A stretch of DNA of 39,240 bases from a virus. The translations under genes and the position numbers were made by a program. Positions 1 to 39,240 of this stretch are shown here, in pieces. Below the pieces are notes generated by a model. That model worked only from the letters and a program-made list of their open reading frames with translations. It was not told the origin of the DNA and did no database searches. The stretch spans positions 1 through 39,240 of IMG/VR virus record IMGVR_UViG_3300046804_003209. The stretch is one strand, 5' to 3'. Each line of letters opens with the position of its first letter. Position 1 is the first letter of the stretch.

Positions 1-468
1 ATGGCAAGCAGCTTTACAATTTTTAGATTCTTTAACGTAGCTGGTAATAATGGTGAGTTTGGTCAGATTGGAAATGCTACTCATCTTGTTCGGATAGCTG
101 CTCAGACTGCTGCAGGTAAAAGATCACACATTACAATCAACGGAACAGATTGGGATACAATAGATGGAACATGCGTAAGAGATTATGTTCATGTTAGTGA
201 TCTAGTAGACGGTATTGTTAAAGCAGTAGATAAGCCAAGTAATAAACCATATGAGTGCATTGGTACTGGAAACAACTATTCTGTAAGACAAGTAATAAAT
301 ACTATGAAGAAAGTATCAGGTATTGACTTTAAAGTAATTGAAGGACCTAGACGTGATGGTGATGTACCATCAATTACAGTTCCTAATGGATTGATATCTG
401 ATTATATAAAATGTGAAAAGACTTTAGAAGATATGTGTTTGAGTGCTTATAAGATTGAGCTGAGATGA
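1..468 (+). CDS. galE: UDP-glucose 4-epimerase, C-terminal part (cut by window edge)
   Basis: C-terminal half of a GalE-type extended short-chain dehydrogenase, which interconverts UDP-glucose and UDP-galactose. The RFFNVAG segment and the GTCVRDYVHVSDL segment are the substrate-binding signatures of GalE. The family is about 330 residues long; only 155 are present, and the NAD-binding Rossmann half and the YxxxK catalytic motif are missing. The ATG at base 1 is therefore almost certainly an internal Met of a gene that starts left of the window, not a true start. Its stop overlaps the next start (ATGA at 465), so it is translationally coupled to the nucleosidase. It probably feeds the sugar genes downstream. 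Confidence 0.88.
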   Translation: MASSFTIFRFFNVAGNNGEFGQIGNATHLVRIAAQTAAGKRSHITINGTDWDTIDGTCVRDYVHVSDLVDGIVKAVDKPSNKPYECIGTGNNYSVRQVINTMKKVSGIDFKVIEGPRRDGDVPSITVPNGLISDYIKCEKTLEDMCLSAYKIELR

Positions 469-992
469 TTTATATTCTGGTAGCATTAGAGAATGAATTT
501 CCAATAAAATTAGACACCAATCAATACTCAGTAATTTATACTGGTGTAGGAAAGATCAATGCTACAATTCATGCTATTGGTGCATGTCTAGATCCTTTTT
601 GTACTAAAGTAATAAATTATGGAACAGCTGGTGCTTTGAATAAAAATATTATTGGACAGCTAATTAATGTTGGTACAATTTATCAAAGAGATATGGATGC
701 AAGACCATTAGCGGAGCTTGGAGTAACACCATTTGAAGAAGATGGTGGTCCAATATATGTTAGTGATAGTTTATTCACTTTAAGTACTGGTGATAATTTT
801 GTTAAACAAATTCCAGAATTAGTAACAGATGCTGTTGATATGGAAGCATATGCAATAGCAAAGATATGTAAGAGAATGAATAAACCTTTTCAATGTTACA
901 AATACTTGACAGACTTTGCAGACGAGAACTCAGCAATTCATTGGCAAGAAAATGTAAACAAGGGTATAGATAAATTTTTAGATATTCTATGA
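465..992 (+). CDS. Purine nucleosidase/phosphorylase-superfamily protein (MTA/SAH nucleosidase-like)
   Basis: A 175-residue protein of the nucleoside phosphorylase/MTAN superfamily. Visible hallmarks are TGVGKINA near residue 26, NYGTAGAL near 50, the VDMEAYAIAK substrate-binding motif near 125 and a late TDFAD segment whose Asp fits the catalytic acid. It is shorter than bacterial MTA/SAH nucleosidases (about 230 residues), having lost part of the central region. Enzymes of this group split methylthioadenosine or S-adenosylhomocysteine, the by-products of polyamine synthesis and methylation. The window also encodes SpeD and several methyltransferases, so a recycling role is plausible but inferred. 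Another purine nucleoside could be the substrate. Confidence 0.72.
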   Translation: MIYILVALENEFPIKLDTNQYSVIYTGVGKINATIHAIGACLDPFCTKVINYGTAGALNKNIIGQLINVGTIYQRDMDARPLAELGVTPFEEDGGPIYVSDSLFTLSTGDNFVKQIPELVTDAVDMEAYAIAKICKRMNKPFQCYKYLTDFADENSAIHWQENVNKGIDKFLDIL

Positions 993-1008
993 TAAGTGAG
1001 ATTTTGTT

Positions 1009-1404
1009 ATGGCTATGAAATTTACAAATCCAAATTCAACAGTTATACAACAAGCTAGTCCTCCTAAGTCTGAAGAACCAAAAGACTCTGGTTTTGAACC
1101 TGCTACCGTTGTAACACCTACTCCTCCTGCTAGACAAACTCCAATTTCACAACCTGTACAAAGAGAAATTGGTCGTAGGAAAGAAATGGTTAACCATCCA
1201 GAACACTATGGTGGTAAAGATAATCCCTATGAGGCTATTAAGGTTATTAGAGCATGGAACCTCAGCTTCTCGTTAGGTAATGTTATTAAATATGTTTCTC
1301 GTGCAGGTAAGAAAGATCCATTGAAACGTTTAGAGGATCTTCATAAAGCTATGTGGTATTTGCAAGAAGAGATAGCAAGCGAATACGAAAAGAGTATTAA
1401 GTAA
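1009..1404 (+). CDS. DUF3310 (SaV-like) phage protein with Pro-rich N-terminus
   Basis: The C-terminal 75 residues match the phage family DUF3310. They contain VNHPEHYGG, then YEAIKVIRAW, NVIKYVSRAGKK and LEDLHKAMWYL. The family is common in phages next to nucleotide-metabolism genes and resembles all-alpha NTP pyrophosphatase-like helices, but its biochemical role is not settled. The first 55 residues are a low-complexity Pro/Thr/Gln-rich tail absent from the minimal family and probably disordered. It starts 16 bases after the nucleosidase stop and ends just before a tRNA gene. Confidence 0.8.
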   Translation: MAMKFTNPNSTVIQQASPPKSEEPKDSGFEPATVVTPTPPARQTPISQPVQREIGRRKEMVNHPEHYGGKDNPYEAIKVIRAWNLSFSLGNVIKYVSRAGKKDPLKRLEDLHKAMWYLQEEIASEYEKSIK

Positions 1405-1407
1405 TTA

Positions 1408-1497
1408 GGAGAGTTGGCTGAGTGGCCTAAAGCACTCGTTTGCTAAATGAGCGAACCTTAACCGGTTCCGTGGGTTCGAATCCCACACTCTCCGCCA
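1408..1497 (+). tRNA. tRNA-Ser(GCT)
   Basis: A complete class II tRNA with encoded CCA. The acceptor stem pairs 1408-1414 with 1487-1493, followed by discriminator G and CCA. The anticodon arm is CTCGT, loop TTGCTAA, ATGAG, giving anticodon GCT for AGC/AGT codons. A long variable arm (GAACC, loop TTAA then CC, GGTTC) is typical of serine tRNAs. The T arm is TGGG, TTCGAATC, CCAC. It lies in the 110-base gap between the DUF3310 gene and a glycosyltransferase and probably supports AT-rich phage codon use. Confidence 0.95.
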
Positions 1498-1514
1498 TTA
1501 ATTATGAGGTAGTT

Positions 1515-2228
1515 ATGATTACAGTTGTTGTTCCTACGATGTGGAAATACAAACCATTCATTAGGTTTGTTGAAGATATGACAGAGGTATCTTCTATTGG
1601 TGAAATTATTATTATTGATAATGATTCAGCTGCTATGCCTAACGATCCAATATTTTCTCATCCTAAAGTTAATTGCATTTCATATGGAAAGAACATATAT
1701 GTTAATCCAGCTTGGAATATAGGAACAAGACTTGCTAAGCATGAAAACATTTGTTTGCTTAATGATGATGTAATTGTAGATCTTAAATTATTCAGCAGAA
1801 TGGATAAATTCTTACAACCTGGTATTGGTGTTTGTGGAATATGTCCTGGGCTTCAACAAGAGTTTGGTCATATTCCAATTACATCTGGTGAGATTGATCT
1901 TGTTCATAGTCCAATGCCATACAATCCCAGAATACATTTTGGCATGGGTACATTGATGTTTTATCCCAAGTCAGAATATATTCCAATTATTGATGGTTTA
2001 GATTTATACTGGGGTGACAACTACATATACGATACGTTATACTACAAACTTAATAGAAACTACCAAATTGTAAATACTTTCTACCATACACCATATGCTG
2101 TGACGACCTCAACGATTGCCAACTCTGGTGAGATTTTGTCACGAGAACATCAAGTGTACAACAGAGAAATGCCAAATATTTTAGAACAAATTCGTGTGGA
2201 AAATGTTTATCGCACTGGACTTAATTAA
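1515..2228 (+). CDS. Glycosyltransferase family 2-like protein
   Basis: A 237-residue GT-A fold glycosyltransferase. It opens with the MITVVVPT beta strand, continues with EIIIIDNDS, the nucleotide-sugar pocket, and CLLNDDV, which corresponds to the metal-binding DxD-like site of family 2. A later WGDNYIYDTLYY segment fits the acceptor/catalytic region. The open frame extends back to 1440, but that part lies inside tRNA-Ser. The start at 1515 has a good ribosome site (GAGGT, 1506-1510) and begins exactly at the expected first strand. Acceptor and donor sugar cannot be read from the sequence. Confidence 0.78.
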   Translation: MITVVVPTMWKYKPFIRFVEDMTEVSSIGEIIIIDNDSAAMPNDPIFSHPKVNCISYGKNIYVNPAWNIGTRLAKHENICLLNDDVIVDLKLFSRMDKFLQPGIGVCGICPGLQQEFGHIPITSGEIDLVHSPMPYNPRIHFGMGTLMFYPKSEYIPIIDGLDLYWGDNYIYDTLYYKLNRNYQIVNTFYHTPYAVTTSTIANSGEILSREHQVYNREMPNILEQIRVENVYRTGLN

Positions 2229-2250
2229 TGTTTTGTGCTAATATAATTAA

Positions 2251-2541
2251 ATGGAAAACAAATTAGAAATTCACATTAAACGTCTGTGGTTGGCATATCG
2301 TGCCTACCACCGAGCATCTGTACGTAATGGTTCAGACGAGCTGGAATATGCTGACGCCTGTACTAATAACTTTCTAGATTATCTTCGTAAATGTACAAAA
2401 GAAGGTGATTCTGTTTATGACTGGGGTGACTGGTCAGGAGCAATTGAGAATCAAATTCGAGTTATTATGGGATTTATAGAAATATACGATAAACCAATCA
2501 AGCGTGATAAGATTACAAATAAAACTCGCTGGTCACTCTAA
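2251..2541 (+). CDS. Hypothetical small protein
   Basis: A 96-residue protein of no recognised family. It is helical, with a Tyr/Arg-rich first segment (WLAYRAYHRA), an acidic middle, an aromatic GDSVYDWGDWSGAI stretch and a basic C-terminus. No signal peptide or membrane helix is visible. There is no clear Shine-Dalgarno sequence before the ATG, which sits four bases after a TATAAT hexamer, so the start is less certain. It lies between a glycosyltransferase and guaC and shares their codon style. Confidence 0.6.
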   Translation: MENKLEIHIKRLWLAYRAYHRASVRNGSDELEYADACTNNFLDYLRKCTKEGDSVYDWGDWSGAIENQIRVIMGFIEIYDKPIKRDKITNKTRWSL

Positions 2542-2559
2542 GGAGAATAAAGCAGAACA

Positions 2560-3678
2560 ATGCGTATCGATAACGACATCAAACTTGACTTTAAAGACGT
2601 TCTGTTAAGACCTAAACGTAGTACACTTACTTCTAGAAAAACAGTATCACTAGAACGTGAATATACTTTCCGCAATAGTCAACGTAACTATTGCGGAGTT
2701 CCTATTATTGCTGCTAACATGGACGGTGTTGGTACTCGTCGTATGGCAGTCGAGTTATCTAACTTCAATATGTTTACTTGTCTTGTTAAACATTATGCAG
2801 GTGAAGAACTAGTTGAGTTCTTTCATGATGCTTCTATAATTGATCAAGAAGTACAAGATCATACTGCAATGAGTGTTGGTATCAGTGAAGATGATTTAGA
2901 AAAGCTTCAGTTTGTTAACAATCACTGTAGTAAGTTAAAGTATGTTTGTGTTGATGTTGCAAACGGGTATACAGAACGTTTCATAGATGTAGTCAAACAT
3001 ATTCGTGATAATTATCCTTTACTTACAATCATTGCAGGTAATGTTGTAACAGGTGACATAACAGAGGAGCTGATCCTTGCTGGAGCTGATATCGTTAAAG
3101 TGGGCATTGGTCCTGGTTCTGTTTGCACTACCCGTATTAAAACAGGTGTTGGTTATCCGCAACTCTCAGCGGTTATCGAGTGCGCAGACGCTGCTCATGG
3201 ACTTGGTGGGCATATCATTGCTGATGGTGGTTGTACTTCTCCTGGCGATGTTGCTAAAGCATTTGCAGCTGGTGCTGACTTTGTAATGCTTGGTGGTATG
3301 CTTGCTGGTCACGATGAAGGTGGTGGAGATATTGTTACTAAGTACTTAAGCACCGGTGAATGGTCGTATGATCGTGATTGGGATACTTACAAACCAATTA
3401 CAGAAGAAAAGAAATTTGTTAAGTTCTATGGAATGAGTTCTAAGGCTGCCAATGACAAACACTTTGGTGGTCTTAAGGATTACCGATCTTCAGAAGGAAG
3501 AGAGGTACTCGTACCGTATAAAGGAAAAGCATCCGATACAGTACGAGATATTTTAGGTGGTTTGAGGTCTGCGTGCACCTACGTAGGAGCCTCAAAGTTG
3601 AAATACCTCAGCAAGTGTACAACATTTGTTAGAGTAACTCAGCAATATAATAATGTATTTGAAAGGAATACTATATGA
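2560..3678 (+). CDS. guaC: GMP reductase
   Basis: A 372-residue homologue of bacterial GMP reductase, which converts GMP to IMP and ammonia using NADPH. The N-terminus ([16 protein letters not shown]), the [10 protein letters not shown] segment, the [11 protein letters not shown] loop with catalytic Cys189, [11 protein letters not shown], the phosphate-binding IADGGC segment, the [10 protein letters not shown] loop and the [15 protein letters not shown] end all match the GuaC family closely. It lacks the CBS domains of IMP dehydrogenase, and the start resembles E. coli GuaC, so it is a reductase and not a dehydrogenase. It is about 25 residues longer than E. coli GuaC (extension in the [15 protein letters not shown] region). 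The stop overlaps the following transporter gene start (ATGA). Confidence 0.93.
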
Positions 3679-4253
3679 TTAATTTTTCAGAAGTAAATAA
3701 AAATCTAGCATTGAAATTAATGCTTGTCCATGTTTTCATTATTGCACTATCTAATTACATTGTTCAATTTCCATTAGAAATTTTTGGAATTAAAGCAGCA
3801 TGGGCAATGTTTACATTCCCACTCGTTCTTGTTGCTACTGACTTGACAGTACGTCTCACTAATAAGCATCAAGCTCGAGCAGTTGTTGCATTAGCATTCA
3901 TTCCTGCAGTTATTGCTAGTGGTTTGATTTCTGAATGGCGTATTGGTTTCGCTTCTGCATTTGCCTATCTTGTAGGTCAATTGTTTGACGTAACAATCTT
4001 CCAACGCATACGTGAAAAGTTTACTGTATGGTGGGCAGCTCCATTTGCTGCAAGCATTATCTCTAACATTGTTGACACATATGTGTTCTTTGGTACTGCT
4101 TTCCATAATGGTAGCAATGAGTACATGGCAGCTAACTGGCTTGCAGTTGCTAATGCTGACGTAGTATTCAAGATCATTGTAAGCCTTGCTATCATTCTTC
4201 CAACTTATGGTGTTCTTTTGAACTACTTACAAAAGCGTGTTCAACAAGACTAA
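3675..4253 (+). CDS. yhhQ: YhhQ-family 7-deazaguanine precursor (preQ0/preQ1) transporter
   Basis: A 192-residue integral membrane protein with about six hydrophobic segments, matching the YhhQ/QueT-like (VUT) family that imports queuosine precursors. Family signatures are SNYIVQFP in the first helix, the WAMFTFP segment, [27 protein letters not shown] and the end [11 protein letters not shown]. It is slightly shorter than E. coli YhhQ (221 residues). It overlaps guaC by four bases and is followed by a strong terminator, so the two form one transcription unit. Phages use such transporters either for tRNA queuosine or to supply 7-deazaguanine bases for DNA modification; no DpdA or Que enzymes are in this window to decide. 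Confidence 0.87.
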
Positions 4254-4267
4254 TAAATAATACCGGC

Positions 4268-4297
4268 AGGGGGTGCTTTCTGCACCCCCTTTTTTTA
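4268..4297 (+). terminator. Intrinsic terminator after yhhQ
   Basis: A perfect stem of A-GGGGG-TGC and GCA-CCCCC-T with loop TTTCT, followed by a run of T residues to about 4297. It lies 15 bases after the yhhQ stop and ends the guaC-yhhQ unit. The next gene starts only 14 bases after the T run. Confidence 0.93.
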
Positions 4298-4310
4298 TTA
4301 TGAGGATGTG

Positions 4311-5045
4311 ATGGGCGTAGATATTTCAGTTCTTAATTTTATTGCAGGCCACAAACAATTTGTTAAAGGTAACACCTTACAAATTGGTAGACAGGGTTTA
4401 CATTATGCTGGTTCTTGGGCAGATAGATCAGGAAGAAAAGCTCAAATAAGTAATAAAATTTTATCTGACCATGGTATAACATTTACAGCAGAGCAGACTG
4501 TAGATGGTGGTGATGGTCATACTGAAAAGCTATTTAAAATGTTGGGTGCAGATACTGTCGATACTATTGACTATTCACCTTACGAAAATTGCTCAATTGT
4601 TCATGATTTAAATCTTCCAATCGATACTAAGTATCATAACAGCTTTGATTATATTTTAGATGCTGGTACAATTGAACACATTTATGATGTTAAGACAGTT
4701 ATAGATAATTATAAAAACATACTAAGAGTTGATGGTGTAATTGCTATCCTCACTGTATGTAATAATTTTGCTGGACATGGGTTTTATCAATTTAGTCCAG
4801 AATTTTTCAGAACAATATTTTCTAGACAAGCTGGATTTGAAACTATTAGTTTAGATCTTTATGAGTTAACATCTGATGAGTCGTTTGAAGCTTATCAGGT
4901 TTCAGAACCTAGAAAAGGTGATCGCCAAGAATTTCAAACATCTCAGTTCCCCCACTACATTGCATTTGCTGCTAAAAAGATTGAACACATTGACACTACA
5001 AACTTCCAACAAAGTGACTATCTCAAGGCATGGGGTCAACTATGA
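4311..5045 (+). CDS. Class I SAM-dependent methyltransferase
   Basis: A 244-residue protein with a degenerate Rossmann methyltransferase core. Visible parts are DTIDYSPYE (acidic loop after strand 2), FDYILDAGTIEHIYD (motif post II, as in Methyltransf_11 proteins) and RVDGVIAILTVCNNF (strand 5). The canonical first glycine loop is weak (TVDGGDGHTE). I use the ATG at 4311, with ribosome site GAGGA (4302-4306), and not the GTG three bases upstream. The substrate is unknown, probably a sugar or glycan given the neighbours. The stop overlaps the next start (ATGA at 5042). Confidence 0.7.
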   Translation: MGVDISVLNFIAGHKQFVKGNTLQIGRQGLHYAGSWADRSGRKAQISNKILSDHGITFTAEQTVDGGDGHTEKLFKMLGADTVDTIDYSPYENCSIVHDLNLPIDTKYHNSFDYILDAGTIEHIYDVKTVIDNYKNILRVDGVIAILTVCNNFAGHGFYQFSPEFFRTIFSRQAGFETISLDLYELTSDESFEAYQVSEPRKGDRQEFQTSQFPHYIAFAAKKIEHIDTTNFQQSDYLKAWGQL

Positions 5046-5866
5046 ATAATCTAGTTATTGGATCTATTACATCAAATTTAAATTGGGATCAATGTAAGCT
5101 GTGGGTTAACTCGTTGAACCAATCTGGTTATAAAGGTGATAAGTTAATTGTCATATTTGGTGATAATCAAGAACTGGAACAAAAGTTTCAACAAAATAAT
5201 TTTGAAGTTGTTTCCTTAAGATATTTGGAACAACATGAGCACGTATGTGTTGTAAGGTTTTTTGTTTACTATGCAATCCTAAAAGATAGATTAGACAAAT
5301 ATAATTTTGTTTTAGCAACTGATGTCATGGATGTTATCTTTCAGAAAGATCCTTTTGAATTCTTAAATCGTTCTGGACATTATATTATTGCATCATCAGA
5401 AAACATCAAATATAAAGATGAGATGTGGGGTGCCAATAATGTAAGAACGGCATTTGGTGATGATGGTTATGATAGAGTAGAAGACAGATCAATATACAAT
5501 GCTGGTGTGATGGCTGGACCAATTAAATATATGGTTGACCTTTACTTTTTAGCTAGTAAGATGTGTGAAGGTCTCCCACAACAAGTTCCAGGTGGTGGTG
5601 GGTCAGACCAAGCAGCTTATAACTTAATACTTTCTACAAAACCATTTATAGATATTACTAATTTTATTGGCCATGATTCAGGTTGGGCTTGTCAAGTTGG
5701 TACAGTAGCAGATCCATACAAAGACTACAGTAAAGTTAATATAGATCCCAATCCAACTTTTGTAGATGGTACAGCAAAAACATCAACAGGTGTTGACTAT
5801 TTTATTGTTCACCAATATAATCGTAATCCTGTATGGAAGCGTGCTATAGAAGAAAAATATAAATGA
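5042..5866 (+). CDS. Glycosyltransferase-like protein (GT-A fold)
   Basis: A 274-residue protein with GT-A features. These are an N-terminal strand and helix (NLVIGSITSN), the RFFVYYAIL helix, then FVLATDVMDVIFQKDPF, where DVMD is a DxD-type metal site, and GGSDQAAYN, which resembles the conserved acceptor/catalytic segment of GT8-like enzymes. The ATG at 5042 overlaps the preceding stop; an in-frame ATG at 5030 is less likely. It belongs to the translationally coupled glycan block. Donor and acceptor are not readable. Confidence 0.68.
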   Translation: MNNLVIGSITSNLNWDQCKLWVNSLNQSGYKGDKLIVIFGDNQELEQKFQQNNFEVVSLRYLEQHEHVCVVRFFVYYAILKDRLDKYNFVLATDVMDVIFQKDPFEFLNRSGHYIIASSENIKYKDEMWGANNVRTAFGDDGYDRVEDRSIYNAGVMAGPIKYMVDLYFLASKMCEGLPQQVPGGGGSDQAAYNLILSTKPFIDITNFIGHDSGWACQVGTVADPYKDYSKVNIDPNPTFVDGTAKTSTGVDYFIVHQYNRNPVWKRAIEEKYK

Positions 5867-6630
5867 AACAAAGTTTAATCTTTAGTGCTGTTGGTATACC
5901 TATTGAGTTTTATCCAGAAGCATATGATTCTGATAACCATTGGAGGTACACTAAGCCTGAGCGTTTATATGAAACTGTTCTCTACAGATATAACAATCTA
6001 GATGTTGAACCAAACACGTATGATTATATTAGTTGGAACAATACAGGCTTTAAATGGCAAATAGCTTATAAATTCTTGCAAGAGTTTGATTGGACTGACT
6101 ATGAATATGTTGGTTTCTTCGATGATGATTTAATAACTGATATTAATAATATTAACAGAGCTATCAAGACTGCTTATGATAAACGTGTTAAGCTTTTTCA
6201 ATTGTCTACATATAGAGGGTCTGAAAGTTCTCATGGTATCCTTCATCAACGTGAAGATCTAGAATATTCAATTACTGGTTTTATCGAGGGTATGTGTAAC
6301 TTTGTACACACCTCATGTATTCCTACTTTATTGAAGCTATGGGATCTACACGATTTCAAGAGTGGGTATGGTTTTGATGTCATACTCACTAAAGTTCTAA
6401 AAGAAAAGGCTATGGTAGTTCATAGCAGTTCTGTTTACCATCCACCAGCTTCTTTCAAAGGTTACACTCCATCATACTATAAGGTAGATGAAGCTAACAG
6501 AGAGATGCATCATATATTTCAAAATGTTTATCCTGACTTTATGATGAAACAATATAATGAATATGTTTTGCCATTGTTTGGAATAGACTACTCAGTTTAC
6601 GAAGAAGTGAAAAGGATTACAAATGACTAA
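5863..6630 (+). CDS. Putative glycosyltransferase (DUF707-like)
   Basis: A 255-residue protein with a YEYVGFFDDDLI segment (near residue 80) that fits a DDD metal-binding site after a hydrophobic strand, and a later GYGFDVILTKVL segment with downstream VVHSSSVYHP. This pattern of acidic cluster, GFD motif and terminal His is that of DUF707-like glycosyltransferases; the family assignment is tentative. Start and stop both overlap neighbours (ATGA at 5863, eight-base overlap at the end), so it is co-translated with them. Confidence 0.6.
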   Translation: MKQSLIFSAVGIPIEFYPEAYDSDNHWRYTKPERLYETVLYRYNNLDVEPNTYDYISWNNTGFKWQIAYKFLQEFDWTDYEYVGFFDDDLITDINNINRAIKTAYDKRVKLFQLSTYRGSESSHGILHQREDLEYSITGFIEGMCNFVHTSCIPTLLKLWDLHDFKSGYGFDVILTKVLKEKAMVVHSSSVYHPPASFKGYTPSYYKVDEANREMHHIFQNVYPDFMMKQYNEYVLPLFGIDYSVYEEVKRITND

Positions 6631-7264
6631 AGATACATCTCATCTTGGAGGACACTATAACTTTACATCCATGTTTTTAGATGAATTGGATTTCATTAAG
6701 AACAAATATAATATCAAGAGTATGTTAGATATAGGTTGTGGTCTTGGTGGTATGGTTGAGTTTGCAAACTATATCGATATCTACAGCATTGGTGTTGATG
6801 GTGATAGCACTCTTGGTCAAAAACCATATGTAAAATATCATGACTTTAATGAAGGTCAATTGGAGTTGGATGAGAAGTTTGATCTTGTATATTCAATAGA
6901 ATTTTTAGAACACGTCTACGAACAATATATGCCTAATTACATGCCTTTGTTCCAAAAAGCTAATTATGTTTTTGTTTCATGTGCAACACCAGGACAGGGT
7001 GGATATCATCATGTAAATGAACAATATAGAGATTATTGGATTGAGAAATTCGATGCGTATAATTTTTCATACGATCAAAATACTGTTGAAGAAATTATTG
7101 AAATAAGTAAAAATAAAGACTTCATGAAAAAGAATATGATGTTTTTTATTAACAACGAACCACATAAAAATATAGAATATAAAAAACCATTTGAAATAGA
7201 GAACATAGATAATATTATTCATGGAAGCATTTCTGAGTTTGTCAGACGTGGTGGAAAGGTTTAA
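6623..7264 (+). CDS. Class I SAM-dependent methyltransferase
   Basis: A 213-residue methyltransferase. MLDIGCGLGG is the SAM-binding motif I, IGVDGD the acidic motif after strand 2, FDLVYSIEFLEHV the post-II motif and YVFVSCATPGQGGYHHVN the region after strand 4/5. The His pair and NEQYRDYWIEKF segment resemble methyltransferases of glycan clusters. It overlaps the upstream glycosyltransferase by eight bases and is followed ten bases later by the radical SAM gene. The target is unknown. Confidence 0.83.
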   Translation: MTKDTSHLGGHYNFTSMFLDELDFIKNKYNIKSMLDIGCGLGGMVEFANYIDIYSIGVDGDSTLGQKPYVKYHDFNEGQLELDEKFDLVYSIEFLEHVYEQYMPNYMPLFQKANYVFVSCATPGQGGYHHVNEQYRDYWIEKFDAYNFSYDQNTVEEIIEISKNKDFMKKNMMFFINNEPHKNIEYKKPFEIENIDNIIHGSISEFVRRGGKV

Positions 7265-7274
7265 GGGGAACAAC

Positions 7275-8363
7275 ATGCACGAGATGGAAACCAAAGTTCA
7301 AGGTAGAAGCTATACAAGTAATCATGTTAAGCTTCTCAAGCATATGGATAGGCTTTCTATTATCCAAAAAGGGGGACGACCAAAGCCAGTAATGTTTCAT
7401 ATGTCACCTTGCAATCCTTGCAACTTGACTTGCTCTTTCTGCTGCTTTGCAAATCGCAACTTGAAGGAAATGCTTACTAAGGAACAAATGATCAAAGCTG
7501 TTGATCAGTTTGCAGAACTTGGTGTTCTTGGTATGGAATTCACAGGTGGTGGTGAGCCTACACTTCACCCTGATCTTAACTTTATGATTGATTACATTCA
7601 TGCTAAAGGAATTAAGATTGGTATTGTTACCAACGGTTCTCGTCTAAAGAAGATTAAGAACTGGGATAAGGTATCATGGGTACGTCTTGGTATGTACGGA
7701 TTTGATGAAGGCTATGATTATGATCTTTCTGTGTTTGAAGGTCTTACTAACATTGAAATCTCAGCTGCATATGTGTGGGATGGTGCATTAGAGACGTCTA
7801 CCAATCCTAACATTACTGGACAATGGACAGAATCAAATAGCGAACTTGCAGGTAAGAAGATTCTTGCAAAGAATACCTATAAGGAAGAAAACTTTATTCG
7901 TATGCTTAAGTGGGTAGAAGAGAAGAAGATACCTTGCCGCATTGCATTTAATGCTATCAAGGATCCAAAGGAAACTGCTAAGGACATTGAAAAGATTCGT
8001 GGCATTCTTAACAACTTCGAAGCAGAGAATGGTCCATTAAAGTTTGCATTCCTTTCAGACTTTAACTTTAAAGGTACTCGTCGTAACGATAACTGCTACA
8101 TGCATATGGTTAAGCCTTGCGTGTTTACTGATGGTAATGTTTATGTTTGCCCATCAGCAGAACTTGCACCTGAGAATGGTTACCACGTTAATGCTGAGTT
8201 TAAGATTGCAGACATTGATGGTATCTTAGATTACTATAACTCAATTGATGGTGATATTAGTACAAAGCGTAGACATCATGCTTGCTCATTCTGTAAGTAT
8301 GCTCTTCAAAACGAACTTATTGATGACATCGTAACAGAAACAAGACACAACGAATTTGCTTAA
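7275..8363 (+). CDS. Radical SAM/SPASM-domain enzyme
   Basis: A 362-residue radical SAM protein. The iron-sulphur motif CxxxCxxC is C49-N-L-T-C53-S-F-C56, preceded by extra cysteines at 46 and followed by C57. FTGGGEPT is the SAM-binding GGE motif and IGIVTNGS a core strand. The C-terminal third holds a SPASM/Twitch-like cysteine set (VKPCVF, VYVCPS, C337-S-F-C340) for auxiliary clusters. The start at 7275 has AGGGG at 7264-7268; upstream in-frame ATG 7221 lies inside the previous gene. Such enzymes modify peptides, sugars or cofactors; the glycan context favours a sugar or lipid intermediate but this is a guess. It is not QueE-like in length or motif spacing. Confidence 0.85.
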   Translation: MHEMETKVQGRSYTSNHVKLLKHMDRLSIIQKGGRPKPVMFHMSPCNPCNLTCSFCCFANRNLKEMLTKEQMIKAVDQFAELGVLGMEFTGGGEPTLHPDLNFMIDYIHAKGIKIGIVTNGSRLKKIKNWDKVSWVRLGMYGFDEGYDYDLSVFEGLTNIEISAAYVWDGALETSTNPNITGQWTESNSELAGKKILAKNTYKEENFIRMLKWVEEKKIPCRIAFNAIKDPKETAKDIEKIRGILNNFEAENGPLKFAFLSDFNFKGTRRNDNCYMHMVKPCVFTDGNVYVCPSAELAPENGYHVNAEFKIADIDGILDYYNSIDGDISTKRRHHACSFCKYALQNELIDDIVTETRHNEFA

Positions 8364-8374
8364 GGATTTTTATT

Positions 8375-8986
8375 ATGAATCTATTTGATGAAAAATATTA
8401 TGAAGATGGTATCAATAATCATATTAGTGGTTATGAAAACTATCGCTGGATGCCTGAGCGTACAATTCGTGAAGCAACATCTATTATCGAGAAGATTAAC
8501 TTTGAAACTGTACTAGACTTTGGTTGTGCAAAGGGGTTCATGGTATATGCTATGAGACTTCTTGGTAAAGACGCTTATGGTGTTGATATTTCTGATTATG
8601 CTGTTAAAGCAGGAATGCCAGAGGTAAAAGAATATCTCAGTGTTATTAATGGCGTTGATGATATCAAAGGTAACTATGATCTTATTATGGCAAAAGATGT
8701 TCTTGAGCATGTACCTTATGATGTACTTCCAAGTATCTTAAAAGCATTCCGTATTCGTTGTAGAAACATTCTAGTTGCTGTACCATTGGGTGACAACAAG
8801 AAGTTTCGTATCCGTCAATACGAAATGGATATTACTCATGTTATCAGAGAACCTGAAGAGTTCTGGTTAAAGGCTTTAGGTGATGCTGGGTTTAAGATTA
8901 AGTTCTTTGATTATCAGATGGGTCATCTTAAAGGTAACTGGACAAAGACTCATCCTTTTGGCAATGCATTTATTGTTGCGGAATAA
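8375..8986 (+). CDS. Class I SAM-dependent methyltransferase
   Basis: A 203-residue methyltransferase with VLDFGCAKGFM (motif I), AYGVDISDYAV (motif II region), YDLIMAKDVLEHVP (post-II) and a later ILVAVPLGDN strand. The N-terminal FDEKYYEDG opening is common in glycan-cluster methyltransferases. It starts 11 bases after the radical SAM gene with AGGA as ribosome site, and its stop overlaps the next gene (TAATG). The target is unknown; sugar O- or N-methylation fits the block. Confidence 0.85.
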   Translation: MNLFDEKYYEDGINNHISGYENYRWMPERTIREATSIIEKINFETVLDFGCAKGFMVYAMRLLGKDAYGVDISDYAVKAGMPEVKEYLSVINGVDDIKGNYDLIMAKDVLEHVPYDVLPSILKAFRIRCRNILVAVPLGDNKKFRIRQYEMDITHVIREPEEFWLKALGDAGFKIKFFDYQMGHLKGNWTKTHPFGNAFIVAE

Positions 8987-9573
8987 TGGAACATTTTTAT
9001 CAAAATATACAAGGTTTTTGTAACTACGAGAATTTATACAACGATATTCTAGATTTAATACCAGATAATTCTAAATTTGTAGAAGTGGGTGTCTGGAAGG
9101 GTAAATCTATTAGTTATGCAGTTGTTGAGTCAATTAACAAAAACAAAAATATTAATTTTTACTCAGTAGATACATTTAAAGGTTCTCCAGGAGAGCCTGT
9201 TCTAGAGTATCATCCCTCAGTAGTTAATAAGACACTATATCAAGAATATTTAAGAAATATTAAGCCTATAATGAATTATATTACTACAATACCTTATGAT
9301 AGTATTTCTGCAGCAAATAGATTTGTTGATAGAAGTATAGACTTTGTTTTTATAGATGCATCTCATAAGTATGAAAATGTTAAAGCTGATATTCTAGCTT
9401 GGTTACCAAAAATTAAAATAGGAGGATTCATTGGAGGTCATGATTATGACAGCAATCCAGATAATCCCGATCATGGCGTATACTTAGCTGTTAATGAAAT
9501 ATTTGGGAGAGAAAACATTAATGCGTACTATAATGGTGGTTGGTCAAGTTGGTTATATGGGGTTACAGAATGA
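8986..9573 (+). CDS. Class I SAM-dependent methyltransferase (Methyltransf_24/TylF-like)
   Basis: A 195-residue protein with FVEVGVWKGKSISY (glycine loop), FYSVDTFKG (motif II with the DTF signature), DFVFIDASHKYENVKADI (strand 4 with the IDxxHxY pattern) and KIGGFIGGHDYD. This combination is typical of the TylF/Methyltransf_24 type, which methylates sugar hydroxyls in antibiotic and surface-glycan pathways. The Asp/His pair is consistent with metal-assisted O-methylation. It overlaps genes on both sides, so it is co-translated with the sugar dehydratase that follows. Confidence 0.82.
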   Translation: MEHFYQNIQGFCNYENLYNDILDLIPDNSKFVEVGVWKGKSISYAVVESINKNKNINFYSVDTFKGSPGEPVLEYHPSVVNKTLYQEYLRNIKPIMNYITTIPYDSISAANRFVDRSIDFVFIDASHKYENVKADILAWLPKIKIGGFIGGHDYDSNPDNPDHGVYLAVNEIFGRENINAYYNGGWSSWLYGVTE

Positions 9574-10604
9574 GTAAGAATGTTTTAATTACTGGTGGTG
9601 CAGGGTTTGTTGCTCACCACGTTGTAGATTATTTTTTAACTAATACTGATTGGAATATAATTACATTAGATCGTTTAGATTTTTCTGGTAACTTAAATCG
9701 TCTTCATGATTTAGTAAAAGACAACCCTAACAAGCATAGAGTAAAGATAGTATATCATGACCTCAAAGCAGCTATTACTCCTCTCACTGCTTCCCGTATT
9801 GGTCCAGTTGATATTATTGTTCATCTGGCCGCTGGTAGTCATGTCGATAGGTCTATTGATTATCCCATGGAGTTTGTTCTTGATAATGTTGTGGCAACAT
9901 GTAATATTCTAGAATATGCTAGAGGATGCAATGGATCATTAGAAAAGTTTATCTACTTCTCAACTGATGAAGTATTTGGTCCTGCACCACATGGTGTTAA
10001 CTACGATGAATATGATCGTTACAATTCTACTAATCCATACTCAGCAACAAAAGCTGGTGGTGAAGAGTTAGCAGTAGCTTACCACAATACATACAAACTT
10101 CCTATCATTGTTACTCATACAATGAATGTATTTGGTGAAAGACAGCATCCAGAAAAGTATATTCCTAAATGTATTAAGAAGATTAGAGATGGTGAAACAA
10201 TCACAGTACATTCTGATGCATCAAAGACTATACCAGGAAGTAGACATTATATTCATGCTATAGATGTTGCTGATGCAATTATGTTTCTGATTAATAATGC
10301 AGAAACAAACAACGATCCTAACGACACAACTACTAGTGGTGTAAAGTGTCCTAAGTTTAATATTGTTGGTAAGCAAGAAATAAATAATCTACAGTTGGCT
10401 CAAATTATTGCTGATAGCCAGGGTAAAGAATTGAAGTATGAACTAGTAGACTTCCATTCTTCTCGTCCTGGTCATGATCTGAGATATGCTCTTAGTGGTG
10501 AAAGAATGAAGGCAATGGGTTGGGAACCAAAAATTGAATTGACTGAAAGAATTAAACAAGTTGTTGATTGGACACTAAGTCGACCTGATTGGCTTATTAC
10601 ATAA
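9570..10604 (+). CDS. dTDP-glucose 4,6-dehydratase-like NAD-dependent enzyme
   Basis: A 344-residue extended short-chain dehydrogenase/reductase. It has the NAD-binding GGAGFVAHH loop, HLAAGSHVDRSI, the FSTDEVFG motif in which Thr-Asp-Glu are the dehydratase catalytic residues, YSATKAGGEEL (YxxxK), and RHYIHAIDVADAI. These resemble RmlB/RfbB, which make dTDP-4-keto-6-deoxyglucose, but nucleotide specificity cannot be read. The ATG at 9570 overlaps the preceding stop; ten more in-frame codons upstream lie inside that gene. It closes the coupled glycan block and could supply the deoxysugar used by the neighbouring transferases. Confidence 0.85.
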   Translation: MSKNVLITGGAGFVAHHVVDYFLTNTDWNIITLDRLDFSGNLNRLHDLVKDNPNKHRVKIVYHDLKAAITPLTASRIGPVDIIVHLAAGSHVDRSIDYPMEFVLDNVVATCNILEYARGCNGSLEKFIYFSTDEVFGPAPHGVNYDEYDRYNSTNPYSATKAGGEELAVAYHNTYKLPIIVTHTMNVFGERQHPEKYIPKCIKKIRDGETITVHSDASKTIPGSRHYIHAIDVADAIMFLINNAETNNDPNDTTTSGVKCPKFNIVGKQEINNLQLAQIIADSQGKELKYELVDFHSSRPGHDLRYALSGERMKAMGWEPKIELTERIKQVVDWTLSRPDWLIT

Positions 10605-10614
10605 GGAATACAGA

Positions 10615-11382
10615 ATGAAAAAGTTATTATTAGCTTTACTATTTTTTCCAACACTAGCATTTGCTAACCCTATCGATGATAAGTGTCCACAACACGTTAA
10701 GTGGGGTGCACCAGTACCAGTAGTAAAGGAAAACATTCAGTATCTTTGTCGTACTGGTTATGCTGTAGCCTATAGTACAACTTACAAGAATCCTCTTTAT
10801 GTTGCTGAACACGTCTCTAAAACTCGTATTGGTGAAGAACCTCGTACAGAAGACTTTAGACCTGACCCGGAAATTAAACCAGAGTTTCAATCAACTCTAC
10901 AAGATTACAATGGTGCTGGATATGATCGTGGCCATATGAGTCCAGCAGCTAACAATGGTTCTAACAAACAAGCTATGTCAGAGTCATTTCTTCTCTCCAA
11001 TATGGTTCCACAGAATCCTGGCAACAACAGGGGTATCTGGAAACAGTTAGAAGTTTTTGTCAGAGACTGGGTTGTCAAAGGTGAAGATCTTTATGTTATC
11101 CAAGGGTCAATTTATGACAATGGCTACAAAACAATTGGTCCAAACAAAGTGGCAGTGCCAACAAGACTATTTAAAATAGTTATAGATCCAACTAATAAAA
11201 AGATGATTGGGTTTATATTTCCCAACGAAAAGTTGGAAGTAAAAGACCTTCCTAAGTATGTGGTTTCAGTGCAGAAAATCGAGCAGGAAACAAAGATTGA
11301 TTTTAGTCCAATGATTCCAGGTGATCTTAAAATCCTGGAAAACACCGATCCTGATAAAAAACAGTGGACTAATTTACAATAA
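10615..11382 (+). CDS. Exported DNA/RNA non-specific endonuclease (NUC1/EndA family)
   Basis: A 255-residue beta-beta-alpha-metal nuclease. A signal peptide (MKKLLLALLFF core, AFA cut after residue 17) precedes the mature chain. The catalytic DRGH motif is at 104-107 within YDRGHMSPAA, with His107 as general base, and the downstream LSNMVPQNPGNNRGIW segment carries the metal-binding Asn. This is the Serratia nuclease family, which cuts DNA and RNA without sequence preference. Export to the periplasm suggests degrading competing or host DNA at or after lysis, or scavenging nucleotides. It is the first of three consecutive exported enzymes. Confidence 0.92.
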   Translation: MKKLLLALLFFPTLAFANPIDDKCPQHVKWGAPVPVVKENIQYLCRTGYAVAYSTTYKNPLYVAEHVSKTRIGEEPRTEDFRPDPEIKPEFQSTLQDYNGAGYDRGHMSPAANNGSNKQAMSESFLLSNMVPQNPGNNRGIWKQLEVFVRDWVVKGEDLYVIQGSIYDNGYKTIGPNKVAVPTRLFKIVIDPTNKKMIGFIFPNEKLEVKDLPKYVVSVQKIEQETKIDFSPMIPGDLKILENTDPDKKQWTNLQ

Positions 11383-11385
11383 TTA

Positions 11386-11448
11386 GATAGAATAAATATT
11401 CTATCGTGTCCCTTCTGGCACGAGAAGCATTGGGAGAGAATCCTAATG
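11386..11448 (+). other. Leader region with three consecutive hairpins
   Basis: Three adjacent inverted repeats fill the gap before the transglycosylase gene. Hairpin 1 pairs 11386-11393 with 11398-11405. Hairpin 2 pairs 11404-11410 with 11417-11423 (one G-T pair). Hairpin 3 pairs 11428-11435 with 11441-11448 (one G-T pair). None is followed by a T run, so they are not simple terminators. Hairpin 1 contains a late-promoter octamer, so late transcripts would start near 11405 and carry hairpins 2 and 3 as their 5' leader. Confidence 0.6.
11391..11398 (+). promoter_or_regulatory. T4-like late promoter octamer (AATAAATA)
   Basis: AATAAATA matches the T4 late -10 element TATAAATA at seven of eight positions. 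It lies 69 bases before the transglycosylase start and would initiate near 11405. It coincides with the loop side of hairpin 1. Only the motif and its placement support it. Confidence 0.4.
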
Positions 11449-11466
11449 TCAACCAAAGGAAGAAAA

Positions 11467-11916
11467 ATGAAGAAAGTACTATTAGCCCTCGTAATAGGGG
11501 TTAGTATGTCTTCTGCATCATACGCCGTTGATAAGCCGAAAAATACATCGTACGACAAACAAGATATAAAGTTACTAGTAGATATAATCGCAGAAAGACA
11601 TAAAGTTCCAAACGACCTTGCGCATGCGATCGTCAGCTTGGAATCTAATTATGATCCCACTGTCACAGGCAAACTAGGTGAAATTGGCCTTGGCCAGATT
11701 CGCTGTGGTACAGCTAAGTCAGAAGGGTTCAAGGGTAAGTGTACTGAACTTTACAAACCTGAAGTAAACTTAGAGTATAGCATGGCATATCTTCGTTATG
11801 CTTTGGATAGAACGAACAACGATATCTGCAAAGCAGCATCGTTTTATAGCAGTGGTCAGATCCCAAGATCAAACAAGACCGCATACTGCAGAAAAATGCT
11901 TACCCATCTACAATGA
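11467..11916 (+). CDS. Exported lytic transglycosylase (SLT-type lysozyme-like)
   Basis: A 149-residue protein with signal peptide (MKKVLLALVIG core, cut after ASYA at residue 20) and an SLT fold. AIVSLESNYDP holds catalytic Glu59, followed by GEIGLGQIR (74-79, the GLxQ signature) and a late YSMAYLRYAL helix. It cleaves peptidoglycan glycan strands and is a candidate signal-dependent endolysin. I choose the ATG at 11467, with AGGAAG just upstream and the signal peptide starting there; the ATG at 11446 falls inside a leader hairpin. Four cysteines in the mature part may form disulphides. Its stop overlaps the next hydrolase. Confidence 0.87.
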   Translation: MKKVLLALVIGVSMSSASYAVDKPKNTSYDKQDIKLLVDIIAERHKVPNDLAHAIVSLESNYDPTVTGKLGEIGLGQIRCGTAKSEGFKGKCTELYKPEVNLEYSMAYLRYALDRTNNDICKAASFYSSGQIPRSNKTAYCRKMLTHLQ

Positions 11917-12425
11917 AAAAATTATTAGCAGCTCTTATTATATGTCTGTTGCCTGTCAAGGTGTTAGCTTTTGAATTGACATTATCCGTCGATTTCAATG
12001 GAATGTTTGCTAAGCAGCCAGACATCATTAAGGTAGCCATGGACTTCAATGGTTATAATGCTAGTAAGAATAGAAAAGAGCTAAAAGAAATTTTAGACGT
12101 AGACCCAGTACAAACACCTTGGTGTGCTGGGTTTATTAATTATGTTTTAGACAAAGCTGGTTATTATACTACCAACAACCTATCAGCCGCTAGTTATCAT
12201 AACTATGGTATGAGAGTCAAAGAACCACAGCCTGGTGATATAGTTCTGTTAAAAAGATCTGGTGGTAGTGGAAGGCATGTTGCATTTTTTTATGGATATC
12301 ATAATGAAAATGGAGTAAGGTATATTCAGTTGTTGGGTGGTAATCAAGACAAATCAGTTAACATTACTGCCTATCCGGAAGAACTTGTCGTTGACATCAG
12401 AAGACCTATTAAGAAATTTGGATAA
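11913..12425 (+). CDS. Exported CHAP/NlpC-like peptidoglycan hydrolase
   Basis: A 170-residue protein with a signal peptide (hydrophobic core to residue 19, VLA cut) and a C-terminal cysteine peptidase/amidase domain. TPWCAGFINYVL holds Cys71, PQPGDIVLL the conserved strand, GRHVAFFYG His122, and LLGGNQDKSVNI Asn144. The order and the RRP ending match the TIGR02594 group of CHAP-like phage and bacterial proteins, which cut peptide cross-links of peptidoglycan. It starts inside the transglycosylase stop (ATGA), so both wall enzymes are made together. Confidence 0.82.
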   Translation: MKKLLAALIICLLPVKVLAFELTLSVDFNGMFAKQPDIIKVAMDFNGYNASKNRKELKEILDVDPVQTPWCAGFINYVLDKAGYYTTNNLSAASYHNYGMRVKEPQPGDIVLLKRSGGSGRHVAFFYGYHNENGVRYIQLLGGNQDKSVNITAYPEELVVDIRRPIKKFG

Positions 12426-12431
12426 TAAATA
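12424..12431 (+). promoter_or_regulatory. T4-like late promoter octamer (AATAAATA)
   Basis: AATAAATA within TAATAAATAAT, 34 bases before the speD start, at the distance expected for a T4-type late promoter. It overlaps the end of the preceding gene. Confidence 0.45.
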
Positions 12432-12464
12432 ATGTTTTACATTTACCCTGAAAAGGAAACAAGA

Positions 12465-12827
12465 ATGAAAGATACATGGGGCTATCATCTTTTGCTTGAT
12501 TGCACAAGTGGTGATGTACAACTTATTAGTTCAAAAGAAAATGTTTACAAGTTTATTAAAGAGCTTGTTGTAGCTATTGATATGGTTGCATTTGGTGAAC
12601 CATGGATAGAAAGATTTGCTACTCATGATCTTTCTAAGTCAGGTATTTCTTTTTGTCAAATGATTGAGACATCAAATATTACAGGACACTTTGTTGAGTC
12701 AAATGGCAACTTCTATATCGATGTGTTCTCATGTAAGCCATTTAATAATGACACAGTAATTGAAACTGTTGATAAGTATTTTAAACCAGAAAAAGTTCGT
12801 ATGCATTACATCTCTCGTGATGCATAA
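12465..12827 (+). CDS. speD: S-adenosylmethionine decarboxylase-like proenzyme (SpeD family)
   Basis: A 120-residue pyruvoyl-enzyme precursor. It begins GYHLLLDC as SpeD proteins do, and Ser70, His75 and Cys90 keep the exact spacing of the Thermotoga SpeD residues Ser63, His68 and Cys83, with YIDVFSCKPF equal to the family's IDLFTCG. Self-cleavage would occur before Ser70; the residue before it is Thr, not the usual Glu. The enzyme makes decarboxylated SAM for spermidine, or in some divergent relatives another decarboxylated amine. The start at 12465 has AAGGA upstream; the ATG at 12432 lacks one. tRNA-Met follows directly. Confidence 0.78.
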   Translation: MKDTWGYHLLLDCTSGDVQLISSKENVYKFIKELVVAIDMVAFGEPWIERFATHDLSKSGISFCQMIETSNITGHFVESNGNFYIDVFSCKPFNNDTVIETVDKYFKPEKVRMHYISRDA

Positions 12828-12834
12828 TAATTGA

Positions 12835-12909
12835 CGCGGGGTAGCGCAGAAGAAGAGCGTCGGACTCATAATCCGAAGGTCGATGGTGCGAATCCATCCC
12901 CCGCAACCA
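12835..12909 (+). tRNA. Initiator-like tRNA-Met(CAT)
   Basis: The anticodon loop is CTCATAA with stem TCGGA/TCCGA, anticodon CAT. The acceptor stem CGCGGGG faces CCCCGCA, leaving a C1-A72 mismatch, the hallmark of bacterial initiator tRNA, and CCA is encoded. Other features are not standard: the third G-C pair of the anticodon stem is A-T, position 11 is C as in elongators, the D loop (AGAAGAA) lacks the GG pair, and the T loop is TGCGAAT with G at position 55. It could be a diverged initiator or an elongator/Ile tRNA with CAT. Confidence 0.85.
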
Positions 12910-12927
12910 TTATATTATAGGTGACCT

Positions 12928-13737
12928 ATGAAAATTGAGCATGCATATATTTTATACATTGATACTCCAGATGCTATTAAGTATATGGAAGAATGTAAAG
13001 CTTCGTGTGAACAACATGGTATTCCTGTAACACCATTTCTTGGTATGAAGCTTCCTACATCAACTCAAGAAATATACAATAAGTGGGGATTTAGAGTCGA
13101 TCCTAGAGTTGATGAACATGCTGTAATCAATCCTAATCATCCTAATCTCAAAGAACACACTGTTTTTAATATTTGGTTTAAAGAACAATTGTGTTTAACT
13201 GGTCATCTTGCGATATGGAAAAAAGTATATAACGAACACAAAGGTGCTGTTGCTGTGTTTGAACATGATGCTTTAGTTAAAAGAAACTTTTTGGATATTG
13301 ATGTAGAAGATGATCAATGGACGTTTTTAGGTTTCAGAGTTGATCATAGAGATGATTATGAATGTATTGATGAACCATTTGTAAAGGTTCCAGTCAATAA
13401 GTTTGAAGGAACACATGCTTATGCTATTACTCCAAACACAGCAGCTCATTGTCTTTCAGCTTTAGATAGATGGGATGGAAACAGAGGTTATCTTCCACTT
13501 GGAGTTTCAATCGATCATATGATGGGAATTCAAAATGGATTTCAATTTCCACTTATGGTAGTAGATCCTGCTCCAGTAATTGTTCCTTTGGAAAACAAAA
13601 AATCTCATACACAGCCTGAAGAAAAGTCAGCTAGATATAATATGATTCCTCCAGATGGATTCTTAAGAGGTATTAAAGAGTCTGCAATTGACAAATATCA
13701 AATTGATGAAAAGAATGGATGGTTGATGATATCATGA
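12928..13737 (+). CDS. Glycosyltransferase family 25-like protein
   Basis: A 269-residue protein resembling family 25 (LPS-type) glycosyltransferases. It opens with HAYILYIDTPDA, has the CLTGHLAIWKKV helix (the family's SH..iw), AVAVFEHDALV with the acidic metal-site Asp, WTFLGFRVD and GTHAYAITPNTA, which corresponds to the G-x-xAYlls strand. It probably transfers a sugar to a surface glycan, but separation from the main glycan block by wall enzymes and SpeD is notable. It starts 18 bases after tRNA-Met with AGGTGA as ribosome site, and its stop overlaps the next gene. Confidence 0.72.
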   Translation: MKIEHAYILYIDTPDAIKYMEECKASCEQHGIPVTPFLGMKLPTSTQEIYNKWGFRVDPRVDEHAVINPNHPNLKEHTVFNIWFKEQLCLTGHLAIWKKVYNEHKGAVAVFEHDALVKRNFLDIDVEDDQWTFLGFRVDHRDDYECIDEPFVKVPVNKFEGTHAYAITPNTAAHCLSALDRWDGNRGYLPLGVSIDHMMGIQNGFQFPLMVVDPAPVIVPLENKKSHTQPEEKSARYNMIPPDGFLRGIKESAIDKYQIDEKNGWLMIS

Positions 13738-14306
13738 AAGTATCACTTGGAAAATACCCTAGAAAGTTTAATACTGAACGTAAAATAAAGATTCAGATTG
13801 ACAAGTGGGATACCTGGTCAATGGATCATACTCTTTCTCTTATCATTCATCCTTTGCTTGTACAGTTACAGGCTACAAAGCACGGTGCACCTCTAGTTGA
13901 TGATGAGGATGTTCCAGAAGAACTTCGTTCAACATCTGCACCACCATTGAAACACGAACATGATACTGATGATAATTTTCACAAACGTTGGGATTGGGTT
14001 CTGGATGAAATGATCTGGACATTTGCACAAAAGATTGATGATAATGCAGATGATCAGTTTCATTCTGGTGAAACAGATATACTTTGGAGACAAGTTGACA
14101 TCGATGGTAATGTAGTCAATGATACACTTTATAAGTCAGGTGAAGAACCTTTTACAGCAAAAAAAGATGATAATACTTTTTGGGAAATGATAGAAGGTCC
14201 AAATCATACTCATAAATTTGATAAAGAAGGCTGGGAGAAATGGAATGCAAGAAAATCAAACGGTTTCAGACTTTTCGGCAAATACTTTGAGGCACTCTGG
14301 GACTGA
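13734..14306 (+). CDS. Conserved T4-like phage protein of unknown function
   Basis: A 190-residue protein of a type common in aquatic T4-like phages, with no known function. It has VSLGKYPRK at the start, DKWDTWSMDHTLSLII, VDDEDVPEELRS and HKRWDWVLDEMIWTFAQ. It is rich in Trp, Asp and His, and has no membrane segment. The ATG at 13734 overlaps the preceding stop; the five extra codons upstream are not needed. The C-terminal end overlaps the next small frame. Confidence 0.7.
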   Translation: MKVSLGKYPRKFNTERKIKIQIDKWDTWSMDHTLSLIIHPLLVQLQATKHGAPLVDDEDVPEELRSTSAPPLKHEHDTDDNFHKRWDWVLDEMIWTFAQKIDDNADDQFHSGETDILWRQVDIDGNVVNDTLYKSGEEPFTAKKDDNTFWEMIEGPNHTHKFDKEGWEKWNARKSNGFRLFGKYFEALWD

Positions 14307-14463
14307 ACTACCTTATAATTATTCAGTAGATCAAATGAAAAAGGCAGCATTTGTTGATGAACTAAACTATGCCAAGATATACTTTGAGAATTCTGTTGCA
14401 AAAGATTTCATTATAGAGTATCTTAGTATTAGGATTGATGAGATAAACAAAAGGTACAAGTGA
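14245..14463 (+). CDS. Small hypothetical protein
   Basis: A small frame (72 residues from this start) overlapping the previous gene by about 60 bases. The start is uncertain: ATG 14245 has GGGAG eight bases upstream, while ATG 14218 and ATG 14335 are alternatives. The C-terminal half (FVDELNYAKIYF to YLSIRIDEIN) looks like a genuine amphipathic helical pair. The stop lies one base before the next gene. No family is recognised. Confidence 0.5.
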   Translation: MQENQTVSDFSANTLRHSGTELPYNYSVDQMKKAAFVDELNYAKIYFENSVAKDFIIEYLSIRIDEINKRYK

Positions 14464-14464
14464 C

Positions 14465-14758
14465 ATGCCAACTATTACACAAACAGTTGATGTTGATTTT
14501 GACTTAGATGATATTGATGACTATGATCTTGTAGAAGAAGTGAGAAGCCGAGGGTTCACAGTATATGAACCTGGTGATGGAGATGATGAACTCATTCATA
14601 CCATTCAAGATCGTGGCTATACTGTTTATGGTAAACTTCATCATAAAGATGATGATATTACAAAACTATATACAACTTATATGACTACATCACCAGAGTT
14701 CTTTGAAAAAGAACTTAAAAAATATTTTCGTGAGAAATTAAACGTAAACCTTTATTGA
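14465..14758 (+). CDS. Acidic small phage protein
   Basis: A 97-residue acidic protein. A run of Asp-rich dipeptides (VDVDFDLDDIDDYDL) leads into two related segments, LVEEVRSRGFTVYE and LIHTIQDRGYTVYG, an internal repeat of about 33 residues. Similar short acidic proteins with this D-E-L-x-x-E-L-x-x-R-G pattern occur in T4-like phages without known function. It is followed immediately by two tRNA genes. Confidence 0.65.
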   Translation: MPTITQTVDVDFDLDDIDDYDLVEEVRSRGFTVYEPGDGDDELIHTIQDRGYTVYGKLHHKDDDITKLYTTYMTTSPEFFEKELKKYFREKLNVNLY

Positions 14759-14761
14759 GAT

Positions 14762-14838
14762 GGTCGCTTAGCTCAGCTGGACAGAGCAACGGATTTCTAA
14801 TCCGCAGGTCAGAGGTTCGAATCCTCTAGCGATCGCCA
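14762..14838 (+). tRNA. tRNA-Arg(TCT)
   Basis: A canonical 77-base tRNA with encoded CCA. The acceptor is GGTCGCT/AGCGATC, the D loop contains GG, the anticodon loop is TTTCTAA with anticodon TCT, and the T arm is AGAGG, TTCGAAT, CCTCT. It reads AGA/AGG, codons favoured in AT-rich genomes. One mismatch (A-C) tops the anticodon stem. It begins three bases after the preceding stop and is four bases from the next tRNA. Confidence 0.95.
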
Positions 14839-14842
14839 ATAT

Positions 14843-14919
14843 GCCCTCGTAGACCAACAGGCAGAGTCAGGAGACTTAAAATCTCCGTAGTATCAGTTCG
14901 AATCTGATCGAGGGCACCA
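14843..14919 (+). tRNA. tRNA-Leu(TAA) with short variable loop
   Basis: The acceptor stem GCCCTCG/CGAGGGC is perfect, the D arm is GAC/GTC with GG in the loop, the anticodon arm is GGAGA, CTTAAAA, TCTCC (anticodon TAA), and the T arm is ATCAG, TTCGAAT, CTGAT, with encoded CCA. The variable loop is only five bases (GTAGT), so the molecule is class I, whereas bacterial leucine tRNAs are class II with a long variable arm. It would read UUA. Confidence 0.88.
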
Positions 14920-14936
14920 TTTTAGAAAGATACATT

Positions 14937-15155
14937 ATGGCAAAATTTATTAAACTAACTAACGATACTGAAGCACATAAAGGTAATCCAATCTATATTA
15001 ATGTGGACCACGTCACTGCAGTATATGAAGTTGCTAATCCTCCTGGAGGGTTCAAAACATTTGTATTTGGTGGTCATACAGGAGTTCAGTGGGAAGTTGA
15101 AGAGTCTCCTAAAGATGTTATTAATAAATTAGAGAGTATTGTTTATGATTCATGA
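14937..15155 (+). CDS. Small phage protein (FlbD-like beta fold)
   Basis: A 72-residue protein with MAKFIKLTN, NPIYINVDHVTAVYEV and a late TGVQWEVEESPKDVINKLE. The pattern of a short strand, INxxHI/VxxV and a terminal V-x-E-S-x-x-E/D-V helix is that of FlbD-like small proteins found widely in phages. The function is not established. Its end overlaps the next gene by 11 bases. Confidence 0.65.
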   Translation: MAKFIKLTNDTEAHKGNPIYINVDHVTAVYEVANPPGGFKTFVFGGHTGVQWEVEESPKDVINKLESIVYDS

Positions 15156-15423
15156 ATATGTTGTAAAGAAAAAACCCTTTATTCAAAAAGCAATTCAATT
15201 TACTAAAGAACTTACAGACGAAGAACTTCGTCGTTGGTCAGATGATCATGCGTTTATCACACAACTAGATCGCGATGATGAACCTTGTGTTATGATTTTA
15301 ACACTCGAAGGTGCAATGAAAGCTCATTATGGTGATTATATAATGCAGGGTGTAAATGGTAATGACTATTACCCTGTAAAAGAATCAATAATGATTAAAT
15401 CATATGAGTTCTTGAGGGATTGA
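15145..15423 (+). CDS. Small conserved phage protein
   Basis: A 92-residue protein. KKPFIQKAIQFTKE at the start and GDYIMQGVNGNDYYPVK near the end match a widespread small phage family with a P/H-G-D-x-I-x-x-G-V-x-G core, whose role is unknown. I use the ATG at 15145 and not the TTG two codons earlier. It overlaps the preceding gene by 11 bases and is one base from thyX. Confidence 0.65.
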   Translation: MIHEYVVKKKPFIQKAIQFTKELTDEELRRWSDDHAFITQLDRDDEPCVMILTLEGAMKAHYGDYIMQGVNGNDYYPVKESIMIKSYEFLRD

Positions 15424-15424
15424 T

Positions 15425-16081
15425 ATGAGTGCAAACATAGTAGCTGTAACAAGACCAACCAGTGGTCTTGGAATTGACGACTTCATTGCATATGTTGCAA
15501 GAGTATCAAATCCTTCTAATCAAAACAATACTGAGACATCTGGTCGTTTAATTAAATACCTTGTTAATAATAAACATTGGTCTCCTTTTGAACTTGTTCA
15601 TGTTGTTATGGAAATTGAAACAACTCGTGACATTGCTAGACAGATTCTTCGTCATCGTAGTTTCACATTTCAGGAGTTTAGTCAACGTTATGCAGATCCA
15701 ACCAAAGATCTCGGGTTCACCACTCGTGAAGCGCGTCTCCAAGATACAAAGAATAGACAAAACTCAATTGAATTCAATGATGAAGAACTCCAAGGAACAT
15801 GGGAGCTTCTCCAACAAAACTCAATCAACTACTCTCGAGAGATCTATAAATGGGCAATTGAAAAAGGAATTGCCAAGGAACAAGCTCGAGCAGTCCTTCC
15901 AGAAGGTCTTACTGTTTCTCGCATGTATATGTCTGGCTCTCTTCGTTCTTGGATTCATTATTGCCAACTAAGATGTGCCAATGGTACACAGAAAGAACAT
16001 CGTGAGATTGCTATAGATTGTTGGTATAAGATAATGGAATTGTTTCCTAGCCTAAAAGAACTAAATCTAATAGATAAATGA
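15425..16081 (+). CDS. thyX: Flavin-dependent thymidylate synthase
   Basis: A 218-residue ThyX, which makes dTMP from dUMP with FAD, NADPH and methylene-tetrahydrofolate. The family motif RHRx7S is present as R76-H-R to Ser86 (RHRSFTFQEFSQR), preceded by HWSPFELVHVVMEIET and followed by YADP. The C-terminal EQARAVLPEGL and SLRSWIHYCQLR segments carry the dUMP-binding Arg residues. The length is normal. It supports phage DNA synthesis together with NrdJ further downstream. It is preceded without gap by two small phage genes. Confidence 0.96.
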   Translation: MSANIVAVTRPTSGLGIDDFIAYVARVSNPSNQNNTETSGRLIKYLVNNKHWSPFELVHVVMEIETTRDIARQILRHRSFTFQEFSQRYADPTKDLGFTTREARLQDTKNRQNSIEFNDEELQGTWELLQQNSINYSREIYKWAIEKGIAKEQARAVLPEGLTVSRMYMSGSLRSWIHYCQLRCANGTQKEHREIAIDCWYKIMELFPSLKELNLIDK

Positions 16082-16083
16082 TG

Positions 16084-16112
16084 TTGACTTTGTCAGCAAA
16101 CTATACTAATAT
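16084..16112 (+). promoter_or_regulatory. Sigma70-like promoter
   Basis: TTGACT (16084-16089) and TAATAT (16107-16112) with a 17-base spacer, 19 bases before the metallopeptidase start. A TATAAT at 16110 would give a 20-base spacer. Confidence 0.55.
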
Positions 16113-16130
16113 AATCTCAAAGGGAATACA

Positions 16131-16616
16131 ATGATTAAGTTCAAAAATAGTAAGCTGGTATTGAAAAAAGATCTTGACAAGTTGAAAAGTCTTGCCAATT
16201 TTGTTTTAGATAAATTTTTTACACAAAATAGAAAGAAAAAGCTTCATATCGATATTGTTTTTGTAAAAGACTTATTTAAAAACAACAATACTTATGCAAA
16301 TTGCGTTTGGGAAGATGATTATAAAAGACCAAACGAGTTTACTATTCAAATGGACCCAGATCAAAGGATTCAACTTTTACTAAATAGCTTAGCTCATGAA
16401 TTGGTTCATGTCAAACAATGGGCTAAGGGAGAGTATTACGAGCTTGTGAGTAAGCCAAAAGTCTACAAGTTTAATGGTAAACTAGTAGATACTCAGAAGG
16501 TCGATTACTGGGATACGCCCTGGGAAATCGAAGCCCATGGTCGTGCAATCGGGTTAGTCGTTCAGTGGGTTAGAAAAGCTAAACTCACTGACAAAAATTT
16601 AGTTGTAGAAGGCTAA
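16131..16616 (+). CDS. SprT-like/HExxH metal-dependent peptidase-like protein
   Basis: A 161-residue protein with a zinc-binding HELVH motif (His89-His93) in SLAHELVHVKQW and a later WEIEAHGRAIGL segment, whose Glu/His fits the third ligand. The arrangement matches SprT-like or phage HExxH families. The substrate is unknown. There is no signal peptide, so it acts in the cytoplasm. Its own promoter lies upstream and AAGGG precedes the start at 16131. Confidence 0.72.
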   Translation: MIKFKNSKLVLKKDLDKLKSLANFVLDKFFTQNRKKKLHIDIVFVKDLFKNNNTYANCVWEDDYKRPNEFTIQMDPDQRIQLLLNSLAHELVHVKQWAKGEYYELVSKPKVYKFNGKLVDTQKVDYWDTPWEIEAHGRAIGLVVQWVRKAKLTDKNLVVEG

Positions 16617-16643
16617 TCCCTAACTTTAACCAAGGAGTAATTA

Positions 16644-17282
16644 ATGAAGAAGCTACTTATTACTGCAGCCGCTATTGCTTTTGCAACTGGCGCATATGCT
16701 ACAGACCTTCCTAATAAGAAGGCCGCTCCTGCAGCAACTGCAGCAGCACCTGCAGCATCTGCAGACAATACGATTTCAGCTGGATATGGTTTCGACTATA
16801 ATACAGGTGAATATAGCAAGTCAACTGCTACTAACTATTCTGTAGCATACTCACGTAATCTCGGCGGTGGCTTTTCAGCAGGCGTTGCAGCTGGAACATC
16901 ACAGGCAGCTGATGCCGGAGCATTGAAGCAGACTATTGAAGCACAAGCTGGCTATAAGCTTCCAGTTTTTGCTGGTTTCACTGCTAAGGCTGGTGCAGGC
17001 ATTGGTCAAAGATTTACCAGTGGTGCCAATTATGGCTACTATGCACTTCGTGCAGGTATGGACTATAGCCTTACTGACAATATTGTCATTAATGCAGCCA
17101 ACTATCGTTACCGTAACTCATTTGATGCTGCATACAGCTATGAGTCACAACAAGTTGGTACAGGCTTGACTTACAAGTTTGCTAAGGATCAATCAGTAAA
17201 CGTTTCAGCAGCTCGTTCTTATGACAAGAGCTGGACAGCTACTGGTGATTCAGTAACAGTAGGTTATGCACTTAATTTCTAA
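16644..17282 (+). CDS. Outer-membrane beta-barrel protein
   Basis: A 212-residue exported protein. Signal peptide of 19 residues (ATGAYA cut), then an Ala/Pro-rich linker (about 22-40) and a barrel domain of alternating strands (ISAGYGFDY, NYSVAYSRNL, FSAGVAAGTS, YYALRAGMDY, VSAARSYDK, VTVGYALNF). The last residue is Phe, the usual signal for barrel insertion. About ten strands are visible. The DLPNKKAAP start resembles bacterial, especially alphaproteobacterial, small porin-like proteins. In a phage it could alter the host surface, for example to block superinfection or change permeability; no function is shown. AAGGAG precedes the start and a terminator follows. Confidence 0.85.
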   Translation: MKKLLITAAAIAFATGAYATDLPNKKAAPAATAAAPAASADNTISAGYGFDYNTGEYSKSTATNYSVAYSRNLGGGFSAGVAAGTSQAADAGALKQTIEAQAGYKLPVFAGFTAKAGAGIGQRFTSGANYGYYALRAGMDYSLTDNIVINAANYRYRNSFDAAYSYESQQVGTGLTYKFAKDQSVNVSAARSYDKSWTATGDSVTVGYALNF

Positions 17283-17288
17283 TATATT

Positions 17289-17316
17289 AAAGGGGGCAGA
17301 GATGCCCCCTTTTTTT
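17289..17316 (+). terminator. Intrinsic terminator after the barrel gene
   Basis: A stem AAAGGGGGCA paired with TGCCCCCTTT around a GAGA (GNRA) loop, followed by T residues. It ends the barrel transcript seven bases after its stop. Confidence 0.93.
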
Positions 17317-17344
17317 ATATCTGATGTCTAAAAAAGTAACTCGA

Positions 17345-17376
17345 TTTTAATAAAACTTTAATAATTGTTTTATACA
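17345..17376 (+). promoter_or_regulatory. Pho-box-like repeats and -10 before pstS
   Basis: Three seven-base units, TTTTAAT (17345), CTTTAAT (17356) and GTTTTAT (17367), are spaced exactly 11 bases apart with four-base spacers, the architecture of the PhoB box. They match CTGTCAT at 4, 5 and 4 of 7 positions. TATACA (17371-17376) can serve as -10. The AT richness makes chance possible, but the position before pstS supports phosphate control. Confidence 0.45.
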
Positions 17377-17382
17377 TATGCG

Positions 17383-17413
17383 AACTCAAGCTATACGCTT
17401 GAGTTGTTTTTTT
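17383..17413 (+). terminator. Terminator-like hairpin in the pstS leader
   Basis: A perfect nine-base stem AACTCAAGC/GCTTGAGTT with loop TATAC, one G, then seven T residues (17407-17413). It lies downstream of the putative -10 and directly before the pstS ribosome site (AAGGAG, 17418-17423). It may attenuate transcription, block readthrough from upstream, or stabilise the 5' end of the mRNA. Confidence 0.75.
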
Positions 17414-17428
17414 AACCAAGGAGTTAAC

Positions 17429-18352
17429 ATGTTAAAGAACATTCTTGCCGTAATTGGATCTATGTTTATTGCTACTTCAGCCTTTGCAGGTGAAGTTAAT
17501 GGTGCAGGCGCTACATTCCCACAACCAATTTATGTAAAGTGGGCAGATAGTTTTAAGAAAGAAACTAACAACTCTGTAAATTATCAGGGAGTTGGTTCTG
17601 GTGCAGGTATTAAGCAGATTGATGCAAAGACAGTTATTTTCGGTGCTACTGATATTCCAGTAAAGCCAGAGGACCTTGAAAAGAAAGGTCAAGTACAGTT
17701 TCCTATGATCGTTGGTGGTATCGTTCCTATCTTTAATCTTAAGGATGTAGAACATCTTACACTTACCACTGACATCTTAGCAAAGATTTATTCAGGTAAG
17801 ATTACAAAGTGGAACGACAAAGAAATTGCTGAGATCAATCCAGGTGTAAAGCTTCCTGATATCGGTATTATTAAGATTCGCCGTTCAGATGGTTCAGGTA
17901 CAACATGGAACTTCACAAAGTATCTTTCAGAAGCAAATGCTGATTGGAAGAAAAACTATGGTTTTGGTTCTACAGTAGAATGGGCTGGAAACACAATAGG
18001 TGGTAAGGGTAATGATGGCGTTGCTAACAACGTAAGCCAAACTAATGGTTCAATCGGTTATGTCGAATATGCGTTTGCAAAACAAAATGATTTGCAAGTT
18101 GCAGATATGATTGGTACAGATGGTAAGAAAGTATCACCAGGTCTTAAGGCATTTCAGACAACTTGGCCAATGGTTGCAACTTCATATATCGTAATGCATA
18201 AGCAGAACGATGATTCAGCTGCAGTTGCTATTGCAAAGAAATTTTTTGAATACGGACTTTCACACGACAAAGATGCCGAGGCATTGGACTATATTCCTCT
18301 TACAGCTGCACAGAAAGCTGATGTGAAGAAAACCCTTCAAAACATTCAGTAA
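17429..18352 (+). CDS. pstS: Periplasmic phosphate-binding protein PstS
   Basis: A 307-residue ABC-transporter phosphate-binding protein. A 20-residue signal peptide (TSAFA cut) precedes GAGATFPQPIYVKWAD, VGSGAGIKQI, FGATDIP, RRSDGSGTTWNFT and GGKGNDGVA, the phosphate-contacting loops of PstS. It delivers phosphate to the host PstCAB permease. The length is slightly below E. coli PstS because of a shorter C-terminal lobe. The open frame extends to 17378, but that part overlaps the leader hairpin; ATG 17429 starts the signal peptide with a strong ribosome site. Phage pstS is known from aquatic phages of phosphate-poor water. Confidence 0.95.
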   Translation: MLKNILAVIGSMFIATSAFAGEVNGAGATFPQPIYVKWADSFKKETNNSVNYQGVGSGAGIKQIDAKTVIFGATDIPVKPEDLEKKGQVQFPMIVGGIVPIFNLKDVEHLTLTTDILAKIYSGKITKWNDKEIAEINPGVKLPDIGIIKIRRSDGSGTTWNFTKYLSEANADWKKNYGFGSTVEWAGNTIGGKGNDGVANNVSQTNGSIGYVEYAFAKQNDLQVADMIGTDGKKVSPGLKAFQTTWPMVATSYIVMHKQNDDSAAVAIAKKFFEYGLSHDKDAEALDYIPLTAAQKADVKKTLQNIQ

Positions 18353-18361
18353 TTTTGGCTG

Positions 18362-18390
18362 TTGACTTTTTAACAGAAATCCCCTATTAT
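18362..18390 (+). promoter_or_regulatory. Sigma70-like promoter inside a hairpin arm
   Basis: TTGACT (18362-18367) and TATTAT (18385-18390), 17-base spacer. Transcription would start near 18397, in the loop of the inverted repeat 18377-18414, so its mRNA contains only the right arm. Confidence 0.6.
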
Positions 18391-18416
18391 TATAATATCT
18401 GTAATAGGGGATTTTT
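18377..18416 (+). terminator. Inverted repeat after pstS, terminator and/or ribosome-site sequestering hairpin
   Basis: A perfect 13-base inverted repeat (18377-18389 and 18402-18414) with a 12-base loop, followed by TT to give a run of five T residues (18412-18416). On readthrough RNA it can terminate pstS transcription. The right arm contains AGGGG (18406-18410), the likely ribosome site of the next gene, so the folded form would also hide it. Confidence 0.7.
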
Positions 18417-18418
18417 CT

Positions 18419-18634
18419 ATGTTCCAACGTAATGCCAAAACACACAAAGCAGCTCTTTCTGATTCTGACAAGATCTCATATAAGTCATTGGTAGAGTTCT
18501 GTAAGAAGGCTAGGATTGATCTAGAAAATGCTGGTGAAGAAGACTCTGCTCTTCGGTTTGAGGTGCTAGAAGAATGGCTTCGTAATGACTTCAAGGGGTC
18601 ATTTATTTACAGTTCCAAGATGATTGGTCTGTAA
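18419..18634 (+). CDS. Small hypothetical protein
   Basis: A 71-residue soluble, charged helical protein of no recognised family; it includes KISYKSLVEFCKKARIDLENAGEEDSA followed later by EVLEEWLRNDF. It has its own promoter and terminator, so it is a monocistronic gene. The ribosome site AGGGG lies in the right arm of the upstream hairpin. Confidence 0.7.
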   Translation: MFQRNAKTHKAALSDSDKISYKSLVEFCKKARIDLENAGEEDSALRFEVLEEWLRNDFKGSFIYSSKMIGL

Positions 18635-18655
18635 GAATTTCATATAAATTGAATG

Positions 18656-18683
18656 AAAGAGGGTAGAGATACCCTCTTTTTTT
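18656..18683 (+). terminator. Intrinsic terminator
   Basis: Stem AAAGAGGGTA/TACCCTCTTT with GAGA loop, then T residues. It separates the small gene from the late virion module. Confidence 0.92.
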
Positions 18684-18688
18684 GTTTC

Positions 18689-18696
18689 GATAAATA
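18689..18696 (+). promoter_or_regulatory. T4-like late promoter octamer (GATAAATA)
   Basis: GATAAATA, seven of eight to the T4 late -10, directly after the terminator and 27 bases before the start at 18723. It is the natural entry promoter of the late module. Confidence 0.55.
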
Positions 18697-18722
18697 AATG
18701 ATCTAGTTGTAGGAGACCATTT

Positions 18723-19748
18723 ATGAAGACGTTTTCACATTTTATAGAAGAAAGTTATGCGTTAGAACTAACTGAAGGTAGTAAACCTATCCAATCTCGT
18801 GGAATGTCTGCAGAAAGACATACTAAGCAGTACATTACTCCATATCTTCCTGGAAATGAAAAACACGCAGAAGGCACTCATACGATGGCTTCTGACCATG
18901 AAGGATTGAGTTCAGGTGACAAAGTAACAATTCATAGTCATGAAGTCGTTGATGGTGTTCATCATGCAGTCGTGTCAAAAGCTGGATCTAACAAAAAAAT
19001 TAAGATTCCTACAAACAAATTAATCAAGCCAACAACTAGAAAAAATAAAGGTTTAGAGCAAGAAGCTGGTCTAGTTAAACATCTTAATGGTCACGGATTG
19101 ATGCAGGGTGGTGGTGCTGGTTCTACAGCAGGAAATGATTTTCATCTATTAGATAAGCGTGGTGGTAAAACTAGAAAAATTTCAGGTTCTGCTGGACATA
19201 ACACCGAGAATGAATTAGGTATTCATGGTGAACATAAATCAGACATTAAGTCTACTGCATTTGGTCAAATTACTCTTTCTAGACATCCTAAAACAGGCAA
19301 ATGGCATATCGATGATAAGGCAAGAGCTAAGCGTCCTGAATATGCAAAGCACGTTGAAAGTGCTACAATAACAGTTAACGGTAAAAAGAAAAACCTTATT
19401 GACCATCTCAATGAAACAGAACCTCATGGTACTTCTAATAAGTCAGGTTTCCATTCTGATGAAACACATAACTTAGAACCTGCTCATTCGTATATGAGAG
19501 ATCATCATGTTGACGTTGTTCACATTGACTCGCATGGTACTTTCAGAGCTGGTCATAGTGCACAAAACGATCGTCATAAGACTGGACTTCCTTCAATGGA
19601 AGGAACTGGTCGTTTTAGAGTTAGACAAAAGACTGATAATGTCAATAAAAGAACTGTCCAATTTGAAGTAAAAAAATTAAATAAGTCTAATGTTAACATT
19701 GGTACTGATGAAGGTGCTAATGAAATGAAAAAGAGACTTGGACACTAA
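18723..19748 (+). CDS. Capsid-targeted protein with PD-(D/E)XK-like nuclease motifs
   Basis: A 341-residue protein. It starts MKTFSHFIEES, like the T4 internal-protein capsid-targeting sequence (MKTYQEFIAEA), with a gp21-type cleavage pattern I-E-E/S at residues 8-11. The centre reads GLEQEAGLV (Glu114), AGNDFHLLD (Asp139), then GEHKSD (Glu170-x-Lys172) and FGQITL (Gln182), the order Glu, Asp, ExK, Q of PD-(D/E)XK nucleases. The rest is His- and Lys-rich. I infer a nuclease packaged in the head; the motif call is by eye and could fail. It begins the late module and stops two bases before the next gene. Confidence 0.55.
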   Translation: MKTFSHFIEESYALELTEGSKPIQSRGMSAERHTKQYITPYLPGNEKHAEGTHTMASDHEGLSSGDKVTIHSHEVVDGVHHAVVSKAGSNKKIKIPTNKLIKPTTRKNKGLEQEAGLVKHLNGHGLMQGGGAGSTAGNDFHLLDKRGGKTRKISGSAGHNTENELGIHGEHKSDIKSTAFGQITLSRHPKTGKWHIDDKARAKRPEYAKHVESATITVNGKKKNLIDHLNETEPHGTSNKSGFHSDETHNLEPAHSYMRDHHVDVVHIDSHGTFRAGHSAQNDRHKTGLPSMEGTGRFRVRQKTDNVNKRTVQFEVKKLNKSNVNIGTDEGANEMKKRLGH

Positions 19749-19749
19749 T

Positions 19750-20880
19750 ATGAAAACATTTCTCAATTATATTATAGAAGCACGTGGTCCAGCATCATCT
19801 GTAGATGAAGAAGAACTTACTCATCTCACTCATGCAAAAGAATTACATTATTCAGATCCGTCACATGCTAAGACTGGTTTGGATCTCATTAAACAATTTC
19901 ACAATCATAGACAAGGTAAGCCTAGCACAATTAAAGCATCACTAAAGACTGATGGTGGTGCTTCAGTTCATATCATTCATGATGAACATGGTGTAGGTGT
20001 TACTGATAAGCATAGATGGGCAAGAGGTATTGTTGCAAGAACACCTCAGGAAGTAGATCAGCATTTTGGTCATGCTCCTGAATATGCAGCATCAATGAAG
20101 CATCTTCTTGCACACGGCCATGAATTTGTTAACAAAGGTCATCATGTTCAAGGTGACTTGTTACATACACCAAAAGACAAGGTTGAATCTAAGGCTGGTA
20201 AGATCTCTATTACTCCAAATAGAATCACTTATAAAGCAAAGACGAAAGCACCACTAGGTGTTGCTATTCATACAGAGATTCATGGAAGAACAGCAAAGGC
20301 ACTATCAAAGGGTGCTTTGAGACATAGCGATCATGTATTTGTTCCAGAAGCAGAATATAAATCACATCCTGAATCTTATTCTAAAACAGATAGAGATGCA
20401 ACAGAACATCACTTAGCTGCTGCTGAGAAACTACTTAAGGGTCACTCAACGAAGCATTTGACACCAGAACATGTTGCTCATTTTACAACATATATGAATA
20501 GCACAACACGTAACAATACTCTACCTACAGTAGAAGGCTATAAGAAGCATCTACAAGCAGTTGGTGAAAAAAAGGCATCTAAATTGAAGACTGCATCTGC
20601 TCAACAAAGAGTTCGTGATCAACATGCAGCTATGATTTCTCATATTGATAAACATGCAGAACACTTTCAAAAGTCAATCGACATTCACCATCATCTAGAA
20701 CAAGCAACTGAGCATGTACTTAAGGGTGTAGAACATCCTGATATGGAAACATCGATCGATGGCAAGAAGTCACAAGGTGAAGGTGTTGTTCTTCAAAGAA
20801 ACGGAAGACCAGTAGCTAAATTGGTTCCAAGAAAAGTATCAACAGCAATATTGAATAATCCTAGATTTGGAAGAGGATAA
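19750..20880 (+). CDS. Capsid-targeted protein with ATP-dependent ligase-like nucleotidyltransferase motifs
   Basis: A 376-residue protein of a family I have seen in marine T4-like phages (I believe DUF6267). It starts MKTFLNYIIEARG, close to the T4 capsid-targeting sequence, with I-I-E/A cleavage possible at residue 10. Ligase-superfamily motifs follow in order: motif I K66-T-D-G69 after a hydrophobic strand, QGDLLH (134-139) at motif III position, VAIHTEIHG (171-179) at IIIa, EGVVLQ (344-349) at motif IV, and AKLVPR (356-361) at motif V. The adenylated Lys would be Lys66. A long His/Lys-rich helical insertion (about 215-325) separates IIIa from IV. DNA or RNA ligase activity is inferred. 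Confidence 0.6.
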   Translation: MKTFLNYIIEARGPASSVDEEELTHLTHAKELHYSDPSHAKTGLDLIKQFHNHRQGKPSTIKASLKTDGGASVHIIHDEHGVGVTDKHRWARGIVARTPQEVDQHFGHAPEYAASMKHLLAHGHEFVNKGHHVQGDLLHTPKDKVESKAGKISITPNRITYKAKTKAPLGVAIHTEIHGRTAKALSKGALRHSDHVFVPEAEYKSHPESYSKTDRDATEHHLAAAEKLLKGHSTKHLTPEHVAHFTTYMNSTTRNNTLPTVEGYKKHLQAVGEKKASKLKTASAQQRVRDQHAAMISHIDKHAEHFQKSIDIHHHLEQATEHVLKGVEHPDMETSIDGKKSQGEGVVLQRNGRPVAKLVPRKVSTAILNNPRFGRG

Positions 20881-20888
20881 ATTTTGTA

Positions 20889-22196
20889 ATGGCACAGTAT
20901 CGTGTAGACTCTAATAAGTTTCTTGCCGACAGTACAACAATGTTTGAAGTTGTACAGCTTGCTGATAGATACGGCAATCTTATTGGAGGTGCTAATCCAT
21001 CTGGTATGGCAGTAGATGCTTTCGGTCGTATGAGAGTATCCAATCCTCAAACACTATTTGAGTCGTTTCATCGCTACCATGATAATGGTAAATGGTCTAC
21101 GGCTAATTCCGCTACTGCAACAGTTGTATTAGACTCCAATGCATCTTTAATGCAACTTACTGTTGATACGACATCAGGTGCATATGCATATAGAGAAACA
21201 AACAGAGTGTTTGCATATCAACCTGGTAAGTCATTACAAATATTTGAATCCTTTGTGTTTAATCCTGCACAAGCAAACTTAGTACAAAGAATTGGATATT
21301 TTGGTTCAGATAATGGTTTATATCTAGAACAAGCTAACACAACTATTAATTTAGTAAAAAGAAGTTCTTCTAACGGTACATTAGTAGAGACAAGAGTACC
21401 ACAATCTCAATGGAATATGGATACTCTTTTAGGTAATGTAAATTCATCACCATCTCATATAACTCTAGATCTTACTAAAACTCAAATTTTATTTACTGAT
21501 ATTGAATGGTTAGGTGTCGGCACAGTAAGACAAGGATTTGTGATTGACGGTCAACTAATACATTGTCATTCTTGGAATCATGCTAATAATTTAGATAATA
21601 CATATATGACTACAGCATGTCTTCCTGTAAGACAAGAAATATTTAATATAGGAACGACTGCTGCAAATAGCACATTAAAGTGCATATGCTCTACTGTAAT
21701 ATCTGAAGGTGGTTATGCATCGAGAAGTAGTAGACAAAGAACACTAGGACAGGATCCAGCAAATACAATTACAATGGCTACTGCTGGTACTTACTACCCT
21801 CTAGTTTCTATAAGATTAAATCCAGTTCATTTAGACGGTATAGCAGTACCTAGAAATATATCAGTTTTACCTACTGCACAAGGTAATTATCGTTTTAAGC
21901 TAATACAGGGTGCAACTATTAACGGTGCAGTATGGACTGATTTTGCCTCTGATTCTGTTGTTCAATATAATGCTAATACATCTGCAACTTTAACAGGTGG
22001 TACTACAATTACTTCAGGTTACGTACCAGTCACTGCACAAGCAACAGGTGTTATAAATTTAGATCCGGATTTGTTTAGATTTCAGTTAGAAAGAAATAGT
22101 TTTACTAGCACTCCTACTACTTTTACATTGGCTATTACATCAGATGGAGCAACTGATACAGCAGTTGGATCAATGGACTGGGAAGAAATAACTTAA
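20889..22196 (+). CDS. Virion structural protein (conserved in aquatic T4-like phages)
   Basis: A 435-residue beta-rich protein without signal peptide. The N-terminal segment (GGANPSGMAVDAFGRMRVSNP, LFESFHRYHDNGKWS) is a pattern seen in structural proteins of aquatic T4-like phages. It is Ser/Thr/Asn-rich with no catalytic motif. The late module context supports a virion role, possibly head or tail surface. Exact location is unknown. Confidence 0.65.
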   Translation: MAQYRVDSNKFLADSTTMFEVVQLADRYGNLIGGANPSGMAVDAFGRMRVSNPQTLFESFHRYHDNGKWSTANSATATVVLDSNASLMQLTVDTTSGAYAYRETNRVFAYQPGKSLQIFESFVFNPAQANLVQRIGYFGSDNGLYLEQANTTINLVKRSSSNGTLVETRVPQSQWNMDTLLGNVNSSPSHITLDLTKTQILFTDIEWLGVGTVRQGFVIDGQLIHCHSWNHANNLDNTYMTTACLPVRQEIFNIGTTAANSTLKCICSTVISEGGYASRSSRQRTLGQDPANTITMATAGTYYPLVSIRLNPVHLDGIAVPRNISVLPTAQGNYRFKLIQGATINGAVWTDFASDSVVQYNANTSATLTGGTTITSGYVPVTAQATGVINLDPDLFRFQLERNSFTSTPTTFTLAITSDGATDTAVGSMDWEEIT

Positions 22197-22202
22197 TAAA
22201 TA
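22195..22202 (+). promoter_or_regulatory. T4-like late promoter octamer (AATAAATA)
   Basis: AATAAATA within TAATAAATATA, 24 bases before the 22226 start. A second AT octamer (TATAAAATA at 22201) overlaps it. Confidence 0.4.
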
Positions 22203-22225
22203 TAAAATAAACACTAGGAAAACAG

Positions 22226-24514
22226 ATGCCAGAATACAACGATCCACAATCAAATAAGGTAACTTCTGATACCAAGCCTTTGAAAAAAGGTAAGACAGAA
22301 GTTGTTAAGGACATTATTTCCAAAGGAAAAACAATGACTGGCCAAAAGCCAGATGAAATCATTTTGAATCCAGTCCTTGAAGCTAAGGAAAAAAGAGCTG
22401 TATTTGCATTTGGTCGTTTTAATCCTCCTACAACTGGACATGAAAAATTAATCCATAAAGTTGAGGATACTGCAAAGTCACAGGGTGCTGAAGCTCATAT
22501 CATTGCTTCGCATACTGAAGGTAATGCAAAGAATCCACTTCCTAAGGAAAAGAAAGTAGAGTATCTTAAAAAGATTGCATCAGAAGGTACTAATGTTACA
22601 GGTTCTTCTTCTGAACATCCTACTCTTCTTCATCATCTTGCCAACCTTCATAAGAATGGTATTCACCATATTACTATGGTTGCAGGGGACGATAGAGTAA
22701 AAGAATATCATGATTTGATTCACAAATATAACGGTGTTGAAGGTCGTCACGGTACATTCAACTTCAAGTCAATAAATGTTGTTTCAGCTGGTGCTAGAGA
22801 TCCTGATGCAGAAGGTGCAGAAGGTATGTCTGGAACTAAGATGCGTGAACATGCTCGTTCTGGAAACACAAAAGAATTTAAAAAAGGCTTACCAAAAGCA
22901 TTGCATCCTCATGCAAAAGAAATTATGAATCAAATTAAATCAGTTAAAGAAGAGGTAGACGATTTATTTGATAATTTCATTATAGAAACTGCTATCGATA
23001 AGATTGGTCAAATATACGATCAGGTTATTCAAGAAGCATATGATGAAGACAAAGAAAATGCTAAGATTAAGAGCGTTAGTCATTCTAACACTCATGACAG
23101 AGATGATGGAAAATCAGAAAGAACTCTTCTTTATAAAAACGATACTCCTGGTGAACCAAAATCATCCAAAGTAAAAGAAGATATCAATAATACATTTGAA
23201 GCCTGGGTAGATGATGAAAACCCTGAGCCAAAGAATAGAGAAGTTGTTAATCGTCACGGTCAAGATCGTAAAAAAATTGTATTAGTACCACGTGGTGATG
23301 CTGATAGAAAAGATTGTGATAGACCATACCGTCAACAAGAAGTACAAAAGAAAATTGTAGACGAAGGTAAAAAACTTACACCATGGGAAAAAATGACTAG
23401 AGCTATGCCTAGACTCAAGGATAGTGAAGAAAGAGCACAAGCTGCAAAAGCTGGTCTTCAACAAGCTGGTAAAGATTACCAAGCTATTCTCGATAGAGAA
23501 GCAGAAGCAAAAAAAAAGACTAATGAATCTGTAAATTCTATAGGTGGTGTTAGAGGTATGGGTCACGTATCAGGAAGTCCTGATGGTGACGGCAGTGGTT
23601 ATGTTGGTCAAAACATAGCTGATGCTGATACTCGTGACAATATTATAAAAAATCACATTAACACTCATTTTGCATTACATATGAGTGATCAGAAGGTTAC
23701 TAAAGAAGAAAAACTAAACGAAGATCTACGTAAGTGGTTTAAAGATAAGTGGGTCCGCATGGACACCAAAGGTAACATAAAGGGCGATTGTGCAAGAGAG
23801 CCTGGTGAGGGTAAACCAAAATGTCTCCCTCTTGCAAAAGCACGTGCTATGGAAAAGGAAAAAAGAGCAGCTGCTGCACAAAGAAAAAGAAGAGAAGATC
23901 CTGTAGCAGATCGTCCTGGTAAAGGTGGTGCTCCTGTTAATGTAAGAACAGAAGAATTTGAATACATTGAAGAAAAGAATAAACCAACTAATCCTTCACT
24001 ATGGGCTAGAGCTAAATCATTAGCTAGAAGTAAATTTGATGTTTATCCATCAGCTTATGCTAATGGATGGGCTGCAAAATGGTATAAGTCAAAAGGTGGT
24101 GGTTGGAAATCAGTCAACGAAGATAATAATGTAATTAAGCAATTAGAAGATAAACTAAATGTTGCTACTGATAAGTCATATGATGGCATCGATCAAATAA
24201 TGAGACAGGTTGCAAATGAAAATAACATTGATGTACATGACTTACATGATATGTGGGTAAAGGAAACAGGTATTACTCCTGATCAGTATGTTAAGGAAGC
24301 AAGAATATATTTTGGCAAGAATAGGGAAAGATATGCTGCTCAAAGAAAACCACTTTCTCCTGAAGCAGAAAATATACTCAAGAATGCTGAAACTAAAATA
24401 TCACAATCTGCTGTTCCTTCAAAACAAGCTATAAAAGATCGTCAAACTAAAACTCGTTCAGACTACGAAAAAGAAATTCCTTCAGATTACAAACCTAAAC
24501 TTCATAAGGATTAA
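22226..24514 (+). CDS. Mosaic late protein with HIGH-type nucleotidyltransferase domain
   Basis: A 762-residue mosaic. The N-terminal 210 residues form a cytidylyl/NMN-adenylyltransferase-like domain: FAFGRFNPPTTGH (63-72, the HIGH-like motif), VAGDDR, and SGTKMR (202-207) in place of ISSTxxR. A long acidic/basic low-complexity middle follows (about 250-470), then DLRKWFKDKWVRMD and GKPKCLPLAKARAM, seen in many phage proteins, and KFDVYPSAYANGWAAKWYKSKGGGWK, another widespread phage module. The last 120 residues are helical. It lacks the MKTF start. It could adenylate or cytidylate a nucleotide or protein; a virion component is inferred from position. Confidence 0.6.
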   Translation: MPEYNDPQSNKVTSDTKPLKKGKTEVVKDIISKGKTMTGQKPDEIILNPVLEAKEKRAVFAFGRFNPPTTGHEKLIHKVEDTAKSQGAEAHIIASHTEGNAKNPLPKEKKVEYLKKIASEGTNVTGSSSEHPTLLHHLANLHKNGIHHITMVAGDDRVKEYHDLIHKYNGVEGRHGTFNFKSINVVSAGARDPDAEGAEGMSGTKMREHARSGNTKEFKKGLPKALHPHAKEIMNQIKSVKEEVDDLFDNFIIETAIDKIGQIYDQVIQEAYDEDKENAKIKSVSHSNTHDRDDGKSERTLLYKNDTPGEPKSSKVKEDINNTFEAWVDDENPEPKNREVVNRHGQDRKKIVLVPRGDADRKDCDRPYRQQEVQKKIVDEGKKLTPWEKMTRAMPRLKDSEERAQAAKAGLQQAGKDYQAILDREAEAKKKTNESVNSIGGVRGMGHVSGSPDGDGSGYVGQNIADADTRDNIIKNHINTHFALHMSDQKVTKEEKLNEDLRKWFKDKWVRMDTKGNIKGDCAREPGEGKPKCLPLAKARAMEKEKRAAAAQRKRREDPVADRPGKGGAPVNVRTEEFEYIEEKNKPTNPSLWARAKSLARSKFDVYPSAYANGWAAKWYKSKGGGWKSVNEDNNVIKQLEDKLNVATDKSYDGIDQIMRQVANENNIDVHDLHDMWVKETGITPDQYVKEARIYFGKNRERYAAQRKPLSPEAENILKNAETKISQSAVPSKQAIKDRQTKTRSDYEKEIPSDYKPKLHKD

Positions 24515-24516
24515 TA

Positions 24517-24897
24517 ATGAAAACGTTCAAGCAGTACTCAGAAGATAATGGTTGCCTACTTGATGAAGAACTTGAAATTCATGAGTTGATTGAAGAAGAG
24601 TTTCTTGTATCAGGTGATGAGCTTTATGAAGATTGGGGTGAACCTTTAGAAGAAGCAGAAAAAGGTGGTCGTAAGGTTTCTTTGGGAAAACCGTTCCTGA
24701 CACCAGGTGGTCCAAAGAAGAGAGCTGTTTATGTTAAGAATGAAAACGGCAACGTAGTAAAAGTCAACTTTGGTGATCCCAATATGACTATTAAGAAGAA
24801 TATTCCATCACGTAGAAGATCATTCCGTGCTAGACATAATTGTGATAATCCAGGCCCACGTACAAAGGCTAGATACTGGAGCTGTAAAGCATGGTAA
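24517..24897 (+). CDS. Capsid-targeted-type protein with conserved basic Cys domain
   Basis: A 126-residue protein that starts MKTFKQYSEDN. The first 50 residues are strongly acidic, with L-I-E/E-like cleavage sites, and the last 60 are basic (KPFLTPGGPKKRAVYVKN, VKVNFGDPNM, RRRSFRARHNCDNPGPRTK, YWSCKAW). The basic domain recurs in many phages, with two cysteines and a terminal aromatic, and could bind DNA or RNA. The acidic propeptide plus basic mature part resembles T4 internal proteins. It starts two bases after the mosaic gene and overlaps the next. Confidence 0.62.
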   Translation: MKTFKQYSEDNGCLLDEELEIHELIEEEFLVSGDELYEDWGEPLEEAEKGGRKVSLGKPFLTPGGPKKRAVYVKNENGNVVKVNFGDPNMTIKKNIPSRRRSFRARHNCDNPGPRTKARYWSCKAW

Positions 24898-25091
24898 AGA
24901 CATTTAGAGAATTCTTAGATGAACTCTATGTAAGAGATCCATCAGGGAAGATCATTAACATTAGAAAACAAAAGTACCGCGGTGCAGATATGAAGATGCA
25001 CAAAGCATATCCAGGAAAAAGTTCAAGTTCTGGTGGCGGTGGCGGAGGCGGTAGTGGCGGCTCCGGTGGTTCAGGTAACGGAGGAGCATAA
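24891..25091 (+). CDS. Small Gly-rich protein with capsid-targeting-like start
   Basis: A 66-residue protein. The start MVKTFREFLDEL fits the same pattern with one extra Val, followed by a basic centre (NIRKQKYRGADMKMHKAY) and a poly-Gly/Ser tail from residue 43. The tail is low complexity and probably flexible. The stop overlaps the dps-like start (TAATG). It is a candidate minor internal protein. Confidence 0.55.
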   Translation: MVKTFREFLDELYVRDPSGKIINIRKQKYRGADMKMHKAYPGKSSSSGGGGGGGSGGSGGSGNGGA

Positions 25092-25525
25092 TGGAACAAC
25101 TATTAGAAAAACTTAAGGTATTACACGCTACCAACTTTTCATTTTATCTTAAATTACATTTCTTTCATTGGAATGTAACTGGTCCTAATTTCCCACAATA
25201 TCATGAGTTCTTTGAAGAGCTTTATACCGATGTATGGGGTGCAGTTGATGATATTGCAGAACATATCAGAGCAGTAAAGGGATTTGCTCCTGGTTCTTTA
25301 TCACGTTTTATGGATCAAACTATGATAAAAGATCAGCTTGATGTTGTTCCAGCTGAGCAGATGATTTCAATAGCTGCTCAAGATAATGATAAAGTATTAG
25401 ATGCTTTAACTCAAGCATATCTTGCAGCAGAGCAAAATGCAGAACATGGATTAGCTAATTTTATTCAGGATCGCATAGATATCCATAAAAAACATGGTTG
25501 GATGTTAAGATCCATACTATCATAA
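25091..25525 (+). CDS. Dps-family miniferritin
   Basis: A 144-residue Dps/ferritin-like protein. Ferroxidase ligands keep the exact spacing of Listeria Dps (His31, His43, Asp47, Asp58, Glu62): here His26 in FHWNVTG, His38, Glu42 (an Asp-to-Glu change), Asp53 and Glu57 in DDIAEHIR. The length is that of Dps without the Lys-rich N-terminal tail of E. coli Dps. Such 12-mers oxidise iron with peroxide and protect DNA. In a phage it may guard DNA or hold iron; placement in the late module is notable. The start overlaps the previous stop. Confidence 0.9.
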   Translation: MEQLLEKLKVLHATNFSFYLKLHFFHWNVTGPNFPQYHEFFEELYTDVWGAVDDIAEHIRAVKGFAPGSLSRFMDQTMIKDQLDVVPAEQMISIAAQDNDKVLDALTQAYLAAEQNAEHGLANFIQDRIDIHKKHGWMLRSILS

Positions 25526-25545
25526 TACCAAACAAAATTTGATTT

Positions 25546-25578
25546 CATAAATACCCTTGTAGAAGTCTGTAATTCTAC
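25546..25578 (+). promoter_or_regulatory. Late promoter octamer (CATAAATA) and leader hairpin
   Basis: CATAAATA (25546-25553) is seven of eight to the T4 late -10. Transcription from it would begin at about 25560. A hairpin GTAGAA/TTCTAC (25559-25564 with 25573-25578) would then open the leader. AAGGAG precedes the start at 25595, suggesting high late expression. Confidence 0.6.
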
Positions 25579-25594
25579 TTAAAGGAGAAAAAAT

Positions 25595-26437
25595 ATGTCT
25601 CAATGGAAAAATACTGATTCTGCAGCAAATTCAGTGCTGTGGGCAGGTACAGGGTACAACCTTGCACCTAATTCATCTAATAGAACAGCTATGTTTGGTA
25701 ATGTAACACCAAGCGCTTTCATTAGTGGTGAAACAATTGGCCAGTTTGGTGTTGACACTACTGAAATGGGTGTTGGTAACGGTGGTTTAATCCAAATTGT
25801 AGTTACTAACGCTGGTTCTGGTTATACTTCTAACTCTACTATCACCTTCTCAGGTGGTGGCGGTTCAAGTGCAGCTGCAACTGGTACTGCTAACAATACT
25901 GGTAAAATTGGTGGATCAAACATCAGTAATGCTGGTTCATCTTATGAAACTAATCCAGTAATTACATTTGCAGCTCCAACTGCAAACTCATTCAATGCTA
26001 ACTCAGCTGTAACTGCAGGTGCTGGTGGTGGTGCTAATAGCGTGATTGCTTTAGGATCAGCTGGTGCTTTCGTTGCTGGTGATCCTGTAACTTATACAGT
26101 AGCAGCTGGTAATACTGCAATTGGTGGTCTAACTTCAGGAACTAAGTATTACATTCAATTTGCTAACGCAACAGTAGTAGCACTTACAACAGCTCCTGGT
26201 GGTTCTAGAATTACATTAACTAAAGGCTTAACTGAAACTGGTCACACTCTACAAGGTGATACAGCAACTGGTGCAGCTGTAGTTGGTGGTGCTAGAAACA
26301 AGGGTGTTTCTCACGCTGGTTGGGTAGTTCGTAAAGTTGGTACTGGTGGTCGTGCTGGTCGTGTTCAGTATGAAACGCTAGTAGCAATGGGCTCAATGAC
26401 AGGCGATGCAGAAGACAACGTTCTTCCAGACGCTTAA
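25595..26437 (+). CDS. Virion structural protein (Gly/Ala/Thr-rich)
   Basis: A 280-residue protein rich in Gly, Ala, Thr, Ser and Asn, with internal repeats of the type GSGYTSNSTITFSGGGG and GSSYETNPVITF. The C-terminal KGVSHAGWVVRKVGTGGRAGRVQYETLVAMGSM motif (two parts of one conserved region) recurs at the end of virion proteins of aquatic T4-like phages. The strong late promoter and ribosome site suggest an abundant product such as a head decoration or tail surface protein. Exact location is unknown. Confidence 0.68.
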   Translation: MSQWKNTDSAANSVLWAGTGYNLAPNSSNRTAMFGNVTPSAFISGETIGQFGVDTTEMGVGNGGLIQIVVTNAGSGYTSNSTITFSGGGGSSAAATGTANNTGKIGGSNISNAGSSYETNPVITFAAPTANSFNANSAVTAGAGGGANSVIALGSAGAFVAGDPVTYTVAAGNTAIGGLTSGTKYYIQFANATVVALTTAPGGSRITLTKGLTETGHTLQGDTATGAAVVGGARNKGVSHAGWVVRKVGTGGRAGRVQYETLVAMGSMTGDAEDNVLPDA

Positions 26438-26463
26438 TAATTAAAAAAATATAGAGGGTAGAT

Positions 26464-28791
26464 ATGCCTAAGATTTCTGAATTAAATGCCATTACATCGG
26501 TTGCTAATAATGACCTATTAATGGTTGTTCATGATCCAAGCGGTCTACCCTCTACTAATAAAATAACAGTAAATAATTTTGTAACTTCAGTTAGTACACA
26601 ACTTAGAGGTTATTCTGGTTCTGCTGGTATTAATGGATATACAGGATCATCTGGAACTGATGGATACACTGGTTCTGCAGGTACAAACGGATATACTGGT
26701 TCAGCAGGTGTGGGTGCTGGATTACCAGAAGTGGGTCAATCAGATGGTTATGTTTTATCATCTAATTCTACCAACGGTGTTGTATGGACACCAAATCCTG
26801 ATGTTGTTAAAATATCATATGTAGACCAATTTGGTAATACTGAATATACAGCTACTCAATATGATAGTATTATTTTAGTAGATCCTACAGCAGTGGGCAA
26901 TAACGTTACTATTAGTTTACCTCTTGCAGATGCTATTAGTGGTCACAGAGTTACAGTTAAAAATATTAATACCGGTGGTCCTGGTCCAAGTTCTCCATAT
27001 GGTTACACAGTCACTGTAACTACTACTAACCCTGGTTCAAATTATATTGAACATCCCGTTACAGGCAACTTTGTAACATCATACGAATTGAAAAGCAGAG
27101 CTGACGGTGAAACATGGGTTCACGACGGTAATATCTACAGACACGTAGCATCAGAAGCAACTGCACCTATATTCTATACCAATGCAGACACTTATGCTCA
27201 ATTAGTTGTTAAAAACGCTAGTGCTTCTAATAATGCGTCATCTGATATCGTAGCATACAATGATACAGGAGACGAAGAAGCAGGCACAGGCCCATTTGTT
27301 GATATGGGTATCAATAGTTCTGTTTACAATGATACAACATACGGTAACGTGTGGGGTCCTAATGATGCATACCTGTATAATCAAGGTGGTAATCTAATTA
27401 TTGGACCACAAACAGATCATTCTATTAAGTTTGTTGCTGGCAATACAAATGCTGAAAATGTAAGAATGACTGTTAATTCTATTGGAGTTTCAGTAAATTC
27501 AAATATACATTCTACTAAACCATATTTTGATTTATATGGCATACAATTAACTGAGATGTCATCTACTACTAATGGTGATGGTGGGGGTGATGATCAAGCA
27601 TGGATGTGGACTTATCAATCCACAGGTTATGCAGAAGTTGGCCAATATGTTCAGAATGCCGCTAGTTATTCTAACATGTATCACTATTCAAATGGTACAG
27701 TACAATATTATGGTATGGATAGTACTTTAGGTATAAACTGGGATTATCGATTTAGACCACATGATAATATTTCGTTAAGTGTTAAACCTAACAGCTCTTG
27801 GGTAAATGAATTAATAATTAAACCAACAGGTGACTATGACATACATTTGTATGAAGGTGGTACTGGTGGTGCAGTCACATTAGGTGATTATGGCGCAACT
27901 AACTTTAGAGTATATGGTGCAGGTGGTGCTAATAATGGCGGTGGTCAATACGGCAATGACATAAGAGCTGAACTCTACGGCAATTCTTCATTCTCTATTA
28001 TATCAGATAATTTATATACTTGGTCTTTCGAAAGTACCGGTACTTTAACATTACCAGCTGTTCCTCTAAATGCAAGTCCAGCCATTTCATCCATTTACTC
28101 TAGCAGCGATATTTCAATTCAATCAAATACGTATGTGTGGGCATTTAAACAAGATGGTTATTTACACATACCTGCTGGAGGTACTCTTGGCTATGAAGGT
28201 ATGGGTTGGACTGGATTAAGTAACGGTCCATCAGGATTACCAATCTCAATCGTTTATAAGACCACTGCTTCTAATACATATCAATCAGCAGTAACATTTA
28301 CCGGTGGTAATGATGTAGATGGTATAGGTCAAATTCAACTATACACATATGATGCAAATACTTCAACTAATTACCAATGGACTTTAGAATCAGGTAATAT
28401 AACTTTACCAGCAAACGGTGATATCAAGAATTCAGACGGTGTATCTGTAATCAAATCAATACCACAAAATCTTCAAAGCACGTTAGATTATTACGTTCTT
28501 ACAATAAATGATGCTGGCAAACACATCTATAAAAATGATGGTAATGGATACGGAGTAGAAGTACCAACAAACGCTAGTGTACCATTTGAAATTGGAACAA
28601 CAATTACTATAGTTAGTGGAGATAGCTGGACTTACATCTATCCTACAGACGGTATGACTACTGAAGTGTGGGGTGCAGGTTATAATCAAACAAGCACATC
28701 ATTCTACATTCCAAACAACTCTATGGCCACTCTATTGAAGATAGGCACAGATAAGTGGATGCTATCTGGAGCCGGCTTGGCTATTGACTGA
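26464..28791 (+). CDS. Tail fibre protein with collagen-like repeats
   Basis: A 775-residue fibre. The N-terminal segment (KISELNAITSVANNDLLMVV, then KITVNNF) matches the attachment domain of many phage fibres. A collagen-like stretch follows (residues 52-82, eleven Gly-x-x triplets), then a long beta-rich, Gly/Asn/Tyr-rich shaft and head. It probably forms a trimer for host recognition. The stop overlaps the next gene (TGATG), so both adhesins are co-translated. Confidence 0.8.
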   Translation: MPKISELNAITSVANNDLLMVVHDPSGLPSTNKITVNNFVTSVSTQLRGYSGSAGINGYTGSSGTDGYTGSAGTNGYTGSAGVGAGLPEVGQSDGYVLSSNSTNGVVWTPNPDVVKISYVDQFGNTEYTATQYDSIILVDPTAVGNNVTISLPLADAISGHRVTVKNINTGGPGPSSPYGYTVTVTTTNPGSNYIEHPVTGNFVTSYELKSRADGETWVHDGNIYRHVASEATAPIFYTNADTYAQLVVKNASASNNASSDIVAYNDTGDEEAGTGPFVDMGINSSVYNDTTYGNVWGPNDAYLYNQGGNLIIGPQTDHSIKFVAGNTNAENVRMTVNSIGVSVNSNIHSTKPYFDLYGIQLTEMSSTTNGDGGGDDQAWMWTYQSTGYAEVGQYVQNAASYSNMYHYSNGTVQYYGMDSTLGINWDYRFRPHDNISLSVKPNSSWVNELIIKPTGDYDIHLYEGGTGGAVTLGDYGATNFRVYGAGGANNGGGQYGNDIRAELYGNSSFSIISDNLYTWSFESTGTLTLPAVPLNASPAISSIYSSSDISIQSNTYVWAFKQDGYLHIPAGGTLGYEGMGWTGLSNGPSGLPISIVYKTTASNTYQSAVTFTGGNDVDGIGQIQLYTYDANTSTNYQWTLESGNITLPANGDIKNSDGVSVIKSIPQNLQSTLDYYVLTINDAGKHIYKNDGNGYGVEVPTNASVPFEIGTTITIVSGDSWTYIYPTDGMTTEVWGAGYNQTSTSFYIPNNSMATLLKIGTDKWMLSGAGLAID
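26617..26712 (+). repeat. Collagen-like coding repeat
   Basis: Eleven consecutive Gly-x-x triplets, with a nine-residue unit GYTGS(S/A)GT(D/N) repeated (27-base period). Silent differences between copies show they are not recent exact duplications. Confidence 0.85.
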
Positions 28792-30122
28792 TGGCTAGTG
28801 TAGCTCAGTCCATCATAGGAAGTTCCTTTCATAGTGCTGGTGGAGGTGGTAGTTTATCACCAGTAGGAAGTTTTTATTGGAATGGTTCTCCAAATAATTA
28901 TTACTATGCAGAAGGTACGCCAGGCAGTATTAATACTTTATCCTATAATTTTTCTAATGAAACAACTGCCAGCACGACAAGATTTACTGGTGGGGGATAT
29001 CAAACAACACCTACATTAGGTGCAGTTACAAATTTCTGGTTAGACTTTTGGATATATCCAACTAGTTTGGGTGTTGCTATTCTAACTGAGATGGATAACA
29101 ATACCTCACCTGGTTACTATTACAATATGATGGAAATCGATAATGACGGTCACATCTATGCAGGAACATGGAATGGTGGAAATATTTCTAGTATTGTTTC
29201 TACAGATAAAGTAACAGTTAATGCATGGAATCATATCTTCTTTTATTTTAATAGTGGGACCCTAGGTCTAGAAGTTAATGGTGGGACTGCAGTAACAGCA
29301 AGTGGTGTAACAAGATCTGGACCAGGTGCTTCATACATTGCTATTGGGTTTAATAGTGTTACTGCTATGTTTACCTCCAATCGTTATCAAGGTTATATTG
29401 AACCAATATATGGTGCAACAACTAGTACATCATCTAGATACAACTCAACAAAGAGTAAATATCAAGCACAACAAGTTTTTGCATTATATGCTAATACATT
29501 TACAAGTAATGGTACTTGGACAGATACTATAAGCAGCAAAGCATTTACAATTTACAACAATCCTGTTTATAGTAATACAAATGGTGGCCAAATTAGATTT
29601 AATGCTGCTAATTCTGAATATGGAGATACAGGCGCTGGTAATAGTCTTTCACCATTGTCAAGTTATACAATCCAAGGTGTATTCAAAGTACACACAGCAA
29701 GTCAAGCTAGTGCGCCTTGCTTAATAACTGAAAATTGGCCAGGCACTGGAACTAAAATTAATTATGCTATTGGTTATGTGAACGGTTCTTCTCAAATAGA
29801 TGCTGGTTTCTTTGATAGTAATGCTGGTTATTGGAATGTATTATCAGCAAAGACATCACCGGTTGCTAATACTTGGTATGATGTTGTTTGTACATTCTAC
29901 GGACCAACAAAAGAACTTAGAGTATATCTAGATGGTGTATTAGTATCTAATACTACCGCACCTGGAACCGCATCATCTGATAATGCAGGTATTAGAATAG
30001 CACGAAGATGGGATGCTGCAAATTATTTTGATAGTACTATTAAGGATATAAATATTTGGAGTGGAGTATTAACTCCCTCAGAAATTTCAAGTAAACATGT
30101 CCCGTATAGTAGTTTAGTATAA
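28791..30122 (+). CDS. Putative adhesin with two LamG/concanavalin-like domains
   Basis: A 443-residue protein. A short Gly-rich N-terminus is followed by two jelly-roll domains. The first spans about 55-205 (FWLDFWIYP, VNAWNHIFFYFNSGTLGLEVNG) and the second about 255-440 (YTIQGVFKV, ANTWYDVVCTFYGPTKELRVYLDGVLV, IRIARRW). The W-x-H/D-V-V and L-x-V-Y-L-D-G patterns are typical of Laminin_G_3 domains, which bind sugars. With the preceding fibre it probably forms the receptor-binding apparatus. Confidence 0.75.
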   Translation: MASVAQSIIGSSFHSAGGGGSLSPVGSFYWNGSPNNYYYAEGTPGSINTLSYNFSNETTASTTRFTGGGYQTTPTLGAVTNFWLDFWIYPTSLGVAILTEMDNNTSPGYYYNMMEIDNDGHIYAGTWNGGNISSIVSTDKVTVNAWNHIFFYFNSGTLGLEVNGGTAVTASGVTRSGPGASYIAIGFNSVTAMFTSNRYQGYIEPIYGATTSTSSRYNSTKSKYQAQQVFALYANTFTSNGTWTDTISSKAFTIYNNPVYSNTNGGQIRFNAANSEYGDTGAGNSLSPLSSYTIQGVFKVHTASQASAPCLITENWPGTGTKINYAIGYVNGSSQIDAGFFDSNAGYWNVLSAKTSPVANTWYDVVCTFYGPTKELRVYLDGVLVSNTTAPGTASSDNAGIRIARRWDAANYFDSTIKDINIWSGVLTPSEISSKHVPYSSLV

Positions 30123-30131
30123 TGTTGTGAG

Positions 30132-30521
30132 ATGGATAAAGTCGACGAATTTAACTTTTTATTATTTGCTGCTAAACATTATGACAATCCCCAGTGCTAT
30201 GATACTGTAGAATTTTATGATGATTTAAAAAGAATCAAATATATCAAAAGACTTTTAAATAGATATGTTGAGGAAGGCGATTTAAAAGAACGTCTTATTC
30301 TTAACCACATCATAATTCTCAACAATGTGTTTGGTCCTACTCCAACTGTAAAAATGCTATTTTTAAAATGTAAGGGTTTAGAATCCCAACTAAAATCGTT
30401 TCTTATGTTTCTTAATGTTCTTCCTGATAAGGTAGAAAATATTGGTATAGAAAACAGAACTATAAATACTAAAGAAATTTCCCATGATGAAAAAATTTTA
30501 GAAGAACTTAGGAAAATCTAA
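30132..30521 (+). CDS. Conserved T4-like phage protein of unknown function
   Basis: A 129-residue helical protein with KHYDNPQCYDTVEFYDDLKRIKYIKRLL (two parts of one conserved region), GDLKERLILNHIIILNNVFGP and LNVLPDKV. This pattern is common in aquatic T4-like phages beside structural genes; its function is unknown. Start and stop abut the neighbours (TAATG at the end). Confidence 0.7.
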   Translation: MDKVDEFNFLLFAAKHYDNPQCYDTVEFYDDLKRIKYIKRLLNRYVEEGDLKERLILNHIIILNNVFGPTPTVKMLFLKCKGLESQLKSFLMFLNVLPDKVENIGIENRTINTKEISHDEKILEELRKI

Positions 30522-31885
30522 TGGCAGGCGTAGTAGATAGCGTTTTAACATATCAATTTCTAAGAAAACTTACAACTCCTTTTAACAAGATGCCTGCCTA
30601 TAAGTATAATCTTATTGACGATAAAGGCAACTTCCTAAAAGATAGAAATAGATTTACACCCCAAGAAAGACAGATTCTTGGTATATTTGATGTAATGGTG
30701 ATAAACTTAAAGAAGATAATTTCTAAAATTCCTGGTGGTGCAACTAGACTTGGAACTATAGCTGCAGCTATGTTTCTTTTAAAGTCTAAACCTATCAGAG
30801 AAGATATATCATATGAAGAACTTGATGCATTAGTCGAACAGGAATTTTATCAAATATTTGATACTATTAAACATTTGAATGAGGATGGTGTTGCTGCAAT
30901 CAACACAGCAGGTTCTGGTGACATAGCTGGACTTGGTCAACCTCCTGGATCATACAAAGGTGAGCCTGGTGTTTCTGTAGCAGCTCAAAAGAAACATCAG
31001 AAAAAAGCATCTGATAGTTTACAACCTTTCCTTGCTCAGCTTAGAAGAGCAAAAGCAATGACACAATCAGAACAGATTGTTCAAGGATCGCAAAATACAG
31101 TTGGTGTACAAACAAAGAAGGCAAGTAAGTCTTCTACAGAAAACATCACAGTACAAAATAAAGTAGCAGAGAGTTTAACAGAAGAAACTACTCTACAATA
31201 TCACAAACAATTAAATCCTAAAATTTGGGATACAGTTGGTGAACTTAAACAAGATGTAAAAGATAAGTTGATACAGATAGCTGATGCCTGGGTTGCTTTT
31301 GCAAAAATATCTCCAGACTTAATTTATGATGTTGTAATTACAGGTGGTAATGTTAATTACAATTATACACCAAACTCAGATATTGATTTACATGTTGTTA
31401 TGTCTAGATCAGCAATTAATCCTGATAGAGCATTTGTTGATGAATATCTTCAAGATAAAAAAATTCTTTGGACTCTACAACATCCAGACATTTCTATCTA
31501 TGGCTATCCAGTAGAGCTGTATGCTCAAGATACTGATGAAAAACCTCATGCCAATCAAGGCGTTTATTCTTTGATTCAGAATAGATGGATAGCAAGACCT
31601 CAGATGCTAGATCTTAACTTTGAAAACGATTATCATCTACAGAAGAAAGTTCAATTTTACAAAGATATGATTGACAAAATGGTTGACGATAATGCTAGTG
31701 ACGACACTATAGAAATTCTCAAAGATAAGATTAAAAAAATGCGTGGTGACTCAATTGCCAAAGAAGGCGAGTTTGCATTTGGCAATCTTATTTTCAAAGA
31801 ACTTCGTAATGCTGGTTACCTAGACAAACTTAATGACTATAAGAAAACTAAACAAGATAAAATTTTATCATTAGGAAGACCTTGA
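30521..31885 (+). CDS. Phage structural-type protein fused to a pol-beta-like nucleotidyltransferase domain
   Basis: A 454-residue protein. The N-terminal 110 residues (VVDSVLTYQFLRKLTTPF, KIPGGATRLGTIAA) match a conserved phage protein type that ends in a hydrophobic helix near 80-95. A linker rich in Gly, Ala and Lys follows (130-220). The C-terminal part holds GGNVNYNYTPNSDIDLHV (Gly275-Gly276 to Asp287-x-Asp289), the G-[GS]-x(9-13)-D-x-[DE] signature of the polymerase-beta-like superfamily. Substrate is unknown; possibilities include nucleotide or protein modification. It is followed by the spanin pair. Confidence 0.6.
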   Translation: MAGVVDSVLTYQFLRKLTTPFNKMPAYKYNLIDDKGNFLKDRNRFTPQERQILGIFDVMVINLKKIISKIPGGATRLGTIAAAMFLLKSKPIREDISYEELDALVEQEFYQIFDTIKHLNEDGVAAINTAGSGDIAGLGQPPGSYKGEPGVSVAAQKKHQKKASDSLQPFLAQLRRAKAMTQSEQIVQGSQNTVGVQTKKASKSSTENITVQNKVAESLTEETTLQYHKQLNPKIWDTVGELKQDVKDKLIQIADAWVAFAKISPDLIYDVVITGGNVNYNYTPNSDIDLHVVMSRSAINPDRAFVDEYLQDKKILWTLQHPDISIYGYPVELYAQDTDEKPHANQGVYSLIQNRWIARPQMLDLNFENDYHLQKKVQFYKDMIDKMVDDNASDDTIEILKDKIKKMRGDSIAKEGEFAFGNLIFKELRNAGYLDKLNDYKKTKQDKILSLGRP

Positions 31886-32289
31886 TGCCTTTTATTGGTT
31901 TCTTTTTAAACAATCGTATCGGACAATTTATAGGTATTGCTATATTATTGTCTGGTGCATTCTTTTCATGGCTAGCCGTTCATGATCACAATTTATGGAA
32001 CGAAGCTACCAATAAATTTAATGAAATGCAGCAAGAAATTATTGCGAAAAAAGAACAATTGTTTAATCAGCAAACAGAGGTTATTAAAGAGAATGCAGAT
32101 AAATTAAAAGAAGAAGCTGCACAAAAAGAAGCAGAAGCTAAAAAACAACTAGAAGAAATTGAGAGAAAAGCTGACGAGGAAACCAAGCCAGTCACTCCAA
32201 CAGAAAAACCAGTTTCTGATGATGCTTCTCCTTATCTAAAAAGTATTGTTAAACAACTTGATGCAACTTATGGTGAGAAAAAGAAATGA
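31885..32289 (+). CDS. Rz-like inner-membrane spanin
   Basis: A 134-residue type II membrane protein. One N-terminal membrane helix (about 11-33, FIGIAILLSGAFFSWLA) is followed by a long Glu/Lys/Gln/Ala-rich coiled coil (about 38-105) and a Pro-rich linker. This is the layout of i-spanin Rz. The ATG at 31885 overlaps the preceding stop; a TTG one codon earlier is not needed. It overlaps the lipoprotein gene that follows, as Rz/Rz1 pairs do. Spanins fuse inner and outer membranes at the last lysis step. Confidence 0.82.
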   Translation: MPFIGFFLNNRIGQFIGIAILLSGAFFSWLAVHDHNLWNEATNKFNEMQQEIIAKKEQLFNQQTEVIKENADKLKEEAAQKEAEAKKQLEEIERKADEETKPVTPTEKPVSDDASPYLKSIVKQLDATYGEKKK

Positions 32290-32564
32290 AGAAGTTAATT
32301 TTATTATTGCCACTCTTACTCACAGGTTGCTCACAAACTGCAGTACAATTAATTGCACCAGAATACAAAGTAATAAAAGCACCAGACGATATGTACAATT
32401 GTCCTGTTGAAACAAAGTTTCCCAAAGCTGATACTTTGACAAATAAACAAGTTGGCCAACTTATTCTTAAATTACAAAAGAATAACATTACTTGTAAGCA
32501 AAAGATAGAAGCTGTCAAACAATTTTATGATGATGCCGAAAAAACATTATCAGAACAAAAATAA
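32286..32564 (+). CDS. Rz1-like outer-membrane lipoprotein spanin
   Basis: A 92-residue lipoprotein. Signal peptide MKKLILLLPLLLTGC with lipobox L-T-G-C and lipidated Cys15, followed by a mature chain ending in a helical segment. It starts inside the i-spanin stop (ATGA). Two further Cys may form disulphides. It is longer than lambda Rz1 and not Pro-rich, so it is an o-spanin by position and lipobox. Confidence 0.8.
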   Translation: MKKLILLLPLLLTGCSQTAVQLIAPEYKVIKAPDDMYNCPVETKFPKADTLTNKQVGQLILKLQKNNITCKQKIEAVKQFYDDAEKTLSEQK

Positions 32565-32567
32565 TAG

Positions 32568-32595
32568 TTGACATTTCAAACGGTTAGTATATAAT
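32568..32595 (+). promoter_or_regulatory. Consensus sigma70-type promoter
   Basis: TTGACA (32568-32573) and TATAAT (32590-32595), both perfect, 16-base spacer, 30 bases before the primase start. It marks the switch from the late lysis/virion module to replication genes. Confidence 0.85.
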
Positions 32596-32624
32596 AACTC
32601 TGTTCACTAATAGGATAGAGTTAC

Positions 32625-33674
32625 ATGAGTACATTATGGATAGATCAGAAATATGCCTCACTTGTTGGTACACAACTTGAGCAGTTCAAGGTAGTAAAAT
32701 CAAAGCCTTATATTGCAAAGTTCCGTTGCCCAATTTGCGGAGACTCACAGAAGAATAGGTTTAAGACACGTGGACATTTTTACGAGCATAATGGACACAT
32801 CAATTTTAAGTGTTTTAATTGTAGCGCTAGTACTTCTTTATCCAACTTCATAAAGACACAAAATCACTCATTACATACCGAATATAAGCTAGAAATCCTT
32901 AGAGAATCTGGCAATAATATTATTCAAGAAGTAGAACAAATATTTACACCTGCTATAGAAAAATTTTCTAGCAGACGTATAGATTCCTTTGAACCTTTCA
33001 AGGAATTGAAGAAAATTTCTCAACTCAAGCCTAATCATCCCGCAAAACTATATGTTTTGCAAAGAAAAATTCCTTCTCACACTCATTACCGAATTTACTA
33101 TTCTCATATATACTACCACTGGGTTAACTCGATACTGCCAGGCAAGTTTAGCGAGAAAGCAATCGCCCTTGATGAGCCACGTATAGTTTTCCCATTCATT
33201 GATTCCAAAGGCTATGTTTTTGGGTTTACTGGGCGTTCACTTAGTAAATCGACTAACATGCGCTATTCAACAATTATCTTAGACGAGACAAAAGAAAAGG
33301 TATTTGGACTAGAGACAATTAATAAGGACAGAAATGTCTATGTTGTTGAAGGTCCAATTGATAGCCTTTTTTTAGATAATTGTATTGCAATGGCTGGAGC
33401 TGATATTAACTTGAATAATATTGCAGATAGAGATAAGATAGTAGTAATATATGACAATGAGCCAAGGAATACAGAAATTGTTAAGAAGATTTCCAAAGCA
33501 GTTGATCAAGGTTACAAAGTCTGTATCTGGCCAGATTTTATTGAACACAAAGATATAAATGATATGGTTTTAAAGCAGGATCTATCCGGTCCTGCTATTC
33601 AATCTATTATTGACTCGAATACATTTTCTGGTCTTTCTGCAAAGATGAGACTTCAACAGTGGAGTAAAGTTTAA
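32625..33674 (+). CDS. DNA primase (T4 gp61-like)
   Basis: A 349-residue DnaG-type primase of the gp61 kind. The N-terminal zinc-binding domain has C35-x-x-C38 in CPICGD and C63-x-x-C66 in CFNC. A TOPRIM domain follows, with VVEGPIDSL (Glu242) and VVIYDNEPRNTE carrying the metal-binding Asp. It makes RNA primers for lagging-strand synthesis with the phage helicase. It has its own consensus promoter, and its stop overlaps the oxygenase start (TAATG). Confidence 0.9.
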   Translation: MSTLWIDQKYASLVGTQLEQFKVVKSKPYIAKFRCPICGDSQKNRFKTRGHFYEHNGHINFKCFNCSASTSLSNFIKTQNHSLHTEYKLEILRESGNNIIQEVEQIFTPAIEKFSSRRIDSFEPFKELKKISQLKPNHPAKLYVLQRKIPSHTHYRIYYSHIYYHWVNSILPGKFSEKAIALDEPRIVFPFIDSKGYVFGFTGRSLSKSTNMRYSTIILDETKEKVFGLETINKDRNVYVVEGPIDSLFLDNCIAMAGADINLNNIADRDKIVVIYDNEPRNTEIVKKISKAVDQGYKVCIWPDFIEHKDINDMVLKQDLSGPAIQSIIDSNTFSGLSAKMRLQQWSKV

Positions 33675-34258
33675 TGGATAAAGTTTCATTATTTTCAAGT
33701 TTATTAGCTACTGATAAACTATCTGTTGACAATCTCAGTCTCGAGATGTTTGCATATGAGCAAATGAGAATGACGGATGGTCGTAAGTATACAAATAGAG
33801 GAGGATGGCAGAGTAATTTCATCGATGATCTTCCTCAAGTACAGCCATTGATTGAACAAATAAATCAAAGATTAGAACAATTGAGAGATGATGTAAAATT
33901 TATAGATCAAGCATTTCTTAGAGTAGAAAGTATGTGGATTAACATAAACCATCCATATAGTTATAACTCTAATCATATTCATCCTAATTCATACATCTCT
34001 GGTGTATATTATGTTAAGGTTCCTGAAAATTCTGGTAATCTAGTTTTAAGACATCCTTCTAATCTAATATCAATCTTTACACCATCAGATGTTATAAAGC
34101 AGTTTAATACAATGAATAGTTCAAAATGGAACATTATACCTAACGATGGTGATCTAGTAATGTTTCCTAGTTGGATTGAGCATGAAGTTACACAAAATAT
34201 ATCAGGCGAAGATAGAATATCTTTCGCTTTCAATACAAGTTTTTTTGCAAAGAAATAA
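33674..34258 (+). CDS. 2OG-Fe(II) oxygenase-like protein
   Basis: A 194-residue double-stranded beta-helix protein. SMWININHPYSYNSNHIHPNSYISGVYYV places the first His-x-x ligands, GDLVMFPSWIEHEV the distal His, and EDRISFAFN the 2OG-binding Arg (segments shown separately). The pattern fits the TIGR02466-type oxygenases common in aquatic T4-like phages. The target is unknown; nucleic acid or protein hydroxylation is possible. It lies between primase and NrdJ. Confidence 0.72.
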   Translation: MDKVSLFSSLLATDKLSVDNLSLEMFAYEQMRMTDGRKYTNRGGWQSNFIDDLPQVQPLIEQINQRLEQLRDDVKFIDQAFLRVESMWININHPYSYNSNHIHPNSYISGVYYVKVPENSGNLVLRHPSNLISIFTPSDVIKQFNTMNSSKWNIIPNDGDLVMFPSWIEHEVTQNISGEDRISFAFNTSFFAKK

Positions 34259-34278
34259 TAAAAACAAAGAGGTCTACA

Positions 34279-36492
34279 ATGGTTGCAGTTTACAAAGATA
34301 CAAAGAAGCTACTTTCTGATGCCAAGTTTTATGAAGGTTACGCTCGTTACATAGAAGAAGAAAATCGTTACGAAACATGGTCAGAAGCTGTTAACCGTGT
34401 AATGAAAATGCACTCTGGTTTTTATGCAGACAAGATGTCATCTAAGTTGATGGCTTATATGGATGAAGCTGCAACTGCATATAAACAAAAGTTGGTGCTT
34501 GGAGCACAACGTGCTTTACAATTTGGTGGTGAGCAACTATTCAAGCATCAGATGAGAATGTATAACTGCACATCATCATATGCAGATCGTCCTGAGTTCT
34601 TTGGTGAAGTATTCTATATTCTTCTTTGTGGCGCAGGTGCTGGATTCTCAGTTCAAGCTCATCACGTTGGTAAGCTTCCTAAACTTATTCATCGTACCAA
34701 GGCTCCAAAGCTACACACCGTAGAAGATAGTATTGAAGGATGGGCAACTGCACTTGATGTTCTTATGTCTTCGTTCTTTGAGAACGGAGGTAAGTATCCT
34801 GAGTATGCAGGACGTAAGGTGGCATTTGATCTTTCTCTTGTTCGTCCAAAAGGTTCTAAGATTTCTGGTGGATTCAAGGCACCAGGACCTGAACCTCTTC
34901 GTCGTTCACTCGATCGCATTGAATATATTCTAACCGGACTTACTCTTAATGAGAAGTCATCATCTCTAAGGCCAATCCATGTTTACGATATTGTTATGCA
35001 TGCTGCTGATGCAGTTCTCGCTGGCGGGGTCCGCCGTTCTGCTACTATCTGTCTTTTCTCTGCAGACGATCAAGAGATGGCATCTGCTAAGACTGGTAAT
35101 TGGTATATTGATAATCCACAGCGTGGTCGTTCTAACAATAGTGCTGTTATTGTTCGAAATGAAATAACTAAAGAGCAATTTGCAAACCTTATGACATCAA
35201 TTAAGCAGTTTGGTGAACCAGGTTTCTTCTTTGTTGATGATAAAGATATTACAACAAATCCATGCGTTGAAATCGGTATGTATCCTCAGATTGATGGTAA
35301 GTCTGGATGGCAGGGATGCAATCTAACTGAGATTAATGGTGGTATGTGTGATAATGAAGAAACGTTCTATAAGGCATGCCGTGCTGGTGCAATCCTAGGA
35401 ACACTACAAGCTGGTTATACAGACTTCAAGTTTCTTTCACCAACATCAAAAGAAATCTTTGATCGTGAAGCACTCTTAGGTGTTTCTATCACTGGTTGGA
35501 TGAATAATCCAAAGACATTGTTTGATGAGAAGATTCTTGCAAAGGGTGCAGAGATTGTAAAGCAGACAAATAAAGAAGTAGCAGAACTACTTGGTATTAA
35601 TCCAGCTGCTCGTACTACTTGTGTTAAGCCATCAGGTAATGCTTCAGTTCTTCTTATGACTGCATCTGGTATACATGCTGATCACTCACCAATGTATATT
35701 CGTAACATTCAGTTAAACAAAGATACTGAAGTTGCAAAACTGATCAAAAGAATCAATCCTAACATGGTAGAAGAGTCAGCATGGTCAGCTGGTAAGACTG
35801 ATTATGTTATTTCTTTCCCTGTTGTTGCTAAGGAAGGATCTATCTTTAAGGATGATTTGATTGGTATTAAGCATTTAGATCTTATTAAGAAGGCACAGGA
35901 GTTCTGGGTAAATGCTGGAACAAATATTGAAAGATGCGCTCATCCTGGCATACGCCACAATGTTTCTAACACTGTCATTGTTGACAACTGGGATGCTATT
36001 GAGGAGTACGTATATAATAATCGCAATTACTTTGCTGGTATTTCATTTCTACCAATGACAGGTGATAAAGATTATTTCCAAGCACCTAATACACAAGTAC
36101 TTAATGCAGCTCAATTAACTGAGAAGTATGGTGCAGGTGCAATTATGGCATCTGGTCTTATTGTAGAAGCATTAAAGTCATTTGATAATCTTTGGCTTGC
36201 ATGTATGACAGCAAATGGTTACGGTGAAGATCTTACAGCAGATAATCATCAGAACACTTTAAAGAAGGATTGGATTCGCAGATTCAAAAAGTTTGCAACT
36301 AACTACTTCAACGGTGATATTAAGAAAGCTGAGTATTGCTTTAAGGATGTTTATTTACTTCATAAGTGGGAAAAGATTCAACAAACTATTTCCGATATCA
36401 AGTGGGAAGACGAGCTTAAAGAAGTCAAATATATAGATGTAGATACTATCGGATCTGCTGCTTGTGTTGGTGGTGGATGCGAACTGTTCTAA
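34279..36492 (+). CDS. nrdJ: Adenosylcobalamin-dependent (class II) ribonucleotide reductase
   Basis: A 737-residue monomeric class II enzyme resembling Lactobacillus ribonucleoside-triphosphate reductase. RYETWSEAV near the start is typical, MYNCTSS holds Cys97, GAGAGFSVQ the substrate loop, NPCVEIG Cys329 and Glu331 (thiyl radical and base), GCNLTEI Cys347 (pair of Cys97), and the tail ACVGGGCELF has Cys729 and Cys734 for re-reduction. It needs vitamin B12 but no oxygen or second subunit. It makes deoxynucleotides for phage DNA. The downstream glutaredoxin may supply electrons. The C-terminal 16 bases overlap the next small gene. Confidence 0.92.
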   Translation: MVAVYKDTKKLLSDAKFYEGYARYIEEENRYETWSEAVNRVMKMHSGFYADKMSSKLMAYMDEAATAYKQKLVLGAQRALQFGGEQLFKHQMRMYNCTSSYADRPEFFGEVFYILLCGAGAGFSVQAHHVGKLPKLIHRTKAPKLHTVEDSIEGWATALDVLMSSFFENGGKYPEYAGRKVAFDLSLVRPKGSKISGGFKAPGPEPLRRSLDRIEYILTGLTLNEKSSSLRPIHVYDIVMHAADAVLAGGVRRSATICLFSADDQEMASAKTGNWYIDNPQRGRSNNSAVIVRNEITKEQFANLMTSIKQFGEPGFFFVDDKDITTNPCVEIGMYPQIDGKSGWQGCNLTEINGGMCDNEETFYKACRAGAILGTLQAGYTDFKFLSPTSKEIFDREALLGVSITGWMNNPKTLFDEKILAKGAEIVKQTNKEVAELLGINPAARTTCVKPSGNASVLLMTASGIHADHSPMYIRNIQLNKDTEVAKLIKRINPNMVEESAWSAGKTDYVISFPVVAKEGSIFKDDLIGIKHLDLIKKAQEFWVNAGTNIERCAHPGIRHNVSNTVIVDNWDAIEEYVYNNRNYFAGISFLPMTGDKDYFQAPNTQVLNAAQLTEKYGAGAIMASGLIVEALKSFDNLWLACMTANGYGEDLTADNHQNTLKKDWIRRFKKFATNYFNGDIKKAEYCFKDVYLLHKWEKIQQTISDIKWEDELKEVKYIDVDTIGSAACVGGGCELF

Positions 36493-36659
36493 CACCTTGT
36501 ATTAAGGTTTGTAAACTAGATCCTGTTACATCTGTCTGTATTGGTTGTAACAGGACTCTAGAACAAATCCAAAAATGGCGTATATATACTGATGATCAAA
36601 AAATCAAGATCATGGAAGAACTAAAGGATAAGAAATATGGATTGGGATGCACTAATTGA
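36477..36659 (+). CDS. DUF1289-family small Cys protein
   Basis: A 60-residue protein matching DUF1289: PCIKVCKLDPVTSVCIGCNRTLEQI (two adjacent pieces) and W at position 34, with four conserved Cys suited to an iron-sulphur cluster or zinc. The function is unknown. The ATG at 36477 overlaps the nrdJ end by 16 bases; five more in-frame codons lie upstream. Coupling to nrdJ suggests a redox link, which is inference. Confidence 0.75.
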   Translation: MRTVLTPCIKVCKLDPVTSVCIGCNRTLEQIQKWRIYTDDQKIKIMEELKDKKYGLGCTN

Positions 36660-36870
36660 AGTTTTAACTGAGTCTGTCAGAGAAGATGCTACTAGAGGTG
36701 AGATTTACAGAAAGTTATTTGATCTTGTTGGCACAAGAGATGCTTCTGATAGTGAAGGTCAAGATGATGTGTTCGATAACGTATTGAGCAAATATGTTTG
36801 GGACGATGATGATGAAGACCAATACAATGATGATGATGGAGATGGTTTTGATTATGGTGAGGATGAATAA
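36637..36870 (+). CDS. Acidic small hypothetical protein
   Basis: A 77-residue protein. A helical N-terminal half (DALIEVLTESVREDATRGE) leads to an extremely acidic tail of Asp and Glu with Tyr. AAGGA before the ATG supports the start. It overlaps the DUF1289 gene by 23 bases. Acidic tails of this kind suggest DNA mimicry or chaperone behaviour, but nothing specific can be shown. Confidence 0.6.
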   Translation: MDWDALIEVLTESVREDATRGEIYRKLFDLVGTRDASDSEGQDDVFDNVLSKYVWDDDDEDQYNDDDGDGFDYGEDE

Positions 36871-36879
36871 TAATATTAT

Positions 36880-37440
36880 ATGATTATTGTTGGTATTGAT
36901 TATAGTTTGTCATCTCCTTGTGTTTGTATTTGTGACTCTAAAAATTTTGGATTCTCAAAGTGTAAGTTTTATTACTTAACTGAAACTAGAAAGTATGATG
37001 TAGACTTTGATAATATTCATGGTGACTTACATGAAGATTATTATAGTAACGAACAAAGATATTATAACATTGCAAAGTGGGCAATGTCAAAGATTCCTGA
37101 AGATGCCAAAGTATACATGGAAGGATACTCAATGGGATCAACAGGTTTAGTGTTTAACATTGCAGAGAATGCTGGACTGCTTAAACACTTTTTATTCAGA
37201 AGGTGCTATGATTATACAATAGTTCCTCCTACTGTAATTAAGAAGTTTGCGACTGGCAAAGGTAATGCCAACAAACAATTATTACAGGATGTGTTTGAAG
37301 AAAACACTGGATATAATATTAAAAAGAAGCTAGGGTTATCAGATAAACAATGGAACCCTTCTTCAGACATTATTGATAGTTATTTCATTTGTAAATATGG
37401 ATATGAACAGGAGTTAAAAAATGTTATTGAATTGGCTTAA
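36880..37440 (+). CDS. RuvC-like Holliday junction resolvase
   Basis: A 186-residue RNase H-fold nuclease. The four acidic positions are Asp7 (VGIDYS), Glu81 (VYMEGYSMG), Asp163 and Asp166 (SSDIIDSY), and the conserved KKFATGKGNANK segment lies between. This set matches phage RuvC-like resolvases, which cut recombination intermediates before packaging. The length fits. It follows the acidic protein after nine bases and overlaps the Lys-rich gene by 20. Confidence 0.82.
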   Translation: MIIVGIDYSLSSPCVCICDSKNFGFSKCKFYYLTETRKYDVDFDNIHGDLHEDYYSNEQRYYNIAKWAMSKIPEDAKVYMEGYSMGSTGLVFNIAENAGLLKHFLFRRCYDYTIVPPTVIKKFATGKGNANKQLLQDVFEENTGYNIKKKLGLSDKQWNPSSDIIDSYFICKYGYEQELKNVIELA

Positions 37441-37690
37441 AGAATTCTTCGGTATTGGACTCAATCAAGTCAGAGAAGAAGTAAAACAGGTAGAAGTCAA
37501 AGTAAAAGATGTGGCATCAGCCACTGTACAAACTGCAACTGCAGAACTTAAGCAAGTAGAAGCAGAAATTGCATCTGCAATTGGTAAGGCAGTTGAAGCA
37601 GAACAAAAAGCTGTCAAGGCAGTTAAAACAAAAGCAAAAGCAGCTACAGACAAAGTAAAGTCAAAGACAAAGAAGAATGCAAAGAAGTGA
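37421..37690 (+). CDS. Small Ala/Lys-rich coiled-coil protein
   Basis: An 89-residue protein. A short hydrophobic amphipathic start (MLLNWLKEFFGIG) is followed by a Val/Ala/Glu/Lys coiled coil and a C-terminal tail almost wholly of Lys, Ala and Thr (KAVKTKAKAATDKVKSKT). The tail resembles histone H1-like or AlgP-like DNA-binding tails. No family is assigned. It overlaps genes at both ends, so it is expressed with the resolvase. Confidence 0.62.
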   Translation: MLLNWLKEFFGIGLNQVREEVKQVEVKVKDVASATVQTATAELKQVEAEIASAIGKAVEAEQKAVKAVKTKAKAATDKVKSKTKKNAKK

Positions 37691-37901
37691 TGAACAAATA
37701 AGGGTCTGTTCTGAGATAGGTAGTACAGTTCCTGTAGTTATAGGTAATTGTCCTAAATGCGGATCAGGTAACAGATCCTTAGTTCTCACCAATTTTGCAT
37801 TGAATGGTAGAAACCCTAGTGCCAGCATGGTATACTTTAAATGTTTGGTATGCTTAAGCACTATAGAAAAATTGATAACCGAAGTTTCAGAGGATGATTG
37901 A
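37677..37901 (+). CDS. Small zinc-ribbon-like protein
   Basis: A 74-residue protein with CPKCGSGNR and a later CLVC (C25-x-x-C28 and C56-x-x-C59), a zinc-ribbon arrangement, and a charged tail. Such short proteins in phages may bind nucleic acid or a polymerase. The start overlaps the upstream stop. Confidence 0.65.
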   Translation: MQRSDEQIRVCSEIGSTVPVVIGNCPKCGSGNRSLVLTNFALNGRNPSASMVYFKCLVCLSTIEKLITEVSEDD

Positions 37902-37903
37902 TT

Positions 37904-38185
37904 ATGGCAGCTAAGAAAAGAAAGACATATGTCTCTAAAGGTAAGTACTCAAGTATTGCACCTGAGACAGTCAAAGCAATGAGACGTGATCGTACATATA
38001 CCGATAAACTATTTGCTCAGTTAAAGCAATGGGCTAGAGGTAGACGTACAATGGTAACCATTCCTAATCCTAATAAGAATGAAACCAATAAACCTTTTAT
38101 TAGAGTAGAAGGCAATCATCCTGCAGCTTTTGGTCCATGGAAGAGATCAGACAAAGATATGGGAATAAGGATGTCAAATGATTGA
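37904..38185 (+). CDS. Conserved basic phage protein of unknown function
   Basis: A 93-residue basic protein (KKRKTYVSKGKYSS, then MRRDRTYTDKLFAQL, AWARGRR-like turns and GPWKRSD). I recognise no domain. The Lys/Arg content suggests nucleic-acid contact. I use the ATG at 37904; an in-frame TTG lies two codons upstream. Its end overlaps glutaredoxin by eight bases. Confidence 0.65.
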   Translation: MAAKKRKTYVSKGKYSSIAPETVKAMRRDRTYTDKLFAQLKQWARGRRTMVTIPNPNKNETNKPFIRVEGNHPAAFGPWKRSDKDMGIRMSND

Positions 38186-38429
38186 AGTATACGGACGACC
38201 AAATTGTAATTGGTGTGTGAAAGCAAAAGAATTACTTAATCAGCATGGTATGAATTATCGTTATCTTACAGTTGGTGAGGATGTTGGTATTACAGAGATA
38301 ACAGAAATGTTTCCTGGTGTAAGAACTGTTCCTATTGTTGCAGTTGATGGTAAGCGTATTGGTGGTTATGAAGAATTGAAAGTTTATCTTGAGGAGACAG
38401 CTGGTGGATTTGGTGATGGAGCTTTCTAA
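38178..38429 (+). CDS. Glutaredoxin
   Basis: An 83-residue glutaredoxin. C10-N-W-C13 in GRPNCNWCVKAKELL is the redox site, VRTVPIV holds the cis-Pro loop and GGYEEL the glutathione-binding end. It reduces disulphides with glutathione. T4 also carries one for its ribonucleotide reductase, so it probably serves NrdJ here. It overlaps its upstream neighbour and the next gene. Confidence 0.9.
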   Translation: MIEVYGRPNCNWCVKAKELLNQHGMNYRYLTVGEDVGITEITEMFPGVRTVPIVAVDGKRIGGYEELKVYLEETAGGFGDGAF

Positions 38430-38661
38430 ATCTACTATTTTACATATGTTAAATTCTGGTATAGTAAATGTCAAGTTTACTAAAACAGATGGTACAGAGC
38501 GTGATATGAAATGCACGTTGATGGAAGCTATGGTAAAACCTCACGAAAAGAAAACTGATCGTGAGAAGAAATTAAATGAAAATATTATCTCTGTTTGGGA
38601 TGTGGATAAAGAAGCTTGGCGCTCATTTCGATATGACTCAATTATTAGTATTAATAAATAA
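38416..38661 (+). CDS. SH3-barrel small phage protein (DUF2693-like)
   Basis: An 81-residue protein. The pattern VNVKFTKTDGTERDMKCTL, then a charged loop and ISVWDVDKEAWRSFRYDSI matches the small beta-barrel family DUF2693 of phages, whose function is unknown. The ATG at 38416 lies inside the end of glutaredoxin; nine more codons upstream are in frame but less likely. Confidence 0.7.
   Translation: MELSKSTILHMLNSGIVNVKFTKTDGTERDMKCTLMEAMVKPHEKKTDREKKLNENIISVWDVDKEAWRSFRYDSIISINK
38653..38660 (+). promoter_or_regulatory. T4-like late promoter octamer (AATAAATA)
   Basis: AATAAATA within TAATAAATAAT, 34 bases before the membrane protein start, the same spacing as before speD. Confidence 0.45.
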
Positions 38662-38693
38662 TAGTAATACCCATACTAATATCAGGAACAATC

Positions 38694-39032
38694 ATGTCGG
38701 ACTTAATAGCAACCCCGCTTATGGCTAAGTTTATATCTGGTCTAGGCGGTCTTGTTGGTGGAGTATCATTCATGGCCTTTTATACGCCTTGCAATGTTTG
38801 GGATGCAGCAATAAGATCAGGACTTAGTGTTTTAGCAGCTGTTATATTTGCACCCGTTGCAATAGAATGGCTTAAATGGAATCCATCATCTGATAATATG
38901 ATAGCAACTTCTGTTGTATTAGGTTTCTGTGCTTGGAGTCTTATATCATTTGCTGCTCGCCTTCTCATTGGTCTTCAAGATGAGAAAGTTGAATTGAAAT
39001 TGCCAGGATCGATCTTTAAAAAACAAGATTGA
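38694..39032 (+). CDS. Small membrane protein, possible holin
   Basis: A 112-residue protein with three predicted membrane segments (about 12-30, 42-60 and 70-90) and a charged C-terminus ending FKKQD. It has no signal sequence. Size and layout fit a holin or antiholin, and a late-promoter octamer lies upstream. I recognise no family, so the holin call is weak. Confidence 0.5.
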   Translation: MSDLIATPLMAKFISGLGGLVGGVSFMAFYTPCNVWDAAIRSGLSVLAAVIFAPVAIEWLKWNPSSDNMIATSVVLGFCAWSLISFAARLLIGLQDEKVELKLPGSIFKKQD

Positions 39033-39055
39033 TTTTTTTATTATAGGTTTTTGTT

Positions 39056-39240
39056 ATGGAAAAGAATGAGTTAAATAAGAACGCTCGGGGTGGTACTGAG
39101 CTGATGCAGGAACGTCTACATGGATCATTACCGGCTGATCTATTAGACAAGTTTCAGATTATACCATCCCGAGTTCGTGATTTAGATCCAGACAAGAAGA
39201 AGATCCTTTGGTTGCATGATCTTCCTGGCGATCCAGAATC
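39056..39240 (+). CDS. Glycosyltransferase N-terminus (cut by window edge)
   Basis: The first 61 residues of a larger protein that runs past the right edge. ARGGTELMQERL, FQIIPSRV and KKILWLHDLPGDPE match the start of GT4/GT1-like glycosyltransferases of T4-like phages (the Gly-rich loop near residue 12 and the WLHD strand). AGG lies ten bases upstream. No catalytic half is visible. Confidence 0.72.
   Translation, partial: MEKNELNKNARGGTELMQERLHGSLPADLLDKFQIIPSRVRDLDPDKKKILWLHDLPGDPE

Follow-up and report, generated by a model that had tools for sequence, protein, structure and literature searches.

The MKTF-like N-terminal peptides encoded in the virus record IMGVR_UViG_3300046804_003209 are very probably capsid-targeting sequences of the type carried by the internal proteins of phage T4. 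The record, a stretch of 39 kb that was analysed as a whole and is referred to below as the window, is T4-like in character. The leader clearly marks the products of the genes at 18723, a possible nuclease, and 19750, a ligase-like DUF6267 protein, and perhaps also marks those of 24891 and 24517. Packaging, cleavage and injection of these proteins are inferred, and none of this phage's proteins has been seen in virions. The features are collected in Table 1.

T4-type leaders on four genes of the window

Four open reading frames with MKTF-like starts had been claimed in the first-pass annotation, and all of them are real, beginning with MKTFSHFIEESY (18723), MKTFLNYIIEAR (19750), MKTFKQYSEDNG (24517) and MVKTFREFLDEL (24891). 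An in-frame TTG is located 12 nt upstream of the 19750 start. With the residues after Met shuffled, the pattern M-V?-KTF-x-x-[FY] was expected 0.001 times in the window's 55 genes; this test counted three of the four genes, one having been omitted by the automatic gene caller. The canonical pattern M-[KL]-[TS]-F-x-x-[FY]-[IL]-x-E-[AS] is found at 18723 and 19750, and 24517 and 24891 bear weaker versions. F4 is accompanied by F7 or Y7 in 18723 and 19750 and by Y7 in 24517, and 24891 is alike after its extra Val. Near-identity to the T4 internal-protein leader had been proposed, and the 19750 leader equals that of IPII at 7 of 12 positions; in the T4 record, ipII starts with MKTYQEFIAEAR and ipIII with MKTYQEFIAEAS. 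The I-x-E/(A,S) sites described earlier are present in two of the genes, as IEE/S in 18723 and IIE/A in 19750. They are missing from the other two: 24891 has LDE/L, and 24517 has no such site at residues 8-11, fits the leader pattern over its first seven residues only, and has an LEE/A site later, at 44-47.

Since simple motif regular expressions missed leaders that were longer or shorter by one residue, a position matrix was used, built from 32 DUF6267 leaders only. It gave scores of 20.0 for 18723, 21.2 for 19750, 13.2 for 24891 and 3.6 for 24517. The 19750 score is not independent, because its own family trained the matrix, and the 24891 score holds only without the extra Val2. The distance of the two lower scores from 20-21 and the lack of [IL]-x-E-[AS] at residues 8-11 of 24517 leave room for another reading, a serious contender that we lean slightly against, in which 18723 and 19750 alone are capsid cargo and the other two are look-alikes with a different function, such as that of small late head proteins. 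However, close homologues of both 24517 and 24891 retain an MKTF-like start, and a 24517 homologue in L214 has a canonical leader, MKTFVSFITEAEYQG, directly on the same basic module.

Glu10 is among approximately 30 invariant columns in the alignment of 22 DUF6267 proteins, whose identity goes down to 24%. In the 12-member 18723 family, M1, F4 and E10 are invariant, and the linker after the leader varies in length and sequence. The N-terminal similarity therefore persists in alignments of homologues, the disappearance of which would have refuted the earlier reading. In both predicted models, the first 15-19 residues of 18723 and 19750 form a low-confidence helix.

Table 1 Features of the leader-bearing gene block (positions in the window)
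Feature	Position	Strand	Evidence
Intrinsic terminator ahead of tagged genes	18655..18685	+	11-bp hairpin then T run; -15.4 kcal/mol, z -3.8; 0/200 shuffles as stable
T4-type late promoter element GATAAATA	18689..18696	+	34 nt before 18723 start, directly behind terminator
Capsid-targeting leader MKTFSHFIEE, predicted cut before Ser11	18723..18752	+	Matrix score 20.0; M1, F4, E10 invariant in 12 homologues; low AF2 confidence
Cargo body A: SH3-like part and possible PD-(D/E)XK nuclease (tentative)	18753..19748	+	Invariant D139, E170-x-K172, G181-Q182; Foldseek
Capsid-targeting leader MKTFLNYIIE, predicted cut before Ala11	19750..19779	+	E10 invariant in 22 DUF6267 homologues; 32 distinct homologue leaders fit motif
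Cargo body B: DUF6267, covalent-nucleotidyltransferase-like	19780..20880	+	PF19782 E 1.5e-27; AF2 pLDDT 88
Virion structural protein, no leader	20889..22196	+	Between tagged genes; phrog_1645 head and packaging, E 1e-118
Late promoter element AATAAATA	22195..22202	+	31 nt before 22226 cytidylyltransferase gene
NMNAT-like cytidylyltransferase and further modules, no MKTF leader	22226..24514	+	phrog_3041 E 6e-58
Weak leader MKTFKQYSED and acidic stretch ending PLEE, possible propeptide	24517..24654	+	Matrix score 3.6
Basic module phrog_7595, net charge +16	24655..24897	+	E 3.6e-11
Small Gly-rich protein, leader MVKTFREFLDE	24891..25091	+	Matrix score 13.2 without Val2; homologues MKTFKQHIEEL, MKTFKQFMEDI
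Dps/ferritin-like protein, no leader	25091..25525	+	Adjoins tagged genes; PF00210 E 1e-21, phrog_3636 E 4e-29

Gene block and late expression

The identifiable genes of the window are syntenic with the Kyanoviridae interval flanked by the genes for the gp41 helicase and the gp61 primase/ribonucleotide reductase (as in Melnitz, HTVC008M, Syn9 and S-SM1), and a megablast search of the region against cultured phages returned no match. The block runs in the order 18723 (341 aa, no family), 19750 (DUF6267), 20889, 22226, 24517 (phrog_7595), 24891 (66 aa) and 25091. The window is a fragment that does not include the head cluster, and the genes for gp21, gp22 and gp23 lie outside it. The T4 late-promoter core, ATAAATA, has 11 copies on the + strand, 8 of them within 60 nt of a gene start, and none on the - strand. 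Because such elements precede 18723 and 22226, the genes are probably late, as expected of head cargo and as had been supposed for the tagged genes. CTAAATA was also considered as a late promoter and is not enriched; ATAAATA fits instead.

Spread of the leader on exchangeable bodies

The matrix, though trained on DUF6267 leaders, ranked T4 IPIII and IPII (16.7 each) and IPI (8.3) as the top three of the 68 genes predicted in a 50-kb portion of T4. The capsid targeting sequence of these three proteins was described by Mullaney and Black 1996, as reviewed in PMC9026906, where residues 4 and 7 are assigned mainly to targeting and residues 8 and 10 to processing. The same positions are conserved in the leader of the window. 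Across the 136 loci scored, a value of at least 8 was reached by 157 of 2589 genes, versus 10 of 3857 shadow ORFs; the 157 include the DUF6267 training family and overlapping loci. DUF6267 belongs to the largest body cluster (98 members over all sequences), and the remaining hits form around twenty separate body clusters. A point against the targeting reading is that no protein of HTVC008M scores above 8. In IMG/VR, a degenerate DNA pattern for MKTFxxFIxE[A] matched at least 120 stretches, versus a single one when residues 7 and 8 (F/I) were swapped, and 126 ORFs among the matches listed fall into about 50 body clusters.

The domains found among the leader-bearing bodies include adenylate kinase, P-loop kinase, glucosaminidase, lytic transglycosylase-like, GNAT and cytidylyltransferase. 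These bodies are basic, with a median charge of +8.8 per 100 aa versus -1.0 for other genes. Furthermore, the slot directly before DUF6267 is occupied, depending on the phage, by one of at least three leader-bearing bodies that are unrelated to each other, and the cytidylyltransferase occurs both with and without the leader; hence, the leader behaves as a swappable module.

An MK-[TS]-F start could also have no part in targeting and merely reflect translation initiation or codon effects in AT-rich late genes, as Lys at residue 2 and AT-rich starts are generally common in such genomes. We find this scarcely credible, since conservation is seen at the amino-acid level at residues 4, 7, 8, 10 and 11, with E10 invariant, the swap of residues 7 and 8 abolishes the signal, shadow ORFs seldom match, and the leader is associated with virion proteins (see below). 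An artefact of translation starts was rejected on the residue-swap control, the shadow ORFs and the N-terminal shuffles.

Leader-bearing enzymes in the virions of relatives

Mass spectrometry of S-CREM2 virions identified 52 proteins, including a SAM hydrolase, an APH-like kinase, a cytidylyltransferase and a Cas9-like nuclease, and the authors cautioned that they could not exclude co-purification of non-structural proteins (PMC10665884). When all 219 annotated S-CREM2 N-termini were scored with the DUF6267 matrix, the top five were all among the 52 detected proteins (p=6.5e-4): the gp154 cytidylyltransferase MKNFSSFLTEAD, the gp14 APH kinase MKRFDAFLTEEE, the gp6 SAM hydrolase MKDFDSFLEEFD, gp13 and gp136. 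The best non-virion protein scores 2.7 versus 7.0. The S-CREM2 table of coding sequences was entered by hand, and S-SCSM1 was scored on mechanical ORFs. Three of the five proteins are enzymes whose presence in the virion had lacked an explanation.

The NMNAT/cytidylyltransferases detected in other virions also begin with the leader, namely those of S-SCSM1 (MKSFLQFLKEAA), S-SM1 (MKKFSAFLNEAE) and S-SZBM1 (MRFRQFIIEA, one residue shorter). S-SCSM1 gp030 has a clear leader (score 17.5), yet it is not labelled as a virion protein. In the Cas9-like gp12 of S-CREM2, LRFASFMAEAA is located about 16 residues into the protein.

Prohead protease and predicted cleavage

Among 19 contigs from leader-bearing phages, including L148 with only 23 kb, the prohead protease gp21 (PF03420) was detected in seven, and gp23 was detected in the same seven among the 18 contigs searched for it. 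Neither was detected in four relatives of the window that are 110-150 kb long, perhaps fragments themselves, and the leader-bearing contigs without gp21 and gp23 may in general be fragments. The site of the leader recurs in the head proteins of cultured relatives. The gp23 sites read AFLSE/A in Melnitz, SFLAE/A in S-SCSM1, LLTE/A in S-CREM2 and ILTE/A in S-SZBM1; in Melnitz, gp21 has YITE/A and gp22 has TIFE/A. Cleavage of the leader after Glu10 is inferred by analogy with the T4 rule.

Alternatively, the leader may be a scaffold-binding or core-assembly tag, and the proteins would then enter the prohead, contribute to building or shaping its core, be cut up and be lost without injection, like T4 gp67 and gp68. 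A leader-like start, MKSLKDFIDES, two genes before gp21 in the relative G003 speaks for this possibility, as do the long acidic stretch of 24517 and the tiny, Gly-rich product of 24891. We consider it unlikely, however, given that 18723, 19750 and many other bodies are large, conserved, enzyme-like and basic, and that leader-bearing enzymes persist in mature S-CREM2 virions.

Cargo bodies

The bodies of the tagged proteins had been described as unrelated to each other, and the comparison of 18723 with 19750 agrees (BLASTP E 0.69; hhalign probability 5%). Foldseek matched the 18723 body to SH3/chromo-like structures and, among mixed hits, to the HhaI endonuclease (E 0.04, prob 0.54); no match to the body was found in cultured phages. 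Based on its SH3-like part and D...ExK...GQ residues together with this weak HhaI match, the body is possibly a PD-(D/E)XK nuclease, which is a lead and not a membership, with the activity only inferred. In DUF6267, K66-x-D68-G69, E344-G345-x-V347 and K357 are invariant, and the top PDB fold matches of the 19750 model are DNA and RNA ligases (E 4e-3, prob 0.99, with a low TM of 0.24). The 19750 body thus looks like a ligase-like covalent nucleotidyltransferase, again a lead, from motifs and modelling, with no activity beyond inference. Searches of PDB sequences with the profiles of both families gave nothing useful, and for 19750 no hit at all.

Homologues of the leaderless 22226 protein bear the leader in L026, L033 and Melnitz, and leader-bearing versions have been detected in cyanophage virions. 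If the 24517 product were cut at PLEE/AE, an 80-residue, strongly basic module would be released, resembling a small internal protein. In roughly half of the 24517 homologues, the basic module is preceded by an xEA/xES site. A polyprotein scheme that would require release of the phrog_7595 module at an xEA site in every case was dropped, as only around half of the homologues have the site.

Discussion

Every computational test proposed or implied by the first-pass annotation came out favourably for 18723 and 19750. The modular set of leader-bearing proteins that it envisaged is supported by these two and by the approximately 50 unrelated bodies; the support is weaker for 24517, without [IL]-x-E-[AS] at residues 8-11, and for 24891, with FLDE/L. 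As we picture the pathway, a tagged protein would be made late, and its first ten residues would fold into a short amphipathic helix and dock, via the aromatics at positions 4 and 7, on the head core during assembly. A gp21-type prohead protease may then cut after Glu10 at [IL]-x-E/[AS], as it does with gp23, and the freed basic body would stay with the DNA and enter the next host alongside it. The leader would in this way be a detachable module joined to many unrelated proteins.

The leader-bearing proteins of the window and its relatives resemble the T4 internal proteins in their 10-residue leader, with aromatics at 4 and 7, an aliphatic residue at 8, Glu10 and an [IL]-x-E/[AS] site, as well as in their basic and mutually unrelated bodies. 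They differ in having far larger, enzyme-like bodies (ligase-like, nuclease-like, cytidylyltransferase, kinase and SAM hydrolase); in addition, residue 2 is often Leu, and the phages are T4-like but far from T4 and have aquatic bacteria as hosts. The cyanomyoviruses S-CREM2, S-SCSM1, S-SZBM1 and S-SM1 have a similar gene block near the gp61 primase/nrdA, and their virion cytidylyltransferases bear the same leader; in contrast, the window's own cytidylyltransferase is without the MKTF leader, which is found on the DUF6267 and 18723 proteins. In the portions of the cyanomyovirus virion papers available to us, no packaging signal is given and co-purification is left open. T4 Alt, P1 DarA/Hdf and the N4 virion RNA polymerase are known examples of enzymes or counter-defence proteins that travel in the head and are delivered together with the DNA. 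Unlike the leader-bearing proteins, these use other propeptides or routes.

The signal itself is of the known T4 kind. No such signal was reported for cyanophages or other Kyanoviridae in the titles and abstracts of the open-access papers searched, which deal mainly with T4, P1, P22 and SPN3US. Within those papers, its spread across aquatic T4-like phages, its use on large exchangeable enzyme-like bodies, and the account that it gives of enzymes previously detected in cyanophage virions appear to be unreported. We favour, with some reservation, the broader proposal that aquatic T4-like phages share one short exchangeable N-terminal address by which an open-ended range of enzymes is brought into the head to be injected. 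Under this proposal, the set would include the ligase-like DUF6267, nuclease-like and NMNAT-like proteins, SAM hydrolase, kinase, adenylate kinase and acetyltransferase, and perhaps the Cas9-like nuclease. The roles of the enzymes, which are inferred, are most likely early acts on nucleic acids or nucleotides, for example in repair, counter-defence or host takeover.

Virion proteomics of cyanophages has repeatedly found cytidylyltransferase/NMNAT, SAM hydrolase and kinases without a known loading signal, and a T4-type leader provides a simple and testable route for them. Through the leader, DUF6267 and dozens of families without a name also gain a likely position in the life cycle. If the proposal is true, the sequence of the leader would by itself predict which proteins of uncultured phages are injected effectors, giving a rule for listing those that reach the host at time zero among abundant aquatic phages.

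Late promoter element and neighbouring genes

The ATAAATA element, with 11 copies on the + strand of the window versus 0 on the - strand and clustering upstream of gene starts, is a T4-type late promoter. The window also carries ThyX, porin-like and PstS-like phosphate-binding genes, all auxiliary genes that are typical for aquatic T4-like phages. The Dps/ferritin-like gene immediately 3' of the tagged genes lacks the leader (the probable T4-type N-terminal capsid-targeting sequence). The 454-aa protein at 30521-31885 has a weak nucleotidyltransferase match (NTP_transf_2) and shares a GG...DID motif with the virion protein S-CREM2 gp156, which belongs to the same block.

Features discussed and their coordinates
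Sequence	Position	Feature
Window	15425-18352	ThyX, porin-like protein, PstS-like phosphate-binding protein
Window	22226-24514	Cytidylyltransferase ORF, 762 aa
Window	25091-25525	Dps/ferritin-like gene
Window	30521-31885	Protein with a weak nucleotidyltransferase match, 454 aa
L160	1211-1858 (-)	Leader-bearing family
OR473000 (L320)	7704-10313	S-CREM2 gp12
NC_070962 (L325)	91626-91835	S-SCSM1 gp279, 69 aa

Leader sequences and the cytidylyltransferase ORF

A further leader-bearing family (11 members), represented on the fetched sequence L160, resembles ADP-ribosyltransferases as judged by eye, and no Pfam match was found for it. Leader-like sequences also occur in two virion proteins, namely LRFASFMAEAA about 16 residues past the annotated start of S-CREM2 gp12 (annotated as Cas9/Csn1-like), a start that may be wrong, and RTFKEFLEYIE at the C-terminus of S-SCSM1 gp279.

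The cytidylyltransferase ORF includes several modules (one being EEKNKPTNPSLWARAKS) known from elsewhere. Because these modules exist in relatives (fetched sequences L053 and L034) as stand-alone proteins with their own leaders, we suggest that the ORF arose by fusion of one-time cargo genes, whose products are proposed to be loaded into the phage head.

Follow-up and report, generated by a model that had tools for sequence, protein, structure and literature searches.

A DUF6267 protein of a T4-related phage is a predicted ligase-like nucleotidyltransferase with a putative head-packaging tag

Do some phages carry a ligase-like enzyme in their heads and deliver it together with the genome? The question is raised by an open reading frame (ORF) at positions 19750 to 20880 (+) of a 39,240-nucleotide (nt) viral sequence (IMG/VR record IMGVR_UViG_3300046804_003209; the whole stretch is termed the window herein), which a first-pass annotation had interpreted as a head-packaged DNA/RNA ligase-like nucleotidyltransferase. 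The ORF is open, and its translation begins MKTFLNYIIEARG. The ATG at 19750 lies one base past the stop of the upstream gene, with a TTG 12 nt further 5'; we regard this ATG as the natural start, and the N-terminal tag described below begins with it. The protein has an isoelectric point of 9.5 (median over 44 window ORFs, 6.25) and matches the Pfam family DUF6267, a family of unknown function, with 97.4 bits (cut-off, 27), as well as PHROG phrog_455. In the open-access literature, no paper on DUF6267 or PF19782 was found. The features of the locus are compiled in Table 1.

Table 1. Features of the DUF6267 locus and its neighborhood in the window
Feature	Position	Strand	Basis
Upstream gene with the same tag (MKTFSHFIEE), unknown protein of 341 aa	18723..19748	+	No Pfam family; His-rich, basic
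DUF6267 ligase-like nucleotidyltransferase (predicted)	19750..20880	+	376 aa; Pfam PF19782 E 1.5e-27, model, ligase-fold matches
Tag MKTFLNYIIE, capsid-targeting-like; predicted prohead protease cut after E10 (between YIIE and AR)	19750..19779	+	T4 pattern, clade, gp23 likeness
Motif I, K66-T-D-G69 (predicted adenylated Lys66)	19945..19956	+	K, D and G invariant in 71/71; K66 directly after strand 62-65
Motif III, QGDLLH 134-139	20149..20166	+	D136 in 71/71; strand 131-138
Motif IIIa-like, VAIHTEIHG 171-179	20260..20286	+	H174 invariant, T175 at least 90%; strand 169-178
Helical insertion between motifs IIIa and IV, about residues 205-325	20362..20724	+	Five helices 212-323, high pLDDT
Motif IV, EGVVLQ 344-349	20779..20796	+	E344, G345 and V347 invariant in 71/71
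Motif V, AKLVPR 356-361, one conserved Lys (K357)	20815..20832	+	K357 in 71/71, V359 at least 90%
Virion structural protein family, next gene 3'	20889..22196	+	phrog_1645 'head and packaging' E 1.1e-118
HIGH-type (cytidylyltransferase-like) nucleotidyltransferase, untagged here	22226..24514	+	phrog_3041 E 5.7e-58

DUF6267 is widespread in phages. Among isolates, it occurs in Methylophilales phage Melnitz, Pelagibacter phage HTVC008M, Stenotrophomonas phage DLP_6, and many cyanophages. With the S-CRM01 protein as query, DUF6267-like sequence was detected in 466 of 50,697 phage records. Most of these are cyanophages, and almost every one of the matches listed (60 of the 466) carries the annotation hypothetical. 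Searches of viral contigs yielded 47 and then 74 loci of the window clade, at least 80 Melnitz-like loci, 64 S-PM2-like loci, and 54 S-CRM01-like loci. A selection of 92 proteins extracted from these four groups was thinned at 93% identity to 70 and, with the window protein added, gave an alignment (A2) of 71 rows that are 18 to 85% identical. All 71 match DUF6267, the family that includes the cyanophage gene cluster T4-GC71.

All of the motif strings claimed in the first-pass annotation are present at their positions and in the order given there. Fifteen residues of the window protein are invariant in all 71 rows: L26, K66, D68, G69, D136, P156, N157, G170, H174, N250, E344, G345, V347, K357, and F373. 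In 30 of 30 close relatives, K66, D68, G69, Q134-G135-D136, H174-T175-E176, E344-G345, and K357 are identical, and this conservation among close and diverse relatives alike indicates that the motif strings are not due to chance. Lack of conservation of Lys66 in homologues had been named beforehand as an outcome that would refute the ligase reading; the residue is kept in 71 of 71. A short S-SM1 member that is not part of A2 retains KWDG, EGFV, and VKLVD, with QAD where the others have QGD, and KWDG and EGFV are kept in six of six further cyanophage members.

Judged from the sequences, the order and spacing of the invariant residues fit motifs I, III, IIIa, IV, and V as these are defined for ligases. 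The KxDG of motif I, with its invariant lysine, and the EGxV of motif IV are both present as in the superfamily. In the ligase/capping superfamily, motif III usually has Glu and motif V has two Lys residues. DUF6267 departs from this pattern: D136 (Asp) replaces the Glu in 71/71 rows, motif IIIa contains His-Thr, and motif V has a single Lys, with Val at the second Lys position in at least 90% of the rows. ATP-dependent DNA ligases and mRNA guanylyltransferases also contain a C-terminal OB domain with motif VI. According to sequence and model, an OB-type C-terminal domain is absent from the window protein, which ends 19 residues past K357 with one short helix. The large insertion between motifs IIIa and IV, already flagged as atypical, is real: it comprises about 115 residues and is helical in the models of both the window protein and its S-CRM01 homologue.

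The AlphaFold2 model of the window protein (pLDDT 88.4, pTM 0.87) places K66 just after a strand and D136 and K357 in strands. When compared using VIA, ligases made up 50 of the 50 matches listed. The best of these was a Naegleria RNA ligase (Z 8.3, 183 residues, 3.9 Å, 22-370 aligned onto 143-339), and the list further contained RNA editing ligase 1 (Z 7.5), T4 Rnl2 (Z 6.5 to 6.9), T4 Rnl1 (Z 6.1 to 6.5), and DNA ligases (Z 6.5 and below). The gap between RNA and DNA ligases is only about 1.5 to 2 Z units, and a Z near 8 falls in a range for which the tool itself advises caution. A Foldseek search of the PDB gave 143 matches at E ≤ 10 (best E, 6.5e-3; TM-scores low), the best 50 of which were all ligases or chains of nonhomologous end joining (NHEJ) ligation complexes; at E ≤ 0.001, neither this model nor that of the S-CRM01 homologue had a match. 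In a viral structure library, the best matches of the window model were other DUF6267-like proteins, with RNA ligases from rank 18. The S-CRM01 model (pLDDT 87.6, pTM 0.82), built on an alignment of 44 rows that are all also in A2, returned ligases in 49 of the 50 VIA matches listed (best Z, 8.0); its Foldseek result was mixed, with CorA in the first two rows, 15 ligases among the best 50, and low TM-scores. Based on the two models, a ligase nucleotidyltransferase fold is likely for the DUF6267 protein, but not certain. The other outcome named beforehand as refuting, a fold unrelated to the ligase/mRNA-capping superfamily, was not what the models predicted.

Sequence profiles did not provide this link. 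The window protein had no match to PF09414 (Rnl2-type RNA ligase) at E ≤ 1, and no ligase family was among the best 25 of the 57 families matched by the 71 rows. An hhalign comparison of DUF6267 with 28 relatives of T4 Rnl2 was not significant (E 0.36, probability 0.2%) and scored hardly better than the controls, a reversed alignment (E 0.44) and gp23 (E 0.45); only motif IV was in register. The gp23 control was a poor one because it contained two wrong short frames (98 and 150 amino acids). Searches of the PDB with phmmer and hmmsearch retrieved no ligase, and their best matches look like chance. Weak kinase-phosphatase matches in these searches, which span a largely helical stretch, were dismissed. 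Compared with the Rnl2/Rnl5-type RNA ligases (T4 Rnl2, RNA editing ligase 1, Naegleria RNA ligase), the window protein thus has in common the predicted nucleotidyltransferase fold and the motif order I-III-IIIa-IV-V, but it differs in the motif III Asp, the helical insertion, the head tag, and the missing C-terminal domain, and it lacks a significant profile match. The ligase-like part of the original annotation is supported by fold and motifs, whereas the sequence-profile link, the motif III Glu, the second motif V Lys, and an OB-type domain were not found.

The second part of the annotation, a capsid-targeting start, was approached with a strict pattern, M..[FY]..[FYLIWVM][ILVMF].E. A capsid-targeting sequence of about 10 residues at the N terminus of T4 internal proteins is described in PMC9958956. 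In T4, only 2 of 1,748 candidate starts fitted the pattern, those of ipII and ipIII, both annotated as internal head proteins. Over eight phage records, there were 21 matches in 16,398 candidate starts. The two matches in Melnitz are DUF6267, with the tag MINFSKYITE, and the gene before it, the only match in DLP_6 is DUF6267, and one of three in S-SM1 is the T4-GC190 cytitidyltransferase; three members of the window clade (G001, G002, and G004) together had 13 matches, including three DUF6267 genes and four HIGH-type nucleotidyltransferases. HTVC008M gave no match; the start of its DUF6267 protein reads MYNDLLVED. False positives do occur, since 8 of the 21 matches (2 of the 3 in S-SM1) are on genes not linked here to packaging. 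A slightly looser pattern applied to 77 related loci matched 180 times on the gene strand and never on the opposite strand (988 and 555 ORFs of at least 80 amino acids, respectively).

Within the family, all window-clade rows (27 of 27) carry the tag, as do 19 of 22 Melnitz-like rows. Of the 22 other, cyanophage-type rows, which were walked to their true starts and scored by eye, 2 have a strict tag (L224 and L232), 5 have shifted or longer variants (L231, L262, L271, L269, and L270), and 15 have none. The S-PM2-type and most marine cyanophage members lack it, and in untagged members the enzyme starts directly at a conserved H-L-E-H region. By this comparison, the tag is a removable prefix, as would be expected of a targeting signal. 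The sequence at its end, (F/Y)(I/L)xE followed by A, resembles the ends of gp23 propeptides (FLTE at residue 65 in T4, a known cut; FLSE in Melnitz, YITE in G004, and LLSE in G001). Both the gp21 protease (PF03420) and gp23 were found in 8 of 12 records, including the clade members G001, G002, and G004. PF03420 was not seen in G003, G005, G006, and G007, contigs whose completeness is unknown; the window, too, is only a fragment, of 39 kb.

Further support comes from S-SM1, in which the T4-GC190 gene overlaps the DUF6267/T4-GC71 gene. The T4-GC190 cytitidyltransferase was reported in S-SM1 virions by mass spectrometry, while T4-GC71 is not named, in the portion of PMC3037559 that was available. 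T4-GC190 belongs to the unrelated HIGH-type family; it has the same tag as the window protein, its gene neighbors a DUF6267 gene, and it is likewise a nucleotidyltransferase, an activity only predicted for the window protein. Its homologues in further cyanophages carry the same tag in five of six cases. The window protein also resembles T4 IpII and IpIII in its N-terminal pattern, the protease-like site at the end of this pattern, and its basic character; unlike these small internal proteins, it has a predicted enzyme fold. Taken together, the tag, the T4 control, and S-SM1 support head packaging of the window protein, which remains an inference without virion proteomics for any DUF6267 protein.

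The neighboring genes share some of these properties. Starts of the form MKTF..(F/Y)I.E occur in the window only at 18723 and 19750, in adjacent genes, and the two encoded proteins are the most His-rich of the 44 window ORFs (8.8% and 10.4%, respectively; median, 2.3%), and both are basic. The HIGH-type nucleotidyltransferase gene downstream and the DUF6267 gene match different parts of phrog_455, which suggests that the two are fused in other phages. S-PM2 indeed encodes DUF6267 together with a cytidylyltransferase-like domain in a single protein. The members of DUF6267/T4-GC71 differ: those of the window clade and the Melnitz-like group are head-tagged, with those of the window clade also His-rich, whereas the S-PM2-type members are untagged and fused to a HIGH-type nucleotidyltransferase. 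A HIGH-type motif was present within 5 kb downstream in 25 of 39 hand-chosen DUF6267 loci with enough sequence. Across the 77 loci, 188 tagged starts fell into 20 clusters, which besides DUF6267 and HIGH-type nucleotidyltransferases include unknown His-rich proteins, a GH108 lysozyme-like protein, and a kinase-like protein. The median His content was 6.4% in 14 tagged clusters and 2.7% in 116 untagged ones (one-sided P = 0.018); this comparison is approximate, as DUF6267 shares the largest tagged cluster with other genes and DUF6267 fragments are among the untagged.

We propose, with a probability of roughly 55%, that the window protein belongs, as a divergent member, to the covalent nucleotidyltransferase (DNA/RNA ligase, capping) superfamily and that it is packed into the head of a T4-related phage and seals nucleic acid ends; activity, substrate, and packaging are inferred. 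By analogy to T4 and S-SM1, the 10-residue tag would draw the protein into the prohead core, a gp21-type protease would trim it after E10, and the basic enzyme would be packed with the DNA and injected. In the cell, as fold and motifs suggest, Lys66 would accept a nucleotide (AMP donated by ATP being the most likely), after which the enzyme may seal broken ends, most likely of RNA or of nicked duplex met at entry, with the helical insertion possibly providing the binding surface that the C-terminal domain supplies in other ligases. A packaged strand-sealing enzyme for RNA or nicked duplex is favored since RNA ligases have the nearest folds. The protein could still have another transferase role, chiefly in view of the paired HIGH-type enzymes. 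The earlier interpretation as a ligase-like, head-packaged enzyme is on the whole supported, as far as fold, motifs, and tag can do so.

One such role, which we can put forward only tentatively, is that of a packaged nucleotidyltransferase that does not seal strands, in which the Lys66 adduct would pass the nucleotide to an RNA end (as a cap), a protein, or a small molecule, perhaps acting with the HIGH-type nucleotidyltransferase encoded beside it. The absence of an OB-type or other known ligase C-terminal domain, the motif III Asp, and the single motif V Lys would suit this role, as would the HIGH-type enzyme fused or adjacent in S-PM2, S-SM1, and six of six further cyanophages; some HIGH-type phage enzymes make NAD+ (PMC7824862). 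The closest folds are nevertheless RNA and DNA ligases, and adjacency is no proof of a shared pathway. A catalytically dead nucleotidyltransferase fold, injected as an inhibitor or DNA-binding protein like T4 IPI, is very improbable: T4 internal proteins are diverse antidefense proteins with only the tag in common (PMC3012670), but a dead enzyme would not be expected to retain the motif residues in 71/71 rows, drawn from very different phages and including tagged and untagged members.

It is also unlikely, though less so, that the protein is synthesized in the infected cell as a replication or repair ligase and represents the ligase that these T4-like phages are missing, with packaging secondary or absent. 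DUF6267 adjoins uvsX, gp41, mazG, or some of these in S-PM2, S-CRM01, S-SM1, and HTVC008M, and S-PM2-type members are untagged. A profile search of 12 DUF6267 phages and T4 detected PF09414 and PF09511 in T4 only, PF01653 in none, and PF01068 in T4, DLP_6, and S-CRM01. Ten of the 12 DUF6267 phages (six of the 12 are possibly incomplete contigs) thus have no other recognizable ligase, as they match none of the four families, three of which are matched by T4. A review reports that g30 ligase homologues were not found in cyanomyoviruses; it leaves distant homologues open and considers true absence, with the host ligase filling in, more probable (PMC2984593). On the other hand, all 27 window-clade rows are tagged, the window gene lies beside a head-family gene and not beside replication genes, and DLP_6 and S-CRM01 carry both DUF6267 and PF01068. 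In a bolder scheme, to which we give about a one-in-four chance, DUF6267 may be the unrecognized ligase of Kyanoviridae-type T4-like phages without g30 and Rnl ligases, encoded beside replication genes in cyanophages, and tagged and injected in the window clade and Melnitz-like phages, often with a tagged HIGH-type nucleotidyltransferase, as a premade nucleic acid repair (perhaps NAD+-restoring) kit before phage gene expression.

A ligase-type enzyme in DUF6267 would directly suggest a candidate for the ligase that, according to a report, cyanomyoviruses do not have (PMC2984593). No paper on a cyanomyovirus DNA ligase or nucleotidyltransferase was found in the open-access literature, and nothing on a packaged phage ligase in open-access titles and abstract openings; these searches gave no paper on the combination proposed here, in which a family of unassigned function unites a fold and a targeting principle that are each already known. 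If true, a packaged ligase would be an unusual first-minute repair or counterdefense tool, ready at DNA entry. The internal proteins of aquatic T4-like phages are little known, and the tag offers a sequence handle for listing those that are head-packed and probably injected.

Several other tagged genes were observed. An S-CRM01 protein close to DUF6267 (L051:6556-9021, 821 amino acids) has a head tag, MISFDQFLSEKK, and a weak PF00069 match (E 4e-6) and is possibly a packaged kinase. In the tagged protein L023:8381-10204, a weak P-loop match follows a HIGH-type nucleotidyltransferase domain, much as in NadR, and a packaged NAD+ salvage enzyme is possible. L072:3614-4210 encodes a tagged GH108 lysozyme-like protein (PF05838, E 7e-14), suggesting a putative head-packed muralytic enzyme. 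Directly 5' of the Melnitz DUF6267 gene, a tagged protein of 361 amino acids without a Pfam family (L049:6932-8017) contains, by eye, a D...SxK stretch like that of PD-(D/E)XK nucleases. Untagged His-rich proteins at L016:160, L006:4458, and L011:1634 have a common N.YA.FI..Q-like N terminus, perhaps a second form of the tag.

Four loci, L042 (6001-7145), L043, L044, and L045, have a split DUF6267 gene, with the break after residue 144 and hence between motifs III and IIIa. The first frame of L042 ends at a TGA that overlaps an ATG (ATGA), and this ATG opens a second frame, MTTTTTTPNRITYK. The four loci come from different samples, and their first frames all end at the same residue. L078 agrees with these loci in match length (1,142 nt), the only basis for comparing it. 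Elsewhere in the window, the product of the ORF at 30521-31885 weakly matches a Pol-beta-type nucleotidyltransferase family (PF01909, E 5e-4) and strongly matches the unannotated phrog_36119. The window further encodes a radical SAM protein (7221-8363), a thymidylate synthase (15425-16081), a PstS-like phosphate-binding protein (17378-18352, by eye), and a ribonucleotide reductase with a B12-type insertion domain (34279-36492).
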